A stretch of 64,000 nucleotides of DNA from Acidobacteriota bacterium (GTDB taxonomy: Bacteria > Acidobacteriota > UBA6911). This document shows, one piece after another, positions 1 through 64,000 of this stretch. Position 1 is the first letter of the stretch, and each line of letters begins with the position of its first letter. The notes under the pieces were generated by a model. That model saw only the letters and a list, made by a program, of their open reading frames with translations. It was not told the DNA's origin and ran no database searches. The stretch spans positions 1 through 64,000 of the forward strand of contig JAAYCX010000015.1 of the NCBI GenBank assembly GCA_012729555.1, given 5' to 3'. The translations under genes were made by a program, and so were the position numbers.

Positions 1-1
1 C

Positions 2-724
2 GAACGCTACGCCCGGCAGCTCGCGCTGCTGGGCGCGGAGGGTCAGGAGAAGCTCGAGCGCGCCCGGGTCCTGGTGGTGGGCGCCGGGGGCCTTGGCTCC
101 CCCCTGCTCTCCTACCTGGCGGCGGCCGGAGTCGGGACCCTGACCTTCGTGGACGAGGACCGGGTGGCGGAAAGCAACCTGAACCGCCAGGTTCTCTACA
201 CCGAGACCGACCTGGGCCATTCGAAAGCCGGGAGGGCGGCAGAGCGGCTCGCGGCTCTGAACGCCACGGTGCGGGTGACGCCCATCGCGGCGCGTTTCAC
301 CGGGGAGAACGGTCCGGCGCTGGTGGTGCAGAGCGACCTCGTGGCGTTGGCGCTCGACAACCGGGAAACCCGTCTGCTGGCCAACCGCCTCTGCGTCGCG
401 GCCGGAAGGCCGCTGGTGGACGGCGGCATCGACGGCTGGAGCGGGTATGTCACCGCCGTCGTGCCGGGAAAGACCTCCTGCCTTTCCTGCTGGTTCGAAC
501 AGCGGAAGCCCGGAGGGAGGGCCCCGGTGTCCCTGGGCCCCATGGCCGGCGTCATAGGTTCGATGGAGGCCCTGGCGGTGCTCCAGATGCTGCTGGGACA
601 CCCGGGCCCGGCGGGAAGGCTGATGCTGTTTGACGGCTCCCGATGGACGTTGTCCTCCCTGGGCGCAGGACGGCGCCCCGATTGCCCCGCGTGCGGAAAC
701 CGCGGGGAGGCCGCGCCATCCTAG
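2..724 (+). CDS. ThiF/MoeB/HesA-family adenylyltransferase (5' end outside window)
   Basis: An E1-like enzyme that adenylates the C-terminal Gly-Gly of a small sulfur-carrier protein. The reading frame is open from base 2, and the residues before the first GTG (74) already match the family (RYARQL, then GQEKLE), so the gene starts upstream of the window. Visible motifs are the nucleotide loop GAGGLGSP, the NLNRQ motif, a DNRETR segment, and two Cys pairs (CLSC and CPAC near the C-terminus) that should bind zinc. The stop lies 66 bases before an AOR gene, and a MoaD-like carrier ending in Gly-Gly follows the AOR. I infer that it activates that carrier for molybdopterin/tungstopterin synthesis serving the AOR. 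A MoeB, ThiF or HesA assignment cannot be separated from sequence alone. Confidence 0.88.
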   Translation, partial: ERYARQLALLGAEGQEKLERARVLVVGAGGLGSPLLSYLAAAGVGTLTFVDEDRVAESNLNRQVLYTETDLGHSKAGRAAERLAALNATVRVTPIAARFTGENGPALVVQSDLVALALDNRETRLLANRLCVAAGRPLVDGGIDGWSGYVTAVVPGKTSCLSCWFEQRKPGGRAPVSLGPMAGVIGSMEALAVLQMLLGHPGPAGRLMLFDGSRWTLSSLGAGRRPDCPACGNRGEAAPS

Positions 725-790
725 GGGTGACGGGGACCGTGAAGTGAGTGTGTCTATTACCGGAATCATTCTTTGTTGGAGAGATCATCG

Positions 791-2506
791 ATGGCTAAAA
801 TAATCAGAGTCAACATGGAAACCAAGGGGATCACCGAGGAGGACGCCGGCAAATACAACAGCTACGGCGCCCGCGGCTTTATCGCCCGCTTCCTTACCGA
901 TGAGGTCGACCCGACCTGCGAACCCCTCGGCATCCACAACAAGCTCGTCTTCTGCACGGGCCTGCTCGGCGGTACCATGGTCTCCAGTTCCGGCCGGCTT
1001 TCGGTGGGAGGCAAGAGCCCGCTCACCCAGGGCATCAAAGAGGCCAGTTCGGGAGGGACCGCGGGAAACGATCTGGCGCGCCACAACATCCGGGCCGTCA
1101 TCATCGAACGGCTGCCCGCCCCCGGCGACACCAACAGCTACGTCCTGGTGATCTCCGACGAGGGGATCCGGCTCGAGGCCATGAACGAGCTCGAGTACCT
1201 GGGAGTGCGCGATACCTTCAGGACCCTGAGGGAGCGCTTCGGCGACAAGGCCGGCGTCATCTGCAACGGCCCCACCGGCGAGCGCCTGATGCGCGGCGCC
1301 GGCATCGCGGTCGCCGCCCCCCGCGGCGAAATGCGATTCGCGGCGCGCGGGGGCATGGGGGCCGTGATGGGGAGCAAGCGGCTGAAGGCCGTCGTCATCG
1401 TCCCGGCCAGGATCTCCAAGGTGGAATACTTCGACAAGGCGGCCTTCACGGAAGCCGCGAAGGAATTCCACCAGATGCTGATCGACGCCATGCCCACCAT
1501 CAAGAAAAGCAACCAGACGTTCGGCACCTCCGGCATGTTCAAGATCGTCAACGAGCTGGGGCTGTGCCCCACGCGCAATTTCACCCTCGGCGCCTTCGAG
1601 TTCCACACCGAGATCGGCGGTGAGAAGATGGTCGAGCTCATCCGGGCCCGCGGCGGCGACGGAAAGACCGGGCAGTCGTGCATGAACGGCTGCATGATCA
1701 AGTGCCTCTCCGTCTTCCCCGACGAGAACGGCAAGGCCAGCTGCTCCACCCTCCAGTATGAAAACCTGTCGCTCCTGGGTTCCAACCTCTGCCTCGCCAC
1801 CCTGGACAGCATCGCCCACCTGAACGACAAGGTAAACGACCTGGGACAGGACGCCATCGAGATCGGCGCCGCCCTGGGAGTGGCCGCGGAAGCCGGGCTG
1901 GCCGAGTTCGGGAACGAGGAGAGCTTCATGAAGCTGCTGGCCGAGGTCGAGGCCGCCACGCCGCTGGGCCGCGTGATCGGCAACGGCGTCAAGATCACGG
2001 GGGAGGTGCTCGGGATCAACGACCTCCCCATGACCAAGGGGCAGGCGATGCCGGCCTACGACCCCCGCGCGCTGAAGGGGAACGGCGTCACCTTCGCCAT
2101 GAACCCCATGGGGGCCGACCACACCATGGGCAACCTCTACGGGGCGCGCGCCACCATGCCGCCCCTGGCCACGGAAGGACAGGGGGACCTGTCCCGCAAG
2201 ACCCAGCTGCAGATGGCGGGGCTGGAAAACACGGGCTTCTGCATTTTCGTCCGGAGCTACCTCTTCAAGAAACCGGAACTCTTCACCCGGTTCGCCTACG
2301 GCATCTGCGGCGACAAGATGACGGTGGAAGAGTTCTGGGAACAGGGGCACGAGACGGCACGCCTGGAATACGAGTACAACGTCAAGGCCGGCATCGCCCC
2401 TTCCCAGGACAAGCTGCCGGAATACATGTACCGAATCCCCCTGCCTCCCACCAATTCGGTGTTCGACCTCTCCGACGAGGAGATGCAGAAGGGGGTCCTG
2501 CGCTAG
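791..2506 (+). CDS. aor: Aldehyde:ferredoxin oxidoreductase (AOR family, tungsten or molybdenum)
   Basis: 571 aa. AOR enzymes oxidise aldehydes, or reduce carboxylic acids, with ferredoxin at a bis-pterin W/Mo site next to a 4Fe-4S cluster. The N-terminal half carries AOR_N features (GARGFIARFL, then LLGG and GRLSVGGKSPLT). Cluster cysteines are C297, C301 and C305 in a C-x3-C-x3-C pattern plus C484 in the TGFC motif. The spacing differs slightly from the C-x2-C-x3-C of archaeal AOR. The GADHTMGN stretch is also typical. ATG 791 is chosen over the in-frame TTG at 773 because GGAG lies about 9 bases upstream. Neighbours (E1-like enzyme, MoaD-like carrier, radical-SAM maturase) form a dedicated cofactor module. 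The substrate is unknown. It could also act as a carboxylate reductase. Confidence 0.93.
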   Translation: MAKIIRVNMETKGITEEDAGKYNSYGARGFIARFLTDEVDPTCEPLGIHNKLVFCTGLLGGTMVSSSGRLSVGGKSPLTQGIKEASSGGTAGNDLARHNIRAVIIERLPAPGDTNSYVLVISDEGIRLEAMNELEYLGVRDTFRTLRERFGDKAGVICNGPTGERLMRGAGIAVAAPRGEMRFAARGGMGAVMGSKRLKAVVIVPARISKVEYFDKAAFTEAAKEFHQMLIDAMPTIKKSNQTFGTSGMFKIVNELGLCPTRNFTLGAFEFHTEIGGEKMVELIRARGGDGKTGQSCMNGCMIKCLSVFPDENGKASCSTLQYENLSLLGSNLCLATLDSIAHLNDKVNDLGQDAIEIGAALGVAAEAGLAEFGNEESFMKLLAEVEAATPLGRVIGNGVKITGEVLGINDLPMTKGQAMPAYDPRALKGNGVTFAMNPMGADHTMGNLYGARATMPPLATEGQGDLSRKTQLQMAGLENTGFCIFVRSYLFKKPELFTRFAYGICGDKMTVEEFWEQGHETARLEYEYNVKAGIAPSQDKLPEYMYRIPLPPTNSVFDLSDEEMQKGVLR

Positions 2507-2521
2507 GAGCCAGAGACACCC

Positions 2522-2746
2522 ATGATCGAGTTGGAATACAACCTGATGCTGGCTGAGCTGGCGGGCAAGAGCGGGGAAACGCTCGATATCGGCGCTTCCC
2601 TGCCCTTGCCGGAGCTCGAGGCACGGCTCGGCTTCCCCCCCGACAGCGTGGGGATGCTGCTCATCAACGGCGCATGGGCGCCCCTCGACAGCGTCATCAA
2701 GGACGGCGACTTCGTCCAGCTCTATCCCCACATGGAGGGCGGATGA
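2522..2746 (+). CDS. MoaD/ThiS-like sulfur carrier
   Basis: 74 aa ubiquitin-fold carrier ending in Gly-Gly, the residues thiocarboxylated by an E1-like enzyme. Near the C-terminus a hydrophobic strand (GMLLINGAW) and an IKDGDFVQLYP motif match the MoaD/ThiS fold. It starts 15 bases after the AOR stop, and the ThiF-like gene lies just upstream of the AOR. I infer that it provides sulfur for the dithiolene of the AOR pterin cofactor, as MoaD does in molybdenum cofactor synthesis. A ThiS-like role in thiamine synthesis is unlikely because no thi genes are nearby. Confidence 0.85.
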   Translation: MIELEYNLMLAELAGKSGETLDIGASLPLPELEARLGFPPDSVGMLLINGAWAPLDSVIKDGDFVQLYPHMEGG

Positions 2747-2798
2747 CCCGGCCGCACGCCCGGGCTCCGCGCGGTCCGCTCGAGGAACCCCAAGAGTA

Positions 2799-4097
2799 AT
2801 GAATCACACCCAATCCGACGCGCCCGGGGCTCCCGCCCCGGCCGAGAGTTCCGCCGATCCCCTGCTCAAGGCCTACGTGGAACCCACCAACCGCTGCAAC
2901 CTCGACTGCGTGACCTGCATCCGGCATAGCTGGGACGAATCGCCCGAGGACCTGGACTGGACCGTTTACGGGAGACTGATCGAGGGTCTGGCCGCTTTCC
3001 CCGAAGCCCGGACCGTCGCCTTCGCCGGTTTCGGGGAGCCGCTGCTGCATCCGCGCTTCCCCGAAATGATCCGGCTGGCCCACGAGAGCGGCCTGCGCAC
3101 GGAGATCACGACCAACGCCATGCTCCTGACCCCGGCGATGGCGGAGCGGCTGGTCTACGCCGGGCTGGACCAGATCACCGTGTCCGTCGACGGCACGTCG
3201 AACAAATCCCACGGCGCCGTCCGCCCCGGGGCGTCGCTCGACCGGATCGTGCGAAACGTCCGCACCCTCTACCTCTGGAGCCTGGTGAAGCAAACGACGC
3301 CGCCCGACGCCGGCGCGGACCTGAAGCGGAAGACCCTGGCCCGCCTCGAGGAGCTCGCCGGGGCCCCCTCTCCCCCGCTCGAGGCCACCGACTTCCTCTA
3401 CCCCATGGAGGACATGCTCGACACCCTGCCCCAGGCGCCCGTGCGGATCGGGATCGAGTTCGTGGCCATGAAGAGCAACATCCACGAGCTGCCGGACCTG
3501 CAGGAGATCGCGCGCAGGGTCCGGGCGTCGTTCATCCTGGTTTCGAACGTGCTCCCCTACGCGCCCGAGCTCCAGGACGAAATCCTCTACGAGAGGACGC
3601 CCACCAGCCACGAGTCGCCGGGGGACCCGCGCAACCCGCTCTGGATCCTTCCCAGGATGGACTGGAGCCGGGAAGCCCTCGAAGCCGTATCGGCCGTGGC
3701 CCTCCGTCAGGCCAATCTGAGTTATCTCGACCTCAACCTGGGGCAGCGGAACAATTACTGCCCCTTCATCCGGCCGGGAAGCGTGGCCCTCTCCTGCCAC
3801 GGCGGGATCAGCCCCTGCCCCCCGCTCCTGCACTCCTACACCTGCTATATCCGGGACTGGAAAAAGGCATTCCGGCGCTGTGAATATGGGAGCCTGAAAG
3901 AACGGTCCCTGGAGTCGATCTGGCGGCAGCCCGATTACGCCTCCTTCAGGGAGCGGGTGAGGAAATTCGAATTTTCCCCCTGCATCGACTGCTGCGGGTG
4001 CGAATTCGCCGAGGGGAACGAAACGGACTGCCACGGCAATCCCTTCCCCGTCTGCGGCCACTGCCTCTGGGCCCGCGGCGTCCTGCGCTGCGCCTGA
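2799..4097 (+). CDS. Radical SAM/SPASM protein, AOR-associated maturase
   Basis: 432 aa. The radical-SAM cluster motif is C33-x3-C37-x2-C40, followed by a GFGEPLLHP segment typical of SPASM-type enzymes. The C-terminal 130 residues are very Cys-rich: about a dozen Cys including CIDCCGC and a final CGHC, suggesting auxiliary Fe-S clusters. The family fits the radical-SAM proteins known to sit beside tungsten-dependent AOR genes as proposed maturases. The call rests on motifs plus gene order. It starts 52 bases after the MoaD-like gene on the same strand, so co-transcription is likely. Its 3' end faces the second AOR (convergent, 19-base gap). Whether it modifies the AOR polypeptide or its cofactor cannot be seen here. 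Confidence 0.85.
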   Translation: MNHTQSDAPGAPAPAESSADPLLKAYVEPTNRCNLDCVTCIRHSWDESPEDLDWTVYGRLIEGLAAFPEARTVAFAGFGEPLLHPRFPEMIRLAHESGLRTEITTNAMLLTPAMAERLVYAGLDQITVSVDGTSNKSHGAVRPGASLDRIVRNVRTLYLWSLVKQTTPPDAGADLKRKTLARLEELAGAPSPPLEATDFLYPMEDMLDTLPQAPVRIGIEFVAMKSNIHELPDLQEIARRVRASFILVSNVLPYAPELQDEILYERTPTSHESPGDPRNPLWILPRMDWSREALEAVSAVALRQANLSYLDLNLGQRNNYCPFIRPGSVALSCHGGISPCPPLLHSYTCYIRDWKKAFRRCEYGSLKERSLESIWRQPDYASFRERVRKFEFSPCIDCCGCEFAEGNETDCHGNPFPVCGHCLWARGVLRCA

Positions 4098-4116
4098 CTC
4101 CCTCCAGCGCCCCCGC

Positions 4117-5829
4117 CTACAGCGTGTCGAACACCGAATCCAGGTCGGAATCGGGGACGTCGAACACCGTGTCGTGGGGCGGCAGCGGCTCCTCGCGCAT
4201 GAACTCCGGGATCCGGTAATCGTTCCGGGTCAATCCCGCCCGGCGGTTGAACTCCAGTTCGGTACGCAGGACCTCCCGGTTCGAGCGGTCGTAGTCCTCG
4301 AGCGTCCAGCCCCAGCCGTAGATGCCGTTGATCATGTCGATCATCAACTGCGGCTTCGAAATGATGGGCGGCCGGGCGAAGAGGCACAACCCCGTGCTGT
4401 CGAGCATGGCGGCGATGATCTGCAGCTTCAGCGAGAGCTCCTTCTGCCCCTCGGCTCCGAGGGGGTTGACCTCGAGCCGGGCGCCGAAGGCGTTGCCCGC
4501 GGTGTGGTCCGCCCCCTGCGGGGAGGTCGCGTAGGTCACGCCGTTCCCCTTCAGCGCGCGGGGGTCGTAGGCCGGCATCGCCTGCCCGACCGCGGCCGGC
4601 ACCCGGCGCACTCCCAGGATCCTCCCCGTGGTGACGCACCCGCACCCGATCATGCGCCCGAGGACCGTCCCCTCGCCCACCTGCCGGAGCAGCCCGACGA
4701 GGCTGTCGATATCCCCGAATTTCGCCAGGCCCGCCTCGACGGCTACGCCGAGCGCGGCGCCCGTTTCGATGGTGTCCAGCCCGAAATCGTTGCACATGTA
4801 GTTCAGGGTCGCCACGTCGTCCAGGGTGTCGAGCCCCAGGTTGGAGCCGACGAGCCCGATGGTTTCGTACTGCACGGTGCCGACCACCGGCTTGCCCGTC
4901 CTGTCCGTGAAAAGGTTGCGGCAGGCGATGACGCACCCGGGCATGCAGCGGGTGCCCACCTTCCCCTCGCGGGCGAGGATGATTTCCCGGAGCTTTTCGC
5001 CCCGCAGCTCCGCCGCGCCCTCGAAGCGCCCCGAGGAGAAATTGCGCGTCGGCAGCGCCCCCATCTCGTTGACGGCGCCTACGATCGAAGCCGTGCCGTA
5101 CAGGTGCTGCGATCCCTTGACCCCCAGCTTGGGGCTCGTGATCAGGGCCTGGGCGAACTCCTTGCAGGCGGTGCGGAAGAGCTTGTCGTCGTGCATCCGG
5201 ACCGCCCTGCCCAGCGCCTTCTTGATGACGACGGCCTTCAGCCCCTTGCTCCCCATGACGGCGCCCAGGCCGCCGCGCGCGGCGTGGTTGCTGCGCTGGT
5301 CCCGCTCCCCGGTCGCCGCGATCCCCGCGCCCGACATCAGGTACTCGCCCGCCTGCCCGATCGAGATGACGGTCGCGTCTTCCCCATAGCGCTCCTGCAA
5401 CCGGTCGGCGGTCGCGTAGGTGCCGATGTTGCGGACATCGGCCGCGGGGACCAGTTCGGCCGAATCCCCGTCCACGACCAGGATGGAGAAGTCCCCGGCG
5501 GCAGGCTGCTCCTCGACCACGATCGCCTTGATGCCCCACTTGCCCAGGGTGTCCCCCGCGGTCCCGCCGGCGTTGGCCTCCTTGACCCCCCCCGTCAGCG
5601 GGCTCTTGGCCCCGACCGAAAGCCTTCCGGCCGTGGGAACGATGGCCCCGCCCAGCAATCCGGGGGTGAACACGAGCTTGTTATGCGGCCCGAGGGCGTC
5701 GCAGGCTGGAGGGATTTCGCTCAAAAGCAATTTCGCGATTAGGGCTCTGCCGCCAAGCTGTTCATATTCCTTGGGAACGGGTTCCCAACGAACACCCTTT
5801 TCCTTCATGCGGACACGCAGTATCTTCAT
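4117..5829 (-). CDS. Second aldehyde:ferredoxin oxidoreductase (AOR family)
   Basis: 570 aa, paralogous to the AOR at 791-2506 along its length. Both share AYDPRALKGNGVT and the GADHT motif. Cluster cysteines are C295, C299 and C303 (C-x3-C-x3-C) plus C482 in a TGLC motif. ATG 5829 is preferred over an upstream ATG at 5937 because GGGAGG lies 8 bases before it and the protein then begins like other AORs (MKILRVR). It is encoded opposite to the first AOR and has no accessory genes of its own, so it probably shares the pterin and maturation genes of that cluster. It has its own promoter in the 5830-6026 gap. The differing N-termini and middle sections suggest different aldehydes. Confidence 0.92.
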   Translation of the reverse strand: MKILRVRMKEKGVRWEPVPKEYEQLGGRALIAKLLLSEIPPACDALGPHNKLVFTPGLLGGAIVPTAGRLSVGAKSPLTGGVKEANAGGTAGDTLGKWGIKAIVVEEQPAAGDFSILVVDGDSAELVPAADVRNIGTYATADRLQERYGEDATVISIGQAGEYLMSGAGIAATGERDQRSNHAARGGLGAVMGSKGLKAVVIKKALGRAVRMHDDKLFRTACKEFAQALITSPKLGVKGSQHLYGTASIVGAVNEMGALPTRNFSSGRFEGAAELRGEKLREIILAREGKVGTRCMPGCVIACRNLFTDRTGKPVVGTVQYETIGLVGSNLGLDTLDDVATLNYMCNDFGLDTIETGAALGVAVEAGLAKFGDIDSLVGLLRQVGEGTVLGRMIGCGCVTTGRILGVRRVPAAVGQAMPAYDPRALKGNGVTYATSPQGADHTAGNAFGARLEVNPLGAEGQKELSLKLQIIAAMLDSTGLCLFARPPIISKPQLMIDMINGIYGWGWTLEDYDRSNREVLRTELEFNRRAGLTRNDYRIPEFMREEPLPPHDTVFDVPDSDLDSVFDTL

Positions 5830-5866
5830 GGCGGACCTCCCGAGAAATAAAGATTGATCTTCCATA

Positions 5867-5895
5867 AGATTAGGCCGCATTCCACTATGCGTCAA
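5867..5895 (-). promoter_or_regulatory. Sigma70-type promoter of the second AOR gene
   Basis: On the minus strand, TTGACG (5890-5895) and TAATCT (5867-5872) are separated by exactly 17 bases. Transcription would start near 5860, leaving a short leader with the GGGAGG ribosome-binding site. The -35 box sits inside the inverted repeat at 5887-5900. Confidence 0.55.
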
Positions 5896-5914
5896 CGCAT
5901 TCCACCTAATGGAA
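5879..5914. promoter_or_regulatory. Nested operator-like repeats between the second AOR and isocitrate dehydrogenase
   Basis: Three signals overlap. ATTCCAC occurs twice as a direct repeat (5879 and 5899, 20 bases apart, about two helical turns). ATGCGT-CA-ACGCAT is a perfect inverted repeat at 5887-5900. TTCCA-N5-TGGAA is another inverted repeat at 5900-5914. They cover the -35 region of the AOR promoter, so repressor binding here would block it. A further perfect palindrome, ATGATATATCAT, lies at 5988-5999 just before the isocitrate dehydrogenase ribosome-binding site. The regulator is unknown. Confidence 0.4.
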
Positions 5915-6026
5915 CAAATTGTCCGAAAATATCCCAAGATATCTGAAATTTTGCCTGGTTTTTGGGAGCCTTCTCAACCCTCTCCCCATGATATATCATC
6001 ACCAAAGAGAAAGGGGACGCACGATC

Positions 6027-8270
6027 ATGATGGAGAAACCCTCGGAATCGACCATTTTCTGGACCTGGACGGACGAAGCGCCCGCGCTGGCCACCCTCTC
6101 CCTCTTCCCCATCATCCGGGCCTTCACCCGGCAAACAGGCATCCGCGTCGAGCTCGCCGACATTTCCCTGGCGGGGCGGATCCTGGCCAATTTCCCCGAA
6201 TGGCTGACCGAAGCCCAGCGGGTGCCCGACTGGCTGACCCGGCTGGGGGATCTCACCCTGAAGCCCGAGGCCAACATCATCAAGCTTCCCAACATCTCCG
6301 CATCGGTCCCGCAGCTCGTCGACGCCGTCCGGGAGCTGCAGGCGCAGGGGTACGCCATCCCCGACTACCCGGAGGCCCCCGAAGACGACGGGGAAAGGGA
6401 CATACGCGCGCGCTACGACATCGTTCTCGGGAGCGCGGTGAACCCGGTGATCCGGGAGGGAAACTCGGACCGCCGCCTCCCCCCCGCCGTCAAGGCCTAC
6501 GCCCGGAAACACCCCCGGAAGCTGGGCGCCTGGAGCCCGGACTCCCCGACCCATGTCTCCCATATGTCCCGGGGAGACTTCTACGAAAGCGAGAGAGCCG
6601 TCACGGTGGAGCGCGTGGGAGCGGCGCTGTACGAATTCGTGGCCGATGACGGGGCCGTCACGGTGCTGAAAAAGGGGCCGGAGCTCGGCGAAGGGGACAT
6701 CCTGGACGCCGCCGTGCTCAACGTGCGCCGGCTGCGCGCCTTCTACCGGGAGGAGATCGCGGACGCCCGGGAGCGCGGGATCCTCTTCTCGCTCCACGTG
6801 AAGGCCACCATGATGAAGGTGTCCGACCCGGTGATCTTCGGACACGCCGTCAGCACCTTCCTGGAGCCCGTATTCGCGAAGCACGCCGACCTCTTCGCCC
6901 GGCTGGGAATAAACCCCGACAACGGCCTGGGAGAACTATACGCAAGGATCGAATCCCTCGGCCCGGAGGCACGCGCGGGATTGGAGTCGGACATCCGGAA
7001 GACCCTGGAGGAGCGGCCGGAGCTGGCCATGGTCGACTCCGAACGCGGGATCACCAACCTCCACGTCCCCAACAACGTCATCATCGACGCCTCCATCCCC
7101 GCCATGATCCGCGACTCCGGAAAGATGTGGGGGCCGGACGGCCGGCTGCACGACACCAAGGCCGTCATCCCCGACCGCTGCTACGCCACGATCTACAAGG
7201 CCATCGTCGAGGACTGCGTGAAAAACGGCGCTTTCGACCCGGCGACGATGGGGAGCGTGCCGAACATCGGGCTCATGGCTCAGCAGGCGGAAGAGTACGG
7301 TTCCCACGACAAGACCTTCATCGCCCCCGGGCCGGGCGTCATCCGCGTCCGGTGCGCCGATACCGGGGAAACCCTGATCAGCAGGACGGTGGAGCCCGGG
7401 GACATCTTCCGCTCCTGCCGGACGACCGACGCCTCCGTCCGCGACTGGGTGCTGCTGGCCGTCCGGCGGGCGCGCCGGAGCGACACCCCCGCCGTCTTCT
7501 GGCTCGACCCCGCGCGGGGGCATGACGCGGAGGTCCTCCGCAAGGTCGAACGGGACCTGGCCGGATGCGACCTCCGGGGCCTCGACATCCGCGTGATGAC
7601 GCCGGTCGCGGCGATGGAGTTTTCGCTCGGGCGCGTCCGCCGCGGCCTCGACACCATATCGGTGACGGGCAACGTCCTGCGCGACTACCTGACCGATCTC
7701 TTCCCCATTCTCGAGGTCGGGACCTCCGGGAAGATGCTGTCGATCGTCCCGCTCCTGGCCGGGGGGGGGATGTTCGAAACGGGAGCCGGGGGGAGCGCGC
7801 CCAAGCACGTGCGGCAGTTCATCAAGGAAAACTATCTCCGCTGGGACTCCCTCGGTGAATTCTCGAACCTGGCCGCTTCCCTGCAGCACATGGGAACCGC
7901 CTTCCGGAACGCCACGGCCTCCCTCCTCTCCGAAACACTCGAGGACGCCATCGGCGCCTTCCTCGAAAACGACCGCTCCCCCGCCCGCAAACTGGGGGGC
8001 ATCGACTGCCGCGGCAGTCACTTCTACCTGGCCCTCTACTGGGCCCGGGCGCTGGCCGACCGGGCCGGGGACACCCCCCTCGGCGCCCGGTTCACCCTGC
8101 TCGCGCGGCGCCTGGCGGAAAACGAGGAGAAGATCCACGCCGAGCTGATCGCCGTGCAGGGGCGCCCGGTGGACATGGGAGGGTACTACCATCCCGACCT
8201 CGCCCGGACCTCCGCCGCGATGCGCCCCAGCCCCGTCCTGAACGCCGTCATCGACGACCCCGGGATATAA
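6027..8270 (+). CDS. icd2: Isocitrate dehydrogenase, NADP-dependent, monomeric type
   Basis: 747 aa, the usual size of the monomeric IDH family, which is unrelated in length to the roughly 420 aa dimeric enzyme. It oxidises isocitrate to 2-oxoglutarate and CO2. Family motifs include HVSHMSRGDFYESE (substrate-binding Ser region), SLHVKATMMKVSDP (catalytic Lys), NVIIDASIPAMIRDSGKMWG (metal-binding Asp) and DRCYATIYKAIVEDC (catalytic Tyr). ATG 6027 is chosen, preceded by AAAGGGG. The longer frame from 5919 would add a non-homologous N-terminus lying in the promoter region. It is transcribed away from the second AOR and ends 14 bases from the convergent aldo/keto reductase. Its 2-oxoglutarate product links to the glutamate synthase at 58.8 kb, but there is no operon link. 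Confidence 0.95.
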   Translation: MMEKPSESTIFWTWTDEAPALATLSLFPIIRAFTRQTGIRVELADISLAGRILANFPEWLTEAQRVPDWLTRLGDLTLKPEANIIKLPNISASVPQLVDAVRELQAQGYAIPDYPEAPEDDGERDIRARYDIVLGSAVNPVIREGNSDRRLPPAVKAYARKHPRKLGAWSPDSPTHVSHMSRGDFYESERAVTVERVGAALYEFVADDGAVTVLKKGPELGEGDILDAAVLNVRRLRAFYREEIADARERGILFSLHVKATMMKVSDPVIFGHAVSTFLEPVFAKHADLFARLGINPDNGLGELYARIESLGPEARAGLESDIRKTLEERPELAMVDSERGITNLHVPNNVIIDASIPAMIRDSGKMWGPDGRLHDTKAVIPDRCYATIYKAIVEDCVKNGAFDPATMGSVPNIGLMAQQAEEYGSHDKTFIAPGPGVIRVRCADTGETLISRTVEPGDIFRSCRTTDASVRDWVLLAVRRARRSDTPAVFWLDPARGHDAEVLRKVERDLAGCDLRGLDIRVMTPVAAMEFSLGRVRRGLDTISVTGNVLRDYLTDLFPILEVGTSGKMLSIVPLLAGGGMFETGAGGSAPKHVRQFIKENYLRWDSLGEFSNLAASLQHMGTAFRNATASLLSETLEDAIGAFLENDRSPARKLGGIDCRGSHFYLALYWARALADRAGDTPLGARFTLLARRLAENEEKIHAELIAVQGRPVDMGGYYHPDLARTSAAMRPSPVLNAVIDDPGI

Positions 8271-8284
8271 AGCCCGTGCCGCGG

Positions 8285-9415
8285 TCAGGCCAGCAGTTCC
8301 TGCGCCCGGATCAGGCGGTTGCGGACCTCCACCCCGTTCGGGCACCGGATGACGCAGGAGGCGCAATCGCGGCAGCTCACCGCGCGGGCGGCGGCCGGGA
8401 GCGCCCTGAAGCTCTGCCGCGCCTGTTCCGGGCTGCGGCCGAAATCGTGATAGGCAAGGAAGCGCAGTTCCTCCGCGACCGGCACCCCGTGGGGACACTT
8501 CCCCCTGCATTCGTAGCACATCCGGCAGTAATACGGCGCGATCTCCCGGCTGCGGACATACAGCAGCCTTTCGTCTCCGGGGGAGTACGGTTCCGTCATC
8601 GCCCGCACGTTCATCTCGAGTTCCGCGATGTTTTTGGCATAGGGGACGGTGGTGGAGATCGCCGGGTTCGAAAGCACCCACTTGATGGCGGCCAGCGGCC
8701 CCTCGCCCTTTAGCGGGATCTCCCTGGGAACGAAGCCGGCCACGGCGATCACCACCTTCATGGCCACCACGCCTATGCCGGCGTCGTGCAGCCGATCGAT
8801 GGCGCGGTTCCGGAAAGGGGCGCTGATGGCGTAGCTGTAGGTCGTCTGCACGACATCGAAGGCTCCGAGTTCCAGGATACGGTCGGCGACAGCGTGGATA
8901 TCGTGGGTGCTGACGCCGAGAAAGCGGGCCTTCCCCTGCCGCTTCAACGACACGCAGGCCTCGAGCGCCTCGTCCGTGATCGTATCGGGGGTGTCGCGGG
9001 AATGGAGGTGGAAGACATCGACGTACTCCGTCCCCAGCGCCCGCAGACTCGCGTCCATGTCCCCGAGCACGTCCTGACGGCTCCGCCCATCGGTCTTGGT
9101 CGCCAGCACCACCCCGGACCTTTTCCCCCTGAGGGCGGCGCCGGTGATACGCTCGCTGGCTCCTTCCCCGTACCCCCGGGCGGTGTCGAAGTAGTTGACT
9201 CCCAGGTCGATGGCCCGCGCGATCACCCGGGGATCGGGCGTGATCCCGACGCCGCAGCCGACACCCGACACCTTCATCCCCGTCCGCCCCAGAATACGGT
9301 ATTCCGATCCCGGGGCCGGGCCGGGCGCCACCAACCGGGCGGGACCCGCCAAACCGGCCGCCGGGAGAAGAACCCCGGCCTGCAGGAATCTCCTGCGCGA
9401 CGCGTCGAACTCCAT
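8285..9415 (-). CDS. Tat-exported aldo/keto reductase with C-terminal 4Fe-4S domain
   Basis: 376 aa. The N-terminus has a twin-arginine signal (SRRRFLQAG, then a hydrophobic stretch with Ala), so the folded protein should be exported. The reductase barrel follows: catalytic Asp and Tyr in NYFDTARGYGEG, Lys in LATKTD and His in FHLHSRD. The last 90 residues contain CRMCYECRGKCP and CRDCASCVIRCP, a two-cluster ferredoxin-like domain. The fold is an NAD(P)H-type reductase, but the Fe-S tail and export suggest electron transfer with a membrane or periplasmic partner. GGGAGG lies just before ATG 9415. It is convergent with isocitrate dehydrogenase. The substrate is unknown. Confidence 0.9.
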   Translation of the reverse strand: MEFDASRRRFLQAGVLLPAAGLAGPARLVAPGPAPGSEYRILGRTGMKVSGVGCGVGITPDPRVIARAIDLGVNYFDTARGYGEGASERITGAALRGKRSGVVLATKTDGRSRQDVLGDMDASLRALGTEYVDVFHLHSRDTPDTITDEALEACVSLKRQGKARFLGVSTHDIHAVADRILELGAFDVVQTTYSYAISAPFRNRAIDRLHDAGIGVVAMKVVIAVAGFVPREIPLKGEGPLAAIKWVLSNPAISTTVPYAKNIAELEMNVRAMTEPYSPGDERLLYVRSREIAPYYCRMCYECRGKCPHGVPVAEELRFLAYHDFGRSPEQARQSFRALPAAARAVSCRDCASCVIRCPNGVEVRNRLIRAQELLA

Positions 9416-9617
9416 AGATCCTCCCGTGAAGACCGAAGAATGTTCAGAGACAGGGTCCCCGCCGGAACGGGGCCTTTGACATCATCATAATTCCACCGGA
9501 CCCGGATTCCCACCCCTATTTCCGCCCCCGGAACCGGGCCGCGCGAGGCCCCAACGCGATTGACTCCGCGGGGCGCGTTCGCATAGGATGGACGGGTTTT
9601 CAATGGAGGGTGTGCGC

Positions 9618-10460
9618 ATGAGCAAGGTCGATCTGATCGCGTCCTACTGGACGATCGCGGGGGACGTCCATCCCCACTCGGAGCAGGAATTCAGCCCCTT
9701 CGACTTCCGGGACCGCGTGGAGGCGGCGGCGCGGGCCGGATTCACCGGAATCGGGCTGAAGGAGGCCGACGTCGCGCACACGCTCGAGCGGAGGACCCTC
9801 CGGGAGATGAAGCGCATCCTCGACGACAACGGCATCCGGCACGTCGAGCTGGAGTTCATCTCCGACTGGTTCCTGGACGGGGAGAAAAAACGGGAGTCGG
9901 ACAAGGTCAAGCATATGCTGCTCGAGGCGGCCGAAGCGCTGGGCGCCCGGCACATCAAGGCGGGCGACTTCGATTCGCAGGTGACGCCCATGCCGCGGCT
10001 GATCGAGTCCTTCGCCGCCCTCTGTGACGACGCGCGCAACTACGGGACCCGCATCCTTTTCGAATTGATCGTCGACGCGATGATCAAGACGCTCCCCGAG
10101 ACCCTGGAAATGGTCACGGGGGCGGACCGGGAAAACGGCGGCATCATGATCGACCTCTGGCACGTCGTCAAGCTGGGGATCCCCTACGAGGAGGTCGCCC
10201 GCATCCCCCCCCGCTTTCTCCTGGGGGTCGAGATCAACGACGGGACGCTCCAGTGCCCCTGGAGCCTTCACGAGGACACCATCAACCACCGCAGGCTGTG
10301 CGGGGAGGGGGAATTCGACATCAGGGGGTTCGTCCGCCGGATTCTCGCGGCGGGATACGACGGCCCGTGGGGGATCGAGGTCCTGAGCCGGGAGCTGCGG
10401 ACCCTGCCCCTCGGGGAGGCGGCCACGCGCGCCTACGACACCACGATCGCGCAGTTCTGA
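9618..10460 (+). CDS. Sugar phosphate isomerase/epimerase-like TIM-barrel protein
   Basis: 280 aa of the AP-endonuclease-2/xylose isomerase-like barrel family. Visible features are VEAAARAGFTGIGLKEAD (first strand and helix), a metal-site Glu in VELEFISDW, DLWHVVKLG, and a C-terminal GPWGIEVLS. Start ATG 9618 is chosen because GGAGGG precedes it; upstream ATGs at 9588 and 9603 lack this. It is followed after 14 bases by the E1-alpha gene, so the three genes to 12419 probably form one operon. Members act on sugars, inosose or hydroxypyruvate. The exact substrate cannot be told. The pairing with a TPP-dependent dehydrogenase suggests a catabolic route yielding a 2-oxo acid or acetoin. Confidence 0.82.
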   Translation: MSKVDLIASYWTIAGDVHPHSEQEFSPFDFRDRVEAAARAGFTGIGLKEADVAHTLERRTLREMKRILDDNGIRHVELEFISDWFLDGEKKRESDKVKHMLLEAAEALGARHIKAGDFDSQVTPMPRLIESFAALCDDARNYGTRILFELIVDAMIKTLPETLEMVTGADRENGGIMIDLWHVVKLGIPYEEVARIPPRFLLGVEINDGTLQCPWSLHEDTINHRRLCGEGEFDIRGFVRRILAAGYDGPWGIEVLSRELRTLPLGEAATRAYDTTIAQF

Positions 10461-10474
10461 GAAAGGGGGATTCC

Positions 10475-11440
10475 GTGCAGTCCGACGACAAGATCCTGAT
10501 CGAACTCTACACCACCATGCTGACGATCCGCCGCTTCGAGGAGCGGCTCGTCCGCGAGGTCTTCGCCGGGAACATCCCCGGGTTCGTCCATTCCTACATC
10601 GGGCAGGAGGCCATCGCCGCCGGCGTCTGCCGGCACCTGACGCGGCGCGACCGCATCGTCAGCCACCACCGCGGACACGGACACTGCATCGCCAAGGGCG
10701 CCGACCTGAAAAGGATGATGGCCGAGATCTACGGCAAGAAGACCGGGTACTGCAAGGGGAAGGGGGGATCGATGCATATCGCCGACTTCAGCGTGGGGAT
10801 GCTGGGGGCGGACGGCATCGTGGGCGCCGGGTTGCCGATCTCCACCGGGGCCGCCTTCGCCGCGCAACTGGAGCGGAAAGGGGACATCGCCGCGGTGTTT
10901 TTCGGCGACGGGGCCTGCAACGAAGGGGAATTTCACGAGGCCCTGAACCTGGCGGGGATCTGGAAGCTGCCGCTGCTGTTCGTCTGCGAAAACAACCAGT
11001 ACGGGGTCAACACCCCGGCCGCCTACGCGATGGCGGCCGGCGAGATCGCCCGGATCCCCAGGGCCCACAAGATCCCCTGCAAGGTGGTATTCGGCAACGA
11101 CGTGGAGGAGGTCCACCGCGCCGCGGGTTCCGCGGTCGCCGGGATCCGCAAGGGGGGAGGCCCCTTTTTCCTGGAATGCCGGACCTACCGCTGGCACAAG
11201 CATTTCCTCTCCCAGGGGCTGGAGGACCTGCGCCCCGCGGCCGAACTGGAGGAGTGGAAGAGGAAGTGCCCGGTGGCGTCCTTCGAAAAGAAGCTGCGCG
11301 ACCGGGGCGTGCTCTCGGCGGCCAAGGTCCGGTCGATCAACGACAAGATCCTGCGGGCGGTCGAAGAGGCGCACGACTTCGCCCTCCGGAGCCCCTACCC
11401 GCAACCTCAGGACGCGTTGCAGGATGTCTATTCCACCTAA
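10475..11440 (+). CDS. TPP-dependent dehydrogenase E1 component, alpha subunit
   Basis: 321 aa. The thiamine diphosphate motif is clear: GDGACNEGEFHEALNLA through CENNQYGVNTP, that is GDG about 30 residues before NN. HRGHGHCIAKG and KGGSMHI are also typical of pyruvate/acetoin dehydrogenase E1-alpha. GTG 10475 is chosen because GAAAGGGGGA lies directly upstream in the 14-base gap after the barrel protein. The frame remains open upstream but overlaps that gene. It pairs with the beta subunit at 11457-12419. No E2 or E3 gene is in the window, so the complex must borrow them or use another acceptor. Length and motifs favour the acetoin dehydrogenase (AcoA) or pyruvate dehydrogenase subclass. The substrate is unproven. 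Confidence 0.9.
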   Translation: MQSDDKILIELYTTMLTIRRFEERLVREVFAGNIPGFVHSYIGQEAIAAGVCRHLTRRDRIVSHHRGHGHCIAKGADLKRMMAEIYGKKTGYCKGKGGSMHIADFSVGMLGADGIVGAGLPISTGAAFAAQLERKGDIAAVFFGDGACNEGEFHEALNLAGIWKLPLLFVCENNQYGVNTPAAYAMAAGEIARIPRAHKIPCKVVFGNDVEEVHRAAGSAVAGIRKGGGPFFLECRTYRWHKHFLSQGLEDLRPAAELEEWKRKCPVASFEKKLRDRGVLSAAKVRSINDKILRAVEEAHDFALRSPYPQPQDALQDVYST

Positions 11441-11456
11441 ACCGAGCGAGGGAACG

Positions 11457-12419
11457 ATGCGAAAGATCACGTACGACCAGGCGGCGAACGAGGCCATCCA
11501 GGAAGAATTCCGCAAGAATCCCCGCTGCGTCCACATGTCCACCGACCTGGCGGCCGACCTCGCGGAGGAATTCGGGACCGACCGGGTGAGGGTCACGCCG
11601 ATAGCGGAAAACAGCTTCGTGGGGGCCGCCATCGGCCTGGCGGGATCGGGGTTCCGGGCGGTGGTCAACCTGCGCATGGCCACCTTCGGCTTCGTCGCCC
11701 TGGACCAGATGATGAACCACGCCGCCAAGATCACCTACATGTTCGGCGGCCAGGCGAAGTTTTCTGTCCTGATCCGGATGACGGTGGGCGCGGGCTTTTC
11801 CGGTGCCGCCGAGCACTCCATCAGCCCCTACTCCATGTTCATGAACGTACCGGGGCTGAAGATCCTCCTGCCGACCACGCCCTACGACGTGAAGGGGCTC
11901 CTCAAGACGGCCTTGAATGACCCGAACCCCGTCATCTCCTTCGAGCCCTTCATGCTGGGCCGGACCGAGGCCGAGGTGCCGGAAAAGGAGTATTTCATCC
12001 CTTTCGGCAAGGCGGCGGTCCGGAGGCGGGGAACCGACGTGACGGTCGTGGCCCTGGGCCGGATGGCGCACGTGGCCCTGGAGGCGGCGGCGGAGGTGGA
12101 GGGGAAGATCTCGGTGGAGGTGATCGATCCCCGGACGCTGGTCCCCCTCGACCGGGACACCATCCTCCGCTCGGTCCGCAAGACGGGGCGCCTCGTGGTG
12201 GTCGATGAAGCCTGCCGGACCTGCAGCGCGGCGTCGGAGATCGTCGCCCTGGCGGCCTCCGACCGCACGACCTTCGCGCGGCTGCGGTCGGCGCCGGCCC
12301 AGGTCTGCGGGCTCGACGTCCCGATCCCCTTCAGCCCGCCGATGGAAAAGTTCGTCATCCCCGACCGGGCGAAAATCGCCAGGGCGATCCGGGGCGCCAT
12401 GCGCCGGCCGTCCGCGTAG
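11457..12419 (+). CDS. TPP-dependent dehydrogenase E1 component, beta subunit
   Basis: 320 aa transketolase-like beta subunit: pyrimidine-binding domain in the first 180 residues (AENSFVGAAIGLAGSGFRAV, then MFGGQAKFSVLIRM) and a transketolase C-terminal domain (VEVIDPRTLVPLDRDTI, then VVDEACRTC). GAGG lies 5 bases before ATG 11457, which is 17 bases after the alpha subunit stop. The longer frame from 11424 overlaps alpha and has no ribosome-binding site. Together the subunits decarboxylate a 2-oxo acid or cleave acetoin. The operon seems to end here: the intergenic hairpin that follows carries its T-run on the other strand. Confidence 0.9.
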   Translation: MRKITYDQAANEAIQEEFRKNPRCVHMSTDLAADLAEEFGTDRVRVTPIAENSFVGAAIGLAGSGFRAVVNLRMATFGFVALDQMMNHAAKITYMFGGQAKFSVLIRMTVGAGFSGAAEHSISPYSMFMNVPGLKILLPTTPYDVKGLLKTALNDPNPVISFEPFMLGRTEAEVPEKEYFIPFGKAAVRRRGTDVTVVALGRMAHVALEAAAEVEGKISVEVIDPRTLVPLDRDTILRSVRKTGRLVVVDEACRTCSAASEIVALAASDRTTFARLRSAPAQVCGLDVPIPFSPPMEKFVIPDRAKIARAIRGAMRRPSA

Positions 12420-12431
12420 ACCGGGCGCACC

Positions 12432-12490
12432 AAAAAAAAGGGAGCCTTCCGCCGCCGCACCCTCCCCGGGCGCGACGCTGAAGGCTCCCT
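12432..12490 (-). terminator. Rho-independent terminator of the nitroreductase operon
   Basis: Perfect 10-bp arms GGGAGCCTTC (12440-12449) and GAAGGCTCCC (12480-12489), extended by one A-T pair. Eight A's at 12432-12439 become eight U's after the hairpin on the minus strand. The loop is about 30 bases and GC-rich. It lies 27 bases beyond the stop of the minus-strand gene at 12517. Confidence 0.8.
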
Positions 12491-12516
12491 GAACTTCAAG
12501 CGGGCGGGATCTCCGC

Positions 12517-13068
12517 CTACTTCTTTTTCCGGTCCTCGGCGGCCAGAATCTGCGAAGGCTGCGCCTTCAGCCACTCGGCGTCCTCGTCGTCCTTGAGCCA
12601 GTCGGTCACGCAACCGATCTTGTCGGCGGTCTCGTACAGGGCCAGGTACAGGAGGCACAGGTTCCGGTCCGGGTCGATGGCGATCTTGGTCAGGTAGCTG
12701 GTTTCATACTTCAGCTTCTGGTGGATCTGGTCCAGGACCATGTTGGCGATCGGGCAGATGTAGGGGGCCACCCCTTCGGCCTTGACCAGGGCTTCCTTCT
12801 CATGGTGGATGCATCCCTTGACCTTCAGCTTGAGCATGAGCCCTTCCCCGCCGGTCTTGTAGGAGATGTCGGCCACGATCCCCGCTTCCTTCATCGCCTT
12901 GGTGCAGGCCTCGACGATTTCGGGCACCGTTTTCCCCTGGATGTTCTGGGCGCGGATGAAGTCGGGGCCCACGAACTCGCACTTCCAGTAGGCCATGCCG
13001 GAGAGTTCCTGAAACATGAGAGTTTCAAGCCTAGAGACAAGCTGATTGCAATACTTTATGGTATCCAT
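12517..13068 (-). CDS. Uncharacterised Cys/His-containing protein co-transcribed with nitroreductase
   Basis: 183 aa. I do not recognise the family. It is soluble, with no signal peptide or membrane segment. A mixed alpha/beta N-terminus is followed by a conserved-looking patch, KGCIHHEKEAL and PYICPIANMVLDQI, where Cys and His could bind a metal or cluster (about residues 84-108). Another Cys lies in RNLCLLYLAL, and the C-terminus is charged (EDRKKK). The pattern faintly recalls the V4R (4-vinyl reductase) small-molecule-binding fold, which is only a guess. Its ATG directly abuts the TAA of the nitroreductase gene with no gap, so translation is probably coupled. The terminator at 12432-12490 closes the operon. 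Confidence 0.75.
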   Translation of the reverse strand: MDTIKYCNQLVSRLETLMFQELSGMAYWKCEFVGPDFIRAQNIQGKTVPEIVEACTKAMKEAGIVADISYKTGGEGLMLKLKVKGCIHHEKEALVKAEGVAPYICPIANMVLDQIHQKLKYETSYLTKIAIDPDRNLCLLYLALYETADKIGCVTDWLKDDEDAEWLKAQPSQILAAEDRKKK

Positions 13069-13737
13069 TTAGATCCTCTCCTTGTTTCCGAATTTTTCCC
13101 AGTACACCATCTCCTCGAGCTCCATTTTGGGCCTCGGATGCTTGCGCTGTTCGAGGGGGTAGCCGACCGCGAGGTAGGAGAGCACCTTGTACTTGCCCAT
13201 CCCCTGCGGAATGCCCAGGATGTCCTTGAACCGGATGGCGTCGCGCGTGCTGGCCACCGGGCCGTAGACCCAGCAGGAACCCAGCCCCATGCAATGGGCC
13301 TGGAGAATCATGTTCTCCATGGCGGCGCACAGGTCGTAGGGAACGTCCACGCTGCCGACGCGCAGGTCGCCGATCACGGCGATGACGACGGGCGCCTGCT
13401 TGCAGAACTCGGACACTCTTCCGGAATACATGAATTCCAGCACGCCCGCCCGCTTCTCGGGATCCTCGATCCCCTCGAACCTCTTCTGGAGTTCGTTGAG
13501 GCAGTACCAGGCGGTCATGCGCGAGCCGCTCCCCTGCTTGGAGAGATCGCCGATCTTGTTCCGCGTTTCCTGGTCGCGGATCACGATGAATCTCCACGGC
13601 TGGTAGTTTTCCCCCGTCGGCGCCCAGCGGGCGGCCTCGAGGATCATGTCGATCATCTCGTCCGGTACCGGATCCGGCTTGTACCTGCGGATGCTCTTTC
13701 TCGATGTGAGTACATCCAAAAACTCTTGACCCTTCAT
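13069..13737 (-). CDS. Nitroreductase-family FMN flavoprotein
   Basis: 222 aa. The FMN-binding N-terminal motif (SRKSIRRYKPDPVP) and APTGENYQPWRFIVIRD are characteristic, as are the CMGLGSCWV segment and the late GYPLEQR. Nitroreductases transfer hydride from NAD(P)H to nitro groups, quinones or enones. The natural substrate is not visible. GGAGG precedes ATG 13737, and a near-consensus promoter lies about 100 bases upstream. It is the first gene of a two-gene unit with the unknown protein at 12517-13068, which may be a partner. Confidence 0.9.
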   Translation of the reverse strand: MKGQEFLDVLTSRKSIRRYKPDPVPDEMIDMILEAARWAPTGENYQPWRFIVIRDQETRNKIGDLSKQGSGSRMTAWYCLNELQKRFEGIEDPEKRAGVLEFMYSGRVSEFCKQAPVVIAVIGDLRVGSVDVPYDLCAAMENMILQAHCMGLGSCWVYGPVASTRDAIRFKDILGIPQGMGKYKVLSYLAVGYPLEQRKHPRPKMELEEMVYWEKFGNKERI

Positions 13738-13837
13738 ATGGATTTACCTCCAGGCTTGTAGAAATGTTTAAGTGCCGGCGAAACCATCGCCCTGCGCATG
13801 ATGATTCCAGACTTCGGGCAATCAGCAAAAGGCACTT

Positions 13838-13866
13838 TTATTACATTGAAACACCCTCGTTGTCAA
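13838..13866 (-). promoter_or_regulatory. Strong sigma70-type promoter of the nitroreductase operon
   Basis: Minus strand: TTGACA (13861-13866), a 17-base spacer, then TAATAA (13838-13843). This matches the consensus at all six -35 bases and five of six -10 bases. The start would be near 13831, giving a leader of about 94 bases before ATG 13737. Confidence 0.7.
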
Positions 13867-13899
13867 CGAAAACCGCCCCGGGCGCGCGGGCGCCGCGGC

Positions 13900-15090
13900 T
13901 CAGATGACCTTCTCTTCGCTCAGCTTCTCCAGTTCCCCGGCATCCATGCCCAGGAGCCCGCCGTAGATCTCCCCGTTGTGCTCGCCGACGTCGGGCACCC
14001 GCATCGTCCGGTCCCCCGGCGTGCGGGACATCTTGTACACCGAGCCGATGAGCTTCACCTTCCCCGAAACCGGCTGCTCCACCTCCACGATCATCTCCCG
14101 CGAAAGGAGTTGAGGATCGGAGGCCACCTGGTCGAAGGTGGGGAGCGGCGAGCAGGGAACCTGGTGCTTCTTCAGTTCGGCGATCGCCTCCTCGACCGTT
14201 TTCTCCTTGAGCCACCCCTCGACCAGCGCATCGACCTCGGCCATGTGCCGGGTCCGGAGTTCGCGCGTGGCGAAGCGCTCCTCGCCGGCGAGGTCCTCGC
14301 GCCCCATGGCCTGAAGCACCTTCTGCCACTGGCCGTCGGTGATCGTGCAGATCACCACGTACCCGTCCCTGGCGTTGAAGGCGCCGAAGGGGGCCGAACT
14401 GCTCAGCTTGTTGCCGAACCGCTTCGGGACCTCGAGCGTGTCGAAGTAGTTGGCCCGGTCCGGGAACACCATCGCCCAGATGCCGTCCTGCATGGAGATG
14501 TCGATCGACTGCCCCTCCCCCGTCACCTTCCGGTGATAGAGGGCCGCGAGGATGGCGATGGCGCCGTTGTACCCCCCCATGTAGTCGCCGAGCGAAATCC
14601 CCGCCTTGAGCGGTTCTCCGCCGGGATACCCGGTCACGCTCATCAGCCCGCCCATCGCCTGCGCCACCACGTCGTAGCAGACGTCGTTGCGGCGGGGTCC
14701 GGTCTGCCCGAAACCGGATATGGAGGCGTAGATGATCGACGGGTTCAGCCTTCTCGCCTCCTCGTACCCGAGTCCCAGCCGCTCCAGGACCCCGGGCGCG
14801 AAGTTCTCCACGAGGACATCGGCCTTGGCCGCCAGTTGCCGGGCGATCTCCAACCCCTTGGGGGCCTTCAGGTTCAGGGTGACGCTCTTCTTGCCCCGGT
14901 TGTAGGAGAGGAATTGGTAGGATTCCTTCTTCGGGGTCTTGGGCATGGCCACCCTTTCCGGTTCGCCCTTGCCCGGCATCTCCACCTTGATGATCTCGGC
15001 CCCCAGTTCGGAGAGCACCGCCGTGCAGTGCGGGCCGGACAGATATTGCGTAAAATCCAGTACCCTGACGCCTTCCAATGCCTTAGCCAT
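13900..15090 (-). CDS. Class III (CaiB/BaiF-type) CoA-transferase
   Basis: 396 aa. These enzymes move CoA between carboxylic acids. The N-terminus (LEGVRVLDFTQYLSGPHCTAVLSELGAEIIKVE) is diagnostic, and the catalytic Asp lies in ADVLVENFAPG (about residue 100). NPSIIYASISGFGQTGP and the DxxMQDG segment also match. ATG 15090 is chosen because AGGAGA precedes it and the protein then begins at the conserved strand; the 28 extra codons upstream are Arg/Pro-rich. No acyl-CoA dehydrogenase or racemase is adjacent, so the substrate (carnitine-, formyl-, succinyl- or aryl-type) cannot be named. It is divergent from the esterase gene with a 76-base gap. Confidence 0.92.
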   Translation of the reverse strand: MAKALEGVRVLDFTQYLSGPHCTAVLSELGAEIIKVEMPGKGEPERVAMPKTPKKESYQFLSYNRGKKSVTLNLKAPKGLEIARQLAAKADVLVENFAPGVLERLGLGYEEARRLNPSIIYASISGFGQTGPRRNDVCYDVVAQAMGGLMSVTGYPGGEPLKAGISLGDYMGGYNGAIAILAALYHRKVTGEGQSIDISMQDGIWAMVFPDRANYFDTLEVPKRFGNKLSSSAPFGAFNARDGYVVICTITDGQWQKVLQAMGREDLAGEERFATRELRTRHMAEVDALVEGWLKEKTVEEAIAELKKHQVPCSPLPTFDQVASDPQLLSREMIVEVEQPVSGKVKLIGSVYKMSRTPGDRTMRVPDVGEHNGEIYGGLLGMDAGELEKLSEEKVI

Positions 15091-15166
15091 GATTCCTCTT
15101 CTCCTTATGACCGGGATGGCCCGGCCCGCCGATTCTCGACAACCGCCGCGCGGGACTGTAACCTTA

Positions 15167-15829
15167 ATGCCCATGAATCCGATATCGTCGACGCTCGTTC
15201 ACAAGGTCCTGCCGCCCGTTGGTGCAGGCGCCGGCGCGCCCCCGGCCCTGATCCTGCTGCACGGGCAGGGGGCCCGCGAAGACACCCTCCTGAAACTCGC
15301 GCCCCACCTCGACCCGCGCTTCTTCATCCTCAGCGTGCGCGCCCCGTTCCCCTGCGGGGGGGAACCGGACGCCTACGCCTGGTACGGCATCCCGGCCCCC
15401 TTCACCCCCCACCCGGAGCAGTTCGCCGAGAGCCTCGGCCGGCTGCGCCGGTTCGTCCGCGATGTAAAAACCGGCTACCCGGTGGACGGCCGGAAGGTGT
15501 TTCTGCTCGGCTTCAGCATGGGGAGCGTCATGGCCTTCGCCCTGTCCCTGACGGCCCCCGGGGAGGTGCGCGGCGTCGTCGCCCACAGCGGCTACGTCCC
15601 CGAGAACACGTCGCTCGAGTTCGCGTGGGACCGCCTGGAGGGGCTCTCGGTATTCCTGGCTCACGGCACCGCGGACCCGGTAGTCCCCGTGGGACTCGCC
15701 CGCCGCGCCCGGGACCTCATCGTCAAGAGTTCCGCCGAGCTGACCTACCGGGAGTACCCTACCCCCCACCGGGTCGGCCGGCAGAGCCTGCGGGATCTTT
15801 CCGGCTGGCTCGGGTCCCGGCTATCTTAA
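15167..15829 (+). CDS. Alpha/beta hydrolase (phospholipase/carboxylesterase family)
   Basis: 220 aa, the normal size of the YpfH/EstB-type carboxylesterases. The catalytic triad is visible: Ser in LLGFSMGSVMA (G-x-S-x-G), Asp in HGTADPVVPV and His in YPTPHRVG. LILLHGQGARED carries the oxyanion-hole segment. No signal peptide is seen. Start ATG 15167 is used; ATG 15173 is equally possible. It diverges from the CoA-transferase and converges with the LysR gene. Confidence 0.88.
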   Translation: MPMNPISSTLVHKVLPPVGAGAGAPPALILLHGQGAREDTLLKLAPHLDPRFFILSVRAPFPCGGEPDAYAWYGIPAPFTPHPEQFAESLGRLRRFVRDVKTGYPVDGRKVFLLGFSMGSVMAFALSLTAPGEVRGVVAHSGYVPENTSLEFAWDRLEGLSVFLAHGTADPVVPVGLARRARDLIVKSSAELTYREYPTPHRVGRQSLRDLSGWLGSRLS

Positions 15830-15898
15830 TACCCCGGCGGAGCCCCCCCGTCCAATAGTAAGATCGTGCCCCGGTGATAAGTAATTAATATCAGGCGG

Positions 15899-16777
15899 TC
15901 AGCCCAATTCCGGCAGGCACCGGACGAAGCGCGCGAGCAGCGGCGACGCGTTGTCCCGGCGCCACGCGGCCACCATCTCGCACAGGGGGGGCTCCACCCG
16001 CAGCTTCTTGTAGGCGACCCCCCTGACGTGGATCAGCTGGAACGATTCCGGGACCAGGGAGACCCCCACCCCGGCCGCCACCAGCAGCAGCCCGGTCTGC
16101 AGCAGGCGCGTGTAATGCACCCGTTCCGGCCGCACCCCGGCCATCTGGTACGCCATGCGCACCTGCTCGTAGAACCCGGAACTCGAATGCCCCGCGGGCA
16201 TGATCGCGGGCCAGGAGGCCAGGTCCCGGAGGTCGACACGCCGGCACCGGGCCAGGGGGCTCGAGTCGGGCACGGCCGCGATCAGGCGGTCGCGCGCGAC
16301 GATCCTCGTCCCGAGGACGTCGCGCGACAGCTTGGCGTGGACGAACCCGATGTCCAGCTGTTCCCGGTACAGCCCGTCGATCTGTTCGCCCGCCGCGAGC
16401 TCGCTGAGTTCGACCTCGGCCGCGGGGACCTGTTTCTGCAGCCGCTTCACGCCGTCGGGGAGCACGCGGATGGCGGCCGTGCTGACGAAGCCGATCCGGA
16501 TCGTGCCGGCGTCCCCGCTGTCCACCTTGCGCGCCCTCGCCGCGGCCTGGTCCGCCTGCCGGAGGACGCCGAGCGCGCTTTCGTAAAACGCCTTCCCCGC
16601 CGGCGTCAGCCGCACCTGGTGGCGGGACCGTTCGAGCAGCGTGACCCCCAGCTCCTTTTCCAGCTGCCTGATCTGCTGGCTCAGGGCGGGCTGGGCCACG
16701 TGAACGATTTCCGCCGCGTGGCGGAAATGGAGCTGCTCGGCGACGGCCACGAAATATCTCAAATGCCTCAGTTCCAC
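15899..16777 (-). CDS. LysR-family transcriptional regulator
   Basis: 292 aa. The N-terminal winged helix-turn-helix (ELRHLRYFVAVAEQLHFRHAAEIVHVAQPALSQQIRQLE) is classic LysR and close to the BenM/CatM/CbnR subgroup. The rest is the two-lobed effector domain (IRIGFVSTAAIRVLPDGV onward). GTG 16777 is preferred over ATG 16840 because the protein then starts directly at the HTH and a G-rich Shine-Dalgarno (GGGGGG) lies upstream. Its target is uncertain. LysR genes usually regulate the divergent neighbour, here the YihY-type protein 129 bases away, but the effector domain subgroup normally senses aromatic or acidic metabolites. It may instead act on a distant operon. Confidence 0.92.
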   Translation of the reverse strand: MELRHLRYFVAVAEQLHFRHAAEIVHVAQPALSQQIRQLEKELGVTLLERSRHQVRLTPAGKAFYESALGVLRQADQAAARARKVDSGDAGTIRIGFVSTAAIRVLPDGVKRLQKQVPAAEVELSELAAGEQIDGLYREQLDIGFVHAKLSRDVLGTRIVARDRLIAAVPDSSPLARCRRVDLRDLASWPAIMPAGHSSSGFYEQVRMAYQMAGVRPERVHYTRLLQTGLLLVAAGVGVSLVPESFQLIHVRGVAYKKLRVEPPLCEMVAAWRRDNASPLLARFVRCLPELG

Positions 16778-16905
16778 GCACCGACCCCCCAGGTGACCGC
16801 GCTTGCCAAAATCCCGGCCCCATACTACGCTATCCCTCACCCGGATAAAACAATTCCATTGCCGCCCCGGACGGCCGCCGGCGGGAAACCTGGAGGGTAT
16901 CCGAG

Positions 16906-17793
16906 ATGGGCCTGATCCCGGCCGCGCAGTTCGCGCTGCAACTCTGGCGGAAGATCGAGGAGGACGACGTGCTCACCGGCGCCGCCGCCGTCGCCTTCTT
17001 CCTCCTCCTTTCCATCTTCCCGGCGGCCATTTTCAGCCTTTCCCTCCTCCCCTTTCTCCCGATCCCCGATCTCGAGCGGGCCGCCATGGACCTGATCCAC
17101 CAGGCGCTCCCCGACCAGTCGGCCGTCCTCCTGGAGAGGATCGTCGGGCAGGTCCTGGCCGAAAGAGAGGGGGGGGTGCTGACCCTGGGTCTGGCGCTGA
17201 CCCTCTGGTCCGCCTCCATGGGCCTGTACGCGGCCATGAAGCAGATCGCCCGCACCCACTCCGCCGGGGAACCGCGGCGGTTCTGGAAGGCGCGCATGAC
17301 GGCCGTGATCCTGATGTTCCTTCTCCTCTTCCTCCTCTTCGGCACCCTCTCCCTCCTGATCTTCGGCGGCGCGGCCCAGGACAGGATGGCGGCCGCGCTC
17401 GGATGGGGAGCGCCGCTCCGGTGGGGGTTCGCGATCCTGCGCCGCGGGATCCTCGCCCTGCTCCTGCTGACGGGGCTGGAACTGCTCTACTACCTCGGAA
17501 GAGGAGGCCGCGGGAAGTTCCGCCCGTTCTCCCCGGGCGGGCTGGCCGCCGTGGCGATGATCGCCGTGGTGTCGATGGGATTCCAGGCCTACATCACCCA
17601 CCTCGGAAATTACCGCGCCATGTACGGCAGCCTGGGCGCCGTGATCGTCCTCATGCTCTGGCTTTACCTGGTAAGCATCGCCCTCCTGACCGGGTCGGAA
17701 ATCAACGCCGTGCGGATGAAGCCCGGCCGGGGAACGAAAGGGGAAAACCCCGGTTCACCGGGGACGGAGCGTGATCCTCACCCCTCCCTTTAG
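16906..17793 (+). CDS. YihY/BrkB-family inner-membrane protein
   Basis: 295 aa with about six hydrophobic segments: AAVAFFLLLSIFPAAIFSLSLLPFL, LTLGLALTLWSASMGLYAAM, MTAVILMFLLLFLLFG and three more. The family was once misnamed RNase BN. Its transport or envelope function is not established. GGAGGG lies 8 bases before ATG 16906. The last 13 codons overlap the 3' end of the convergent antiporter gene by 39 bases, so some antisense interference is possible. The C-terminus is short and basic (KPGRGTKG). Confidence 0.88.
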   Translation: MGLIPAAQFALQLWRKIEEDDVLTGAAAVAFFLLLSIFPAAIFSLSLLPFLPIPDLERAAMDLIHQALPDQSAVLLERIVGQVLAEREGGVLTLGLALTLWSASMGLYAAMKQIARTHSAGEPRRFWKARMTAVILMFLLLFLLFGTLSLLIFGGAAQDRMAAALGWGAPLRWGFAILRRGILALLLLTGLELLYYLGRGGRGKFRPFSPGGLAAVAMIAVVSMGFQAYITHLGNYRAMYGSLGAVIVLMLWLYLVSIALLTGSEINAVRMKPGRGTKGENPGSPGTERDPHPSL

Positions 17794-20700
17794 CTCCGGG
17801 TTCTGAATGAACGAGGCACGCGCCGGGAGAGCGAGCAGGGACGCGCCCTCCGCGAGCCGCCGCTCGAGCTTCCGCCCGTCGTCCGGCCCCAGATCCGCCG
17901 GGATCTCCACCTGGGCCCGCACCTGCGGGTAGCGCCGGAGCGTTTCCTGGATTTCCCGGAGTCCCGGCGATCGGTCCGGCCGGATCCCGCCCCCGGCCCG
18001 CTCGAAATCGAACCTCGAGGGGACGTGGTGGAACTCGAGCCTCTCCGGCCGCAGCCCCATCCGGTCCTCCATCAGGCGGGCCAGCAGCTCCCGCGCATCC
18101 CCGGACAGGGGGGATTCGGACAGATACTCGACCCTGAAGGAAGGGGGCGCCCCGTCCAGGGCGAGCTCGGCGCCGACGCGCACGACGGCGATCGTTTCGG
18201 GCAACGCCATCGCCCTCAGCTCCGCGGCGACGGCATCGCGGAGGTCCCGGGCCATGTCCGGGACTCCGGGGCTGTAGGGCACGGAGTCGGGAGCCGGCGG
18301 GGCCAGCATGCCCATCAGCTTGCGCCCCTCGCCGATGTCGCTCAGGCTCTGGACCAGGTCGAGCCGCGCCGCGACCCCCGTCCGGTCGGCCACCCGCTCC
18401 TCGAAGCGCCGGATATCCTCCGAGGTGAACAGGGCGTTGGTCGCCACCTGGACGCGGACGGAGATCTCCTCCTCCCCGATCGTGGCCACCGAGTTGATGA
18501 TGGCGGAGCGCCCCGGCTGGTCGAACATCTTCTCCACGACCGAAACCGCCTGCCGGGCCCGGAATTCCCGGCTCAGCTGGTCCAGCGCCATCTGCAGGGG
18601 AATGACCAGGGCAAGCAGAAAAACGACGATGACCATCAGCCGGGCGCGCGTGCTCCCGGCCCGCCCGATCAGGGTCCCGAGCCCGAGCCGCTCGAACAGG
18701 AACCGGACGAACGGCCGCTTCATCTCCCCGTGTTTCCGTGCCCCGACGGTCTCCAGGGAAGCCGCCGCCGGCATGCCCGCGGCGGCATAGACCAACGCGG
18801 CACCCAGGATGACGGCAAAGAAGTTGGCGATGAACAGCAGGGTCGCCCCCCGGAAGATCTCGGTGCTGAATTCCCGGCCCAGGCCGAAACCGAGAACGGT
18901 GAGCGGCGGCATCAGGGCGAGCCCCAGCAGCGCCCCCGGGAAATAGCGCAGCAGCCGCTTCCGGCCGAATGTCAGCGCGGCTCCCGCCATGCCGGAAAAG
19001 AGCGCGACCAGGAAATCGAGAATCGTGGGCCGGGTGCGGGACGCGATCTCGGCCGTAACGGCGTTGAACGGGAGCAGTTCACTGAACAGGGCGGAGAGCG
19101 CGGCGACCAGGAGAACGACGAGCAGCAGCTTCCACAGAAGCCTCAGCAGGAGGTAGATATCCCCCGCCGCCAGGGCCAGGCCTGCGGCCAGGACCGGCCA
19201 GGCGATCGGCACGATCAGGGCCGCGCCGATGATGATGGAACTCTGATTCAGCACCAGGCCCAGCGCCGTCAGTACCGACGCCAGCAGGATCTGCACCCAG
19301 AAGATCGAGGGGGCCATCGAGGCGTTCTGCATCGCGTGGAGGTACTGCTGCTCCCTCTCCTCGGGGCGGATCCCCAGAAGCCGCATCACCTGTTCCGTGA
19401 AGGAGAACGGCTTCCGCCGGGCGGCCTGCTCTCCCGCTCCCCGATGCGGCGTCTCCTCCAGGACCGTCACCGCCGCATCGGGCACGGGGCCGTCCCCGGC
19501 GGCCTCGGCGGGTTCCCGCCCTCCTGCGGAAGTCCGCCCCGGTTCCTCCGCCGCCGATAGCGGCGCCCCCGCCGGTGACGGCGCCCCCGCCGGTGACGGC
19601 GCCGCCGCCTTCTCCGCCGCCCTTTCCCGCCCGAGCCGCCTCTCGGCGAAGATCACCCCGCCGGTCATATGAATGTTGCTCACCACGATCACGATAAAGG
19701 CATAAATCGGAAAGAGCTCAGCCCCGGGGACCCCCAACTGGACGGGAAGGAAAGCCATGACCGCCGTCGCGAGCCCCCGGGGGAGCATGGAGAGCACCAT
19801 CTGCCGCTCTCCAGCCGTATAGGTCCCTTTCCTGAGGACGGCGCGCACCGCCGCGTACCGGCCGCCGAACAGCAGGGCCGCCATGGCGATGCCGGAGAGG
19901 GCGATGACCGGGGTCAGGGCGCTGAAATCGAGCAGCAGGCCCAGGTAGACGAAAAAGAAGGTCCGGATCAGAAAGGAGAGTTCCTCCGTGATGTTCTTCA
20001 TGAACGCCTGGAGCACGAACTGTTCGGCACGGACATCGATGCCGAAAAAATACCGGACCTGGGGGCCGACCCGGTCGGCGACCACGTGCATGTTCTCGAG
20101 AATCATCCCGAACATGAGGACCGCGAAAGCCGCGCTCCCCCCCAGTTCCTCGACCCCGAAATAGAGCAGGAACACGAACCCGAGGGTCAGCATGTAGGCA
20201 AGCGGCTCTTTCCCCATCCAGCCGATCAGCCTCGCCCACAGGGCGCCGGCCACCGAAGAGACGACGAAGGCCACCGCGATGGACAAAAAGAGCGCCAGGG
20301 CGATCCCGGGGACGCTCTGCTTCCCGGTGGCGTGGGCGTCGAGGAGGAACAGGACGGCAACGATCAACAACACGTCCCCGAGCGCCGACTCGAGTTTCAG
20401 GAGGGTCCGGATCTCCTGCCGGACGCTGAGACCGGAGACCAGCGGAATGATGATGGCGGGGCTGGCGGCGCCCAGAAGCGAGGCCAGCAGCAGGGAGTGG
20501 ATCACCGGCATCCCGAGCCCGAAAAAGGCGAGCGCCCCCACGGCGAGAAACGAAATGAGAAAACTGAGCAGGGCGAGGATGGAGGCTTTGGGCGCCTGGG
20601 TCCGAACGCTCGATACATCCAGGCCCAGTCCCCCCTCGAAAAGGATGATGAGCAGCGCGAGGGTCCCGAAAAAAGGGGCGATGGCGACCAGGGAACCGGA

Positions 20701-20850
20701 CGTCACCCATCCGGTGACGGGGCCCAGGACGATGCCGATCCCGATCAGCAGAAGCACGCTGGGAATCTTCGTGACCCTGAAAAGAAGGTGGGCGAGGAAT
20801 CCGACCAGGATCACCCCGCCGATGAAAGCGAACGCCACGGCCACCGTCAT
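17755..20850 (-). CDS. Cation:proton antiporter fused to a DUF389 membrane domain
   Basis: 1031 aa. Residues 1-400 form a 12-13-segment Na+/H+ exchanger domain of the CPA1/NhaP type (LLLIGIGIVLGPVTG, LILFEGGLGLD, LESALGDVLLIV, FFVYLGLLLDF). Residues 405-480 are a low-complexity Ala/Pro/Gly linker with short repeats. Residues 490-690 form a DUF389 domain (IIIGAALIVPIAWPVLAAGLALA, FSGMAGAALTFGRK, LLGLALMPPLTVLGFGLG), then a further membrane helix and a soluble C-terminal region of about 270 residues. A single uninterrupted frame joins both halves. I infer ion exchange coupled to an unknown DUF389 activity. The start has GGGGGG upstream. It diverges from a second antiporter gene. Confidence 0.88.
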   Translation of the reverse strand: MTVAVAFAFIGGVILVGFLAHLLFRVTKIPSVLLLIGIGIVLGPVTGWVTSGSLVAIAPFFGTLALLIILFEGGLGLDVSSVRTQAPKASILALLSFLISFLAVGALAFFGLGMPVIHSLLLASLLGAASPAIIIPLVSGLSVRQEIRTLLKLESALGDVLLIVAVLFLLDAHATGKQSVPGIALALFLSIAVAFVVSSVAGALWARLIGWMGKEPLAYMLTLGFVFLLYFGVEELGGSAAFAVLMFGMILENMHVVADRVGPQVRYFFGIDVRAEQFVLQAFMKNITEELSFLIRTFFFVYLGLLLDFSALTPVIALSGIAMAALLFGGRYAAVRAVLRKGTYTAGERQMVLSMLPRGLATAVMAFLPVQLGVPGAELFPIYAFIVIVVSNIHMTGGVIFAERRLGRERAAEKAAAPSPAGAPSPAGAPLSAAEEPGRTSAGGREPAEAAGDGPVPDAAVTVLEETPHRGAGEQAARRKPFSFTEQVMRLLGIRPEEREQQYLHAMQNASMAPSIFWVQILLASVLTALGLVLNQSSIIIGAALIVPIAWPVLAAGLALAAGDIYLLLRLLWKLLLVVLLVAALSALFSELLPFNAVTAEIASRTRPTILDFLVALFSGMAGAALTFGRKRLLRYFPGALLGLALMPPLTVLGFGLGREFSTEIFRGATLLFIANFFAVILGAALVYAAAGMPAAASLETVGARKHGEMKRPFVRFLFERLGLGTLIGRAGSTRARLMVIVVFLLALVIPLQMALDQLSREFRARQAVSVVEKMFDQPGRSAIINSVATIGEEEISVRVQVATNALFTSEDIRRFEERVADRTGVAARLDLVQSLSDIGEGRKLMGMLAPPAPDSVPYSPGVPDMARDLRDAVAAELRAMALPETIAVVRVGAELALDGAPPSFRVEYLSESPLSGDARELLARLMEDRMGLRPERLEFHHVPSRFDFERAGGGIRPDRSPGLREIQETLRRYPQVRAQVEIPADLGPDDGRKLERRLAEGASLLALPARASFIQNPELKGGVRITLRPR
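19562..19597. repeat. Two perfect 18-bp tandem units in the antiporter-DUF389 linker
   Basis: The unit at 19562-19579 is repeated exactly at 19580-19597. It keeps the reading frame and encodes a repeated Ala-Pro-Ser-Pro-Ala-Gly stretch in the linker, so copy number could vary without disrupting either domain. Confidence 0.85.
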
Positions 20851-21028
20851 GAAGAGCCCCCCGGATACGGGCTAAGATACCATGGTTTCCACCGCCGGCG
20901 AAATGCGCCAACTTTTGTTTCGTATTCCCATCGTTCATGTTAACTTGTACCTTTATCCCGGGTTCCTGTCAGCCTGGAGGTATCGCAAGCCCTTGTTGGA
21001 AGGGTCCGTTCCGTCGGATGGAATCAAA

Positions 21029-22435
21029 ATGATCCGCACACTTTCTTCCCGGAAATGTATCCTTGTGGCCGCCCTGTTTCCGGCCCTCTTCATCCCGAAC
21101 CTCCTGGCTTCGGGCGAGGCGGTCCACGACGACCCGGTCGCCCCGCTGCTCCTGGCCCTGATCGTCATCCTGGCGACAGCGAAGGGGGCCGGAGAACTCT
21201 TCGAGCGGCTCCACATGCCGGCGGTGCTCGGAGAACTCGTCGGCGGCATCGTCCTGGGCAACCTGATCCTCGTCAACCCTGCATGGAGTTTCTTCGAACC
21301 GCTGCGGGCCCAGGTCATGGAAGTCCACTGGGCCGTGATCATCGACGGCATGGCGCGCCTCGGCGTCATCATCCTGCTGTTCGAAGTCGGCCTGGAATCG
21401 ACCGTGAAGGGGATGATGAAGGTGGGAACCTCGTCCCTGTTCGTCGCCGTCGTCGGGGTCGTCGCCCCCTTCATCCTGGGATACGGCGTCAGCTGGATGT
21501 TCATCCGCGAGGTGCCGGCACAGATCGCGGCCGGCATGCCCGCCGGCTTCAGCGTCCACTACGTCCACCTGTTCGTCGGGAGCGTGCTGTGCGCCACCAG
21601 CGTCGGCATCACGGCCAGGGTGTTCCAGGACCTCGGACGGCTCCACACCAGGGAAGCGCAGATCATCCTCGGCGCCGCGGTGATCGACGACGTGCTGGGA
21701 CTGATCGTTCTCGCCGTCGTCTCGAGCGTCATCAGCGCCGCCAAGCTGGGACAGTCGATCCAGGTGGGATCGATCCTCCAGCTGGTTGCCGTCGCCGTCC
21801 TCTTCCTCGGCGGCGCCCTGACGGTCGGAACGTTCGTCGTCCCGCGCATGATGAAACTGCTGGCGAGACTGCGCACGGCCGGGGTCATGCTCCTTTCCTC
21901 GCTCCTGCTGGCCTTCCTGCTCTCCTACCTGGCGGGAGTGGCGGGCCTGGCCGGCATCGTCGGCGCTTTCGCCGCGGGGCTGCTGCTGGAAAGGGTCCAT
22001 TTCCGGGAATTCCGGGAGGACATCGACATTTTCCGCCTGATCAAGCCGATCTCCACCTTCCTGGTCCCGATCTTCTTCGTCCTGATGGGGATCCAGGTGC
22101 ACCTGGAGAGTTTTGCCGACCTGTCGGTCCTGGGAATCGCCGCCGGCCTCACGGCGGCGGCCATCATCGGCAAGCAGGCGTGCGCCTGGGGTGCGACCGG
22201 AAAAGGGATCGACCGGATGAGCATCGGCGTCGGCATGATACCCAGGGGGGAGGTCGGGCTCATTTTCGCCAGCATCGGCCGGAGCCTGAAGGTGGTGGAC
22301 GGCCCCACCTTCTCGGCCATCGTGATCATGGTCATCGTCACCACCCTGGTGACACCGCCGCTGCTGAAGGTGACCCTCTCACGGGGGGGCAAGCGGGCGG
22401 AGCGGCTTGGAGTGGATAGTGGCATTGAAAAATGA
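21029..22435 (+). CDS. Cation:proton antiporter (CPA2/Kef-NhaS type)
   Basis: 468 aa with a signal-like first helix and about 12 transmembrane segments. HMPAVLGELVGGIVLGN (start of the exchanger domain), LILLFEVGLE and the ion-site ILGAAVIDDVLGLIVLA (two adjacent Asp) are diagnostic of CPA2 antiporters. The late IPRGEVGLIFA is also conserved. No TrkA-N/RCK regulatory domain follows, so this is the transport core alone. ATG 21029 is chosen because the 49 residues upstream in the frame are not antiporter-like and fall in the divergent promoter region; the ribosome-binding site is weak. The 3' end overlaps the amidase start by 17 bases. Probably Na+/H+ or K+/H+ exchange. Confidence 0.9.
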   Translation: MIRTLSSRKCILVAALFPALFIPNLLASGEAVHDDPVAPLLLALIVILATAKGAGELFERLHMPAVLGELVGGIVLGNLILVNPAWSFFEPLRAQVMEVHWAVIIDGMARLGVIILLFEVGLESTVKGMMKVGTSSLFVAVVGVVAPFILGYGVSWMFIREVPAQIAAGMPAGFSVHYVHLFVGSVLCATSVGITARVFQDLGRLHTREAQIILGAAVIDDVLGLIVLAVVSSVISAAKLGQSIQVGSILQLVAVAVLFLGGALTVGTFVVPRMMKLLARLRTAGVMLLSSLLLAFLLSYLAGVAGLAGIVGAFAAGLLLERVHFREFREDIDIFRLIKPISTFLVPIFFVLMGIQVHLESFADLSVLGIAAGLTAAAIIGKQACAWGATGKGIDRMSIGVGMIPRGEVGLIFASIGRSLKVVDGPTFSAIVIMVIVTTLVTPPLLKVTLSRGGKRAERLGVDSGIEK

Positions 22436-23726
22436 AGCTTCGCGCGTTCCTTCGCGCCGGGAGGTATTGAAAACCGCGGTCGCATGCCTGGCGCTGCCCG
22501 GCATGCTGGCACGGACCTCGGAGGCGGCGGGCCTCAGGATCAGCAACCGGCTGAGCCCCCTGAACGGCAAGCGGCCGCGCCGCCCCCACACGCGTTACAT
22601 CATCCTGCACACCACGGAGGGGGAGGAAAAGGGCTCCCTCAACAAGCTGGTGCGGTACGGGGAGGCGCACTATTTCGTCTGCGATTCCGGGCAGGTGTAC
22701 CGCATCATCGACAAATCCAAGATAGCCCGCCACACCGGCAGGAGCATGTGGGAGGGGCGGACCACCATCGACAACTACTCGATCGGGATCGAGGTCTGCG
22801 GGTACCACAACCGGGACATCACTCCCGCCCAGGCCGACGCGGTGCGGGAACTGCTGCGGCAGCTGAAAAGCCTCTACGACATCCCCGACGAGCGCGTCCT
22901 GACCCACTCCATGGTGGCCTACGGACGACCGAACCGTTTTCACAACGACAACCACCGGGGACGGAAGCGGTGCGGGATGATCTTCGCCCGCCCGGAGATC
23001 CGGGCCCGCCTGGGGCTCGAAGGGGCGCCCCCCGAGGATCCCGACGTCAAGGCCGGGAGGTTGAAGGTCGCCGACCCCGAACTGTTCGCCTTTCTCTTTG
23101 CGCGCCGAACGGAACCCGTGCTCGTGGCATCGGGCGCCTCCGCCCCCCTGCCGGTCCCCGAAACGGTGGACGCTCCCTCCGAGTCCCCGCTGATCTCGCT
23201 CAGCCGGACGGCGTGGCAGATCGCCAGGGAACGGTACAACCACCCGGACACCGTCTACGTCTTCCCCGACGGCCGGCGGCTGCAGGGGGACAAGGTGGAG
23301 GACTGGGGCCGCATCCCCACCGGCACCCGCGTGCTTCTCAGCGAGGCCGAAGACACCCAGCCCTTCGAAGGCTTCCTGGAGATCGGCAAGGACGGCTCCA
23401 CCCCCGCCGAAATCGCCGGCCTGGCCGCCTCGAGCGCCACCACCATCTACTTTTTCCCCGACGGCCTCATCCGCACCGGCTCGGAGCTGAAGAAGAAGCG
23501 CTCGTGGCAGAGACTGCTCGAGACCCCCCCGAAAGGAACGCGGCTGCTGGTGGGCTATGTCTACGGCGGGCACGTCAAATCCCGCCGCCCCGCCTCCACC
23601 ATCGCGGGGATCAAATGGAATTACCCTTCGACCTATTACCGGTATCCCGACGGCCGCATCCTGAGCGGCGATGACATCAACGCCAAGAACATTCCGGGCG
23701 GTACGCTCATTTTCTACCAGCAGTAG
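22419..23726 (+). CDS. Exported N-acetylmuramoyl-L-alanine amidase (amidase_2 type)
   Basis: About 435 aa. The N-terminus reads SRREVLKTAVACLALPGMLA, a Tat-like signal. Residues about 50-190 form the amidase_2/PGRP domain: ligand His in YIILHTTEG, GEAHYFVCDSGQVYRIID, a second His in VLTHSMVAYG, and RKRCGMIF at the place where family members have the last zinc ligand. It should cleave the lactyl amide of peptidoglycan stem peptides in the periplasm. The C-terminal 200 residues hold short repeats around FPDGR and YPDGR that look like a wall-binding or propeller-like domain. GTG 22419 (GGAG upstream) is favoured over TTG 22407. It overlaps the antiporter gene, so coupling is likely. Confidence 0.85.
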   Translation: MALKNEASRVPSRREVLKTAVACLALPGMLARTSEAAGLRISNRLSPLNGKRPRRPHTRYIILHTTEGEEKGSLNKLVRYGEAHYFVCDSGQVYRIIDKSKIARHTGRSMWEGRTTIDNYSIGIEVCGYHNRDITPAQADAVRELLRQLKSLYDIPDERVLTHSMVAYGRPNRFHNDNHRGRKRCGMIFARPEIRARLGLEGAPPEDPDVKAGRLKVADPELFAFLFARRTEPVLVASGASAPLPVPETVDAPSESPLISLSRTAWQIARERYNHPDTVYVFPDGRRLQGDKVEDWGRIPTGTRVLLSEAEDTQPFEGFLEIGKDGSTPAEIAGLAASSATTIYFFPDGLIRTGSELKKKRSWQRLLETPPKGTRLLVGYVYGGHVKSRRPASTIAGIKWNYPSTYYRYPDGRILSGDDINAKNIPGGTLIFYQQ

Positions 23727-23737
23727 ACACCGCCGCC

Positions 23738-23755
23738 CCCGCGAAAAAACGCGGG
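23738..23755. other. Small hairpin between amidase and ligase genes
   Basis: CCCGCG and CGCGGG flank an A6 loop. No T-run follows on the plus strand, so it is at most a weak terminator or a processing site between the amidase and the Ddl-like gene. Confidence 0.3.
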
Positions 23756-23820
23756 ATCAGGGAGTCCCGCCTGGGATATACTGGATCCGGCATCGCTCCC
23801 GATGACCGCATGGGACTTCT

Positions 23821-24882
23821 ATGGACGCCGAAAAAAAATCGATCCTGGTCCTCTATAACCATCTAGAGGAAACCGACGAATACCTGGCGCTGCGCACCGT
23901 GGATCCCGCCTCGCTCGATTTCGAGCCGGAGTACTCGATCGCCGTGGCCACCGCCGCGGAGGAGTACGACGCGATCGTCGAGGCGCTCTCCCGGGAGGGG
24001 TTCGACGCCCGCGCCGTCAACCTGAAGGATGACTTCGATCTCCTCTGCACCCTCCTGGCGGAGCGCCCGCCCGACGCCATCTTCAACCTGGTCGAATTCT
24101 TCCATAACGACCTGAACCACGAGGGGGCGGTCGCCGGCCTGTTCGACCTGTTCGGGATCCCGTACACGGGGGCGCCCCCCTTCTGCCTCTCCCTCTGCCG
24201 GCGCAAGGGCCTGACGAAGCAGCTCCTGGTGGAGAACGGCGTCTCCACCCCCCGGTTCTGCAGCCTGAAGAGCCCCATCATCCGTCCCGACCACGGGCTC
24301 GGCTACCCCCTCATCATCAAGCCCTCCCGCCAGGACGGCAGCGCGGGGGTCGACAAGCACTCGGTGGTCCGCGATTACCCGGAACTCCTCCACCGGGTGG
24401 ACCGGATGTTCGCCGATTTCCGCCCCCCGATCCTGGTCGAGGAATTCATAGAGGGGGATGAACTCCACGTGTCGGTGCTGGGGAACGACCCGCCCGCGGT
24501 GCTTCCCATCATCGATTTCAATTTCGAGGAACTGCCGGAGGACCACCCGCACCTGATCACCTACGACATCAAATGGAACCCCCTCTCCCCGGCCTATCAC
24601 AAGGTGCATTCCATCTGCCCGGCGGACCTGCTCCCGGAAACGGAGGAGTGGGTGAAGGAAGAGGCGGTGCGCGCCTACCGGGCGACGGGATGCAGGGACT
24701 ACGCCCGGGTGGACATCAGACTGGCGGAGGACGGGACGCCCTACGTGCTCGAGGTGAACCCGAACCCGGACCTCACCGAAGGGGTGTCGTTCATGGAGTC
24801 CGCGGAAGAGGCTGGCCTCGGCTTTTCCGAAACCCTGCGCCGAATCGTGGAATTCGCGCTCGAGCGGAAGCAAAAAAAATAG
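23821..24882 (+). CDS. D-alanine-D-alanine ligase-like ATP-grasp enzyme
   Basis: 353 aa. The central ATP-grasp fold is visible: GYPLIIKPSRQDGSAGVDK (phosphate loop), ILVEEFIEGDELHVSVLG, YARVDIRLAEDGTPYVLEVNPNPDL (Mg-binding Asp, Glu and Asn). The N-terminal domain has FNLVEFFHNDLNHEGAVAGLFDLFGIPYTG, as in D-Ala-D-Ala ligases. The family also includes other carboxylate-amine ligases, and this protein differs from standard Ddl in the first 100 residues, so the substrate is open. It follows the amidase by 94 bases on the same strand, which suggests a peptidoglycan-related role. ATG 23821 has no strong Shine-Dalgarno. A long hairpin lies just after the stop. Confidence 0.85.
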   Translation: MDAEKKSILVLYNHLEETDEYLALRTVDPASLDFEPEYSIAVATAAEEYDAIVEALSREGFDARAVNLKDDFDLLCTLLAERPPDAIFNLVEFFHNDLNHEGAVAGLFDLFGIPYTGAPPFCLSLCRRKGLTKQLLVENGVSTPRFCSLKSPIIRPDHGLGYPLIIKPSRQDGSAGVDKHSVVRDYPELLHRVDRMFADFRPPILVEEFIEGDELHVSVLGNDPPAVLPIIDFNFEELPEDHPHLITYDIKWNPLSPAYHKVHSICPADLLPETEEWVKEEAVRAYRATGCRDYARVDIRLAEDGTPYVLEVNPNPDLTEGVSFMESAEEAGLGFSETLRRIVEFALERKQKK

Positions 24883-24899
24883 GGCCTGGTTCCCGGCCC

Positions 24900-24932
24900 C
24901 CGGCACGGCGGGGACAAAGCCCGCCGTGCCGG
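24900..24932. terminator. Strong hairpin between convergent genes, possible bidirectional terminator
   Basis: Perfect 13-bp stem, CCGGCACGGCGGG (24900-24912) and its complement (24920-24932), with a 7-base loop. It sits between the Ddl-like gene and the convergent small exported protein. Neither side has a proper T-run, so it could only be a Rho-assisted or weak intrinsic terminator. Confidence 0.5.
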
Positions 24933-24975
24933 AAAACGGGAACAGACCCTTATCCGGCGGCAAAAACGCCCGGAC

Positions 24976-25341
24976 CTATTCGAAGACGATGCGCTGCGTC
25001 TTCCCCTTCAGCTGCATGTTCTTGATGATGGTGCGGCCGGAGGCATCCGTCCCCATCCCGAGGGAGTCGAACTCGTACTTCCTGTCCACGGTCTCCATCT
25101 TGCCCTTCACCTCGATCCCCTTGGGCTTGCCCACCGGCGTAAAAACGACGGTCACGGTTTCCCCCTCCGCCTTCCACCTGGCGTCGTACTTGCCCGGCTG
25201 GATCTCGATATCGGTGCCCGCCACCACGAGCGGCTTGATCACGGAAATCCGGGCCGAACCCTTCTCGGCCGCCATCAGGGGGAAGGAAATCAAAAGAACG
25301 AAAAGCGTAAACATCAAAACCAGTTTTTTCCCGTTAACCAT
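24976..25341 (-). CDS. Small exported protein of unknown function
   Basis: 121 aa with a clear Sec signal peptide (KKLVLMFTLFVLLISFPLMAAEK, cleavage after about residue 25). The mature part is about 95 residues of beta-rich sequence (SARISVIKPLVVAGTDIEIQPG, then VTVVFTPVGKP). It matches a type of short secreted protein I associate with Acidobacteriota genomes; that is recollection, not a search. ATG 25341 is preferred because AGGAG precedes it; ATG 25365 lacks a ribosome-binding site. It is monocistronic and convergent with the Ddl-like gene. Confidence 0.7.
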   Translation of the reverse strand: MVNGKKLVLMFTLFVLLISFPLMAAEKGSARISVIKPLVVAGTDIEIQPGKYDARWKAEGETVTVVFTPVGKPKGIEVKGKMETVDRKYEFDSLGMGTDASGRTIIKNMQLKGKTQRIVFE

Positions 25342-25944
25342 AGTGCCTATTCTCCTTTTAGCCATTCATCGTATTTTCAGACAAACCTGTGGACCTGTTA
25401 TCCTCCGCCGGGACGAACCTTGCGCCACACCCATTCACACACGTATGACAGGGGATTGCTCAAATAAGAGGGGGGTAAGGCGGATGGAACTAAACGCTTC
25501 ACTCGGCACCAGGGCCGACGACCTCAGGCGGCCGTCACCCCTTGTATACCCTCAATAAGCTTCAAAAGACCCCGCTTCACCGTCTATCCGTTCCGCTCCC
25601 GGACCGCCTGCGGTAAAAACCGGCCCGCCACCGGAACCCGGCATTGTCAACCTTGATACTACGCTCTCCCGTCGCCTGCGTTTCACCAAGACCCCCGGTT
25701 CCCACCGGGAGTGCATTCAGTGCCTTGACGGTCGGGAGAGAGCCCGATAAAACCGGCCCGCCGGCGACCGCCCCGTAAATCCACACTTTGATTTTACCAT
25801 TATTTCCTGAGGGGGGAAGACCCAATCGGGGCCGGGGCCCGATCCGGGGGGAGGGGAGATCCCGGCCGGAAAAACCATCGGGTCCCGCTCCAGGGGGTTC
25901 GAAGCCGACTGGAGCGGGACCCGTTTCGGTCGGATCGACCGGGC
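25342..25944. other. Intergenic region without a convincing gene
   Basis: About 600 bases between the small exported protein and the MBL-fold gene. Short ORFs here (25577-25825 minus, 25788-25985 plus) lack ribosome-binding sites and recognisable content. A direct repeat, TAAAA(A)CCGGCCCGCC, occurs at 25613-25629 and 25747-25762. The right end holds the terminator at 25870-25922. The left end should contain the promoter of the exported protein, but no clear boxes are seen. Confidence 0.6.
25870..25922 (-). terminator. Rho-independent terminator of the MBL-fold gene
   Basis: A 14-bp perfect stem, GGGTCCCGCTCCAG (25880-25893) with its complement at 25909-25922, and a 15-base loop. On the minus strand it is followed after five bases by a run of five T's (25870-25874). 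It lies 22 bases beyond the MBL gene stop. Confidence 0.7.
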
Positions 25945-26799
25945 TTATTCGATCTCGCGCCAGTTCCAGTCCAGGCCGCCCTTGAACACCATCGCGTTCA
26001 TGCCGTTGCTCAGCTTGGTGAGATTGGCGTCGGGGAAACGGGTGGCCATGGCGTAGTAGAACTCACCCACGCTGTCGGTCTTCACCAGTTCCTCTTCCGT
26101 CGCCCGGACGTAGTCGCGGGTGAAATCGAGCGAACTGTTGTCGAAGGGCATCCCGGGCTTCTGGTGGCCGGGGATGATGATTTCGGCCCCCATCTTCTCG
26201 ATCTTGTCCACGTCCACGATCCACTGCGCCCGCTCCTCCTTGGTGCATTCGCAGGTGAAGGGGTGGGCCTGGTTGAAGAGAACGTCGCTGGCGTACAGGG
26301 TCTTGATCGACGGGATCCAGACCATGGTGTTGTAGCGCATGTCCCCCATGACCTTGGAGATGATCTCGAGGCGATGGCCTTCCAGCTCGAAGTAGTTCTC
26401 CTTCAGCGACTCGGCCTTGGTGGTGACCCGGCAGACGTTGTGGGCGCCGATGATGCCTTCCCAGTGCTCGATCTTGCCGAAGAACTGCTTGTTGATGATC
26501 TCGGCCTCGGAACCGATGGCCACGACCTTCGCCTTGGGGAAGGCGGAGGCGATCACGCCGGCGCCGAAGTAATGGTCCGGGTGCGCGTGGGAGAGATAGA
26601 TGGTCGTGAGGTTCTTGCCCGTATCCAGGATCTCGGTGATGACGCGGTGGGCGTTGGACAGCGTCCACTGGGCGTCGAGCAGGACCGCGTCCTTCTTCCC
26701 CATGACGATGACGGAGGCGACCTCGAAACCGCTCTCGTCGCTGAAGAAGACCTTGGTGGAAAGGGGGTGCTGCGCGTTGGAATTCAGTCTGATTTCCAT
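25945..26799 (-). CDS. MBL-fold metallo-hydrolase
   Basis: 284 aa. The metallo-beta-lactamase signature is intact: LSHAHPDHYFGAG (H-x-H-x-D-H), a third His in the middle region, an Asp in LYASDVLFNQAHPF and IIPGHQKPG near the C-terminus. No signal peptide is present. Broad family: hydrolysis of esters, lactones, thioesters or beta-lactams; members with this start (TKVFFSDESGFEVASVIVMGKKDAVLLDA) often act as quinol- or lactone-type hydrolases. The substrate cannot be named. GGAGA precedes ATG 26799. A promoter is proposed at 26905-26933 and a terminator at 25870-25922, so it is monocistronic. Confidence 0.88.
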   Translation of the reverse strand: MEIRLNSNAQHPLSTKVFFSDESGFEVASVIVMGKKDAVLLDAQWTLSNAHRVITEILDTGKNLTTIYLSHAHPDHYFGAGVIASAFPKAKVVAIGSEAEIINKQFFGKIEHWEGIIGAHNVCRVTTKAESLKENYFELEGHRLEIISKVMGDMRYNTMVWIPSIKTLYASDVLFNQAHPFTCECTKEERAQWIVDVDKIEKMGAEIIIPGHQKPGMPFDNSSLDFTRDYVRATEEELVKTDSVGEFYYAMATRFPDANLTKLSNGMNAMVFKGGLDWNWREIE

Positions 26800-26904
26800 G
26801 TATGTTCTCCGATCGGGTTTCCGCCGGGCCGGTCGCCCGGCATTGAATTGTGAGGCGGGAGCCGCCTTGCCCCCCGCCCGCTTCCAGATTATGGCCGACT
26901 ATCC

Positions 26905-26933
26905 TTTATAAGCGTTTCCGGGCGGGGGAACAA
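26905..26933 (-). promoter_or_regulatory. Sigma70-type promoter of the MBL-fold gene
   Basis: Minus strand: TTGTTC (26928-26933), 17-base spacer, TATAAA (26905-26910). The start would be near 26898, giving a leader of about 100 bases. Confidence 0.5.
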
Positions 26934-26989
26934 GGGGAAATGGGGCGCATTGCGGGCGATTCGGGGGCGCGGGATGCTATTCTATCCCC

Positions 26990-28051
26990 GTGGAACTTTC
27001 GCTGCCGGTCGAACAGGAGAGGGAGATCGAGGCCATGGAGGCGCTGCTGCGCCCCGGCCCCGGCGCGGGGGGGAGCCTCTGCCTGCGCGGGACACTCTCC
27101 TGCGTCCGCTGCTGTCTCCCCCATATCGGCGGCGATTCCTGCCGCGACGCCGACGGCGCCTGGCTCGGTCCCGGGGGGCTTCTCCTGAAATTCGAGAATT
27201 TCAACCCGCGCCACGACCCCCGGATCGAGGCGTCGGGGTACGAGGACGCCTTCGCCGACGCCGGGAAGGGGGAGATGGAGCGGCGTTTTGCCGAAAGACG
27301 CCGGCTGTTCCTCGAAATCTACGACCCGGAACACCCCCGGGAATCGCTCCCCCGCTACATGAAGGCCAGCGCCGAAGCCGAAGGCTACCGGTACCGCCAC
27401 GGCGCGAATGCGGGCCCCGCCTCCCTCCATGTCGGCGGTTCCGTTCCCGCCCGGCCCCGCGGGAGAGGCGAGCTGCCCGAATGCCAGCTCCTGGGATTCA
27501 CGGACGAGGGGGGGCGGCCCGGGTGCCTCGCCCACCCCCTGGCAGAGACCTCCGGGGGGCATGACGGCCGCGACCTGGCGGGCTTCTTCCACCACACCGG
27601 CTGCTGCGACTGCGTGGAGTGCGAGGCGGGCCGCGAATTCCGCTACCTCAGCCCCGCCGCCCTCGGGGTGTTCGACCGGGCCGTCGACGGCCTGTCCTGG
27701 TACGAGTACAGCCGCCACGCCACGAGCGTGTTGGTCTACTACCTGCGCGCCTTCGACCACCTCCTCGTGCGCATGGACGAGGCCGCGGTCCTCGGCCGGC
27801 TCCCGCTCCGGCAACTGGCCTCCTTCACCAATGCCCTCTATGACGGCTGGCCGTTCCAAAGGCCCGCCGCCGCCGTACCCGCTCAGCCCGGCATGGGATT
27901 CATGAACACCCTGGACCTGCTCCGGGCCCCCATCCCCCTGCCGGAGAGGATCCTTTATATCGCCCTGCGCACGGGATTCCGGGCCGACACGTTCGGGGCG
28001 CAGCTCGGGAGAGCGAGGGAATGGATCGCGCGCCGGATGGAACGACTCTGA
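26990..28051 (+). CDS. Cysteine-rich protein of unknown function
   Basis: 353 aa if started at GTG 26990; ATG 27035 is an alternative, and neither has a strong Shine-Dalgarno. Cys clusters occur near the N-terminus (CLRGTLSCVRCCLPHIGGDSC), in the middle (ECQLLGF, then GCLAHP) and at about residue 205 (HTGCCDCVECEAG). These could hold zinc or Fe-S clusters, with a loose resemblance to the CxxCC-type cluster-binding proteins (YkgJ-like). The C-terminal third is helical. The stop overlaps the start of the RlmN-type gene by one base (TGATG), a sign of translational coupling. I cannot assign a function. Confidence 0.7.
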   Translation: MELSLPVEQEREIEAMEALLRPGPGAGGSLCLRGTLSCVRCCLPHIGGDSCRDADGAWLGPGGLLLKFENFNPRHDPRIEASGYEDAFADAGKGEMERRFAERRRLFLEIYDPEHPRESLPRYMKASAEAEGYRYRHGANAGPASLHVGGSVPARPRGRGELPECQLLGFTDEGGRPGCLAHPLAETSGGHDGRDLAGFFHHTGCCDCVECEAGREFRYLSPAALGVFDRAVDGLSWYEYSRHATSVLVYYLRAFDHLLVRMDEAAVLGRLPLRQLASFTNALYDGWPFQRPAAAVPAQPGMGFMNTLDLLRAPIPLPERILYIALRTGFRADTFGAQLGRAREWIARRMERL

Positions 28052-29151
28052 TGTCCAAAGAGATGCCGGACCAGGGGAGATGGGACCCCCGCGACCAGAG
28101 CCCCGCCGAATTTCTGCTCGAGGCCCGCCGTTGGTCGCTCCCCCTCGGCAACGCCCGGCGCTGGCTCGCCCTCCTCATCGGCGGGGGGGAGTGCGGCGTG
28201 GAGGAATGCCGCCGGGCCGGCATCCTGCCCCGCCGTCTGCTCGGTGCGGCCGCGGATCTGCCGCGGCTGCGCCTCCAGAGGCGCCTCCTGTCGAAGGATC
28301 CGGGGTTTGAAAAACTGGTGTTCGCCACCCCCGACGACAGGGTCGTGGAAACCGTCATCATCCCCCTCCACAAGCCGGGTGCTTTTTCGGTCTGCGTCTC
28401 CTCTCAGATCGGCTGCGTCATGGGGTGCAGCTACTGCGCCACCGGGAGGATTCCGGCCCCGAGGGACCTGCGCGGCTGGGAAATCGTCGACCAGTTCCTG
28501 CAGGCGCGTGCGATCGTGCGCGGCGCGGGGGGGCGGGTGACGGGGGCCGTTTTCATGGGGATGGGGGAGCCGCTCCTGAATTACGACCGCGTCATGGCGG
28601 CGGCCGAACTGCTCAGCTTCCCGGTTCACGCGGCCATCGGCGCCCGGGCGATCACGGTCGGCACCGTGGGCCTGGTCCCTGAAATCGAAAGGTTCACCGC
28701 GGAGGGGCGGAAATTCCGGCTCTCGATCAGCCTGGGGGCCGCGACGGATGAAAAACGGAGACTGCTGGTTCCGGCCGCCGCCCGCACCCCGGTCACCGAG
28801 GTCATGGCCGCCGCCCGGCGCCACGCCGAGTCCCGGCGCACGCGCGTCATGCTCTCCTACGTCTGCGTCGGCGGCGTCAATGTTTCGGAGGAGGACGCCC
28901 GCGCGCTCGGCCGGCTCGTCGGCGACACCCCCGTTCGGCTCGACCTGATCGACGTCTCGGACCCGACCGGCCGTTACGCCCCCCCGGACGCGGCGGAACT
29001 CGACGCGTTCCGCGACGCCCTGCGGCGCCACCTGGGACAGCCCGTTGCGAGGCGCTACTCGGGAGGGGGCGACATCAGCGCCGCCTGCGGGTCTTTGGGA
29101 GGATCGGGGGGAGGATCGGGGGGAGGATCGGGGGGAGGATCGATGGAATGA
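28051..29151 (+). CDS. rlmN: RlmN/Cfr-family radical SAM methyltransferase
   Basis: 366 aa. The family methylates C2 of an adenosine in 23S rRNA (RlmN also acts on some tRNAs). The radical-SAM motif is CVMGCSYC. The two mechanistic Cys are present: one in SVCVSSQIGC and one in ISAACGSL near the C-terminus. MGMGEPLLNYDRV is also typical. The N-terminal accessory domain is shorter than usual, and the C-terminus is unusual: a Gly/Ser tail generated by a 12-bp repeat directly after the conserved Cys segment. ATG 28051 is chosen because it overlaps the preceding stop. Given the divergence, it may be a RlmN paralogue rather than the housekeeping enzyme. Confidence 0.8.
   Translation: MSKEMPDQGRWDPRDQSPAEFLLEARRWSLPLGNARRWLALLIGGGECGVEECRRAGILPRRLLGAAADLPRLRLQRRLLSKDPGFEKLVFATPDDRVVETVIIPLHKPGAFSVCVSSQIGCVMGCSYCATGRIPAPRDLRGWEIVDQFLQARAIVRGAGGRVTGAVFMGMGEPLLNYDRVMAAAELLSFPVHAAIGARAITVGTVGLVPEIERFTAEGRKFRLSISLGAATDEKRRLLVPAAARTPVTEVMAAARRHAESRRTRVMLSYVCVGGVNVSEEDARALGRLVGDTPVRLDLIDVSDPTGRYAPPDAAELDAFRDALRRHLGQPVARRYSGGGDISAACGSLGGSGGGSGGGSGGGSME
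29101..29136 (+). repeat. 12-bp minisatellite in the 3' end of the RlmN-type gene
   Basis: GGATCGGGGGGA occurs three times in perfect tandem, with a partial fourth copy starting at 29137. Each unit adds Gly-Ser-Gly-Gly to the C-terminus without shifting the frame, so the tail length could vary by slippage. Confidence 0.9.
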
Positions 29152-29166
29152 GCCCCCTCCCCTGTT

Positions 29167-30954
29167 TCACTTCCGGCCGTAGTTGCAGAGCCCGTCCTCG
29201 CACAGCTTGACCGCCGGCATGCGCAGCGGCTTCTCGTCCAGCCTGATCCCCCCCGCGGGCACCCACCGGTCCACCGAAGCGGTGGCGTAATGGACGTAAT
29301 CGGTGGTGTGAAAAATCGGGTTGGTCTCCCCCCCCACCACCAGGAAATGGATACCCTCGGGCTTGAGGAACGGGGAGCCCGTCTGGTCGGCCAGCCACCG
29401 GCCCAGGCGGTCCGGGTCCTCGAAACCCTCCCCCTCGAGCGTCTTCGCCGCCAGCGGGTCCATGACGAACGTCAGGCTCCCCATGGCGTTCATCGCCCGG
29501 GCGCTCGACAGCAACCCTCCGGCGGTCCCCAGCCCCAGGGTCGTCACGTTCCAGCCGCGGAAGATACTGACGGTGCTCTCCGATTCCTTGAACCCCTGCC
29601 GGACGTGAAACGGTTTCCAGGGGCTTTTCTCTTCGTTTTCGGCGCAGCACTGGTTGGTGAAGCTCAGCCCGTTGCCTATGGTGGCCATGAAGGTGTCCCC
29701 CGCCCGCGCGTCCCCGAAATTGATGCTCATCAGGGTCCAGGCCCTTCCGATCACGGAGTTGGCGTAGTTGAAGGGCCCCAGGGCGCCGACGCCGCTGTTC
29801 ATGCCGATGGTCCCGGCCACCGGGCCGTTGACCACCACCATGCTCCCGTAGGACCCGGTGGAACTGGGCATGGCGGGGTGCTGCGTGGAGGCGATCGCCA
29901 GGATGACGGGGAGATGTTCCGGGCGGGCGCCGGCCATCACGGCGCACACCGCCACCTTCTCGACGGTGTAGTCGTTCAGTTCCTCGTGCGTCGTGATCGA
30001 CATCCGGCCGACCACCTCCCCGGGGTCGTGGTCGGTCCCGGTGAGCATCTCGGCCACCCTCTCCTCGGTCGGCAGCACGATGGGGAGCCCGTCGGTCCAG
30101 CCGTTCTCGAGGAACCGCCGCCGGAGTCCGGCCTCGGTTCCGGGCTCGAGCAAACGCGCCCTTCGGGGCCGCACGGGAACCTCGGGATTCTTCTCCGCCC
30201 CGGTCAGCGGCCGGGTGAGCGCATCGACCACCTCTTCCATCAGCCTGCGCCCGGTCACGGGGTCGTCCCCGTGGATATATTCGCGCAGGGTCTCGCGCGG
30301 GACCCAGGCGACCGGGTAGGGGGGAAAGGTCCAGCGCAGGTTCATGCCGTGCGACCGCCCGTCCCGCAGGACGTACTCGGCGAAGCGCGCGGTGACGATG
30401 GGGGCGGTGGGAACTCCGAACTCCCCTTCCATGGTGCGGGCGAACTCGGCGAGACTCGCCGAGCAGCCGTCTCAACCGCCGACGCCGAAGACCACCCCGT
30501 CCGCCTTCTTCTTGAGTTCCACCCAGAGTTCGGGGCTGTCGGAAAAGGCGTTGCCGCTCTTGACGTGCACCACCGTCCTGACGGCGGGCATGTTTTGGCG
30601 GAACCACTCCTGCATCTCCTCGAGAAACGCCTTCCCCCCCTCGAAACCGGTGTCCACCAGGTAGATCGTCTTCCCCTCCAGGCTCTCGAGCCTGGGGGCC
30701 ATCCTGAGGGGGAGCAGTTCGTCGCGCGACATCACCGGCTGGGTTTCGGGGTCGAAGATGGCCATCATGTGCGCCCCCGCCTCCCCGCGCCGGCCGAACC
30801 GTCCCGACGGCTGCCCCCGGGGATCGAGCACGGTCAGCATCTTCTCCCCGGCTCCGGCCGAACCGGCCATGAATTTGCAGCCCGCGTGGGTCGCGAGCGA
30901 CGCCAGCAGGATCGCGCCGCCGATGATTCCAGCCCCGGCATGTCTTCTACGCAT
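29167..30954 (-). CDS. Predicted exported selenoprotein with U-x-x-C motif (UGSC-like), in-frame TGA read as Sec
   Basis: 595 aa if the TGA at 30472-30474 is read as selenocysteine (residue 161). The N-terminus (ATG 30954, GGAGAGGGG upstream) has a hydrophobic signal-like helix ending near LATHAGC. Residues about 50-200 form the redox domain, with GKTIYLVDTGFEGG and ADGVVFGVGG, then U-D-G-C and SLAEFARTMEGEFGVPT on the far side of the TGA. This continuity across the TGA matches UGSC-type (seleno)proteins, in which U and C are two residues apart. Residues about 260-595 form a second domain (NGWTDGLPIVLPTEERVAEML, then EKVAVCAVMAGARPEHLPVIL), known from uncharacterised proteins. A SECIS-like hairpin follows the TGA. 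It lies 79 bases after the octaheme lipoprotein gene. The alternative is a nonsense-disrupted gene. Confidence 0.78.
30445..30474 (-). promoter_or_regulatory. Sec codon and bacterial-type SECIS hairpin
   Basis: Minus strand: the TGA (30474-30472) is followed by eight bases, then a perfect 7-bp stem CTCGGCG/CGCCGAG (30463-30457 with 30451-30445) closing a five-base loop AGTCT. The apical loop is 16-20 bases after the TGA with a G in its second position. This fits the known bacterial rule of a stem-loop whose apex lies about 16-37 bases downstream with a G among the first loop bases. Confidence 0.7.
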
Positions 30955-31033
30955 GACTTCCCCTCTCCGATGATATGGATACACGCTTCTTCCCCCGGGA
31001 CGCGCCGGCGAGCGGGCACGGGGGTGCGCCGGC

Positions 31034-33406
31034 TCAGGAATCCCCCTCGAGCCCCCGGAGCCGGTTCTCCAGGAGCCCCCTCGCCTCGGGCGCCAGCGGG
31101 CCGGCGGAGAGCGCGCGCCGGTACAGCTCCCGGGCCTCGGCCGCCTTCCCCTGCCGTTGATAGATATCGCCCAGGAGAAAGACGGCATCGAGATGGGCGG
31201 GGGCGTCCCGCACGACCCGCCGCAGCACCCCGGCGGCGCCGGAGGCGTCTCCCCCCTGATCAAGATAGAAAGCGAGCGAATAGCCGTACTGCGCGTTTCC
31301 GGGCTGCAATCGATAGGCGCGGCGCAGGTGATCGATCGCCGACTTCGTTTTTCCGGTCCCGGCGTGGATGACGCCCAGGTTGTAGGCGGCGACGGCCGAA
31401 CCGGGATCGAGCCTGGCCGCCGCCTCGAAGCGGGCTGCGGCCTCGTCGACGCGCCCCATCTCCCCCAGCAGCAGGCCCAGGTTCAGGTTCACCTCCGCGC
31501 TGCCCGGCTGCAGCTCGAGCGCCCGGCGCAGGCTCGCTTCCGCCTTGTCGTTCTTCCCGAGCGCGTTATAGGCGAAGGAGACGTTGACCTGGGGCATGAT
31601 CTCGCGCGGCGCCAGGCGGATGGCCGTCTCGTACAGCTGCGCCGCCCGCCCGTACTCCCCCAGGGAGAAGTGAAAGCCCCCCAGGTTGAAGTGCGAAGCC
31701 CAGTGATCGGGACGGGCGTCGAGCGTCGCCTTGAATTCCGCGGCCGCCCGGTCGAAGGCCTCCGCCGTCCCCGGGTCCAGCATTTCCCGCGGCACCGCCG
31801 CCAGGGCCGCCGCGGCCCGGATGCGGACCAGGCGCGACGGGTCCCGGACCGCCCCGCCGAGGGCCGCCAGCGCGGGGGCGTCCACGCGGTCCCCGAGTTG
31901 TTCGGCCGCGCTCGAGCGCACGAGCGGGGAGGGGTCCGCGAGCGCCCGGACCAGGGCGGGCCACTTCCGCTCGTCGTCGCAGGGCCGGATCAGCCGGATG
32001 AGGGAGGCGGCGGACACCGCGTCGCGCTCCTTCGCCCCGAGGTAGGCGAGGATGTCCGGGAGCCTCTTCCAGTCGCGCCGGCGCGCCGCCTCGACCAGCC
32101 CGGCCCGGTGGAGGACCGGCGCCTGGTAGTCCCGCTTCCGCCAGCGGCGCACCCACCCGTCCGCCCAGGCGGCGTCCTTCTCCTCGTGGCAGAGGTTACA
32201 TGCGTTGGGCGATTTCCAGGCCAGGGTCGCCGCGGGGGTGGGGGGGAGCATCGAATGGTCGCTGCGGCGCATGCGGGCGAATTCGGTCATGGGCATGTGG
32301 CACGCGATGCAGCGGCTCCCCTCGCTCCCCTGCGGGTGGCGGGAGTGGTCGGCGGCGTTCTTCACGTTTTCGGCATGGCACGGCATGCAGGCCTGGTTCG
32401 TGTCCCCGGCCGCGAAGCGGAACCTTCCGCTCGAGGTGTGGCAATGCATGCAGTCGAGCATCCCCGAATTCGCGCACGGGCTCATCAGCCACTGGGTGTA
32501 GGTGTAGTTCTCCCCCAGGTCCCGCCCGTCGGGGTGGTAATCGGGGTGCTCGAACAGCCCCAGGTCGAAGTGGTCGAAGAAGTCCTCCCCCGGGACATAG
32601 GAAGCGGTCAGCGGGGCGCCCTTGGCGTGGCAGACGGAGCAGGCGCCGCTGGAAGCCTCGCTGCTGTACCGCGGCGGAACGATGACGTCGATTTTGAGGT
32701 CCGCAGGGGGCTTCCCCTTCTCCGCGGCGCGGCAGACCCGCACGTGCTCGACGGCGGAGCCGTGGCACGCCTCGCAGTTGATCCCCGGCTCCCGCCAGGC
32801 GGAGCGGTAGGTATCGGTCGCGAGGTCGTAGTTGCGCGCAAACTGGCTGACGTGGCACCCCCAGCAGGAGGTGTTGAAGGTGTACTCCGCGTCCCTCCAG
32901 TCGACCGTTTCCTCCTCGAGGTCGTGAAAGTGGCGGATCCCGCTGGCGGCGGTGTCGAACCAGGCCTGCCTCCGCACGTCGTAGGCCAGGGGGAGAACCT
33001 GCAGCCGGCCGCGCTCCATGGGGGTCAGGAAATAATAGACGTTCTTCCCCCCGAGCGCGTGCTCGAGGGGGTAGTCCCGCTCCCCTTCCGGCCCCTTTTC
33101 CCTGACCCGGGCCTGCCGCCCGTCGAATTCCACCCGGTAGTCGGCGTCGCCGATCCTCAGGCCGCCCCCCTGCGGCGTGAGCTTCGTCCGGTAGAGCTCC
33201 GCCGTGAACGGCTGCATGGCGAGGCCATGGTGGGAACCGGCCCACAGCTGGTAGAACTTTTCGTGGCACTCGCGGCAGGACTCGCTCCCGGCGTAGCCGG
33301 AAGCCTCCGCCTCCCCTCCCCCGGCCGTCCGCGGCGAATCCCCGCGCCGGCATCCGCCCAGGGCCAGGACCGCGGCCAGCGACAGCGCCAGGATCCCCCT
33401 TTTCAT
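31034..33406 (-). CDS. Octaheme c-type cytochrome lipoprotein with HEAT-like and TPR repeats
   Basis: 790 aa. The signal peptide ends in LALGGC, so Cys19 should be lipidated. Eight CxxCH haem motifs follow: CRECH (44-48), CWGCH, CEACH, CSVCH, CMHCH, CMPCH, CIACH and CNLCH, all before about residue 410, arranged as in cytochrome c554-type proteins. A HEAT-like alpha-repeat region (LADPSPLVRSSAAEQLGDRV, RDPSRLVRIRAAAALA) spans about 460-560, and five or six TPR units (SHFNLGGFHFSLGEYGRAAQLYETAIRLAP and others) fill about 570-780. It is probably a surface or periplasmic electron-transfer scaffold. Its start overlaps the preceding gene stop (ATGA), and the predicted selenoprotein gene follows. 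Confidence 0.9.
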   Translation of the reverse strand: MKRGILALSLAAVLALGGCRRGDSPRTAGGGEAEASGYAGSESCRECHEKFYQLWAGSHHGLAMQPFTAELYRTKLTPQGGGLRIGDADYRVEFDGRQARVREKGPEGERDYPLEHALGGKNVYYFLTPMERGRLQVLPLAYDVRRQAWFDTAASGIRHFHDLEEETVDWRDAEYTFNTSCWGCHVSQFARNYDLATDTYRSAWREPGINCEACHGSAVEHVRVCRAAEKGKPPADLKIDVIVPPRYSSEASSGACSVCHAKGAPLTASYVPGEDFFDHFDLGLFEHPDYHPDGRDLGENYTYTQWLMSPCANSGMLDCMHCHTSSGRFRFAAGDTNQACMPCHAENVKNAADHSRHPQGSEGSRCIACHMPMTEFARMRRSDHSMLPPTPAATLAWKSPNACNLCHEEKDAAWADGWVRRWRKRDYQAPVLHRAGLVEAARRRDWKRLPDILAYLGAKERDAVSAASLIRLIRPCDDERKWPALVRALADPSPLVRSSAAEQLGDRVDAPALAALGGAVRDPSRLVRIRAAAALAAVPREMLDPGTAEAFDRAAAEFKATLDARPDHWASHFNLGGFHFSLGEYGRAAQLYETAIRLAPREIMPQVNVSFAYNALGKNDKAEASLRRALELQPGSAEVNLNLGLLLGEMGRVDEAAARFEAAARLDPGSAVAAYNLGVIHAGTGKTKSAIDHLRRAYRLQPGNAQYGYSLAFYLDQGGDASGAAGVLRRVVRDAPAHLDAVFLLGDIYQRQGKAAEARELYRRALSAGPLAPEARGLLENRLRGLEGDS

Positions 33407-34530
33407 CTCCAGCCCCCCTTCCCGCCGACGACGGCCAGGACGTCCATTTCGAACAGCAGCTCGTCGCGGCAGATGTCGGCCACGACGACGACGGCCGGCA
33501 GGTCGCCGAGCCCCCGTCTCCGGGCGACTGTATCATAGACTTCCAGGTCCGCGCCCTTTTTCAGATAGATCGTCGCCGAGCGGATATCCCGCAAGGTCGC
33601 CCCTTCGGCGGCGATCAGCGACCGGACGGCCTCGAACGTCTCCTCCACCTGGGCCCGGGCGTCCCCCGGATGGAGGCTCCGCCCCTCCCCGTCGATGGCC
33701 GCCGTCCCGGAAACGAAGATCTGCCGGCTGTCCCTCTCCTCGAGGCAGATTCCCCGGGAAAAGGCGGAGCCGTAGCCCCAGGCGGGCGGCTGCAGCCCCC
33801 CCGCGAGCGGGACGACCCGGACATCGCCGGTGACCGCGAGACCATCGGCCGTGCAGAACCCCCCGTCCGGGGTGCGCGCGCCGACGCAGGTGCTGGCCGG
33901 AAGATACGCGGGCGGCTCCTTCCCCGAAACGGGGATCAGCCCGGCGGACCGGAACCGGGCGGTGCGCGCGCCGTTCAACCGGTCGTACCCTTCGGAGATG
34001 CCGTCGAGCCAGATCCAGGTGCGCACGAGGTCGCGCATGCGGGCCGCACCGGACCCCAGGAGCCGCTCCATCTCCTCGAACGTCGCGGCCGCCTGCTCCT
34101 CCCTGCCCCCCCGAACAAAACCGTGGATCCCGGCGAGATGAACATAGGTCGCATCATCCCGTTCCCACACCCGCCCGCGCGGGCCGGTGGCGTCCGCGAG
34201 GACCCGGAAGCCGTCTCCGCGGGCCGCGCGGACGGCATGAATCTGGATGCCCGCGAGACCGCTCCCGCGGGGGGGCGCCCCTTCCATATAGGAGAAGGGT
34301 CCGGTCGCAAAATGGGGGTGTTTTTCCCGTGCCGCAGCGTAAACCTTGTAACAGTCGAGCGTTCCGAACGCTCGCTCACCCAGCACCCTCATGCCGCGGG
34401 CATCGAGGACCGATGCTATGGCCGCGCAGGCGTTTGCCGCGAGCGGGGCGCCGCCGTCGCGGTCGATCCGGGCGGTGATATGGAGCTGATCCGGTCCGGC
34501 CTCCATGGTGAAAAGGGCAAATCCATCCAT
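33403..34530 (-). CDS. RidA-fold protein, chorismatase (FkbO/Hyg5)-like
   Basis: 375 aa. The C-terminal 120 residues show a RidA pattern (QVEETFEAVRSLIAAEGATLRDIRSATIYLKKGADLEVYD, then a DLPAVVVVADICRDELLFEMDVLAV strand). The N-terminal half looks like a degenerate second copy of the same fold, giving the length and layout of chorismatase-type proteins (FkbO, Hyg5). No signal peptide is seen. Those enzymes split chorismate into pyruvate and a dihydroxy- or hydroxybenzoate; the active site cannot be verified here. The stop overlaps the start of the octaheme gene by four bases (ATGA), so the two are translationally coupled. The first codons and upstream DNA are duplicated at 37437-37592. Confidence 0.75.
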   Translation of the reverse strand: MDGFALFTMEAGPDQLHITARIDRDGGAPLAANACAAIASVLDARGMRVLGERAFGTLDCYKVYAAAREKHPHFATGPFSYMEGAPPRGSGLAGIQIHAVRAARGDGFRVLADATGPRGRVWERDDATYVHLAGIHGFVRGGREEQAAATFEEMERLLGSGAARMRDLVRTWIWLDGISEGYDRLNGARTARFRSAGLIPVSGKEPPAYLPASTCVGARTPDGGFCTADGLAVTGDVRVVPLAGGLQPPAWGYGSAFSRGICLEERDSRQIFVSGTAAIDGEGRSLHPGDARAQVEETFEAVRSLIAAEGATLRDIRSATIYLKKGADLEVYDTVARRRGLGDLPAVVVVADICRDELLFEMDVLAVVGGKGGWR

Positions 34531-34640
34531 GGTCCCGTATTATGCATAAAACCAATCGAATGAAAAGGACAGGAGCCGTCTGCCCCGGAGCAGGCGGGTC
34601 TTTAATGCGCCTTTTCGGCATCGAGGCTGGAGGGGTCGGA
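34484..34640. repeat. Direct repeat, copy A: start of the RidA-fold gene and upstream DNA
   Basis: About 155 bases aligned almost without gaps to 37437-37592, in the same orientation. Matching blocks include AGCTGATCCGGTCCGGC (17 identical bases), ATCCATCCATG, CGTATTAT and TCGGCATC. This copy contains the functional start codon (34530). Confidence 0.75.
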
Positions 34641-34732
34641 ATGCTGCAGCTTTCGCTCTCTATCCGCAGGGCAAATCCTGTTCCGGCAATTGACCCTGAA
34701 ACAAATTCAGGCGATCGCCTATGGGTTTTTTA

Positions 34733-34761
34733 TTGCATTATATTATCTTTTTTGTTATATA
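34733..34761 (+). promoter_or_regulatory. Promoter of the AbiE operon, possibly leaderless
   Basis: TTGCAT (34733-34738), 17-base spacer, TATATA (34756-34761), in an AT-rich patch. The expected transcription start coincides with ATG 34768, and no Shine-Dalgarno is present, so the mRNA could be leaderless. The antitoxin probably autoregulates this site, as known for AbiEi proteins. Confidence 0.45.
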
Positions 34762-34767
34762 TCTGCA

Positions 34768-35403
34768 ATGAAATGGCAGTCACTGCTGGAATTGGTCGCT
34801 GATGAGCCGGTGTTTTCCTCGGCCCTCCTGTTGTCGGGGAAGTTGTCGGCGCCCCAGGTGCGGCTGCAACTGTCCCGATGGGTGAAGGATGGTCGACTGA
34901 TTCGACTTCGCCGTGGTTTGTATGCCCTGGCCCCGGTCTGGCGCAAGGTGGAGCCGCATCCGTTCCTGGTCGCCAATCGGCTTCAGCGCGGGTCTTATGT
35001 GAGTACACAATCGGCGCTGGCGTATCACGGCATGATTCCCGAATATGTCCCGGTCGTGACCGGCGTCGGCCCGGGCCGTCCCGAAACAGTCCGGAATCCC
35101 CTGGGGGCATTCCAGTTCAATCATCTGACATTGCGCCTTCTCTTCGGGTATTCCCAGGTTGAAGTCGCCCCGAGGCAGTTTGCCTTTGTGGCTTCGCCCG
35201 AAAAGGCGCTCCTGGACCTGATTCACCTGACCGCCGGTGCGGACTCCGAGAAATATCTCCGGCAATTGAGGCTGCAGAATCCGGCAGCCTTCAACCTGGC
35301 GGCCATGAACGAACTGGCCGAACGGAGCGGCAAACCGAAGCTGATCCGTGCTGCCCGCCTTGTCGGACCGTTGCTCGAGGAAGAAAGAGGAGAGTGCCTA
35401 TGA
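34768..35403 (+). CDS. abiEi: AbiEi-type antitoxin/transcriptional regulator
   Basis: 211 aa. The N-terminal winged helix (FSSALLLSGKLSAPQVRLQLSRWVKDGRLIRLRRGLYAL) is the AbiEi antitoxin domain that binds its own promoter. The C-terminal part (SYVSTQSALAYHGMIPEYVPVVTGVGP and FAFVASPEKALLDLIHLT) is the AbiEi antitoxin domain. ATG 34768 is used; 26 more in-frame codons upstream are not family-like. The stop overlaps the toxin start by four bases (ATGA), the usual AbiE arrangement. Together they act as a type IV toxin-antitoxin/abortive-infection system. Confidence 0.9.
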   Translation: MKWQSLLELVADEPVFSSALLLSGKLSAPQVRLQLSRWVKDGRLIRLRRGLYALAPVWRKVEPHPFLVANRLQRGSYVSTQSALAYHGMIPEYVPVVTGVGPGRPETVRNPLGAFQFNHLTLRLLFGYSQVEVAPRQFAFVASPEKALLDLIHLTAGADSEKYLRQLRLQNPAAFNLAAMNELAERSGKPKLIRAARLVGPLLEEERGECL

Positions 35404-36203
35404 AGGAGCATCTGCGCCGGCTGGCCTCCGCCGCAGGGAACGATCTTGCCCGCACCTGTCTGGTCCGGGAGTATCTGCAGGCGCGGATCCTGGAAGCGCT
35501 GCAGGACACCGGCGCATTTCTCCGATGGGCCTTTCTGGGCGGCACGGCGTTGCGCTTTTTGTTCAGCATCCCGCGATTTTCGGAAGACCTCGATTTTTCT
35601 CTCATCGATCCGGAAAAAAACGCTGGTTTTGGATCGGCTGCGGCCGGAATCAAGCGACTTTTTGAGCGGGAAGGCTATTCGATTGACGTAAGGGCGAGTG
35701 AGAAAAGGACGGTTTCATCCGCCTGGATCCGCTTTCCCGGGCTCCCCCACGAAATCGGCATTTCCCCCCATGCGGCCCGGGTGCTCTCCGTAAAACTGGA
35801 ACTGCACACCAATCCTCCTGCGGGAGCGCACATCGTAAATACCGTTGTTCGCCGGCACGTCACGTTGAACCTGTGCCACCATGACCTGTCTTCCCTGCTC
35901 GCGGGAAAGATCCACGCGGTTCTCAGTCGCCAATGGACAAAAGGCCGCGATCTCTACGACCTGGTCTGGTACCTCGCCGACCGCGCTTGCCCGGTTCCGA
36001 ACCTTGACCTCCTGAATGCCGCATTGGCACAAACAGGGTGGAAGGGGCCGCGTATAACGGAAGCTGATTGGCGCGAGCAATTGAGCAGCCGAATCAAGTC
36101 CCGGGATTGGGAAAAAGCCCGAGCCGATGTGAAGCCATTCCTGGAGCGCGCACGGGATCTGGACCTGCTGACTAAGGAGGTGCTTCTCAGCCTCCTGAAA
36201 TGA
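35400..36203 (+). CDS. abiEii: AbiEii-type nucleotidyltransferase toxin
   Basis: 267 aa. The nucleotidyltransferase core is visible: LGGTALRFLFSIPRFSEDLDFSL (GG-S/T followed by D-x-D), then the helical region (SSLLAGKIHAVLSRQWTKGRDLYDLVWYLA) with the conserved K-x-R-D-x-Y-D motif. AbiEii toxins transfer GTP or CTP to targets such as tRNA. ATG 35400 has GGAG 8 bases upstream. It is paired with the AbiEi antitoxin. The 3' end abuts decayed minus-strand DNA, marking the right edge of the module. Confidence 0.92.
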   Translation: MKEHLRRLASAAGNDLARTCLVREYLQARILEALQDTGAFLRWAFLGGTALRFLFSIPRFSEDLDFSLIDPEKNAGFGSAAAGIKRLFEREGYSIDVRASEKRTVSSAWIRFPGLPHEIGISPHAARVLSVKLELHTNPPAGAHIVNTVVRRHVTLNLCHHDLSSLLAGKIHAVLSRQWTKGRDLYDLVWYLADRACPVPNLDLLNAALAQTGWKGPRITEADWREQLSSRIKSRDWEKARADVKPFLERARDLDLLTKEVLLSLLK

Positions 36204-36665
36204 TCCTTTTGGCTCTTTGACAATTGCTCCTTAATGTACACCTCAGCATCAACTATTCTCTGCAGCAAATTCGGGTCTTTGCACTCATGTTTCAAAGCGC
36301 AAAGCAGAAGCATGGTAGCCCTAGGATTGCTATCCTCTATAGGAATAATAACAGCGGGATAACTGAATGATAGGCGCATTAGTGATAGAACTCGGTCAAG
36401 TCGATCTGGGTTAAGCAATTCCCCTATTTCATACGCCCTAGCGATTGTACGCCCCAGCCAATCACCGCTCCTCACAATACCCTTTTCGACAGGCGAAGCA
36501 TCCTCCGGTGTCCACGTTTTCATGGAAAATCCGGGGGGCGGCTCTATCCAGTTCTTCACCGTCTCAATATCCGTATTTTTGAGCTGCGACAGGGAATCAT
36601 TCGCCAGCACCATCCCAGCGATGAAGATCATAATTGCGCAGATTGTGGAATTTGATCGAGAGCAT
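36204..36665 (-). pseudogene. Decayed exported protein, copy 1 of a tandem paralogue pair
   Basis: Shares with the next gene upstream the segments PPAGIPMKKW-like, NPDRLxRVLSLxRLSFS and MLLLxA. The body reads from 36631 (MIFIAGMVLANDSLSQ), but a better start, ATG 36665 with GAGGGGG upstream, is one base out of frame. Removing one A near 36652 would give a full signal peptide ending in VLA. At the 3' end the frame runs on without a stop into antisense of abiEii (to 35954), whereas the paralogue stops soon after VQLEEAKKW. So the tail was probably lost at the junction with the AbiE module. Function unknown. An intact gene at 35954-36631 cannot be excluded. Confidence 0.5.
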
Positions 36666-36677
36666 CCCCCTCGCCTT

Positions 36678-37169
36678 TCAAATACCGACGTGATTCAGTT
36701 CTCTCCATTTTTTTGCCTCCTCTAACTGCACCTTAATATAATTTTCTACATCAATGCTCTTTTGGCGCAATTTAATATCTTCATGCTCCTGTTTTTATGC
36801 GAAAAGCAGGAGCATCGTCACAGTAGGGGTCTTGCCCTCTTCATTGGTGATAATTGTTGGTACGCTGAATGATAGCCGCCTGAGTGATAGAACTCGCTCC
36901 AGCCGGTCTGGATTCCGCAATTCCCTTCTGGGATAAACACGCGCTATCCCTTTTCCTATACTATCTCCACTCCTACTAATACTATTTTCCAAGATTGCAA
37001 TTCCCTCTGGATACCACTTCTTCATTGGAATCCCAGCTGGCGGTTCAACCCGACTCTTGACTGCATCCATACTAATATAGCACCCACACGAGGATTGATT
37101 CGCCACAGCGAATGACGCTTCGCAGATAATAATTGTGAACATAACTCCAATCGCGATCTTCATCATCAC
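36678..37169 (-). pseudogene. Exported protein with premature stop, copy 2 of a tandem paralogue pair
   Basis: The ATG run at 37163-37169 is preceded by GGAGAGGG. A Sec signal (MKIAIGVMFTIIICEASFAVA) and a small mature domain follow. The frame stops at TAA 36795-36797 right after MLLLFA. Reading through gives 38 more codons (KQEHEDIKLRQKSIDVENYI and on to TGA 36678-36680) that match copy 1 (KHECKDPNLLQRIVDAEVYI). So the TAA is a nonsense mutation replacing the Leu of the paralogue. A truncated 124-residue product may still be made. No known domain is recognised. Lower GC than the flanking backbone suggests transfer. Confidence 0.6.
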
Positions 37170-38160
37170 CTTCCCTCTCCGAAGGTTCCGAACAGCGAAT
37201 TCTCAGGTCTCCAATGAACATTTCCTTCACTAAATGAATACATACTAAAATTGTTTTATTACCATTGTTGGGATCAACCGCTTGCATAGGATTGCCATGC
37301 CCGGGGTGTTTGCACAACACGCGAGGGACTTCTCGCGTTTCATTGGGCCGTCCTCCCGGCGCGTTCTTTGCGCCGACAGCCTCTGAAACTATCAAATCGC
37401 GGCAACCGGAGTCATGCACGCTTGCCAAAATGACACAGCTGATCCGGTCCGGCATCCAGGACAAAAAGGGTGAATCCATCCATGTTCGCGTATTATCCAC
37501 AAATCGGGCCCAATGGGAAGGATACGGCCGTGTGCGCGGGATCAGGCGAGTATTAAATATGAATTCTCGGCATCCAGGCTGAATGGGCAGCATAAAAGAT
37601 TGCCCGCGGATCGGAGGGTACCCCGGGACGCATTGCAATACGAGGAACATGCGTTGATCTTGATAGACAAAAGGCTACATTAAAAATTTCAGAATATGAG
37701 ATCACTAATCCGAGACGCAGGTGTAACAAGTCATCGATTCAGAACACCCGTTTGTGTGCCTCCCGGAGTATCCGGCAAGGGTCGACCTCGGCCCTGCGGA
37801 TTCCGGAAGGATAGGAAGGATCAGCCGCCGTTTTCATACAGGCGCCGGTATTCTTTTTCCCCTCCCCCCTTCTGATCTGTCTTATTATGTCGAATGCGAA
37901 AGCACCATCTTGACTTTGAGGGGCATTTTAACCGAAGATCGGGGCGGTCAAGATGCATTTTTGCCACACCGGTTTTGTGCCAGCTTTCGTGGCGCCCCTT
38001 ATTGGAAACACGGTGCATTGACAGACGGCATTCATGGCGGGCCGCTGCTCATTTCACCTATAGTGCTGTGTTTTGAGGTAATTTTTTTTCGATTTAATTG
38101 AATTCAGAATTCGATCAACTGGGTTAACGGTTTGAGTTCGCTTTCGATTGGAGAAATATC
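37170..38160. other. Gene-poor accessory DNA
   Basis: About 1 kb with no convincing gene. It contains two short hairpins, CGCGAG/CTCGCG (37320-37337) and CGGCGC/GCGCCG (37357-37375), the diverged repeat copy B (37437-37592), and a stretch at about 37905-37980 with GGTCAAGATGCATTTTTGCC and a nearby inverted CATCTTGAC, resembling the terminal repeats of IS21-type elements. Small ORFs in either strand have no ribosome-binding site or homology I recognise. The right edge should carry the promoter of the IPT/TIG gene. Confidence 0.5.
37437..37592 (-). pseudogene. Direct repeat, copy B: 5' fragment of a second RidA-fold/chorismatase-like gene
   Basis: Diverged copy of 34484-34640. On the minus strand it still encodes MDGFTLFVLDAGPDQL, against MDGFALFTMEAGPDQL in the intact gene. 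Similarity ends at codon 16, so only the start and upstream region remain. It flanks the AbiE module and paralogue pair on the side opposite copy A. Confidence 0.6.
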
Positions 38161-40296
38161 TTGAAAAAGAATTCTATTTCGTGTGCTTCCGCCATCCTGC
38201 TTTTTGGGTTATGCCTTCTTTTCCTGCAGCTAATCACGGGCTGTAGCTCTTCGAAGGCGTCGGCGCCGGCCGCCTCAAATCCAGTTCCATCGATTACCAG
38301 TTTATCGTCCAACGTTGCTGCCGGAATTCCGGATATAATTTTGCGAGTAACTGGAAAAGGTTTCATTCGCAGCTCCATAGTGCGTTGGAACGGCAGCAAC
38401 CGAACAACTACCTATATAAGCGACACACAGTTGGATGCCTCCATTCCAGCTGCCGACATCGCAACGCCAATCACCGTGGCTATAACAGTTTTTAATCCCG
38501 GTCCAGGAGGCGGGACTTCGAACTCCGCCAGTTTTTCCATCAACGCTACGGGACCAGCCATTTCTTCCCTTAGCTCCTCCAGTGCGGTTGCTGGCTCCGC
38601 ATCCTTCATTGTAACCGTCACCGGGAGAGGATTTTCATCATCTATGGTAATGCGCTGGAACGGTTCCGCTCGGCCAACGGTGGTTTTGAGCGCCTCTCAA
38701 TTACAGTCCATCATCTATTATAGCGATATGGAGACGGCCGGCACTTATGCGATAACAGTGTATTCGTCCTCGCAGGATGTCACTTCCAATGCAATCCCTT
38801 TCACCGTTACCAATCCTTTGCCGGTAATTTCCAATCTAAGTTCTGCGTCCGCCGCAGTGAACGATGAAACTATAATAGACGTTATGGGATATGGTTTTCT
38901 TTCGACATCCGCAGTCTATGTGGATGGATCCAGTTATCCGACAGGCTTTATCAATCAATCGAGACTTCAGGTCACCATTCCCGCCGGCGTCCTTTCACTT
39001 GCCAATCCATCAACCGTGAGGGTTGTTAATCCCGCTCCCGGCGGCGGATCCTCACAATCCATAATGCTATATTCGTATCTAAGCCTGCAAGCCCGGGACA
39101 TGGTCTACGATCCATTTACGCGATTAATCTACGCCTCCGTTTCCGGCACCGCCGGAGCCATCGGCAATACTATTACTGAAATCGATCCGGAAGCAGGCAC
39201 GATTGGGCGCTCCTTCTACATCGGGAGCGAACCTGGAAAGCTGGCCATCAGCAGCGATGGAAAGCTCATCTATGCATCATTGGATGGCGCTGCCGCAGTA
39301 CGCGTTTTCGACATACCCTCACGCACCCCTGGATTGCAATTTTCTCCTGGGAGCGACTCCCAACGTGGCCCGCTCTATGCTGAAGATATTGCGATTATGC
39401 CCGAAAATAACGGCACCATCGCTTTATCCAGGAAGTATAAAGGACTTTCACCCCGGCACGCCGGCGTAGCGATATACGACAATGGCATTATGCGGCCTCA
39501 GGCTACTGCTTCGCACACGGGGAGCAATGCCATTGAATTCTCTGCTTCAGCCTCCACCCTATACGGATACAACAATGAAAGTTCAGGTTTTGGATTCCGA
39601 AAGATGTGGGTGGACGATTCTGGAGTTACGATAACCAGCGTTTCCCAAGATATCCTCAGCGGCTATGGGGCCGATATAAAGTTTGAAAATGGCCGCATTT
39701 ATTCCACAACCGGATTGGTTTTCGATCCGGAGACGTTGGATTTGCTTGGTACTTATGCATTGCCGGATCCCGCAGATAATTTGCCACAACTTGACTCATC
39801 CATTGGTCGGACCTTTTTTCTGGTTGATTCATTTTCAAGTGGTAAAAAGGAACTTTTGGCATTTGATCAAAACACCTTCGCCTCACTCGGTTCGCAGGAG
39901 ATTGCGGGCGTCTCAGGATCCATTATCAGCTTTATTCGTTGGGGGACAAACGGGGTAGCTTTGCTGACCGACGGCGGTCAGCTGTTCGTGCTTCGCAGCG
40001 ACCTTGTCCTGCCTATTGATTCCGCAGCGTATACGCCTGGCTTATCAGCGCTCAGCAAAAATGCAGAAAGAGGCGGAGGGAATTTTTTCCTGACTATATA
40101 TGGCGCTGGCTTTGTGCCCGGAGCGGTGGCATGGCTGAACGGCGAGGAGCGGACCACCAGTTATATCAGCGATACCGAGTTGCGTGTGGCCATACCATCT
40201 GCGGACATCCAAGAGACAGGCTCCGCTGCAATCATGGTATCCAACCCGGGAGTTATGGGGATACCGTCTAATCACTTGATCCTGAAGATCGAGTAA
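38161..40296 (+). CDS. IPT/TIG-domain surface lipoprotein with beta-propeller-like region
   Basis: 711 aa from TTG 38161 (GGAG about 7 bases upstream). The signal ends in LITGCSS, so Cys28 should be lipidated. Residues 40-310 hold three IPT/TIG immunoglobulin-like repeats, each with the pattern PxITSLSS...AGxxxxxxxVTGxGF...VxWNG (WNGSNRTTTYISDTQL, WNGSARPTVVLSASQL). Residues 320-630 contain propeller-like strands (DMVYDPFTRLIYASVS, KLAISSDGKLIYASLDG). A fourth TIG repeat ends the protein (WLNGEERTTSYISDTELRVAIPSADI). Such proteins are common at the surface of Acidobacteriota and related groups. GC and codon use are lower than the backbone. It is likely an adhesin or polysaccharide-binding protein. 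Stands alone. Confidence 0.88.
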   Translation: MKKNSISCASAILLFGLCLLFLQLITGCSSSKASAPAASNPVPSITSLSSNVAAGIPDIILRVTGKGFIRSSIVRWNGSNRTTTYISDTQLDASIPAADIATPITVAITVFNPGPGGGTSNSASFSINATGPAISSLSSSSAVAGSASFIVTVTGRGFSSSMVMRWNGSARPTVVLSASQLQSIIYYSDMETAGTYAITVYSSSQDVTSNAIPFTVTNPLPVISNLSSASAAVNDETIIDVMGYGFLSTSAVYVDGSSYPTGFINQSRLQVTIPAGVLSLANPSTVRVVNPAPGGGSSQSIMLYSYLSLQARDMVYDPFTRLIYASVSGTAGAIGNTITEIDPEAGTIGRSFYIGSEPGKLAISSDGKLIYASLDGAAAVRVFDIPSRTPGLQFSPGSDSQRGPLYAEDIAIMPENNGTIALSRKYKGLSPRHAGVAIYDNGIMRPQATASHTGSNAIEFSASASTLYGYNNESSGFGFRKMWVDDSGVTITSVSQDILSGYGADIKFENGRIYSTTGLVFDPETLDLLGTYALPDPADNLPQLDSSIGRTFFLVDSFSSGKKELLAFDQNTFASLGSQEIAGVSGSIISFIRWGTNGVALLTDGGQLFVLRSDLVLPIDSAAYTPGLSALSKNAERGGGNFFLTIYGAGFVPGAVAWLNGEERTTSYISDTELRVAIPSADIQETGSAAIMVSNPGVMGIPSNHLILKIE

Positions 40297-40504
40297 CTAA
40301 TCCGTAATTCAAAAGTTGCATTATGAAGCGCCCTTTTTGCTTTGCACCCGGGATGAATAAATCATTGTTTCTTCCGATCCTCAAAAAAGTCTAGGGCTGT
40401 CAGTTGCTAAAATCGGTTATTAATCAAACACTGGCGGAGCTGCTCCCCAAAATTCGGTCAGGAAATTAGGGTGGAAAATCCTTGCCTCCGGACAAGGCGA
40501 GACA

Positions 40505-40681
40505 ATGGCAACGAAAAAGCGAAGACAGTTTACAGCGGAATTCAAAGACCGAGTAGCAATAGAAGCCGTAAAGGGACAAAAGACCATCCAGGAAATAGCT
40601 TCTCATTACCAAGTGCATCCGAACATGGTTACGATCTGGAAGCGTCAGGCTCTGGCCGAATTGCCGAAGGTTTTCTCGTCG
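40505..40681 (+). pseudogene. IS3-family transposase OrfA, 3'-truncated
   Basis: Begins with the typical OrfA helix-turn-helix (KKRRQFTAEFKDRVAIEAVKGQ, EIASHYQVHPNMVTIWKRQ) and stops matching after PKVFSS (residue 59). OrfA is normally about 90-100 aa and is followed by OrfB, absent here. The frame runs to 40732 in unrelated sequence. The probable left end of the element lies in 40440-40500. A joint with RHS-type DNA follows. Confidence 0.8.
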
Positions 40682-40960
40682 CTATCTGCCCGAGAGGCTT
40701 GCCGAACGAATCGTATTCTATCGTCCGGATGATGCTGCCGGCGCTGGATGCAAGTGCCCGGGCGCTACCCCGAAGATCCGTCAGGAAAAAGACCGGGCTC
40801 GAGCTTCCCTGTTGGCACCACGGCTTGTTATCTATCCCCGGACCATTCTCGTAACACACAAGGCTTCCATCGCTGTTCTCCTCCAGCACCACGTGATCGC
40901 CGTCATAGGTGTATCGCGTCCATTCCGATCCCCTGATTCGCGCTTTAGGGCAATCACAGG
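40682..40960 (-). pseudogene. RHS/YD-repeat protein fragment
   Basis: Minus-strand frame containing TRYTYDGDHVVLEE, VFFLTDLRGSARALASSAGSIIRTIEYDSFGKPLG. These are the hallmark of the last YD repeats before the variable tip of RHS proteins. Both ends are missing: the N-terminal side ends near 40960 close to the tRNA, the other side at the IS3 fragment. It is a remnant of a large polymorphic-toxin or surface-protein gene cut by an IS3 event. Confidence 0.75.
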
Positions 40961-41022
40961 CAAAGTCATGCCTTTTGGGGCGGGATTCGAAAAATTGAAT
41001 TCCTGTATGTAGTTGATTTTGC

Positions 41023-41110
41023 TGGTGCCGAAGGAGGGGGTCGAACCCTCATGCCCGCAAGGGGCGCGGGATTTTGAGTCCCGTGCGTCTGCCAGTTCCG
41101 CCACTTCGGC
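41023..41110 (-). tRNA. tRNA-Leu (anticodon CAA)
   Basis: Acceptor arms GCCGAAG (41104-41110, minus) and CTTCGGC (41027-41033) pair fully; discriminator A; CCA is encoded (41023-41025). The anticodon loop CTCAAAA within CGGGA/TCCCG gives anticodon CAA. A long variable arm (CGCCCCTTGCGGGC) and the TTCGA T-loop confirm a class II leucine tRNA. Its 3' end faces the accessory DNA at 34.5-41.0 kb. Confidence 0.95.
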
Positions 41111-41204
41111 CCGGCGGCGGTTTCCCGCCGCGGTTTGGGCGCCCATAGTAGCCCATCGGCTCCTCCAGAGTCAATCGACACAAACGGGAGCGAAGGGGGG
41201 CGGT

Positions 41205-41233
41205 TTGCCCGGGGAACGATTTTCTGATATAAT
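41205..41233 (+). promoter_or_regulatory. Promoter of carD
   Basis: TTGCCC (41205-41210), 17-base spacer, TATAAT (41228-41233), a perfect -10 box. The start would be near 41240 with a short leader holding GGAGG 5 bases before ATG 41254. Confidence 0.65.
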
Positions 41234-41253
41234 GGCTGGCTTCCGGAGGTATT

Positions 41254-41766
41254 ATGGATTTTCGCATTGGTGAAAAAGTCGTCTATCCCAACCACGGAGT
41301 GGGCATTATCGAAGAAGTCAGCAGCCGCGACGTCAACGGCACCGCCGAGCAGTTCTACATGCTCCGGATCCACGCCAACTCCTCCCTCGTCATGGTCCCC
41401 ACCGCCAACGTCAAGAACGTCGGGTTGCGCCGCATCATCAAGAAGAACGACGTGGACGGGCTCTACAAGCTCCTGAACGAGGATTTCTTCGAACCGGAAG
41501 CGGACTGGAAGGGGCGCTACAAGGACCATTCCGAAAAGATGCGCACCGGGTCGATCTTCCAGGTCGCCGAGGTGCTCAAGAACCTCGTCTTTCTCAGCTA
41601 CCGCAAGAGCCTGTCGTTCCGCGAAAAGAAGATGCTGGACCGGGCCAAGCAGCTCATCATCAGCGAGGTGGCCACGGTCCGGAGCCTGAACGAGAAATCC
41701 GTCGAGGAACAGATCGATCGCATTCTTTCCGAGGCCTATTCACGTTCCGTGAAGACCTCCGAATAG
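41254..41766 (+). CDS. carD: CarD/CdnL-family RNA polymerase-binding regulator
   Basis: 170 aa, the normal size. The N-terminal CarD_CdnL_TRCF domain (GEKVVYPNHGVGIIEEV, then QFYMLRIHANSSLVMVP) binds the RNA polymerase beta subunit. The C-terminal helical part (RSLSFREKKMLDRAKQLIISEVA) contacts promoter DNA at rRNA-type promoters. GGAGG precedes ATG 41254. The transporter-like gene downstream starts two bases after the stop. The same RNA polymerase-interacting fold recurs in Mfd at 52-56 kb. Confidence 0.93.
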   Translation: MDFRIGEKVVYPNHGVGIIEEVSSRDVNGTAEQFYMLRIHANSSLVMVPTANVKNVGLRRIIKKNDVDGLYKLLNEDFFEPEADWKGRYKDHSEKMRTGSIFQVAEVLKNLVFLSYRKSLSFREKKMLDRAKQLIISEVATVRSLNEKSVEEQIDRILSEAYSRSVKTSE

Positions 41767-41768
41767 CC

Positions 41769-43037
41769 TTGTCTCCGCTGCTGCTCTATTTCGTTCTCCT
41801 GCTTTTTTTCATCGTCCTGTCGACCTTCTTCTCGGCGGCGGAAACGGCCTTCATCGCCGTCAACCGGCTCAAGCTCAAGTACCAGGCGGAATCGGGGGAC
41901 CGGCAGGCCGAGGCCATCCACCGGATCGTGTCCAACCCCGACCGGCTGCTGGGCGTCATCCTGCTGGGGGTGACGGTGGCCGAAATCGCCGCCGCCGGGA
42001 TCGCCACCTCGATCGTCACCTCCTATTTCTCCGATCAATACGCGGAGATCGCCGGCCTCGTCGGGTCCTTCGTCTTCGCCTTCATCATCCTGATCTTCTG
42101 CGAACTGACCCCCAAGATCGTCGCGGCGGCGCACCCGGAGACCCTCTCCCGCAGGCTCCTCCCCCCGGTCCGGTTTTTCCTCGCCGTCCTGAACCCCTTC
42201 GCGCGGATGGCCGCCTGGATGGCCAACGGCCTCGTCCGCCTTTTCGGGCTGAACCCGAAGGGGAGCCCCTTCGCCCAGAGCCTCAGCGAAGAGGAGATCA
42301 AGGCGATGATCGCCGGCTCCAGCGAGGCGAGCGTGCCGGACGAAAAGAAGCTGATGCTCTACAACATCTTCGAGATCGGGGCGACCCAGATCCGCGAGAT
42401 CATGATCCCCCGGGGCGAGGTCACGGCCATCGATATCAGCGAGGAGCCGGCGAAGATCCTGGACATCGTCATTCAGACCCACTACTCCCGGATCCCCGTG
42501 TACCGCGGCAATTTCGACAACCCGATCGGCATCCTCAACGTCAAGGACCTGCTCCCCTACGTCCGGAAATCGAACCTGGAGATCGCCATCCGGACGCTGC
42601 TGCGCCCGGTGCACTTCGTCCCCGACAGCGCCCGGCTCGACATCGTCCTGCGCCGGCTGCAGTCGATGCACCTGCACATGGCCATCGTGGTGGACGAATA
42701 CGGGGGGGTGGAGGGGATCGTCACGCTCGAGGACCTGCTCGAGGAGATCGTGGGCGAAATCCGCGACGAGCACGACACGGAAACCGAGGCCGTCAGGCAG
42801 CTGGGCCCGCACCTCTACAGCGTGGCGGGGAACCTGCCCATCCGCGATTTCAACCGCTATTTCGACGAGAAGCTCCCGGAAACGCCCAGGTATGCCACCC
42901 TGGCGGGTTTTCTCGAATCGCTGACCGGGCGGCTGCTGCTCGAGGGGGAAACCGTGCGCTACGAAAACCTGGTCCTCACCATCGAGAAGGCGGAAGGGTT
43001 CCGCATCGTCTCCGTGCGGGTGCGGACCTCGTCGTGA
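41769..43037 (+). CDS. CNNM/CorC-family protein (hemolysin-like, DUF21 plus CBS)
   Basis: 422 aa from TTG 41769. The N-terminal DUF21 membrane domain ([32 protein letters not shown], four helices) is followed by two CBS domains (about 205-330: [40 protein letters not shown], then [29 protein letters not shown]) and a C-terminal CorC/HlyC domain ([24 protein letters not shown]). The family is linked to magnesium or cobalt efflux; hemolysin is a historical label. It is probably in one transcript with carD. Confidence 0.92.
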
Positions 43038-43053
43038 CCCCCGGGGGCGGCGC

Positions 43054-44340
43054 TCAGCCGGCCACTTCCCCGAAGGCTTCCCGCGCCAGCTCTATCGTGG
43101 CCTTGATGTCGCTTTTCGTGTGGGCCAGCGACAGGAAACCGGTCTCGAACTGGGACGGCGGGAAATAGACCCCCCGCCGGAGCATGGCGTGGAAGAACCG
43201 GGCGTACCGTTCGGTATCGGAGGTCTTGGCCGTCTGGAAATCCCTGACGTCCGTTTCGGTGAAAAAGACCGTGAACATCGACCCGATGGAGTTGATCCGG
43301 ACCGGGACGCCGGCGTCCCCGGCCGCCTTCTTCAGGCCGACCACCAGGGAGGCGGTCATGGCCGCCAGTTTCGCGTACACTCCCTCCTTCTTCAGGGCCC
43401 CCAGCGCCGCGATGCCGGCCGAAACCGCCAGGGGGTTCCCCGAAAGCGTCCCCGCCTGGTAGACGGGCCCCTCCGGGGCCACCCATTTCATGATGGAGCG
43501 GTGGCCGCCGTAGGCGCCCACCGGGAGCCCGCCGCCGATGACCTTCCCCAGGCAGGTGAGGTCGGGCTTGACCCTGAGCAGCGCCTGGGCGCCCCCGTAC
43601 AGGAGCCGGAACCCGGTGATCACCTCGTCGAAGATCAGCAGGGCGCCGTGCTCGCGCGTGAGCTTGCGCAGGCGCTGGAGAAATCCCTGCGCGGGGGGGA
43701 CGATCCCCATGTTGCCGGCCACCGGCTCGATGATGACGGCGGCGACCTCCGACCGGTTCAGGTCGAGGACCTGGTGCACCGCGTCGATGTCGTTGTAAGG
43801 AATGGAGATGGTGGAACTGCAGTCCTGGGGCAGGACGCCGAGGCTGTCCGGGAGCCCGAGCGTAGCCACCCCCGACCCCGCCTTCACCAGCAGGCTGTCC
43901 ACGTGCCCGTGGTAGCAGCCGTCGAACTTGACGATCTTGTTGCGTCCCGTGAAGGCGCGCGCAAGCCGGACGGCGCTCATGGTCGCCTCGGTGCCCGAGT
44001 TCACCAGCCGGACCTTTTCGATGGAGGGGACGGCCTCGGTGATCATCTCCGCCAGGACGACCTCGTTCTCGGTGGGCGCGCCGTAGCTGGTACCCAGCCC
44101 GATCTGCCGCCGCAGGGCGCCGATCACGGGCGCCGGGGCGTGCCCCAGGATGAGGGGGCCCCAGGAGCCAAGGTAGTCGATGTAGGTGTTCCCGTCCACG
44201 TCGGTAACGCGGCTCCCTTTCCCCGACCGGATGAACCGGGGGTCCCCGCCGACGCTGCGGAAGGCGCGCACGGGGCTGTTCACCCCCCCGGGGATTCGTT
44301 TCTGCGCGCGGGAAAACAACTCCTTGGATCGATCGTTCAC
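43054..44340 (-). CDS. hemL: Glutamate-1-semialdehyde 2,1-aminomutase
   Basis: 428 aa PLP enzyme of the C5 route to 5-aminolevulinate. Key features: SPVRAF near the N-terminus, FDEVITGFR (Asp of the PLP pyridine), and the PLP Lys in LGKVIGGGLPVGAYGG (about residue 265). GTG 44340 is used, with GGAG about 10 bases upstream. Longer frames overlap hemB. It lies 29 bases after hemB on the same strand, so the pair forms a haem/tetrapyrrole operon. This matches the haem demand of the octaheme protein. Confidence 0.96.
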   Translation of the reverse strand: MNDRSKELFSRAQKRIPGGVNSPVRAFRSVGGDPRFIRSGKGSRVTDVDGNTYIDYLGSWGPLILGHAPAPVIGALRRQIGLGTSYGAPTENEVVLAEMITEAVPSIEKVRLVNSGTEATMSAVRLARAFTGRNKIVKFDGCYHGHVDSLLVKAGSGVATLGLPDSLGVLPQDCSSTISIPYNDIDAVHQVLDLNRSEVAAVIIEPVAGNMGIVPPAQGFLQRLRKLTREHGALLIFDEVITGFRLLYGGAQALLRVKPDLTCLGKVIGGGLPVGAYGGHRSIMKWVAPEGPVYQAGTLSGNPLAVSAGIAALGALKKEGVYAKLAAMTASLVVGLKKAAGDAGVPVRINSIGSMFTVFFTETDVRDFQTAKTSDTERYARFFHAMLRRGVYFPPSQFETGFLSLAHTKSDIKATIELAREAFGEVAG

Positions 44341-44369
44341 GAGCCTGGCTCCAATCTGAAAAAGTCGGG

Positions 44370-45338
44370 TTAGGACAATATTTCCGCGGCCTCTTTGGCG
44401 AAGTAGGTCAGGATGATATCGGCGCCCGCGCGCCGGATGCCGATCAGGGATTCCATCATGGTGCGCGGCAGGTCGAGCCACCCCATCCGCCCGGCCGCCA
44501 CCAGGGCGGAGTATTCGCCGCTGACCTGGTAGGCCGCCAGGGGGATGGAGTAGCGGTCCCGGGCCATCCGGAGGATGTCCAGGTAGGGGCCGGCGGGCTT
44601 CACCATGATGATGTCGGCCCCTTCACCGATGTCGAGATCGATCTCGCGCAGGGCTTCGCGTGCGTTGGCGGGGTCCATCTGGTGGCTGCGCCGGTCCCCG
44701 AACGCCGGGGCCGAACCGGCCGCCTCGCGGAACGGGCCGTAGTAACCCGACGCGTACTTCACCGCGTAGGACATGATCGGGGTGTTCTGGAAGCCATGGG
44801 CGTCCAGCAGCGAACGGATGGCGCCCACCCTCCCGTCCATCATGTCCGAGGGGGCGATCATGTCCGAGCCCGCCCCGGCCTGGGACAGGGCTGTCCGGGC
44901 CAGCAGCTCGAGGGTCTCGTCGTTGAGGATCTCCCCGCCGGAGACGACGCCGCAGTGGCCGTGGGAGGTGTATTCGCAGAGGCAGACGTCGGAAATCAGG
45001 ACGATGCCCGGGACCTCGCGCTTGAGGGCCCGGAGCGCCTGCTGCACGATCCCCTCGTCGTCCCAGGCCCCGCTCCCGTGATCGTCCTTCTTGTCGGGGA
45101 CCCCGAAGAGCATGACGCCGCCGATGCCGAGCGATTTCACCGCCCGGACCTCCTCCACGAGGGTGTCCACGGACCAGTGGTAGTTCCCCGGCATCGCGGA
45201 GATCTCCTTTTTCACCCCCTCGCCGGGACAGACGAAGAGGGGATACACCAGCTGTTCGGGCGACAACCTGGTTTCCGCCACCATCCCCCGGATCAGGCTG
45301 CTGCGGAGCCTTCGCGGACGGTTTTCCGGAAAGGACAT
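44370..45338 (-). CDS. hemB: Delta-aminolevulinic acid dehydratase (porphobilinogen synthase)
   Basis: 323 aa. Condenses two 5-aminolevulinates to porphobilinogen. The zinc-binding [14 protein letters not shown] (three Cys) is present, so this is the Zn-type enzyme. The Schiff-base Lys residues are in [14 protein letters not shown] and [15 protein letters not shown] 45338 has GGGAG 9 bases upstream; TTG 45356 is a weaker option. It is first in the hemB-hemL unit, with an extended -10 promoter at 45404-45412. Confidence 0.96.
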
Positions 45339-45403
45339 GAAGCCACTCCCTTTCAAAAAGAGGGCCGGCCGGCAAAGACCGGGTCGACCCGCGAAAAAGG
45401 AGG

Positions 45404-45412
45404 ATTATATCA
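45404..45412 (-). promoter_or_regulatory. Extended -10 promoter of hemB-hemL
   Basis: Minus strand reads TGATATAAT, an extended -10 with perfect TATAAT (45404-45409). No good -35 is found 17 bases upstream, which extended -10 promoters tolerate. The start would be near 45397, leaving a leader of about 60 bases. Confidence 0.5.
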
Positions 45413-45484
45413 CGGCGACGGGCCGAGGGGAGCGCCCCATTTGGCCCGTTCTCATCGGTCCGGATTTGTGGTAGAAGTGGGGCG

Positions 45485-46912
45485 ATGGGGACACATATTC
45501 CACCCGGGGGGGGGCACGCCCTCGAGCGCCGGGTCCGAAGGACCATCGAGGCCCATGAGATGCTGGCCGGGGGGGAGCACGTCCTGGTCGCCGTCAGCGG
45601 GGGGGCCGACAGCGTGGCGCTGCTCCACTGCCTCGTCGCCCTCTCGCCCGAATACGATCTCAGGCTGACGGTGGCGCACCTCAACCACCGGATCCGGGGG
45701 GAGGAGGCCGACGCCGACGCCGACTTCGTCCGCCGGATGAGCCTCGAGCTGGGTCTTCGGTGCATCGCCAAAACCGTGGAGGTCCGGCGGCAGGCGGAAC
45801 TCGCCGGACGGAACCTGGAGGAGCATGCGCGCAGGGTGCGTTACGGCTTTCTCCGCGGCGCGGCGCGCCGCGTGGGGGCCGGAAAGATCGCCGTCGGCCA
45901 CAACCTGAACGACCAGGCGGAAACCGCGCTCTTCCGCTTCCTCCGGGGAAGCGGGATCGAAGGGCTCGCGGCCATGGCTCCCGTGGCCGACGGCCTCGTG
46001 ATCCGCCCCTTGCTGGACTGCGGCCGCGGGCTGATCGTCGACTACCTCGAGCGGCGCGGGATCGGCCACAGGGAGGACGCCTCCAACGGCGACCTCCGCT
46101 ACGCGCGCAACCGGCTCCGTCATGAAACCCTCCCCTCCCTCCGGAGCCGCTACAACCCCCGCCTCGTCCCCGCCCTGGCGCGCCAGGCGCGGATGGTGCG
46201 GGAGGTGTGGGATTACGTCCGGTCGCAGGCCTCGGAAGCCTCAGACGGCATCCTCCGCACCTCCGGGGGGGAGGTCGTGCTCGAGATCCCCCCCCTGGCC
46301 CGGCTCCACCCCGCTCTGAGGAAAGAGGTGGTGCGGCGCGCGCTGCGCGAGTGCCTGGGGTCGCTGCGCGGGATCGGATCGGTTCATATCGAGGGGATCC
46401 TGGCCCTGTGCGCCGGCCGGGGGGAGAGCCGCCAGGCCCAGCTTCCGCGCGGCGCCCGGGCGATCCGCCAGTTCGACACCCTGACGCTTTCCGGGCGGCC
46501 CCCTTCGGAAACGCTCGGGTACGCCTACCCGCTCGCGGTGCCGGGCGAATGCCTCCTCCGGGAAACGGGGGTGACATTCCGGGCTTCCGCCTGCCAGGCC
46601 CCGTCACCTGGGACGCCGGCACCCCGTTCCCGTGCCTTCATCGACCCCTCGACCCTCCCCGGCCCCCTGACGGTCCGGTCGCGGGCACCGGGGGACCGGT
46701 ACGGGGGGGAGGGGCACCGGAAGGTCAAGCGGATGCTGATCGACGCCAGGGTCCCGCGCCTCGAGCGCTCCCGCCTGGCGATGGTGGCCTCCGGCGACGC
46801 CGTCGTCTGGATCCCCGGCTTCCGGCCCGCCCGCCGGCACGAGGCCGCGCCGGGCACCCCCTGCATCATGCTCGAGAGGATCCCCGCCGCGGTGGAACCT
46901 GGACTTTTCTAA
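45485..46912 (+). CDS. tilS: tRNA(Ile)-lysidine synthase
   Basis: 475 aa. The PP-loop ATPase motif SGGADSVALLHCL (about residue 38) is intact, followed by HLNHRIRGEEADADADFV and HNLNDQAETALFRFLRGSG. It changes C34 of tRNA-Ile(CAU) to lysidine so that it reads AUA. A TilS C-terminal domain (PGDRYGGEGHRKVKRMLIDARVPR) completes it. It starts with ATG 45485, divergent from hemB, and heads the tilS-ftsH-folP-cdaA-cdaR series. Confidence 0.95.
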   Translation: MGTHIPPGGGHALERRVRRTIEAHEMLAGGEHVLVAVSGGADSVALLHCLVALSPEYDLRLTVAHLNHRIRGEEADADADFVRRMSLELGLRCIAKTVEVRRQAELAGRNLEEHARRVRYGFLRGAARRVGAGKIAVGHNLNDQAETALFRFLRGSGIEGLAAMAPVADGLVIRPLLDCGRGLIVDYLERRGIGHREDASNGDLRYARNRLRHETLPSLRSRYNPRLVPALARQARMVREVWDYVRSQASEASDGILRTSGGEVVLEIPPLARLHPALRKEVVRRALRECLGSLRGIGSVHIEGILALCAGRGESRQAQLPRGARAIRQFDTLTLSGRPPSETLGYAYPLAVPGECLLRETGVTFRASACQAPSPGTPAPRSRAFIDPSTLPGPLTVRSRAPGDRYGGEGHRKVKRMLIDARVPRLERSRLAMVASGDAVVWIPGFRPARRHEAAPGTPCIMLERIPAAVEPGLF

Positions 46913-46949
46913 TGTATCCTCAATCTTATATTTATCGCGGGGGCTCTGG

Positions 46950-47031
46950 TATACTGTCATAGAGGGAACTATGCCCCGCGGAAGCGGGGTGTAGCTTCGG
47001 CCGGGCGCCGGCCGAAGGTCCCGATTGGAGG
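46950..47031 (+). promoter_or_regulatory. ftsH promoter -10 and structured leader
   Basis: A -10 box TATACT at 46950-46955, with no clear -35. Between it and the Shine-Dalgarno GGAGG (47027-47031) lie two strong hairpins: CCCCGC-GGAA-GCGGGG (46974-46989, GNRA tetraloop) and CTTCGGCCGG-GCG-CCGGCCGAAG (46995-47017, 10-bp stem). The second ends 9 bases before the Shine-Dalgarno. Confidence 0.5.
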
Positions 47032-47039
47032 TTTTTCTA

Positions 47040-48962
<1,923 letters not shown>

Positions 48963-48996
48963 CCGGCCCGGCCTCCTGCAGACAGGATCCCACCTC

Positions 48997-49887
48997 ATGC
49001 CCCAACTCTCTTCCCGAAAGACCTTCACCCTCGCGGCCGGAGACTGGACCCTCGGGCTGGGGGAGCGGACCCTGGTCATGGGTATCCTCAACGTCACCCC
49101 CGATTCCTTCTCGGACCGGGGAGCGCATTTCGAGATCGAGGCCGCCGTCCGGAGGGCGTGGCAGATCGCCGAGGAGGGGGCGGACATCCTCGACATCGGC
49201 GGGGAGTCCACCCGCCCCGGGTCCCAGGGGGTCGACACGGAGGAGGAGCTCCGGAGGGTGATCCCCGTGCTCGAGGCCCTGGCCCGGGGGCCCGGGTACC
49301 CCATCCCGGTCTCCGTGGACACCTCCAAGGCGCGCGTAGCGCGCGAGGCGCTCCAGTGCGGCGCCGCCGTCATCAACGACATCACCGCGCTCGACAACGA
49401 CCCCGCCATCGCGGAGGAAGTCGCCGCGCGGGGGGCCGCCCTGGTCCTGATGCACATGCGGGGGAAACCCTCCAACATGCAGGCGCTTCCGCCAAGCCCC
49501 GATATTCTCGGGGAGATCGACCGCTGGGCCCGGGAAGCGGTTGCGCGGGCCGAAGCCGGTGGTGTATCCTCAGACAAGGTGATCCTGGATCCCGGGATAG
49601 GGTTCGGGAAAACGGCGACCCAGAACATCGAGATCATAGTGAATCTCCCCCGGCTTGCGGCCGCGGGATTTCCCGTCCTCGTCGGAACGTCGCGAAAATC
49701 GTTCATCGGTTCCATCGTAAAAAAAACCGCGGAAGAACGGGTCCCGGGAACCTGTGCGACGGTGGCGGCCTCCATCCTTTACGGGGCGCACATCGTGCGC
49801 GTGCATGACGTCGCCGCCGCCCGGGATGTCGCCGATGTCACCGACGCGATCGCGAGGGCCGCGGGGCGGACGCCGGAAGCAGGCTGA
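48997..49887 (+). CDS. folP: Dihydropteroate synthase
   Basis: 296 aa. Joins 6-hydroxymethyl-dihydropterin diphosphate and p-aminobenzoate in folate synthesis. Signature segments: MGILNVTPDSFSDRG, ADILDIGGESTRPGS, PVSVDTSKARVAREAL, ILDPGIGFGKTATQN, VLVGTSRKSFIG and the final RVHDV. No other folate gene is adjacent. It sits between ftsH and cdaA as in many genomes. Confidence 0.96.
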   Translation: MPQLSSRKTFTLAAGDWTLGLGERTLVMGILNVTPDSFSDRGAHFEIEAAVRRAWQIAEEGADILDIGGESTRPGSQGVDTEEELRRVIPVLEALARGPGYPIPVSVDTSKARVAREALQCGAAVINDITALDNDPAIAEEVAARGAALVLMHMRGKPSNMQALPPSPDILGEIDRWAREAVARAEAGGVSSDKVILDPGIGFGKTATQNIEIIVNLPRLAAAGFPVLVGTSRKSFIGSIVKKTAEERVPGTCATVAASILYGAHIVRVHDVAAARDVADVTDAIARAAGRTPEAG

Positions 49888-49930
49888 AACAGGCCCTCTC
49901 CAGAACATTTTCCGGGGGTGACGCGGTTTC

Positions 49931-50749
49931 ATGGATTTCATACCGGGATTTTTCCAGTCTACGCCGGTTTCGGTGCGGGATCTCGTGGATGTCGCACTGG
50001 TCGCCTATATCCTCTACCGGTTCCTCCTGCTCATGAAGGGGACCCGGGGCGTACAGATGACGTTCGGCATCGTCGTCCTGCTCGGCTTCTACTGGGTCAT
50101 CCGGTTCTACAACCTGACGGCGGTGGAATGGCTGCTTTCGAACATCCTCACCTATATCGTCTTCGCCATCATCGTGCTCTACCAGAGTGAAATCCGGAGG
50201 GCCCTGGCCGGCATCGGGAAGACCTCAATCTGGGGGCGCAACCGGGACCGGGGCGGAAGCGGGTTCGACGAGATCGTCCAGGCCTCGACCAACCTGGCGT
50301 CCCGCCGTATCGGCGCCCTGATCATCATCGAGCGTGAAATCGGCCTCAGGAACTACGTCGAGAGCGGCATCACCCTGGACGCCGTCATCACCTACGACCT
50401 GCTGGTCACCATCTTCAATCCCAACACCCCCCTGCATGACGGCGCCGTCATCGTGCAGAAGAACCGGATCCTGGCGGCCGGGTGCTTCCTGCCGCTCACC
50501 CTGGACCCGCACCTCAGCAACGAACTGGGAACGAGGCACCGGGCGGCCATCGGCATCACCGAGGAAACCGACGCCGTCGCCGTGGTCGTGTCCGAGGAGA
50601 CGGGGACGATTTCGCTCGCCATCGGGGGGAACATCACCCGCAACTACGACGGCCCGGGACTGCGCGCCGCGCTCTCCGCCGCCGTCGAGGGGAAAACGGA
50701 AGGCCGAGGCTCCGATCCGGGCCCGAAGCCGCGCCGGGAAGCACCATGA
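49931..50749 (+). CDS. cdaA: Diadenylate cyclase, CdaA type
   Basis: 272 aa. Two or three N-terminal membrane helices (VALVAYILYRFLLLM, FGIVVLLGFYWVIRF, ILTYIVFAIIVLY) precede the DAC domain with catalytic DGA (PLHDGAVIVQ) and RHR (LGTRHRAAIGI) motifs. It makes c-di-AMP from two ATP. It overlaps the downstream cdaR by four bases (ATGA), the conserved pairing with its extracytoplasmic regulator. c-di-AMP usually controls potassium and osmolyte transport and wall integrity. The C-terminal tail after GGNITRNYDG is short and basic. Confidence 0.95.
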   Translation: MDFIPGFFQSTPVSVRDLVDVALVAYILYRFLLLMKGTRGVQMTFGIVVLLGFYWVIRFYNLTAVEWLLSNILTYIVFAIIVLYQSEIRRALAGIGKTSIWGRNRDRGGSGFDEIVQASTNLASRRIGALIIIEREIGLRNYVESGITLDAVITYDLLVTIFNPNTPLHDGAVIVQKNRILAAGCFLPLTLDPHLSNELGTRHRAAIGITEETDAVAVVVSEETGTISLAIGGNITRNYDGPGLRAALSAAVEGKTEGRGSDPGPKPRREAP

Positions 50750-51681
50750 AAAGGACCTTTCGGGAATACGCACTGGAAAACTGGAGCCTGAAGGCCACCG
50801 CCACTTTCCTGGCCCTGGTCCTGTGGCTCTTCGTCCGGGGGGAACCCGGCCCGGAGCGGGTGCTCGCGGTTCCCCTGGAGATCCGCGTCGCCCACCAGAT
50901 GGAGATCGTCAACGAACGACCGACCACGGTCGAGGTGACGATGCGGGGCGCGCCCTTTTCCAACATGTGGTTCGGCAAGCTCCTCCCCTCCTGCGTCATC
51001 GATCTCGAGGGGGTCGGCGAGGGGGAGCACACCGTAGCCCTGACCCCGGAGCACGTGAAGGTGTCCAAGGGTTCCGGCATCCGGGTGCTGCAGGTCAGCC
51101 CCGCCCGGGTCTCCATCATCCTGGAAAAAACCATATCCCGGGAAGTGCCCGTCGTGGTGCCGGTGCTGGAATCCCCACCTGAGGGCTTCGAGGTGTACGG
51201 CAGGACCCTGAACCCCCCGACCGTCCTGATCTCCGGCCCGCGTTCACGGGTCGACTCCCTGAACGACATCCCGACCGAACCGATCTCCATCGGCGGCCAG
51301 ACGCAGTCGGTCCGGTATTTCGCCAACCTGAGCATCGCCGACCGCCTGGTCCGCACGCCGGCCAGGAAGCCGGTCCAGGTCGACATCGCGATCGGTCCGC
51401 GCAGAAGGACCCACACCATCAACAACGTCGCGGTGGCCGCGGACAACGAGGCCTTTTCAGTGACCCCCGGGCATCTTTCGATTCAGATCCTCGCCCCCCC
51501 CGAGGTCATCGACAAAACGGGGGCCTCGAACTTCCGGGCCTCCGTCCGGACCGGGGTCCTCGATCCATCCAAACTCCCCGGGAGGGTGAAACCCTCCGTG
51601 CAGGTCCTGGACGATTTCGGCGGCGCCCTCGCCATCAAGGGGATCCACCCTCCGGAGGTCACGGTAAAACGCGGGAAGTAG
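50746..51681 (+). CDS. cdaR: YbbR-domain protein CdaR, CdaA regulator
   Basis: 311 aa. A single N-terminal membrane anchor (LKATATFLALVLWLFV) is followed by three to four YbbR repeats outside the membrane (VEVTMRGAPFSNMW, PPTVLISGPRSRVDSLNDIPTEPISI, GIHPPEVTVKRGK). CdaR binds CdaA and modulates c-di-AMP synthesis. The start ATG 50746 overlaps the cdaA stop, ensuring coupled expression. In many genomes glmM follows; here rfaE2 does. Confidence 0.92.
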   Translation: MKRTFREYALENWSLKATATFLALVLWLFVRGEPGPERVLAVPLEIRVAHQMEIVNERPTTVEVTMRGAPFSNMWFGKLLPSCVIDLEGVGEGEHTVALTPEHVKVSKGSGIRVLQVSPARVSIILEKTISREVPVVVPVLESPPEGFEVYGRTLNPPTVLISGPRSRVDSLNDIPTEPISIGGQTQSVRYFANLSIADRLVRTPARKPVQVDIAIGPRRRTHTINNVAVAADNEAFSVTPGHLSIQILAPPEVIDKTGASNFRASVRTGVLDPSKLPGRVKPSVQVLDDFGGALAIKGIHPPEVTVKRGK

Positions 51682-51744
51682 CCGCCGGGGAGGTTCCGCC
51701 CGTCTTGTAGCCCGCGGGGGCATCTGCTATCCTCGATCTCGGCC

Positions 51745-52227
51745 ATGATCTCTCATAAGTTGAAGACTCTCGAGGAACTGGTCCGGCTCCGGGCCGAACT
51801 GGGAAAATCGGGCCGGACCCTGGTCTTCACCAACGGCTGCTTCGATCTCCTGCACGTGGGACACGTGCGCATGCTCCATCGGGCCCGCTCCCTCGGGGAC
51901 GTGCTGGTCGTGGCGATCAACAGCGATCGTTCGGTCCGGGAGATCAAGGGCCCGGCGCGGCCCGTCATGCCCGAGGCGGAACGGGCCGAGATCCTCTCCG
52001 CGCTCGAGCCGGTCGATTTTGTGGTCGTTTTCGACGAAGCCACCCCGGAGGCCGTCATCGACCTCCTGGTCCCGGACGTGCTGGCCAAGGGAGCCGACTG
52101 GAGTTCCGACTCGATCGTCGGGCGGGAACGGGTCGAGGGCTCCGGGGGGCGCGTCTGCCGCATCCCGCTGGCCGAGGGGGTCTCCACCACGGACATCATT
52201 CAAAGAGTTCTCGAGCGTTTCGGATAG
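51745..52227 (+). CDS. rfaE2: D-glycero-beta-D-manno-heptose-1-phosphate adenylyltransferase
   Basis: 160 aa, corresponding to the C-terminal half of E. coli HldE. It uses ATP to make ADP-heptose for LPS inner core. Nucleotidyltransferase motifs: [16 protein letters not shown] (H-x-G-H) and [12 protein letters not shown] separate short protein means the kinase (rfaE1) is elsewhere. Its presence supports a Gram-negative outer membrane. It ends 7 bases before the mfd start. Confidence 0.95.
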
Positions 52228-52234
52228 GCGGGCG

Positions 52235-55200
52235 GTGATTCCTCTGAAGCGGATACTGGAAACGGCGCTGCAAAGCGGAGCGTTCGAGCGGCTGGAGGGG
52301 GCGCTCGGCCGGGGCGAGGGCTCCGCCACCGTCTCGGGAGCGGCCGGAGGGGCGAAAGCGCTGGTCCTCGCCGGGGCGGCGCTTCGCGGGCGGCGCCCGC
52401 TCGCCGTCATCACCTCCTCCGGAGCCGAGGCGCAGACCCTCGCCGAGGAGCTCCGCTTCTTCCTCGACCTGCTCGCCCCCGCGCCGCCCGAGGTCGTCCA
52501 TCTTCCCGAACTCGAAGTCGATCCCTACCGGGGGCTCTCCCCCCACCCCGAGATCGCCGCCGCCCGCGCCCGGGCGCTCTGGCGCCTGCTCCAGGACACC
52601 CCCGCGGTCCTGGTCGCCTCGGCAAAGGCTGCGGCGGTCCGCATGCATTCGCCCGAGCGCTTCCTCGCCGGCTGCCTGTCGCTCGCCGAGGGGGAGGAAC
52701 TCTCCCCGGAACTCGTGTGCGCCCATCTCAGGGAAGCCGGGTACCTGGAAGACGATCCCGTGACCGATCCGGGGGAATTCTCCCTCAGGGGGGGGATCCT
52801 GGACCTCTTCCCGCCGAACCTGGATCGGCCGGTCCGACTGGAGTTCTTCGGGGACCAGATCGATTCCATGCGCCTGTTCGACCCCGATTCGCAGCGGTCC
52901 ACCGCCAGGGCCGGGGCGCTCCAGGTCGTCCCGATGAGGGAGTACTGCCCGGGGCCCGGGCGGCTCAGGCGCTGGGCGGAAGAAGCCCCCGCCCTCTGGA
53001 GAGCCCCCTTTCTGCCCCACCTCGAGGAGGAGCTGGCGCTGGCGCGCCACGGGGAGCCTTTCCCCGCCTTCGAGTTTCTCCTGCCGGCCGTGGATCCGCT
53101 CCAGCACACCCTTTTCGACTACGTCCGCGGATCCCGCCTCGCCCTGGTCGAGCCCGAGGCGGTGCGCCACGCGCTCGAGCGGCATCACGCCGCCCTGTAC
53201 GAGCGTTTCGTGGACCGGACGGAGGCACAGAAGCCCGTGCTCGCCCCTGAGCGGCTCTCCGTCGCGGTCGACGATTTCTTCGCCGGGCTCGAGAGCTTCG
53301 ACCGGCTCGAACTGGAGGAGCTCGGCGTCGCGGGACCCGAAGCCTCCCGGATCTACGTCTCATCCCAGCCGACACGCAGATATCACGGCAACATCCGGGA
53401 GCTGATCGCCGATATCGGGAAATTCCGCGCCGCGGGGGAAACCCTCGCCTTCGTGCTCTCGAACCTCGGGCGCGCGGAGCGCCTCCACGACATCCTGAAG
53501 GAATACGATATCCCCGCCCGCCTCTGCCGCCCCGGCGGGGAGGAGCCGGAGGCTCCCGGGGGCGGCGTCCTCGTCGGCACGGGCGCCCTGCACGCGGGTT
53601 GCTTCCTGCCGGCGTCGAACCTTCGCCTGCTGGCCGGCCAGGACGTTTTCGACGAGGCCGACATCGGGCTGGGGCCCAAAAAAATCAAGTCCGCCCGACG
53701 CAGCCTCTTCATTTCCGATTTCCGCGACCTGAAGCCGGGGGATTACGTCGTCCACGTGGATCACGGTATCGGCATGTTCCAGGGGCTGCAGTCGATCGGG
53801 CTCCAGGAGGGGGCCAAGGAATTCGTCCTGCTGACCTACCAGAACGACGCCCGGCTCTACGTCCCGGTCGAGCGGCTCGACCTGATCCAGAAATACAGCA
53901 GCATGGGGGGCACACGCCCGACCCTCGACCGGCTGGGGGGCACCAGCTGGGCGAGGACCAAGACCCGCATCAAGAAATCGATGCGGGACATGGCGGAAGA
54001 GCTCCTCGAGCTCTACGCCCAGCGCCAGACGGTCTCCGGCTATGCCTTCGCCCCCGATACCGCCTGGCAGCGGGAGTTCGAGGACGCCTTCGAGTTCGAG
54101 CTGACCCGGGACCAGGCGGACGCCCTGGAGGCGGTGAAAACCGACATGGAGGCGCCGCGGCCGATGGACCGGCTGCTCTGCGGCGATGTCGGCTACGGCA
54201 AGACGGAGGTCGCCATGCGGGCGGCCTTCAAGGCCGTCATGGACGGGAAGCAGGTGGCCGTGCTCGCCCCCACGACCGTGCTGGCCTTCCAGCATTACAA
54301 TACGCTGGTCGGGCGCTTCACCGCCTTCCCCGTGCGCATCCAGCTCCTGTCGCGCTTCCGCAGCCCCCGCGAGCAGAAGCAGATCCTCGAGGACCTGGAA
54401 ACGGGCCAGGTCGACCTGGTCGTGGGAACGCACCGGCTCCTGTCCAGGGACGTGAAGTTCAAGGACCTGGGACTCGTCATCGTGGACGAGGAACAGCGCT
54501 TCGGCGTCACCCACAAGGAACGCCTGAAACGGCTGAAGACGCGGGTGGACGTGCTGACGCTCACGGCCACCCCTATCCCCAGGACGCTCAACATGGCGCT
54601 GCTGGGGATGCGGGACATGTCCACGATCGAGACCCCGCCCAAGAACCGGCTCGCCATCCAGACCTCGGTCCTCAAGTACAGCCCCGACGTCGTCCGCTCC
54701 GCCATCGAGATGGAGCTGGCCCGCAACGGCCAGGTGTACTACCTGCACAACCGGGTGGAGACCATCCACTCCGCGGCGGCGAAGGTACAGCAGCTCATCC
54801 CCGAGGCCAGGATAGGAGTGGCCCACGGCCAGATGAACGAACAGGAACTGGAGCGCATCATGCTCCGGTTCGTCCGCAACGAGCTGGACGTCCTGGTCGC
54901 CACAACCATCATCGAGAACGGGCTGGACATCCCGCGGGCCAACACCCTCATCGTGGACCGCGCCGACCTGTACGGCCTCTCGCAGCTCTACCAACTGCGC
55001 GGGCGCGTGGGCCGGAGCGACCGCCGGGCCTACGCCTATCTCCTCATCCCCTCCGACGAGGCCCTTTCGGAGGTCGCCCGCAAACGCCTGTCGGCCATCC
55101 GCGAGTTCAGCGACCTGGGAACCGGATTCCGCGTCGCTGCGCTGGACCTGGAGATCCGCGGCGCCGGCAACCTGCTGGGGGGGGAGCAGCACGGGCATAT

Positions 55201-55717
55201 CGAGACCGTGGGCTTCGACCTCTACTGCCAGCTGCTGGAGCGGGCGGTGGAGGAACTGCGCGGGGAAAAGCCGGAGGAGGAGATCGCCGCCACCATCAAC
55301 CTCAACCTCGACATCCGCATCCCGGAAACCTACATCGCCGATTCGGGCCAGCGGCTGAGAATGTACAAGCGGGTCTCCTCGGCCGACGGCACGGAAGAAC
55401 TCGACGGTCTCCGGCAGGAGATGCGCGACCGCTTCGGCCAGTACCCCGAGCCGGTGGAAAACCTGTTCCGCTACGCCAGGCTGCGGCAGGAGATCCTCGC
55501 CCTGCAGATCCCGTCGGTCGAAAAAAACCGGGACCAGGTCTTCTTCCGCTTCGCGGACCACTCCCGGGTCGACGCGCAGAAGCTGCTCGCGATCGTCATG
55601 AGCAACCGCCGGGCGACCTTCTCGCCCCAGGGCCTGCTGACGCTCGACGTGCCCCGGCTCCCCCCGGCGCAGGTTTTCGACCGGATTCACGAAATCCTGG
55701 AGGAGATCCGGCTGTAG
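52235..55717 (+). CDS. mfd: Transcription-repair coupling factor
   Basis: 1160 aa. Frees RNA polymerase stalled at lesions and recruits UvrA. Order: UvrB-like N-terminal domains (to about 440), RNA polymerase-binding CarD-like domain (DYVVHVDHGIGMFQGL, about 505-560), DNA translocase (Walker A GDVGYGKTEVA, VIVDEEQRFGV, QLRGRVGRSDRRAYAYL), and C-terminal TRCF domain (IETVGFDLYCQLLERAVEEL). GTG 52235 is chosen since the extra codons upstream overlap rfaE2. Same strand, 7-base gap. Confidence 0.97.
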   Translation: MIPLKRILETALQSGAFERLEGALGRGEGSATVSGAAGGAKALVLAGAALRGRRPLAVITSSGAEAQTLAEELRFFLDLLAPAPPEVVHLPELEVDPYRGLSPHPEIAAARARALWRLLQDTPAVLVASAKAAAVRMHSPERFLAGCLSLAEGEELSPELVCAHLREAGYLEDDPVTDPGEFSLRGGILDLFPPNLDRPVRLEFFGDQIDSMRLFDPDSQRSTARAGALQVVPMREYCPGPGRLRRWAEEAPALWRAPFLPHLEEELALARHGEPFPAFEFLLPAVDPLQHTLFDYVRGSRLALVEPEAVRHALERHHAALYERFVDRTEAQKPVLAPERLSVAVDDFFAGLESFDRLELEELGVAGPEASRIYVSSQPTRRYHGNIRELIADIGKFRAAGETLAFVLSNLGRAERLHDILKEYDIPARLCRPGGEEPEAPGGGVLVGTGALHAGCFLPASNLRLLAGQDVFDEADIGLGPKKIKSARRSLFISDFRDLKPGDYVVHVDHGIGMFQGLQSIGLQEGAKEFVLLTYQNDARLYVPVERLDLIQKYSSMGGTRPTLDRLGGTSWARTKTRIKKSMRDMAEELLELYAQRQTVSGYAFAPDTAWQREFEDAFEFELTRDQADALEAVKTDMEAPRPMDRLLCGDVGYGKTEVAMRAAFKAVMDGKQVAVLAPTTVLAFQHYNTLVGRFTAFPVRIQLLSRFRSPREQKQILEDLETGQVDLVVGTHRLLSRDVKFKDLGLVIVDEEQRFGVTHKERLKRLKTRVDVLTLTATPIPRTLNMALLGMRDMSTIETPPKNRLAIQTSVLKYSPDVVRSAIEMELARNGQVYYLHNRVETIHSAAAKVQQLIPEARIGVAHGQMNEQELERIMLRFVRNELDVLVATTIIENGLDIPRANTLIVDRADLYGLSQLYQLRGRVGRSDRRAYAYLLIPSDEALSEVARKRLSAIREFSDLGTGFRVAALDLEIRGAGNLLGGEQHGHIETVGFDLYCQLLERAVEELRGEKPEEEIAATINLNLDIRIPETYIADSGQRLRMYKRVSSADGTEELDGLRQEMRDRFGQYPEPVENLFRYARLRQEILALQIPSVEKNRDQVFFRFADHSRVDAQKLLAIVMSNRRATFSPQGLLTLDVPRLPPAQVFDRIHEILEEIRL

Positions 55718-55801
55718 GGACGCTCAATCCGCTGTCCGTCCGGGGGATTTTGGGATAAAATGAAGGATTGAGGCTTTCATCGACTATAAAGGGCAACCGA
55801 T

Positions 55802-56758
55802 ATGAAGAAGTTCTCCGTCATCCTCCCCATCCTCCTCCTGCTCCCCCTTGCCCGATCGGGCACGGTGGACCGGATTCTGGCCAAGGTCAACGAGGAGATC
55901 ATCACCCTGTCCGAACTCAACCGCCACATGGAGCCGGTCCGCAGGGAGTTGCGGTCCAAGCACTCCGGACGGGCGCTCGAGCAGGCCCTGGAAAAGGCGG
56001 AAAAGGGCACCCTGGACGCGCTGATCGAGGAGAAGCTCATCTACCAGAAGGCCGTGGAGCTGGAATACGAGGCCCACGCCGACGACAAGGTCGACGATTA
56101 CATCCAGCGGGTCATGAAGGAAAACAACCTGAAGGACACGGACGAACTCGAGGAGGCCCTGGCACGCGAGGGGCAGAGCCTGAGGGAATACCGCGAGCTT
56201 CTCCTGAGGCAGATCATCACCGGCGAGCTGGTCAACGACTTCATCAACGCCCGGATCAGCCTTCTCACCCCGGAAATCGAGAAGTATTACAAGAACCACC
56301 TGGCCGAATACACCACTCCCGAGGAGATCACCCTCAGCGAGATCCTGATCACGGACGCCGGAGGGAGTACGGCCGCCGAGACCCGTGCGGAAGAGCTGTA
56401 CCGGCGGCTCCGGCAGGGGGAACCGTTCGCCGCTCTGGCCAGCCAGTATTCCAAGGGTCCGACCGCGGACAAGGGGGGGAGCATCGGGACCTATCTCAGC
56501 GCCAAGCTCAATCCCGACACCGCCAAGGCCGTCGCCGGACTCGCTGAGGGAGAGGTTTCCAGGCCCTCGAAGCTGGAAGAGGGGTACGTGATCTACCGGG
56601 TGGACGCCCGCCGGGCGCCCGTGGTGCTTCCGCTGGAAGAGGTCAAAGAGGAGATCAAGAACAAGCTGTACCAGCAGAAGCGCAGCCCCGAATACGATCG
56701 TTTCATCGCCCAGCTCCGCGAAGAGGCCTACATCCAGATCTTCCCCGAAATGGAGTAG
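55802..56758 (+). CDS. Periplasmic parvulin-type peptidyl-prolyl isomerase (SurA/PrsA-like)
   Basis: 318 aa with a signal peptide (KKFSVILPILLLLPLARSG). An N-terminal chaperone domain (VDRILAKVNEEIITLSEL, YRELLLRQIITGELV) surrounds one parvulin domain (TTPEEITLSEILI through EGEVSRPSKLEEGYVIYRVDAR, about 175-270). SurA has two parvulin domains and PrsA is a lipoprotein; this has one domain and no lipobox. It likely helps outer-membrane protein folding. It is 84 bases after mfd on the same strand. Confidence 0.9.
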   Translation: MKKFSVILPILLLLPLARSGTVDRILAKVNEEIITLSELNRHMEPVRRELRSKHSGRALEQALEKAEKGTLDALIEEKLIYQKAVELEYEAHADDKVDDYIQRVMKENNLKDTDELEEALAREGQSLREYRELLLRQIITGELVNDFINARISLLTPEIEKYYKNHLAEYTTPEEITLSEILITDAGGSTAAETRAEELYRRLRQGEPFAALASQYSKGPTADKGGSIGTYLSAKLNPDTAKAVAGLAEGEVSRPSKLEEGYVIYRVDARRAPVVLPLEEVKEEIKNKLYQQKRSPEYDRFIAQLREEAYIQIFPEME

Positions 56759-57201
56759 GTCGCAGCGGTCTGCCGGGAAGGGGGAGGGCTGCCAAGCCCG
56801 GCCCTAAACTTGAATCCTCAGCGCTTGAAAATCCCTGGCATCGCGGGAAGGGACCGCGAATTATTTTCGTGCGCCGAAAACCAAGTTTCAGGGCCAGAGC
56901 CTGGATTTTGAAAATACCACTGCCTTGGAAGCATATTCCATGCCAACCGCATCAACCGGGAACCGGAAATACATCTCCTTTTACTGCAATGCATTAACCA
57001 GAATCTGTCCCGAAATGCCCGAAATGGCGCCCCAGCATAATCCAAATATTTGGACAGACAAACGAAATTTTTGAAGCTCCCCGGAAGCACCGCCGGCCGA
57101 AACCGCCCGCCCGGAGATTTCGCGCGATCCGGGCCTTGACGCCCGTATCACACTTCGGTAGGATGATGTTTCGGTTTTTACATTTTTGTAATAGAGGCTC
57201 C
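56759..57201. other. Intergenic regulatory region before the sigma-54 activator
   Basis: No gene seen. It holds a perfect 14-bp palindrome TCCAAATATTTGGA (57042-57055), a tandem CCCGAAATG pair (57010-57028), and a promoter TTGACG (57136-57141), 17-base spacer, TAGGAT (57159-57164). The start would be near 57171, with GAGG before ATG 57202. Confidence 0.5.
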
Positions 57202-58734
57202 ATGCGCCGACAACCGTCCACCGAGACGCAGAGACTGGCCACCCTCCTGGAACTGAACCAGGCCCTTTCCGGCACCCTGAATCTCAAGCACTCGCTCCAC
57301 CGGGCGCTGGAGATCCTGGAGAGCCGCCACGGGATGTTCCGCAGCGCGGTGACGCTCGAGAGGGCGGACGGCGGGCTGCACATCGAAGCCTCCAACGGGA
57401 TCAGCGCCGAGGGGCAGCGGGCGCAATACCGCCTCGGTGAGGGAATCACCGGGCGCGTGGTCGAGAGCGGCAAACCCATCATCGTGCCGCAGGTGAGCAA
57501 GGAACCGATGCTGCTCAACCGCGCGGCCCAGCGGAAGGGGCTCCGGGAGGAATTGACCTACTTCTGCGTCCCGATCATGGTGGGACGGAAGACGGTGGGG
57601 GCTCTCGGGGTGGATATGCGCTTCAAGAAGGACCGCGACTACGACCGCACCGTCAAGTTCCTCCGCGTCATCGCGGGCATCATCGGACAGGCCGTGAGGG
57701 TGGAAGGGCTCGTGCAGGCCGAAACCCGGAAGCTCGTGGCGGAAAACACCCAGCTGCGGGAGGAACTGCGCGAGCGCTACGATTTCTCCAACATGGTGGG
57801 GAGCAGCGGCAGCATGCGCCAGGTCTACGAGCAGATCGTCCAGGTCGCGGGAACGAGCACCTCGGTGCTGATCCGGGGCGAATCGGGCACCGGGAAGGAG
57901 CTGATCGCCCACGCCATTCACTACAATTCGCCCCGGGCCAAGAAGCCCTTCATCAAGGTCAGCTGCGCCGCCCTGCCCGACACGCTGATCGAATCGGAGC
58001 TTTTCGGCTATGAAAAAGGCGCCTTCACCGGGGCCCACGCGCGCAAGCCGGGGCGCCTGGAGATGGCGGAGGGAGGCACCCTCTTTCTCGACGAGATCGG
58101 CGACCTGAACCCGACGACCCAGGTGAAGCTCCTGCGCGTCATCCAGGAACGGGAGTTCGAGCGGCTCGGCGGCACGGAAACCATCAAGATCAAGGCCCGG
58201 CTGATCACGGCGACCAACAAGGACCTCGAGAAGGCGATCTCCGAGGGGACTTTCCGCGAAGACCTCTACTACCGCCTGAACGTATTCAGCATCTTCATCC
58301 CCCCGCTGAGGGAGCGCAAGCCCGACGTCATGGCGCTCACCGATTTCTTCCTGGAGAAGTACACCAAGGAACACACCAAGAACATCCGGCGCATCTCCAC
58401 CCCGGCCATCGACATGCTGATGAGCTACCATTGGCCCGGAAACGTCCGCGAACTGGAAAACACCATCGAACGGGCGGTGCTGGTCTGCGACGGCAACGTC
58501 ATCCACGCGCATCACCTCCCCCCGACGCTCCAGACCGCCGAGGCCAGCGAAACCGTAGTCAAGGTGTCGCTCGGAGACGCCGTCGCCTCCTACGAGAAGG
58601 ACCTCATCCTGGACGCCCTGAAGACGACACGGGGCAACTGCAGCCGCGCCGCCCGCTTGATGAGCACGACGGAGCGCGTCCTGAATTACAAGGTCAAAAA
58701 ATACGCGATTGATTGCGGTCGGTTCCGCAAGTAA
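57202..58734 (+). CDS. Sigma-54-dependent activator with GAF domain (NifA/NorR-like)
   Basis: 510 aa. GAF sensory domain (about 20-170), AAA+ domain (about 200-430) with Walker [16 protein letters not shown], the sigma-54-contact motif GAFTGA, and [21 protein letters not shown]-terminal Fis-type HTH ([25 protein letters not shown]). The architecture is that of NifA and related activators. ATG 57202 (GAGG upstream) is used; ATG 57136 would overlap its promoter. The next gene is glutamate synthase, 83 bases away, so nitrogen control is likely, but no convincing sigma-54 site was found there. GAF ligand unknown. Confidence 0.92.
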
Positions 58735-58817
58735 TTTTTTATGGGGGACCGGGAGGGCCGGGGAGGACCCGGGTTCCGGCGGTCCTGTGTCTTACTGGAC
58801 AGAAAGGGTTCGCTCCA

Positions 58818-63363
<4,546 letters not shown>

Positions 63364-63371
<8 letters not shown>

Positions 63372-64000
63372 GGCAACGGGATTCCTGGAATATGAACGCA
63401 CTACCGCCCCGAGGCGGCCGGTCGCGGAGCGCGTCCGGGACTTCTTTCCCGTCTACCAGGGCCTCCCCGAGGAGGAACTGGAGATCCAGGGGGCGCGCTG
63501 CATGGATTGCGGCGTTCCCTTCTGCCACTGGGGGTGCCCCCTGGGCAACCTCATCCCCGACTGGAACGACACGGTCTACCGCGGCCGCTGGCGGGACTCC
63601 ATCCGCGCGCTCCACAGCACGAACAACTTCCCCGAATTCACCGGAACGGTCTGCCCCGCCCCGTGCGAGGCCGCCTGCGTGCTGGGGATCAACGAACCGG
63701 CGGTGAGCATCAAGACGATCGAGAACGCCATCGTCGAACGCGCGTTCCGGGAGGGGTGGATCCGCCCGGAACCCCCGGAAATCCGGAGCGGACGGCGCGT
63801 GGCCGTCATCGGGTCGGGGCCGGCGGGGCTCGCGGCGGCGCAGCAACTCAACCGCGCGGGGCACGCCGTCGTCGTCTTCGAGAAGGCGGACCGCATCGGC
63901 GGCCTGCTGCGCTACGGGATCCCCGACTTCAAGCTGGACAAGGACATCATCGACCGCCGGCTGGAACAGCTCCGGGAGGAGGGGATTGCGTTCGAGACCG
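63364..64000 (+). CDS. gltD: Glutamate synthase, small subunit (3' end outside window)
   Basis: First 212 codons. The NADPH-linked subunit passes electrons to GltB. Two Cys groups for 4Fe-4S clusters ([20 protein letters not shown] and CPAPCEAAC) are followed by the FAD-binding [17 protein letters not shown] and [18 protein letters not shown] 63364 has GGAGG upstream and overlaps the gltB stop, so translation is coupled. The gene continues past 64000. Confidence 0.95.

Follow-up and report, generated by a model that had tools for sequence, protein, structure and literature searches.

An in-frame TGA in the window, by which we mean the whole 64,000-nucleotide stretch of Acidobacteriota DNA analysed here, almost certainly serves as a selenocysteine (Sec) codon, and the two ORFs that it seems to separate would be one selenoprotein gene. 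Since the apparent stop would code for Sec, the two ORFs amount to one exported selenium enzyme; taken as a whole, the explanation that we favour, and regard as very probable, is a single Sec gene whose product is an exported two-domain reductase, with a selenolate helped by the Cys at position +3. The features are collected in Table 1.

Table 1. Coordinates of the predicted selenoprotein gene, its parts, and its upstream neighbour in the window
Feature	Position	Strand	Details and evidence
Predicted complete selenoprotein gene	29167..30954	-	595 residues, Sec at 161, TGA stop 29167-29169
In-frame TGA, predicted to be read as Sec (U161)	30472..30474	-	TGA in 6/6 orthologues; Cys at this column in distant homologues
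UGSC domain PF24696, residues 66-226, with U161-D-G-C164 inside	30277..30759	-	Genome profile search places the domain here with 1 TGA inside
N-terminal signal sequence, possibly of a lipoprotein (MRRRHAGAGIIGGAILLASLATHAGC)	30877..30954	-	Read from sequence; Cys26 invariant in 6 orthologues
C-terminal partner domain, possibly Unknown_1 of PMC2398784	29170..30117	-	Alignment of 49 sequences
Predicted SECIS: TGA and apical hairpin	30442..30474	-	Arms 30463-30457 and 30451-30445; RNAfold, low synonymous divergence, compensatory change
Upstream cytochrome c-like, HEAT and TPR protein gene	31034..33406	-	Same strand as the selenoprotein gene

The initial annotation had described two minus-strand ORFs (30954-30475 and 30471-29167) that share a frame and have a TGA (30474-30472) as their sole separator, and this is indeed the arrangement found. 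Around the site, the joined protein reads ADGVVFGVGG-U161-DG-C164-SASLAEF. It had also been claimed that only joining the ORFs completes a UGSC-like domain; PF24696 matches residues 66-226 of the joined protein, spanning the TGA, at 8.3e-20 and 72.1 bits, which passes the gathering cut-off of 25 bits.

The source assembly (3.83 Mb, 98.9% complete, 98 contigs) gives profile matches to SelA (468.8 bits), SelB (380.4 bits), and SelD (368.7 bits), and contains a tRNA-Sec (72.4 bits) with anticodon TCA, that is, UCA; its selD gene has an in-frame TGA of its own (TAAGUAAKMG). Of five orthologues (L067-L071), which are 96, 78, 77, 74, and 72% identical to the window protein, four come from other Acidobacteria MAGs and the fifth from one labelled Deltaproteobacteria; sulfidic-spring and groundwater MAGs are among the sources. 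All five carry TGA at the Sec site and none has a further in-frame TGA in its coding sequence. Conservation continues beyond the TGA, and purifying selection is indicated both before and after it (dN/dS about 0.08-0.24 where dS is unsaturated). With sel genes in the genome, homologues that carry U or C, and conservation that does not end at the TGA, the hidden selenoprotein proposed at the outset is supported.

Bacterial SECIS elements form a hairpin directly 3' of the UGA, with the apical loop about 16-37 nt away. The hairpin reported in the initial annotation is exact (CTCGGCG-AGTCT-CGCCGAG, 7 bp, with 8 intervening bases after the TGA), and its loop starts about 16-17 nt past the UGA, within the distance rule. 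When the 45 nt from the TGA onward were folded, RNAfold gave -20.6 kcal/mol (z = -2.35 vs shuffles). Across the six orthologous sequences, synonymous divergence over codons +1 to +11 after the TGA is 0.155, the lowest among 495 windows of 11 codons, compared with 0.50 over codons +41 to +380; the G, S, A, S, and A codons at +2, +4, +5, +6, and +8 show zero synonymous changes. Such low divergence is what one would expect of a SECIS within a coding region. Two wobbles and, in L070, one compensatory double change from C-G to U-A leave the stem paired. Because all five orthologues, of which the most distant is 72% identical in protein sequence, keep the TGA and hairpin, and because these coincide with the lowest synonymous divergence, the combination is not due to chance. 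A GU in the apical loop was considered as a SECIS signature, and its excess is not significant (34/49 observed vs 32 expected from the encoded amino acids). The fold z-score pooled over paralogues is only moderate (mean -0.9); the SECIS claim therefore rests on conservation among the orthologues.

One should ask whether the TGA might simply be a genuine stop, yielding two separate proteins. Table 11 reads it as a stop, and gene callers would cut the gene in two there; a simple codon-score caller does divide both the window gene and its paralogues. We regard this as extremely unlikely, since translation of the downstream ORF could start at an ATG no earlier than 30432, which, as had been pointed out, lies past the motif, since the TGA is kept in six orthologues and, together with Cys at +3, in 49 distinct homologues, and since the source genome has a full Sec system. 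That the gene is decaying, and the TGA a nonsense mutation or an error in the MAG assembly, has a negligible likelihood: the assembly is fragmented into 98 contigs, but independent MAGs and the paralogues have this codon too, selection persists past the TGA, and synonymous conservation peaks at the hairpin. These conservation data refute the decaying-gene and assembly-error reading. As every one of these genes would be broken up by the usual gene callers, a large selenoproteome is probably hidden in annotations.

With the TGA read as U, homologues were found to carry either U or C at the site, as anticipated. Cys occupies the Sec column in Neorhizobium, Variovorax, Natrinema, Roseovarius, Haloterrigena, Halalkalicoccus, Arthrobacter, and Halorientalis, and TGA occupies it in Acidovorax T1 and Paracoccus ferrooxidans. 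In the latter (L124, CP038202.1), the UGSC gene lies about 3.4 kb from selB and is annotated as two small hypothetical proteins. In all, 49 distinct family members have TGA at this column with Cys at +3. The initial annotation had held that unrelated residues here would count against Sec; U or C does stand in these homologues, but some acidobacterial paralogues have neither. In these Sec-less members of the genus, the frame is open and the column is occupied by Ser, Thr, Asn, Gly, Ala, or Leu, and no Cys was seen there among the acidobacterial sequences read; Sec-less paralogues with Ser or another residue instead of Cys appear to be new. Sec is thus dispensable for some family members, and the fold would have roles that need no selenolate. 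In a tree of 82 partner domains, Sec-less members fall in several clusters, with Sec, Cys, and neither interspersed, and the window gene and its orthologues form a well-supported group of six, nested within a larger clade of acidobacterial Sec members.

A PF24696 search of 100 genomes found 19 UGSC domains in the source genome, 10-27 in each of nine other genomes of the genus, and one each in four more positive genomes outside it. The source genome also holds 19 copies of the C-terminal domain, 18 of which have TGA at the Sec site when read individually; the 19th (C11:104776-105675) belongs to a TGA-free frame of 633 residues and adjoins an FAD_oxidored gene. The presence of 19 UGSC proteins (18 with TGA) in a 3.8 Mb genome, and of 10-27 UGSC domains per member of the genus, looks new. 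Motifs in this genome include USSC, UGSC, UDGC, USQC, USVC, USLC, UPGC, UDSC, UWGC, and UHGC. Two Sec-less two-domain copies, L142:5175-6884 (-) in the source genome and L120 in Sporomusa, adjoin FAD-dependent oxidoreductase genes, which may mark a different electron partner.

The window protein is very likely exported, given an N-terminal hydrophobic segment that ends in AGC. A signal-peptide-like start was recognised by eye in nearly all paralogues of the same genome whose N-termini were read, and the apparent predominance of signal peptides among acidobacterial UGSC copies likewise looks new. The acidobacterial paralogues have no conserved gene neighbourhood, and hence neither a trx gene nor any hint of a substrate that accompanies them. 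A conserved neighbourhood was also sought around the orthologues of the window gene and not found; the upstream cytochrome/TPR gene, which is not conserved beside them, is therefore probably outside the system.

The fusion to a large C-terminal domain of unknown function, noted initially, is borne out, and profile searches of Pfam, NCBIfam, and PDB gave this domain no recognisable relative. An alignment of 49 sequences places N399, R404, and E439 among its invariant residues. Because the full-length AlphaFold model, built from six close orthologues, is poor (pLDDT 38), no fold can be assigned to it. At L021-L024, the domain is encoded on its own, next to the gene of a stand-alone UGSC selenoprotein, and in bacterial and haloarchaeal plasmid loci it is adjacent or fused to UGSC in 14/14 cases. 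It looks to be an obligate UGSC partner, often beside thioredoxin reductase, and this too appears new: a TrxR-like gene adjoins the pair or is close to it in Arthrobacter (there together with trxA), Variovorax SRS16, Roseovarius, and Neorhizobium. Homologue neighbourhoods also hold CoA transferases, TRAP/tricarboxylate (TTT) transporters, SDRs, and aconitase X. On plasmids of Vibrio europaeus and Sporomusa termitida (L119, L120), genes for aconitase X and DUF126 are found close to a Sec-less fused homologue, a context that may point to a pathway of the hydroxy-acid or hydroxyproline type.

The Sec domain appears to be distantly related to the active-site region of GrdB/PrdB, the selenoproteins of glycine, sarcosine, betaine, and D-proline reductases (PF07355, TIGR01917, TIGR01918), a relation that looks new. 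The glycine reductase selenoprotein B model TIGR01917 weakly matches stand-alone UGSC proteins at the active-site segment (5.4e-5 for L023). When a profile of 55 UGSC rows was aligned by hhalign with one of 12 GrdB-like sequences from Acidobacteriota, the probability was 91.7 (E 7.7e-7, 68 columns), and the Sec and Cys of one profile fell on those of the other; 60 column-shuffled controls gave at most 0.8, and a reversed and an unrelated profile gave 0.3 each. Both groups have a strand-U-x-x-C-helix active-site region, and some UGSC homologues have a thioredoxin link, although only about 70 residues can be aligned and the remainder is unlike. GrdB/PrdB proper (PF07355, TIGR01918) had no match in the source genome at the thresholds used. 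GrdB-like genes were seen in 79/297 Acidobacteriota genomes (L083-L093 and other matches), mostly under the TIGR01918 cut-off; they match only the C-terminal part of that model, and many are short (about 250-330 residues) with an in-frame TGA. These short genes may represent another little-studied selenoprotein group.

The window protein is probably a thiol-dependent reductase; a GrdB-like attack on carbon is possible, if somewhat doubtful. In 2008, it was suggested that the family comprises general thioredoxin-like thiol oxidoreductases or peroxide-detoxifying selenoproteins. The U-x-x-C motif and the TrxB genes beside Cys-form homologues agree with this, and the fold is described as likely Trx-like in PMC2398784. 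We nevertheless find such a role unlikely here. A thioredoxin fold runs beta-alpha-beta-alpha-beta-beta-alpha and has its active site at the first helix. In the AlphaFold model of the UGSC domain, of moderate confidence (pLDDT 62), the beta-alpha repeats are parallel and Sec follows the third strand, a predicted topology that would tend to argue against the thioredoxin-like fold of 2008; there is also the profile similarity to GrdB, and the catabolic-looking neighbourhoods (CoA transferases, TRAP/TTT transporters, SDRs) would be odd for a general antioxidant. Foldseek with the same model found nothing below E 0.001, and PDB profile searches gave nothing significant. Sec could instead be a ligand in a surface protein that binds or stores selenium or metal, or handles organometals. 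Export, the sulfidic-spring and groundwater MAGs, and the extra Cys conserved in the window's orthologue group (C436, C437, C585, and C590) would suit such a protein, but these Cys are not conserved family-wide, Cys replaces Sec in operons linked to thioredoxin reductase, and no metal-resistance genes occurred in the neighbourhoods sampled, so that we hold it to be highly unlikely.

For the preferred reading, a selenium-dependent reductase, SelB and tRNA-Sec would read the UGA at 30474-30472 as Sec at the SECIS hairpin that starts 8 nt downstream. The product would be an exported two-domain protein, in which the U-x-x-C UGSC domain is fused to the partner that is adjacent to it elsewhere. The selenolate of Sec161 would attack a substrate bound where the UGSC and C-terminal domains meet, and Cys164 would resolve the intermediate as a selenenylsulfide. 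A dithiol donor would then recycle the enzyme, namely thioredoxin/thioredoxin reductase in cytosolic relatives and some periplasmic donor here; cytosolic thioredoxin cannot be the direct donor for exported acidobacterial forms, and the neighbourhoods of these forms that were sampled revealed no dedicated donor gene. The chemistry would be reductive, of the GrdB/PrdB type, and not simple disulfide exchange. The large number of paralogues hints at a variety of substrates. A bolder proposal, which we would put on the unlikely side, is that one genus has expanded a GrdB/PrdB-related, partner-fused, exported selenoenzyme to ~10-27 paralogues, each reductively cleaving a different small molecule, with a subset that lost Sec to Ser, and not to Cys, and changed function. 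If true, selenium would be central to the extracellular catabolism of this organism.

The UGSC family (PF24696 / NF041046) shares with the window protein the domain itself, Sec or Cys at the site, and Cys at +3, whereas the window protein has the motif UDGC, is fused, is predicted to be exported, and is amplified in its genome. As it scores 50.9 bits against NF041046, under the cut-off of 125, it lies outside that equivalog. Zhang and Gladyshev described the UGSC selenoprotein family in 2008, together with a UGSC/Unknown_1 fusion, and placed UGSC among the most abundant selenoproteins in aquatic metagenomes (PMC2398784). That fusion resembles the window protein in joining a UGSC selenoprotein to a conserved domain of unknown function, and the C-terminal domain studied here may well be Unknown_1; the text accessible there makes no mention of genomic amplification.

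A 2026 review lists UGSC without a function (PMC13188914). In a 2016 survey of >5,200 bacterial genomes, UGSC is entered with 26 and 33, which we read as organisms and proteins (PMC5029168); next to these figures, 18 TGA copies in one genome are exceptional. Selenoproteomes of 57 and 63 have been reported in other organisms (PMC13188914), and the 18 counted here are UGSC copies only. A full-text literature search that covered few subscription papers, and so is weak evidence of novelty, returned no acidobacterial UGSC expansion and no GrdB relation. The partner domain, the thioredoxin-reductase neighbours, and the distant GrdB relation together offer a first testable biochemical frame for UGSC.

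Some further observations were made in the window. A radical SAM gene (28021-29151, +) is convergent with the selenoprotein gene; it was not found beside orthologues L068, L070, and L071, and is kept in the closest relative, L067. Just downstream of the stop codon of the selenoprotein gene, at 29085-29160, there is a short tandem repeat of about 12 bases (GATCCTCCCCCC, minus strand). The region 34600-41250 is almost without high-scoring coding ORFs according to the codon-score caller; it contains an AbiEi-antitoxin-like ORF, a TIG-domain ORF, and, at its end, a tRNA-Leu, and is possibly a foreign island.
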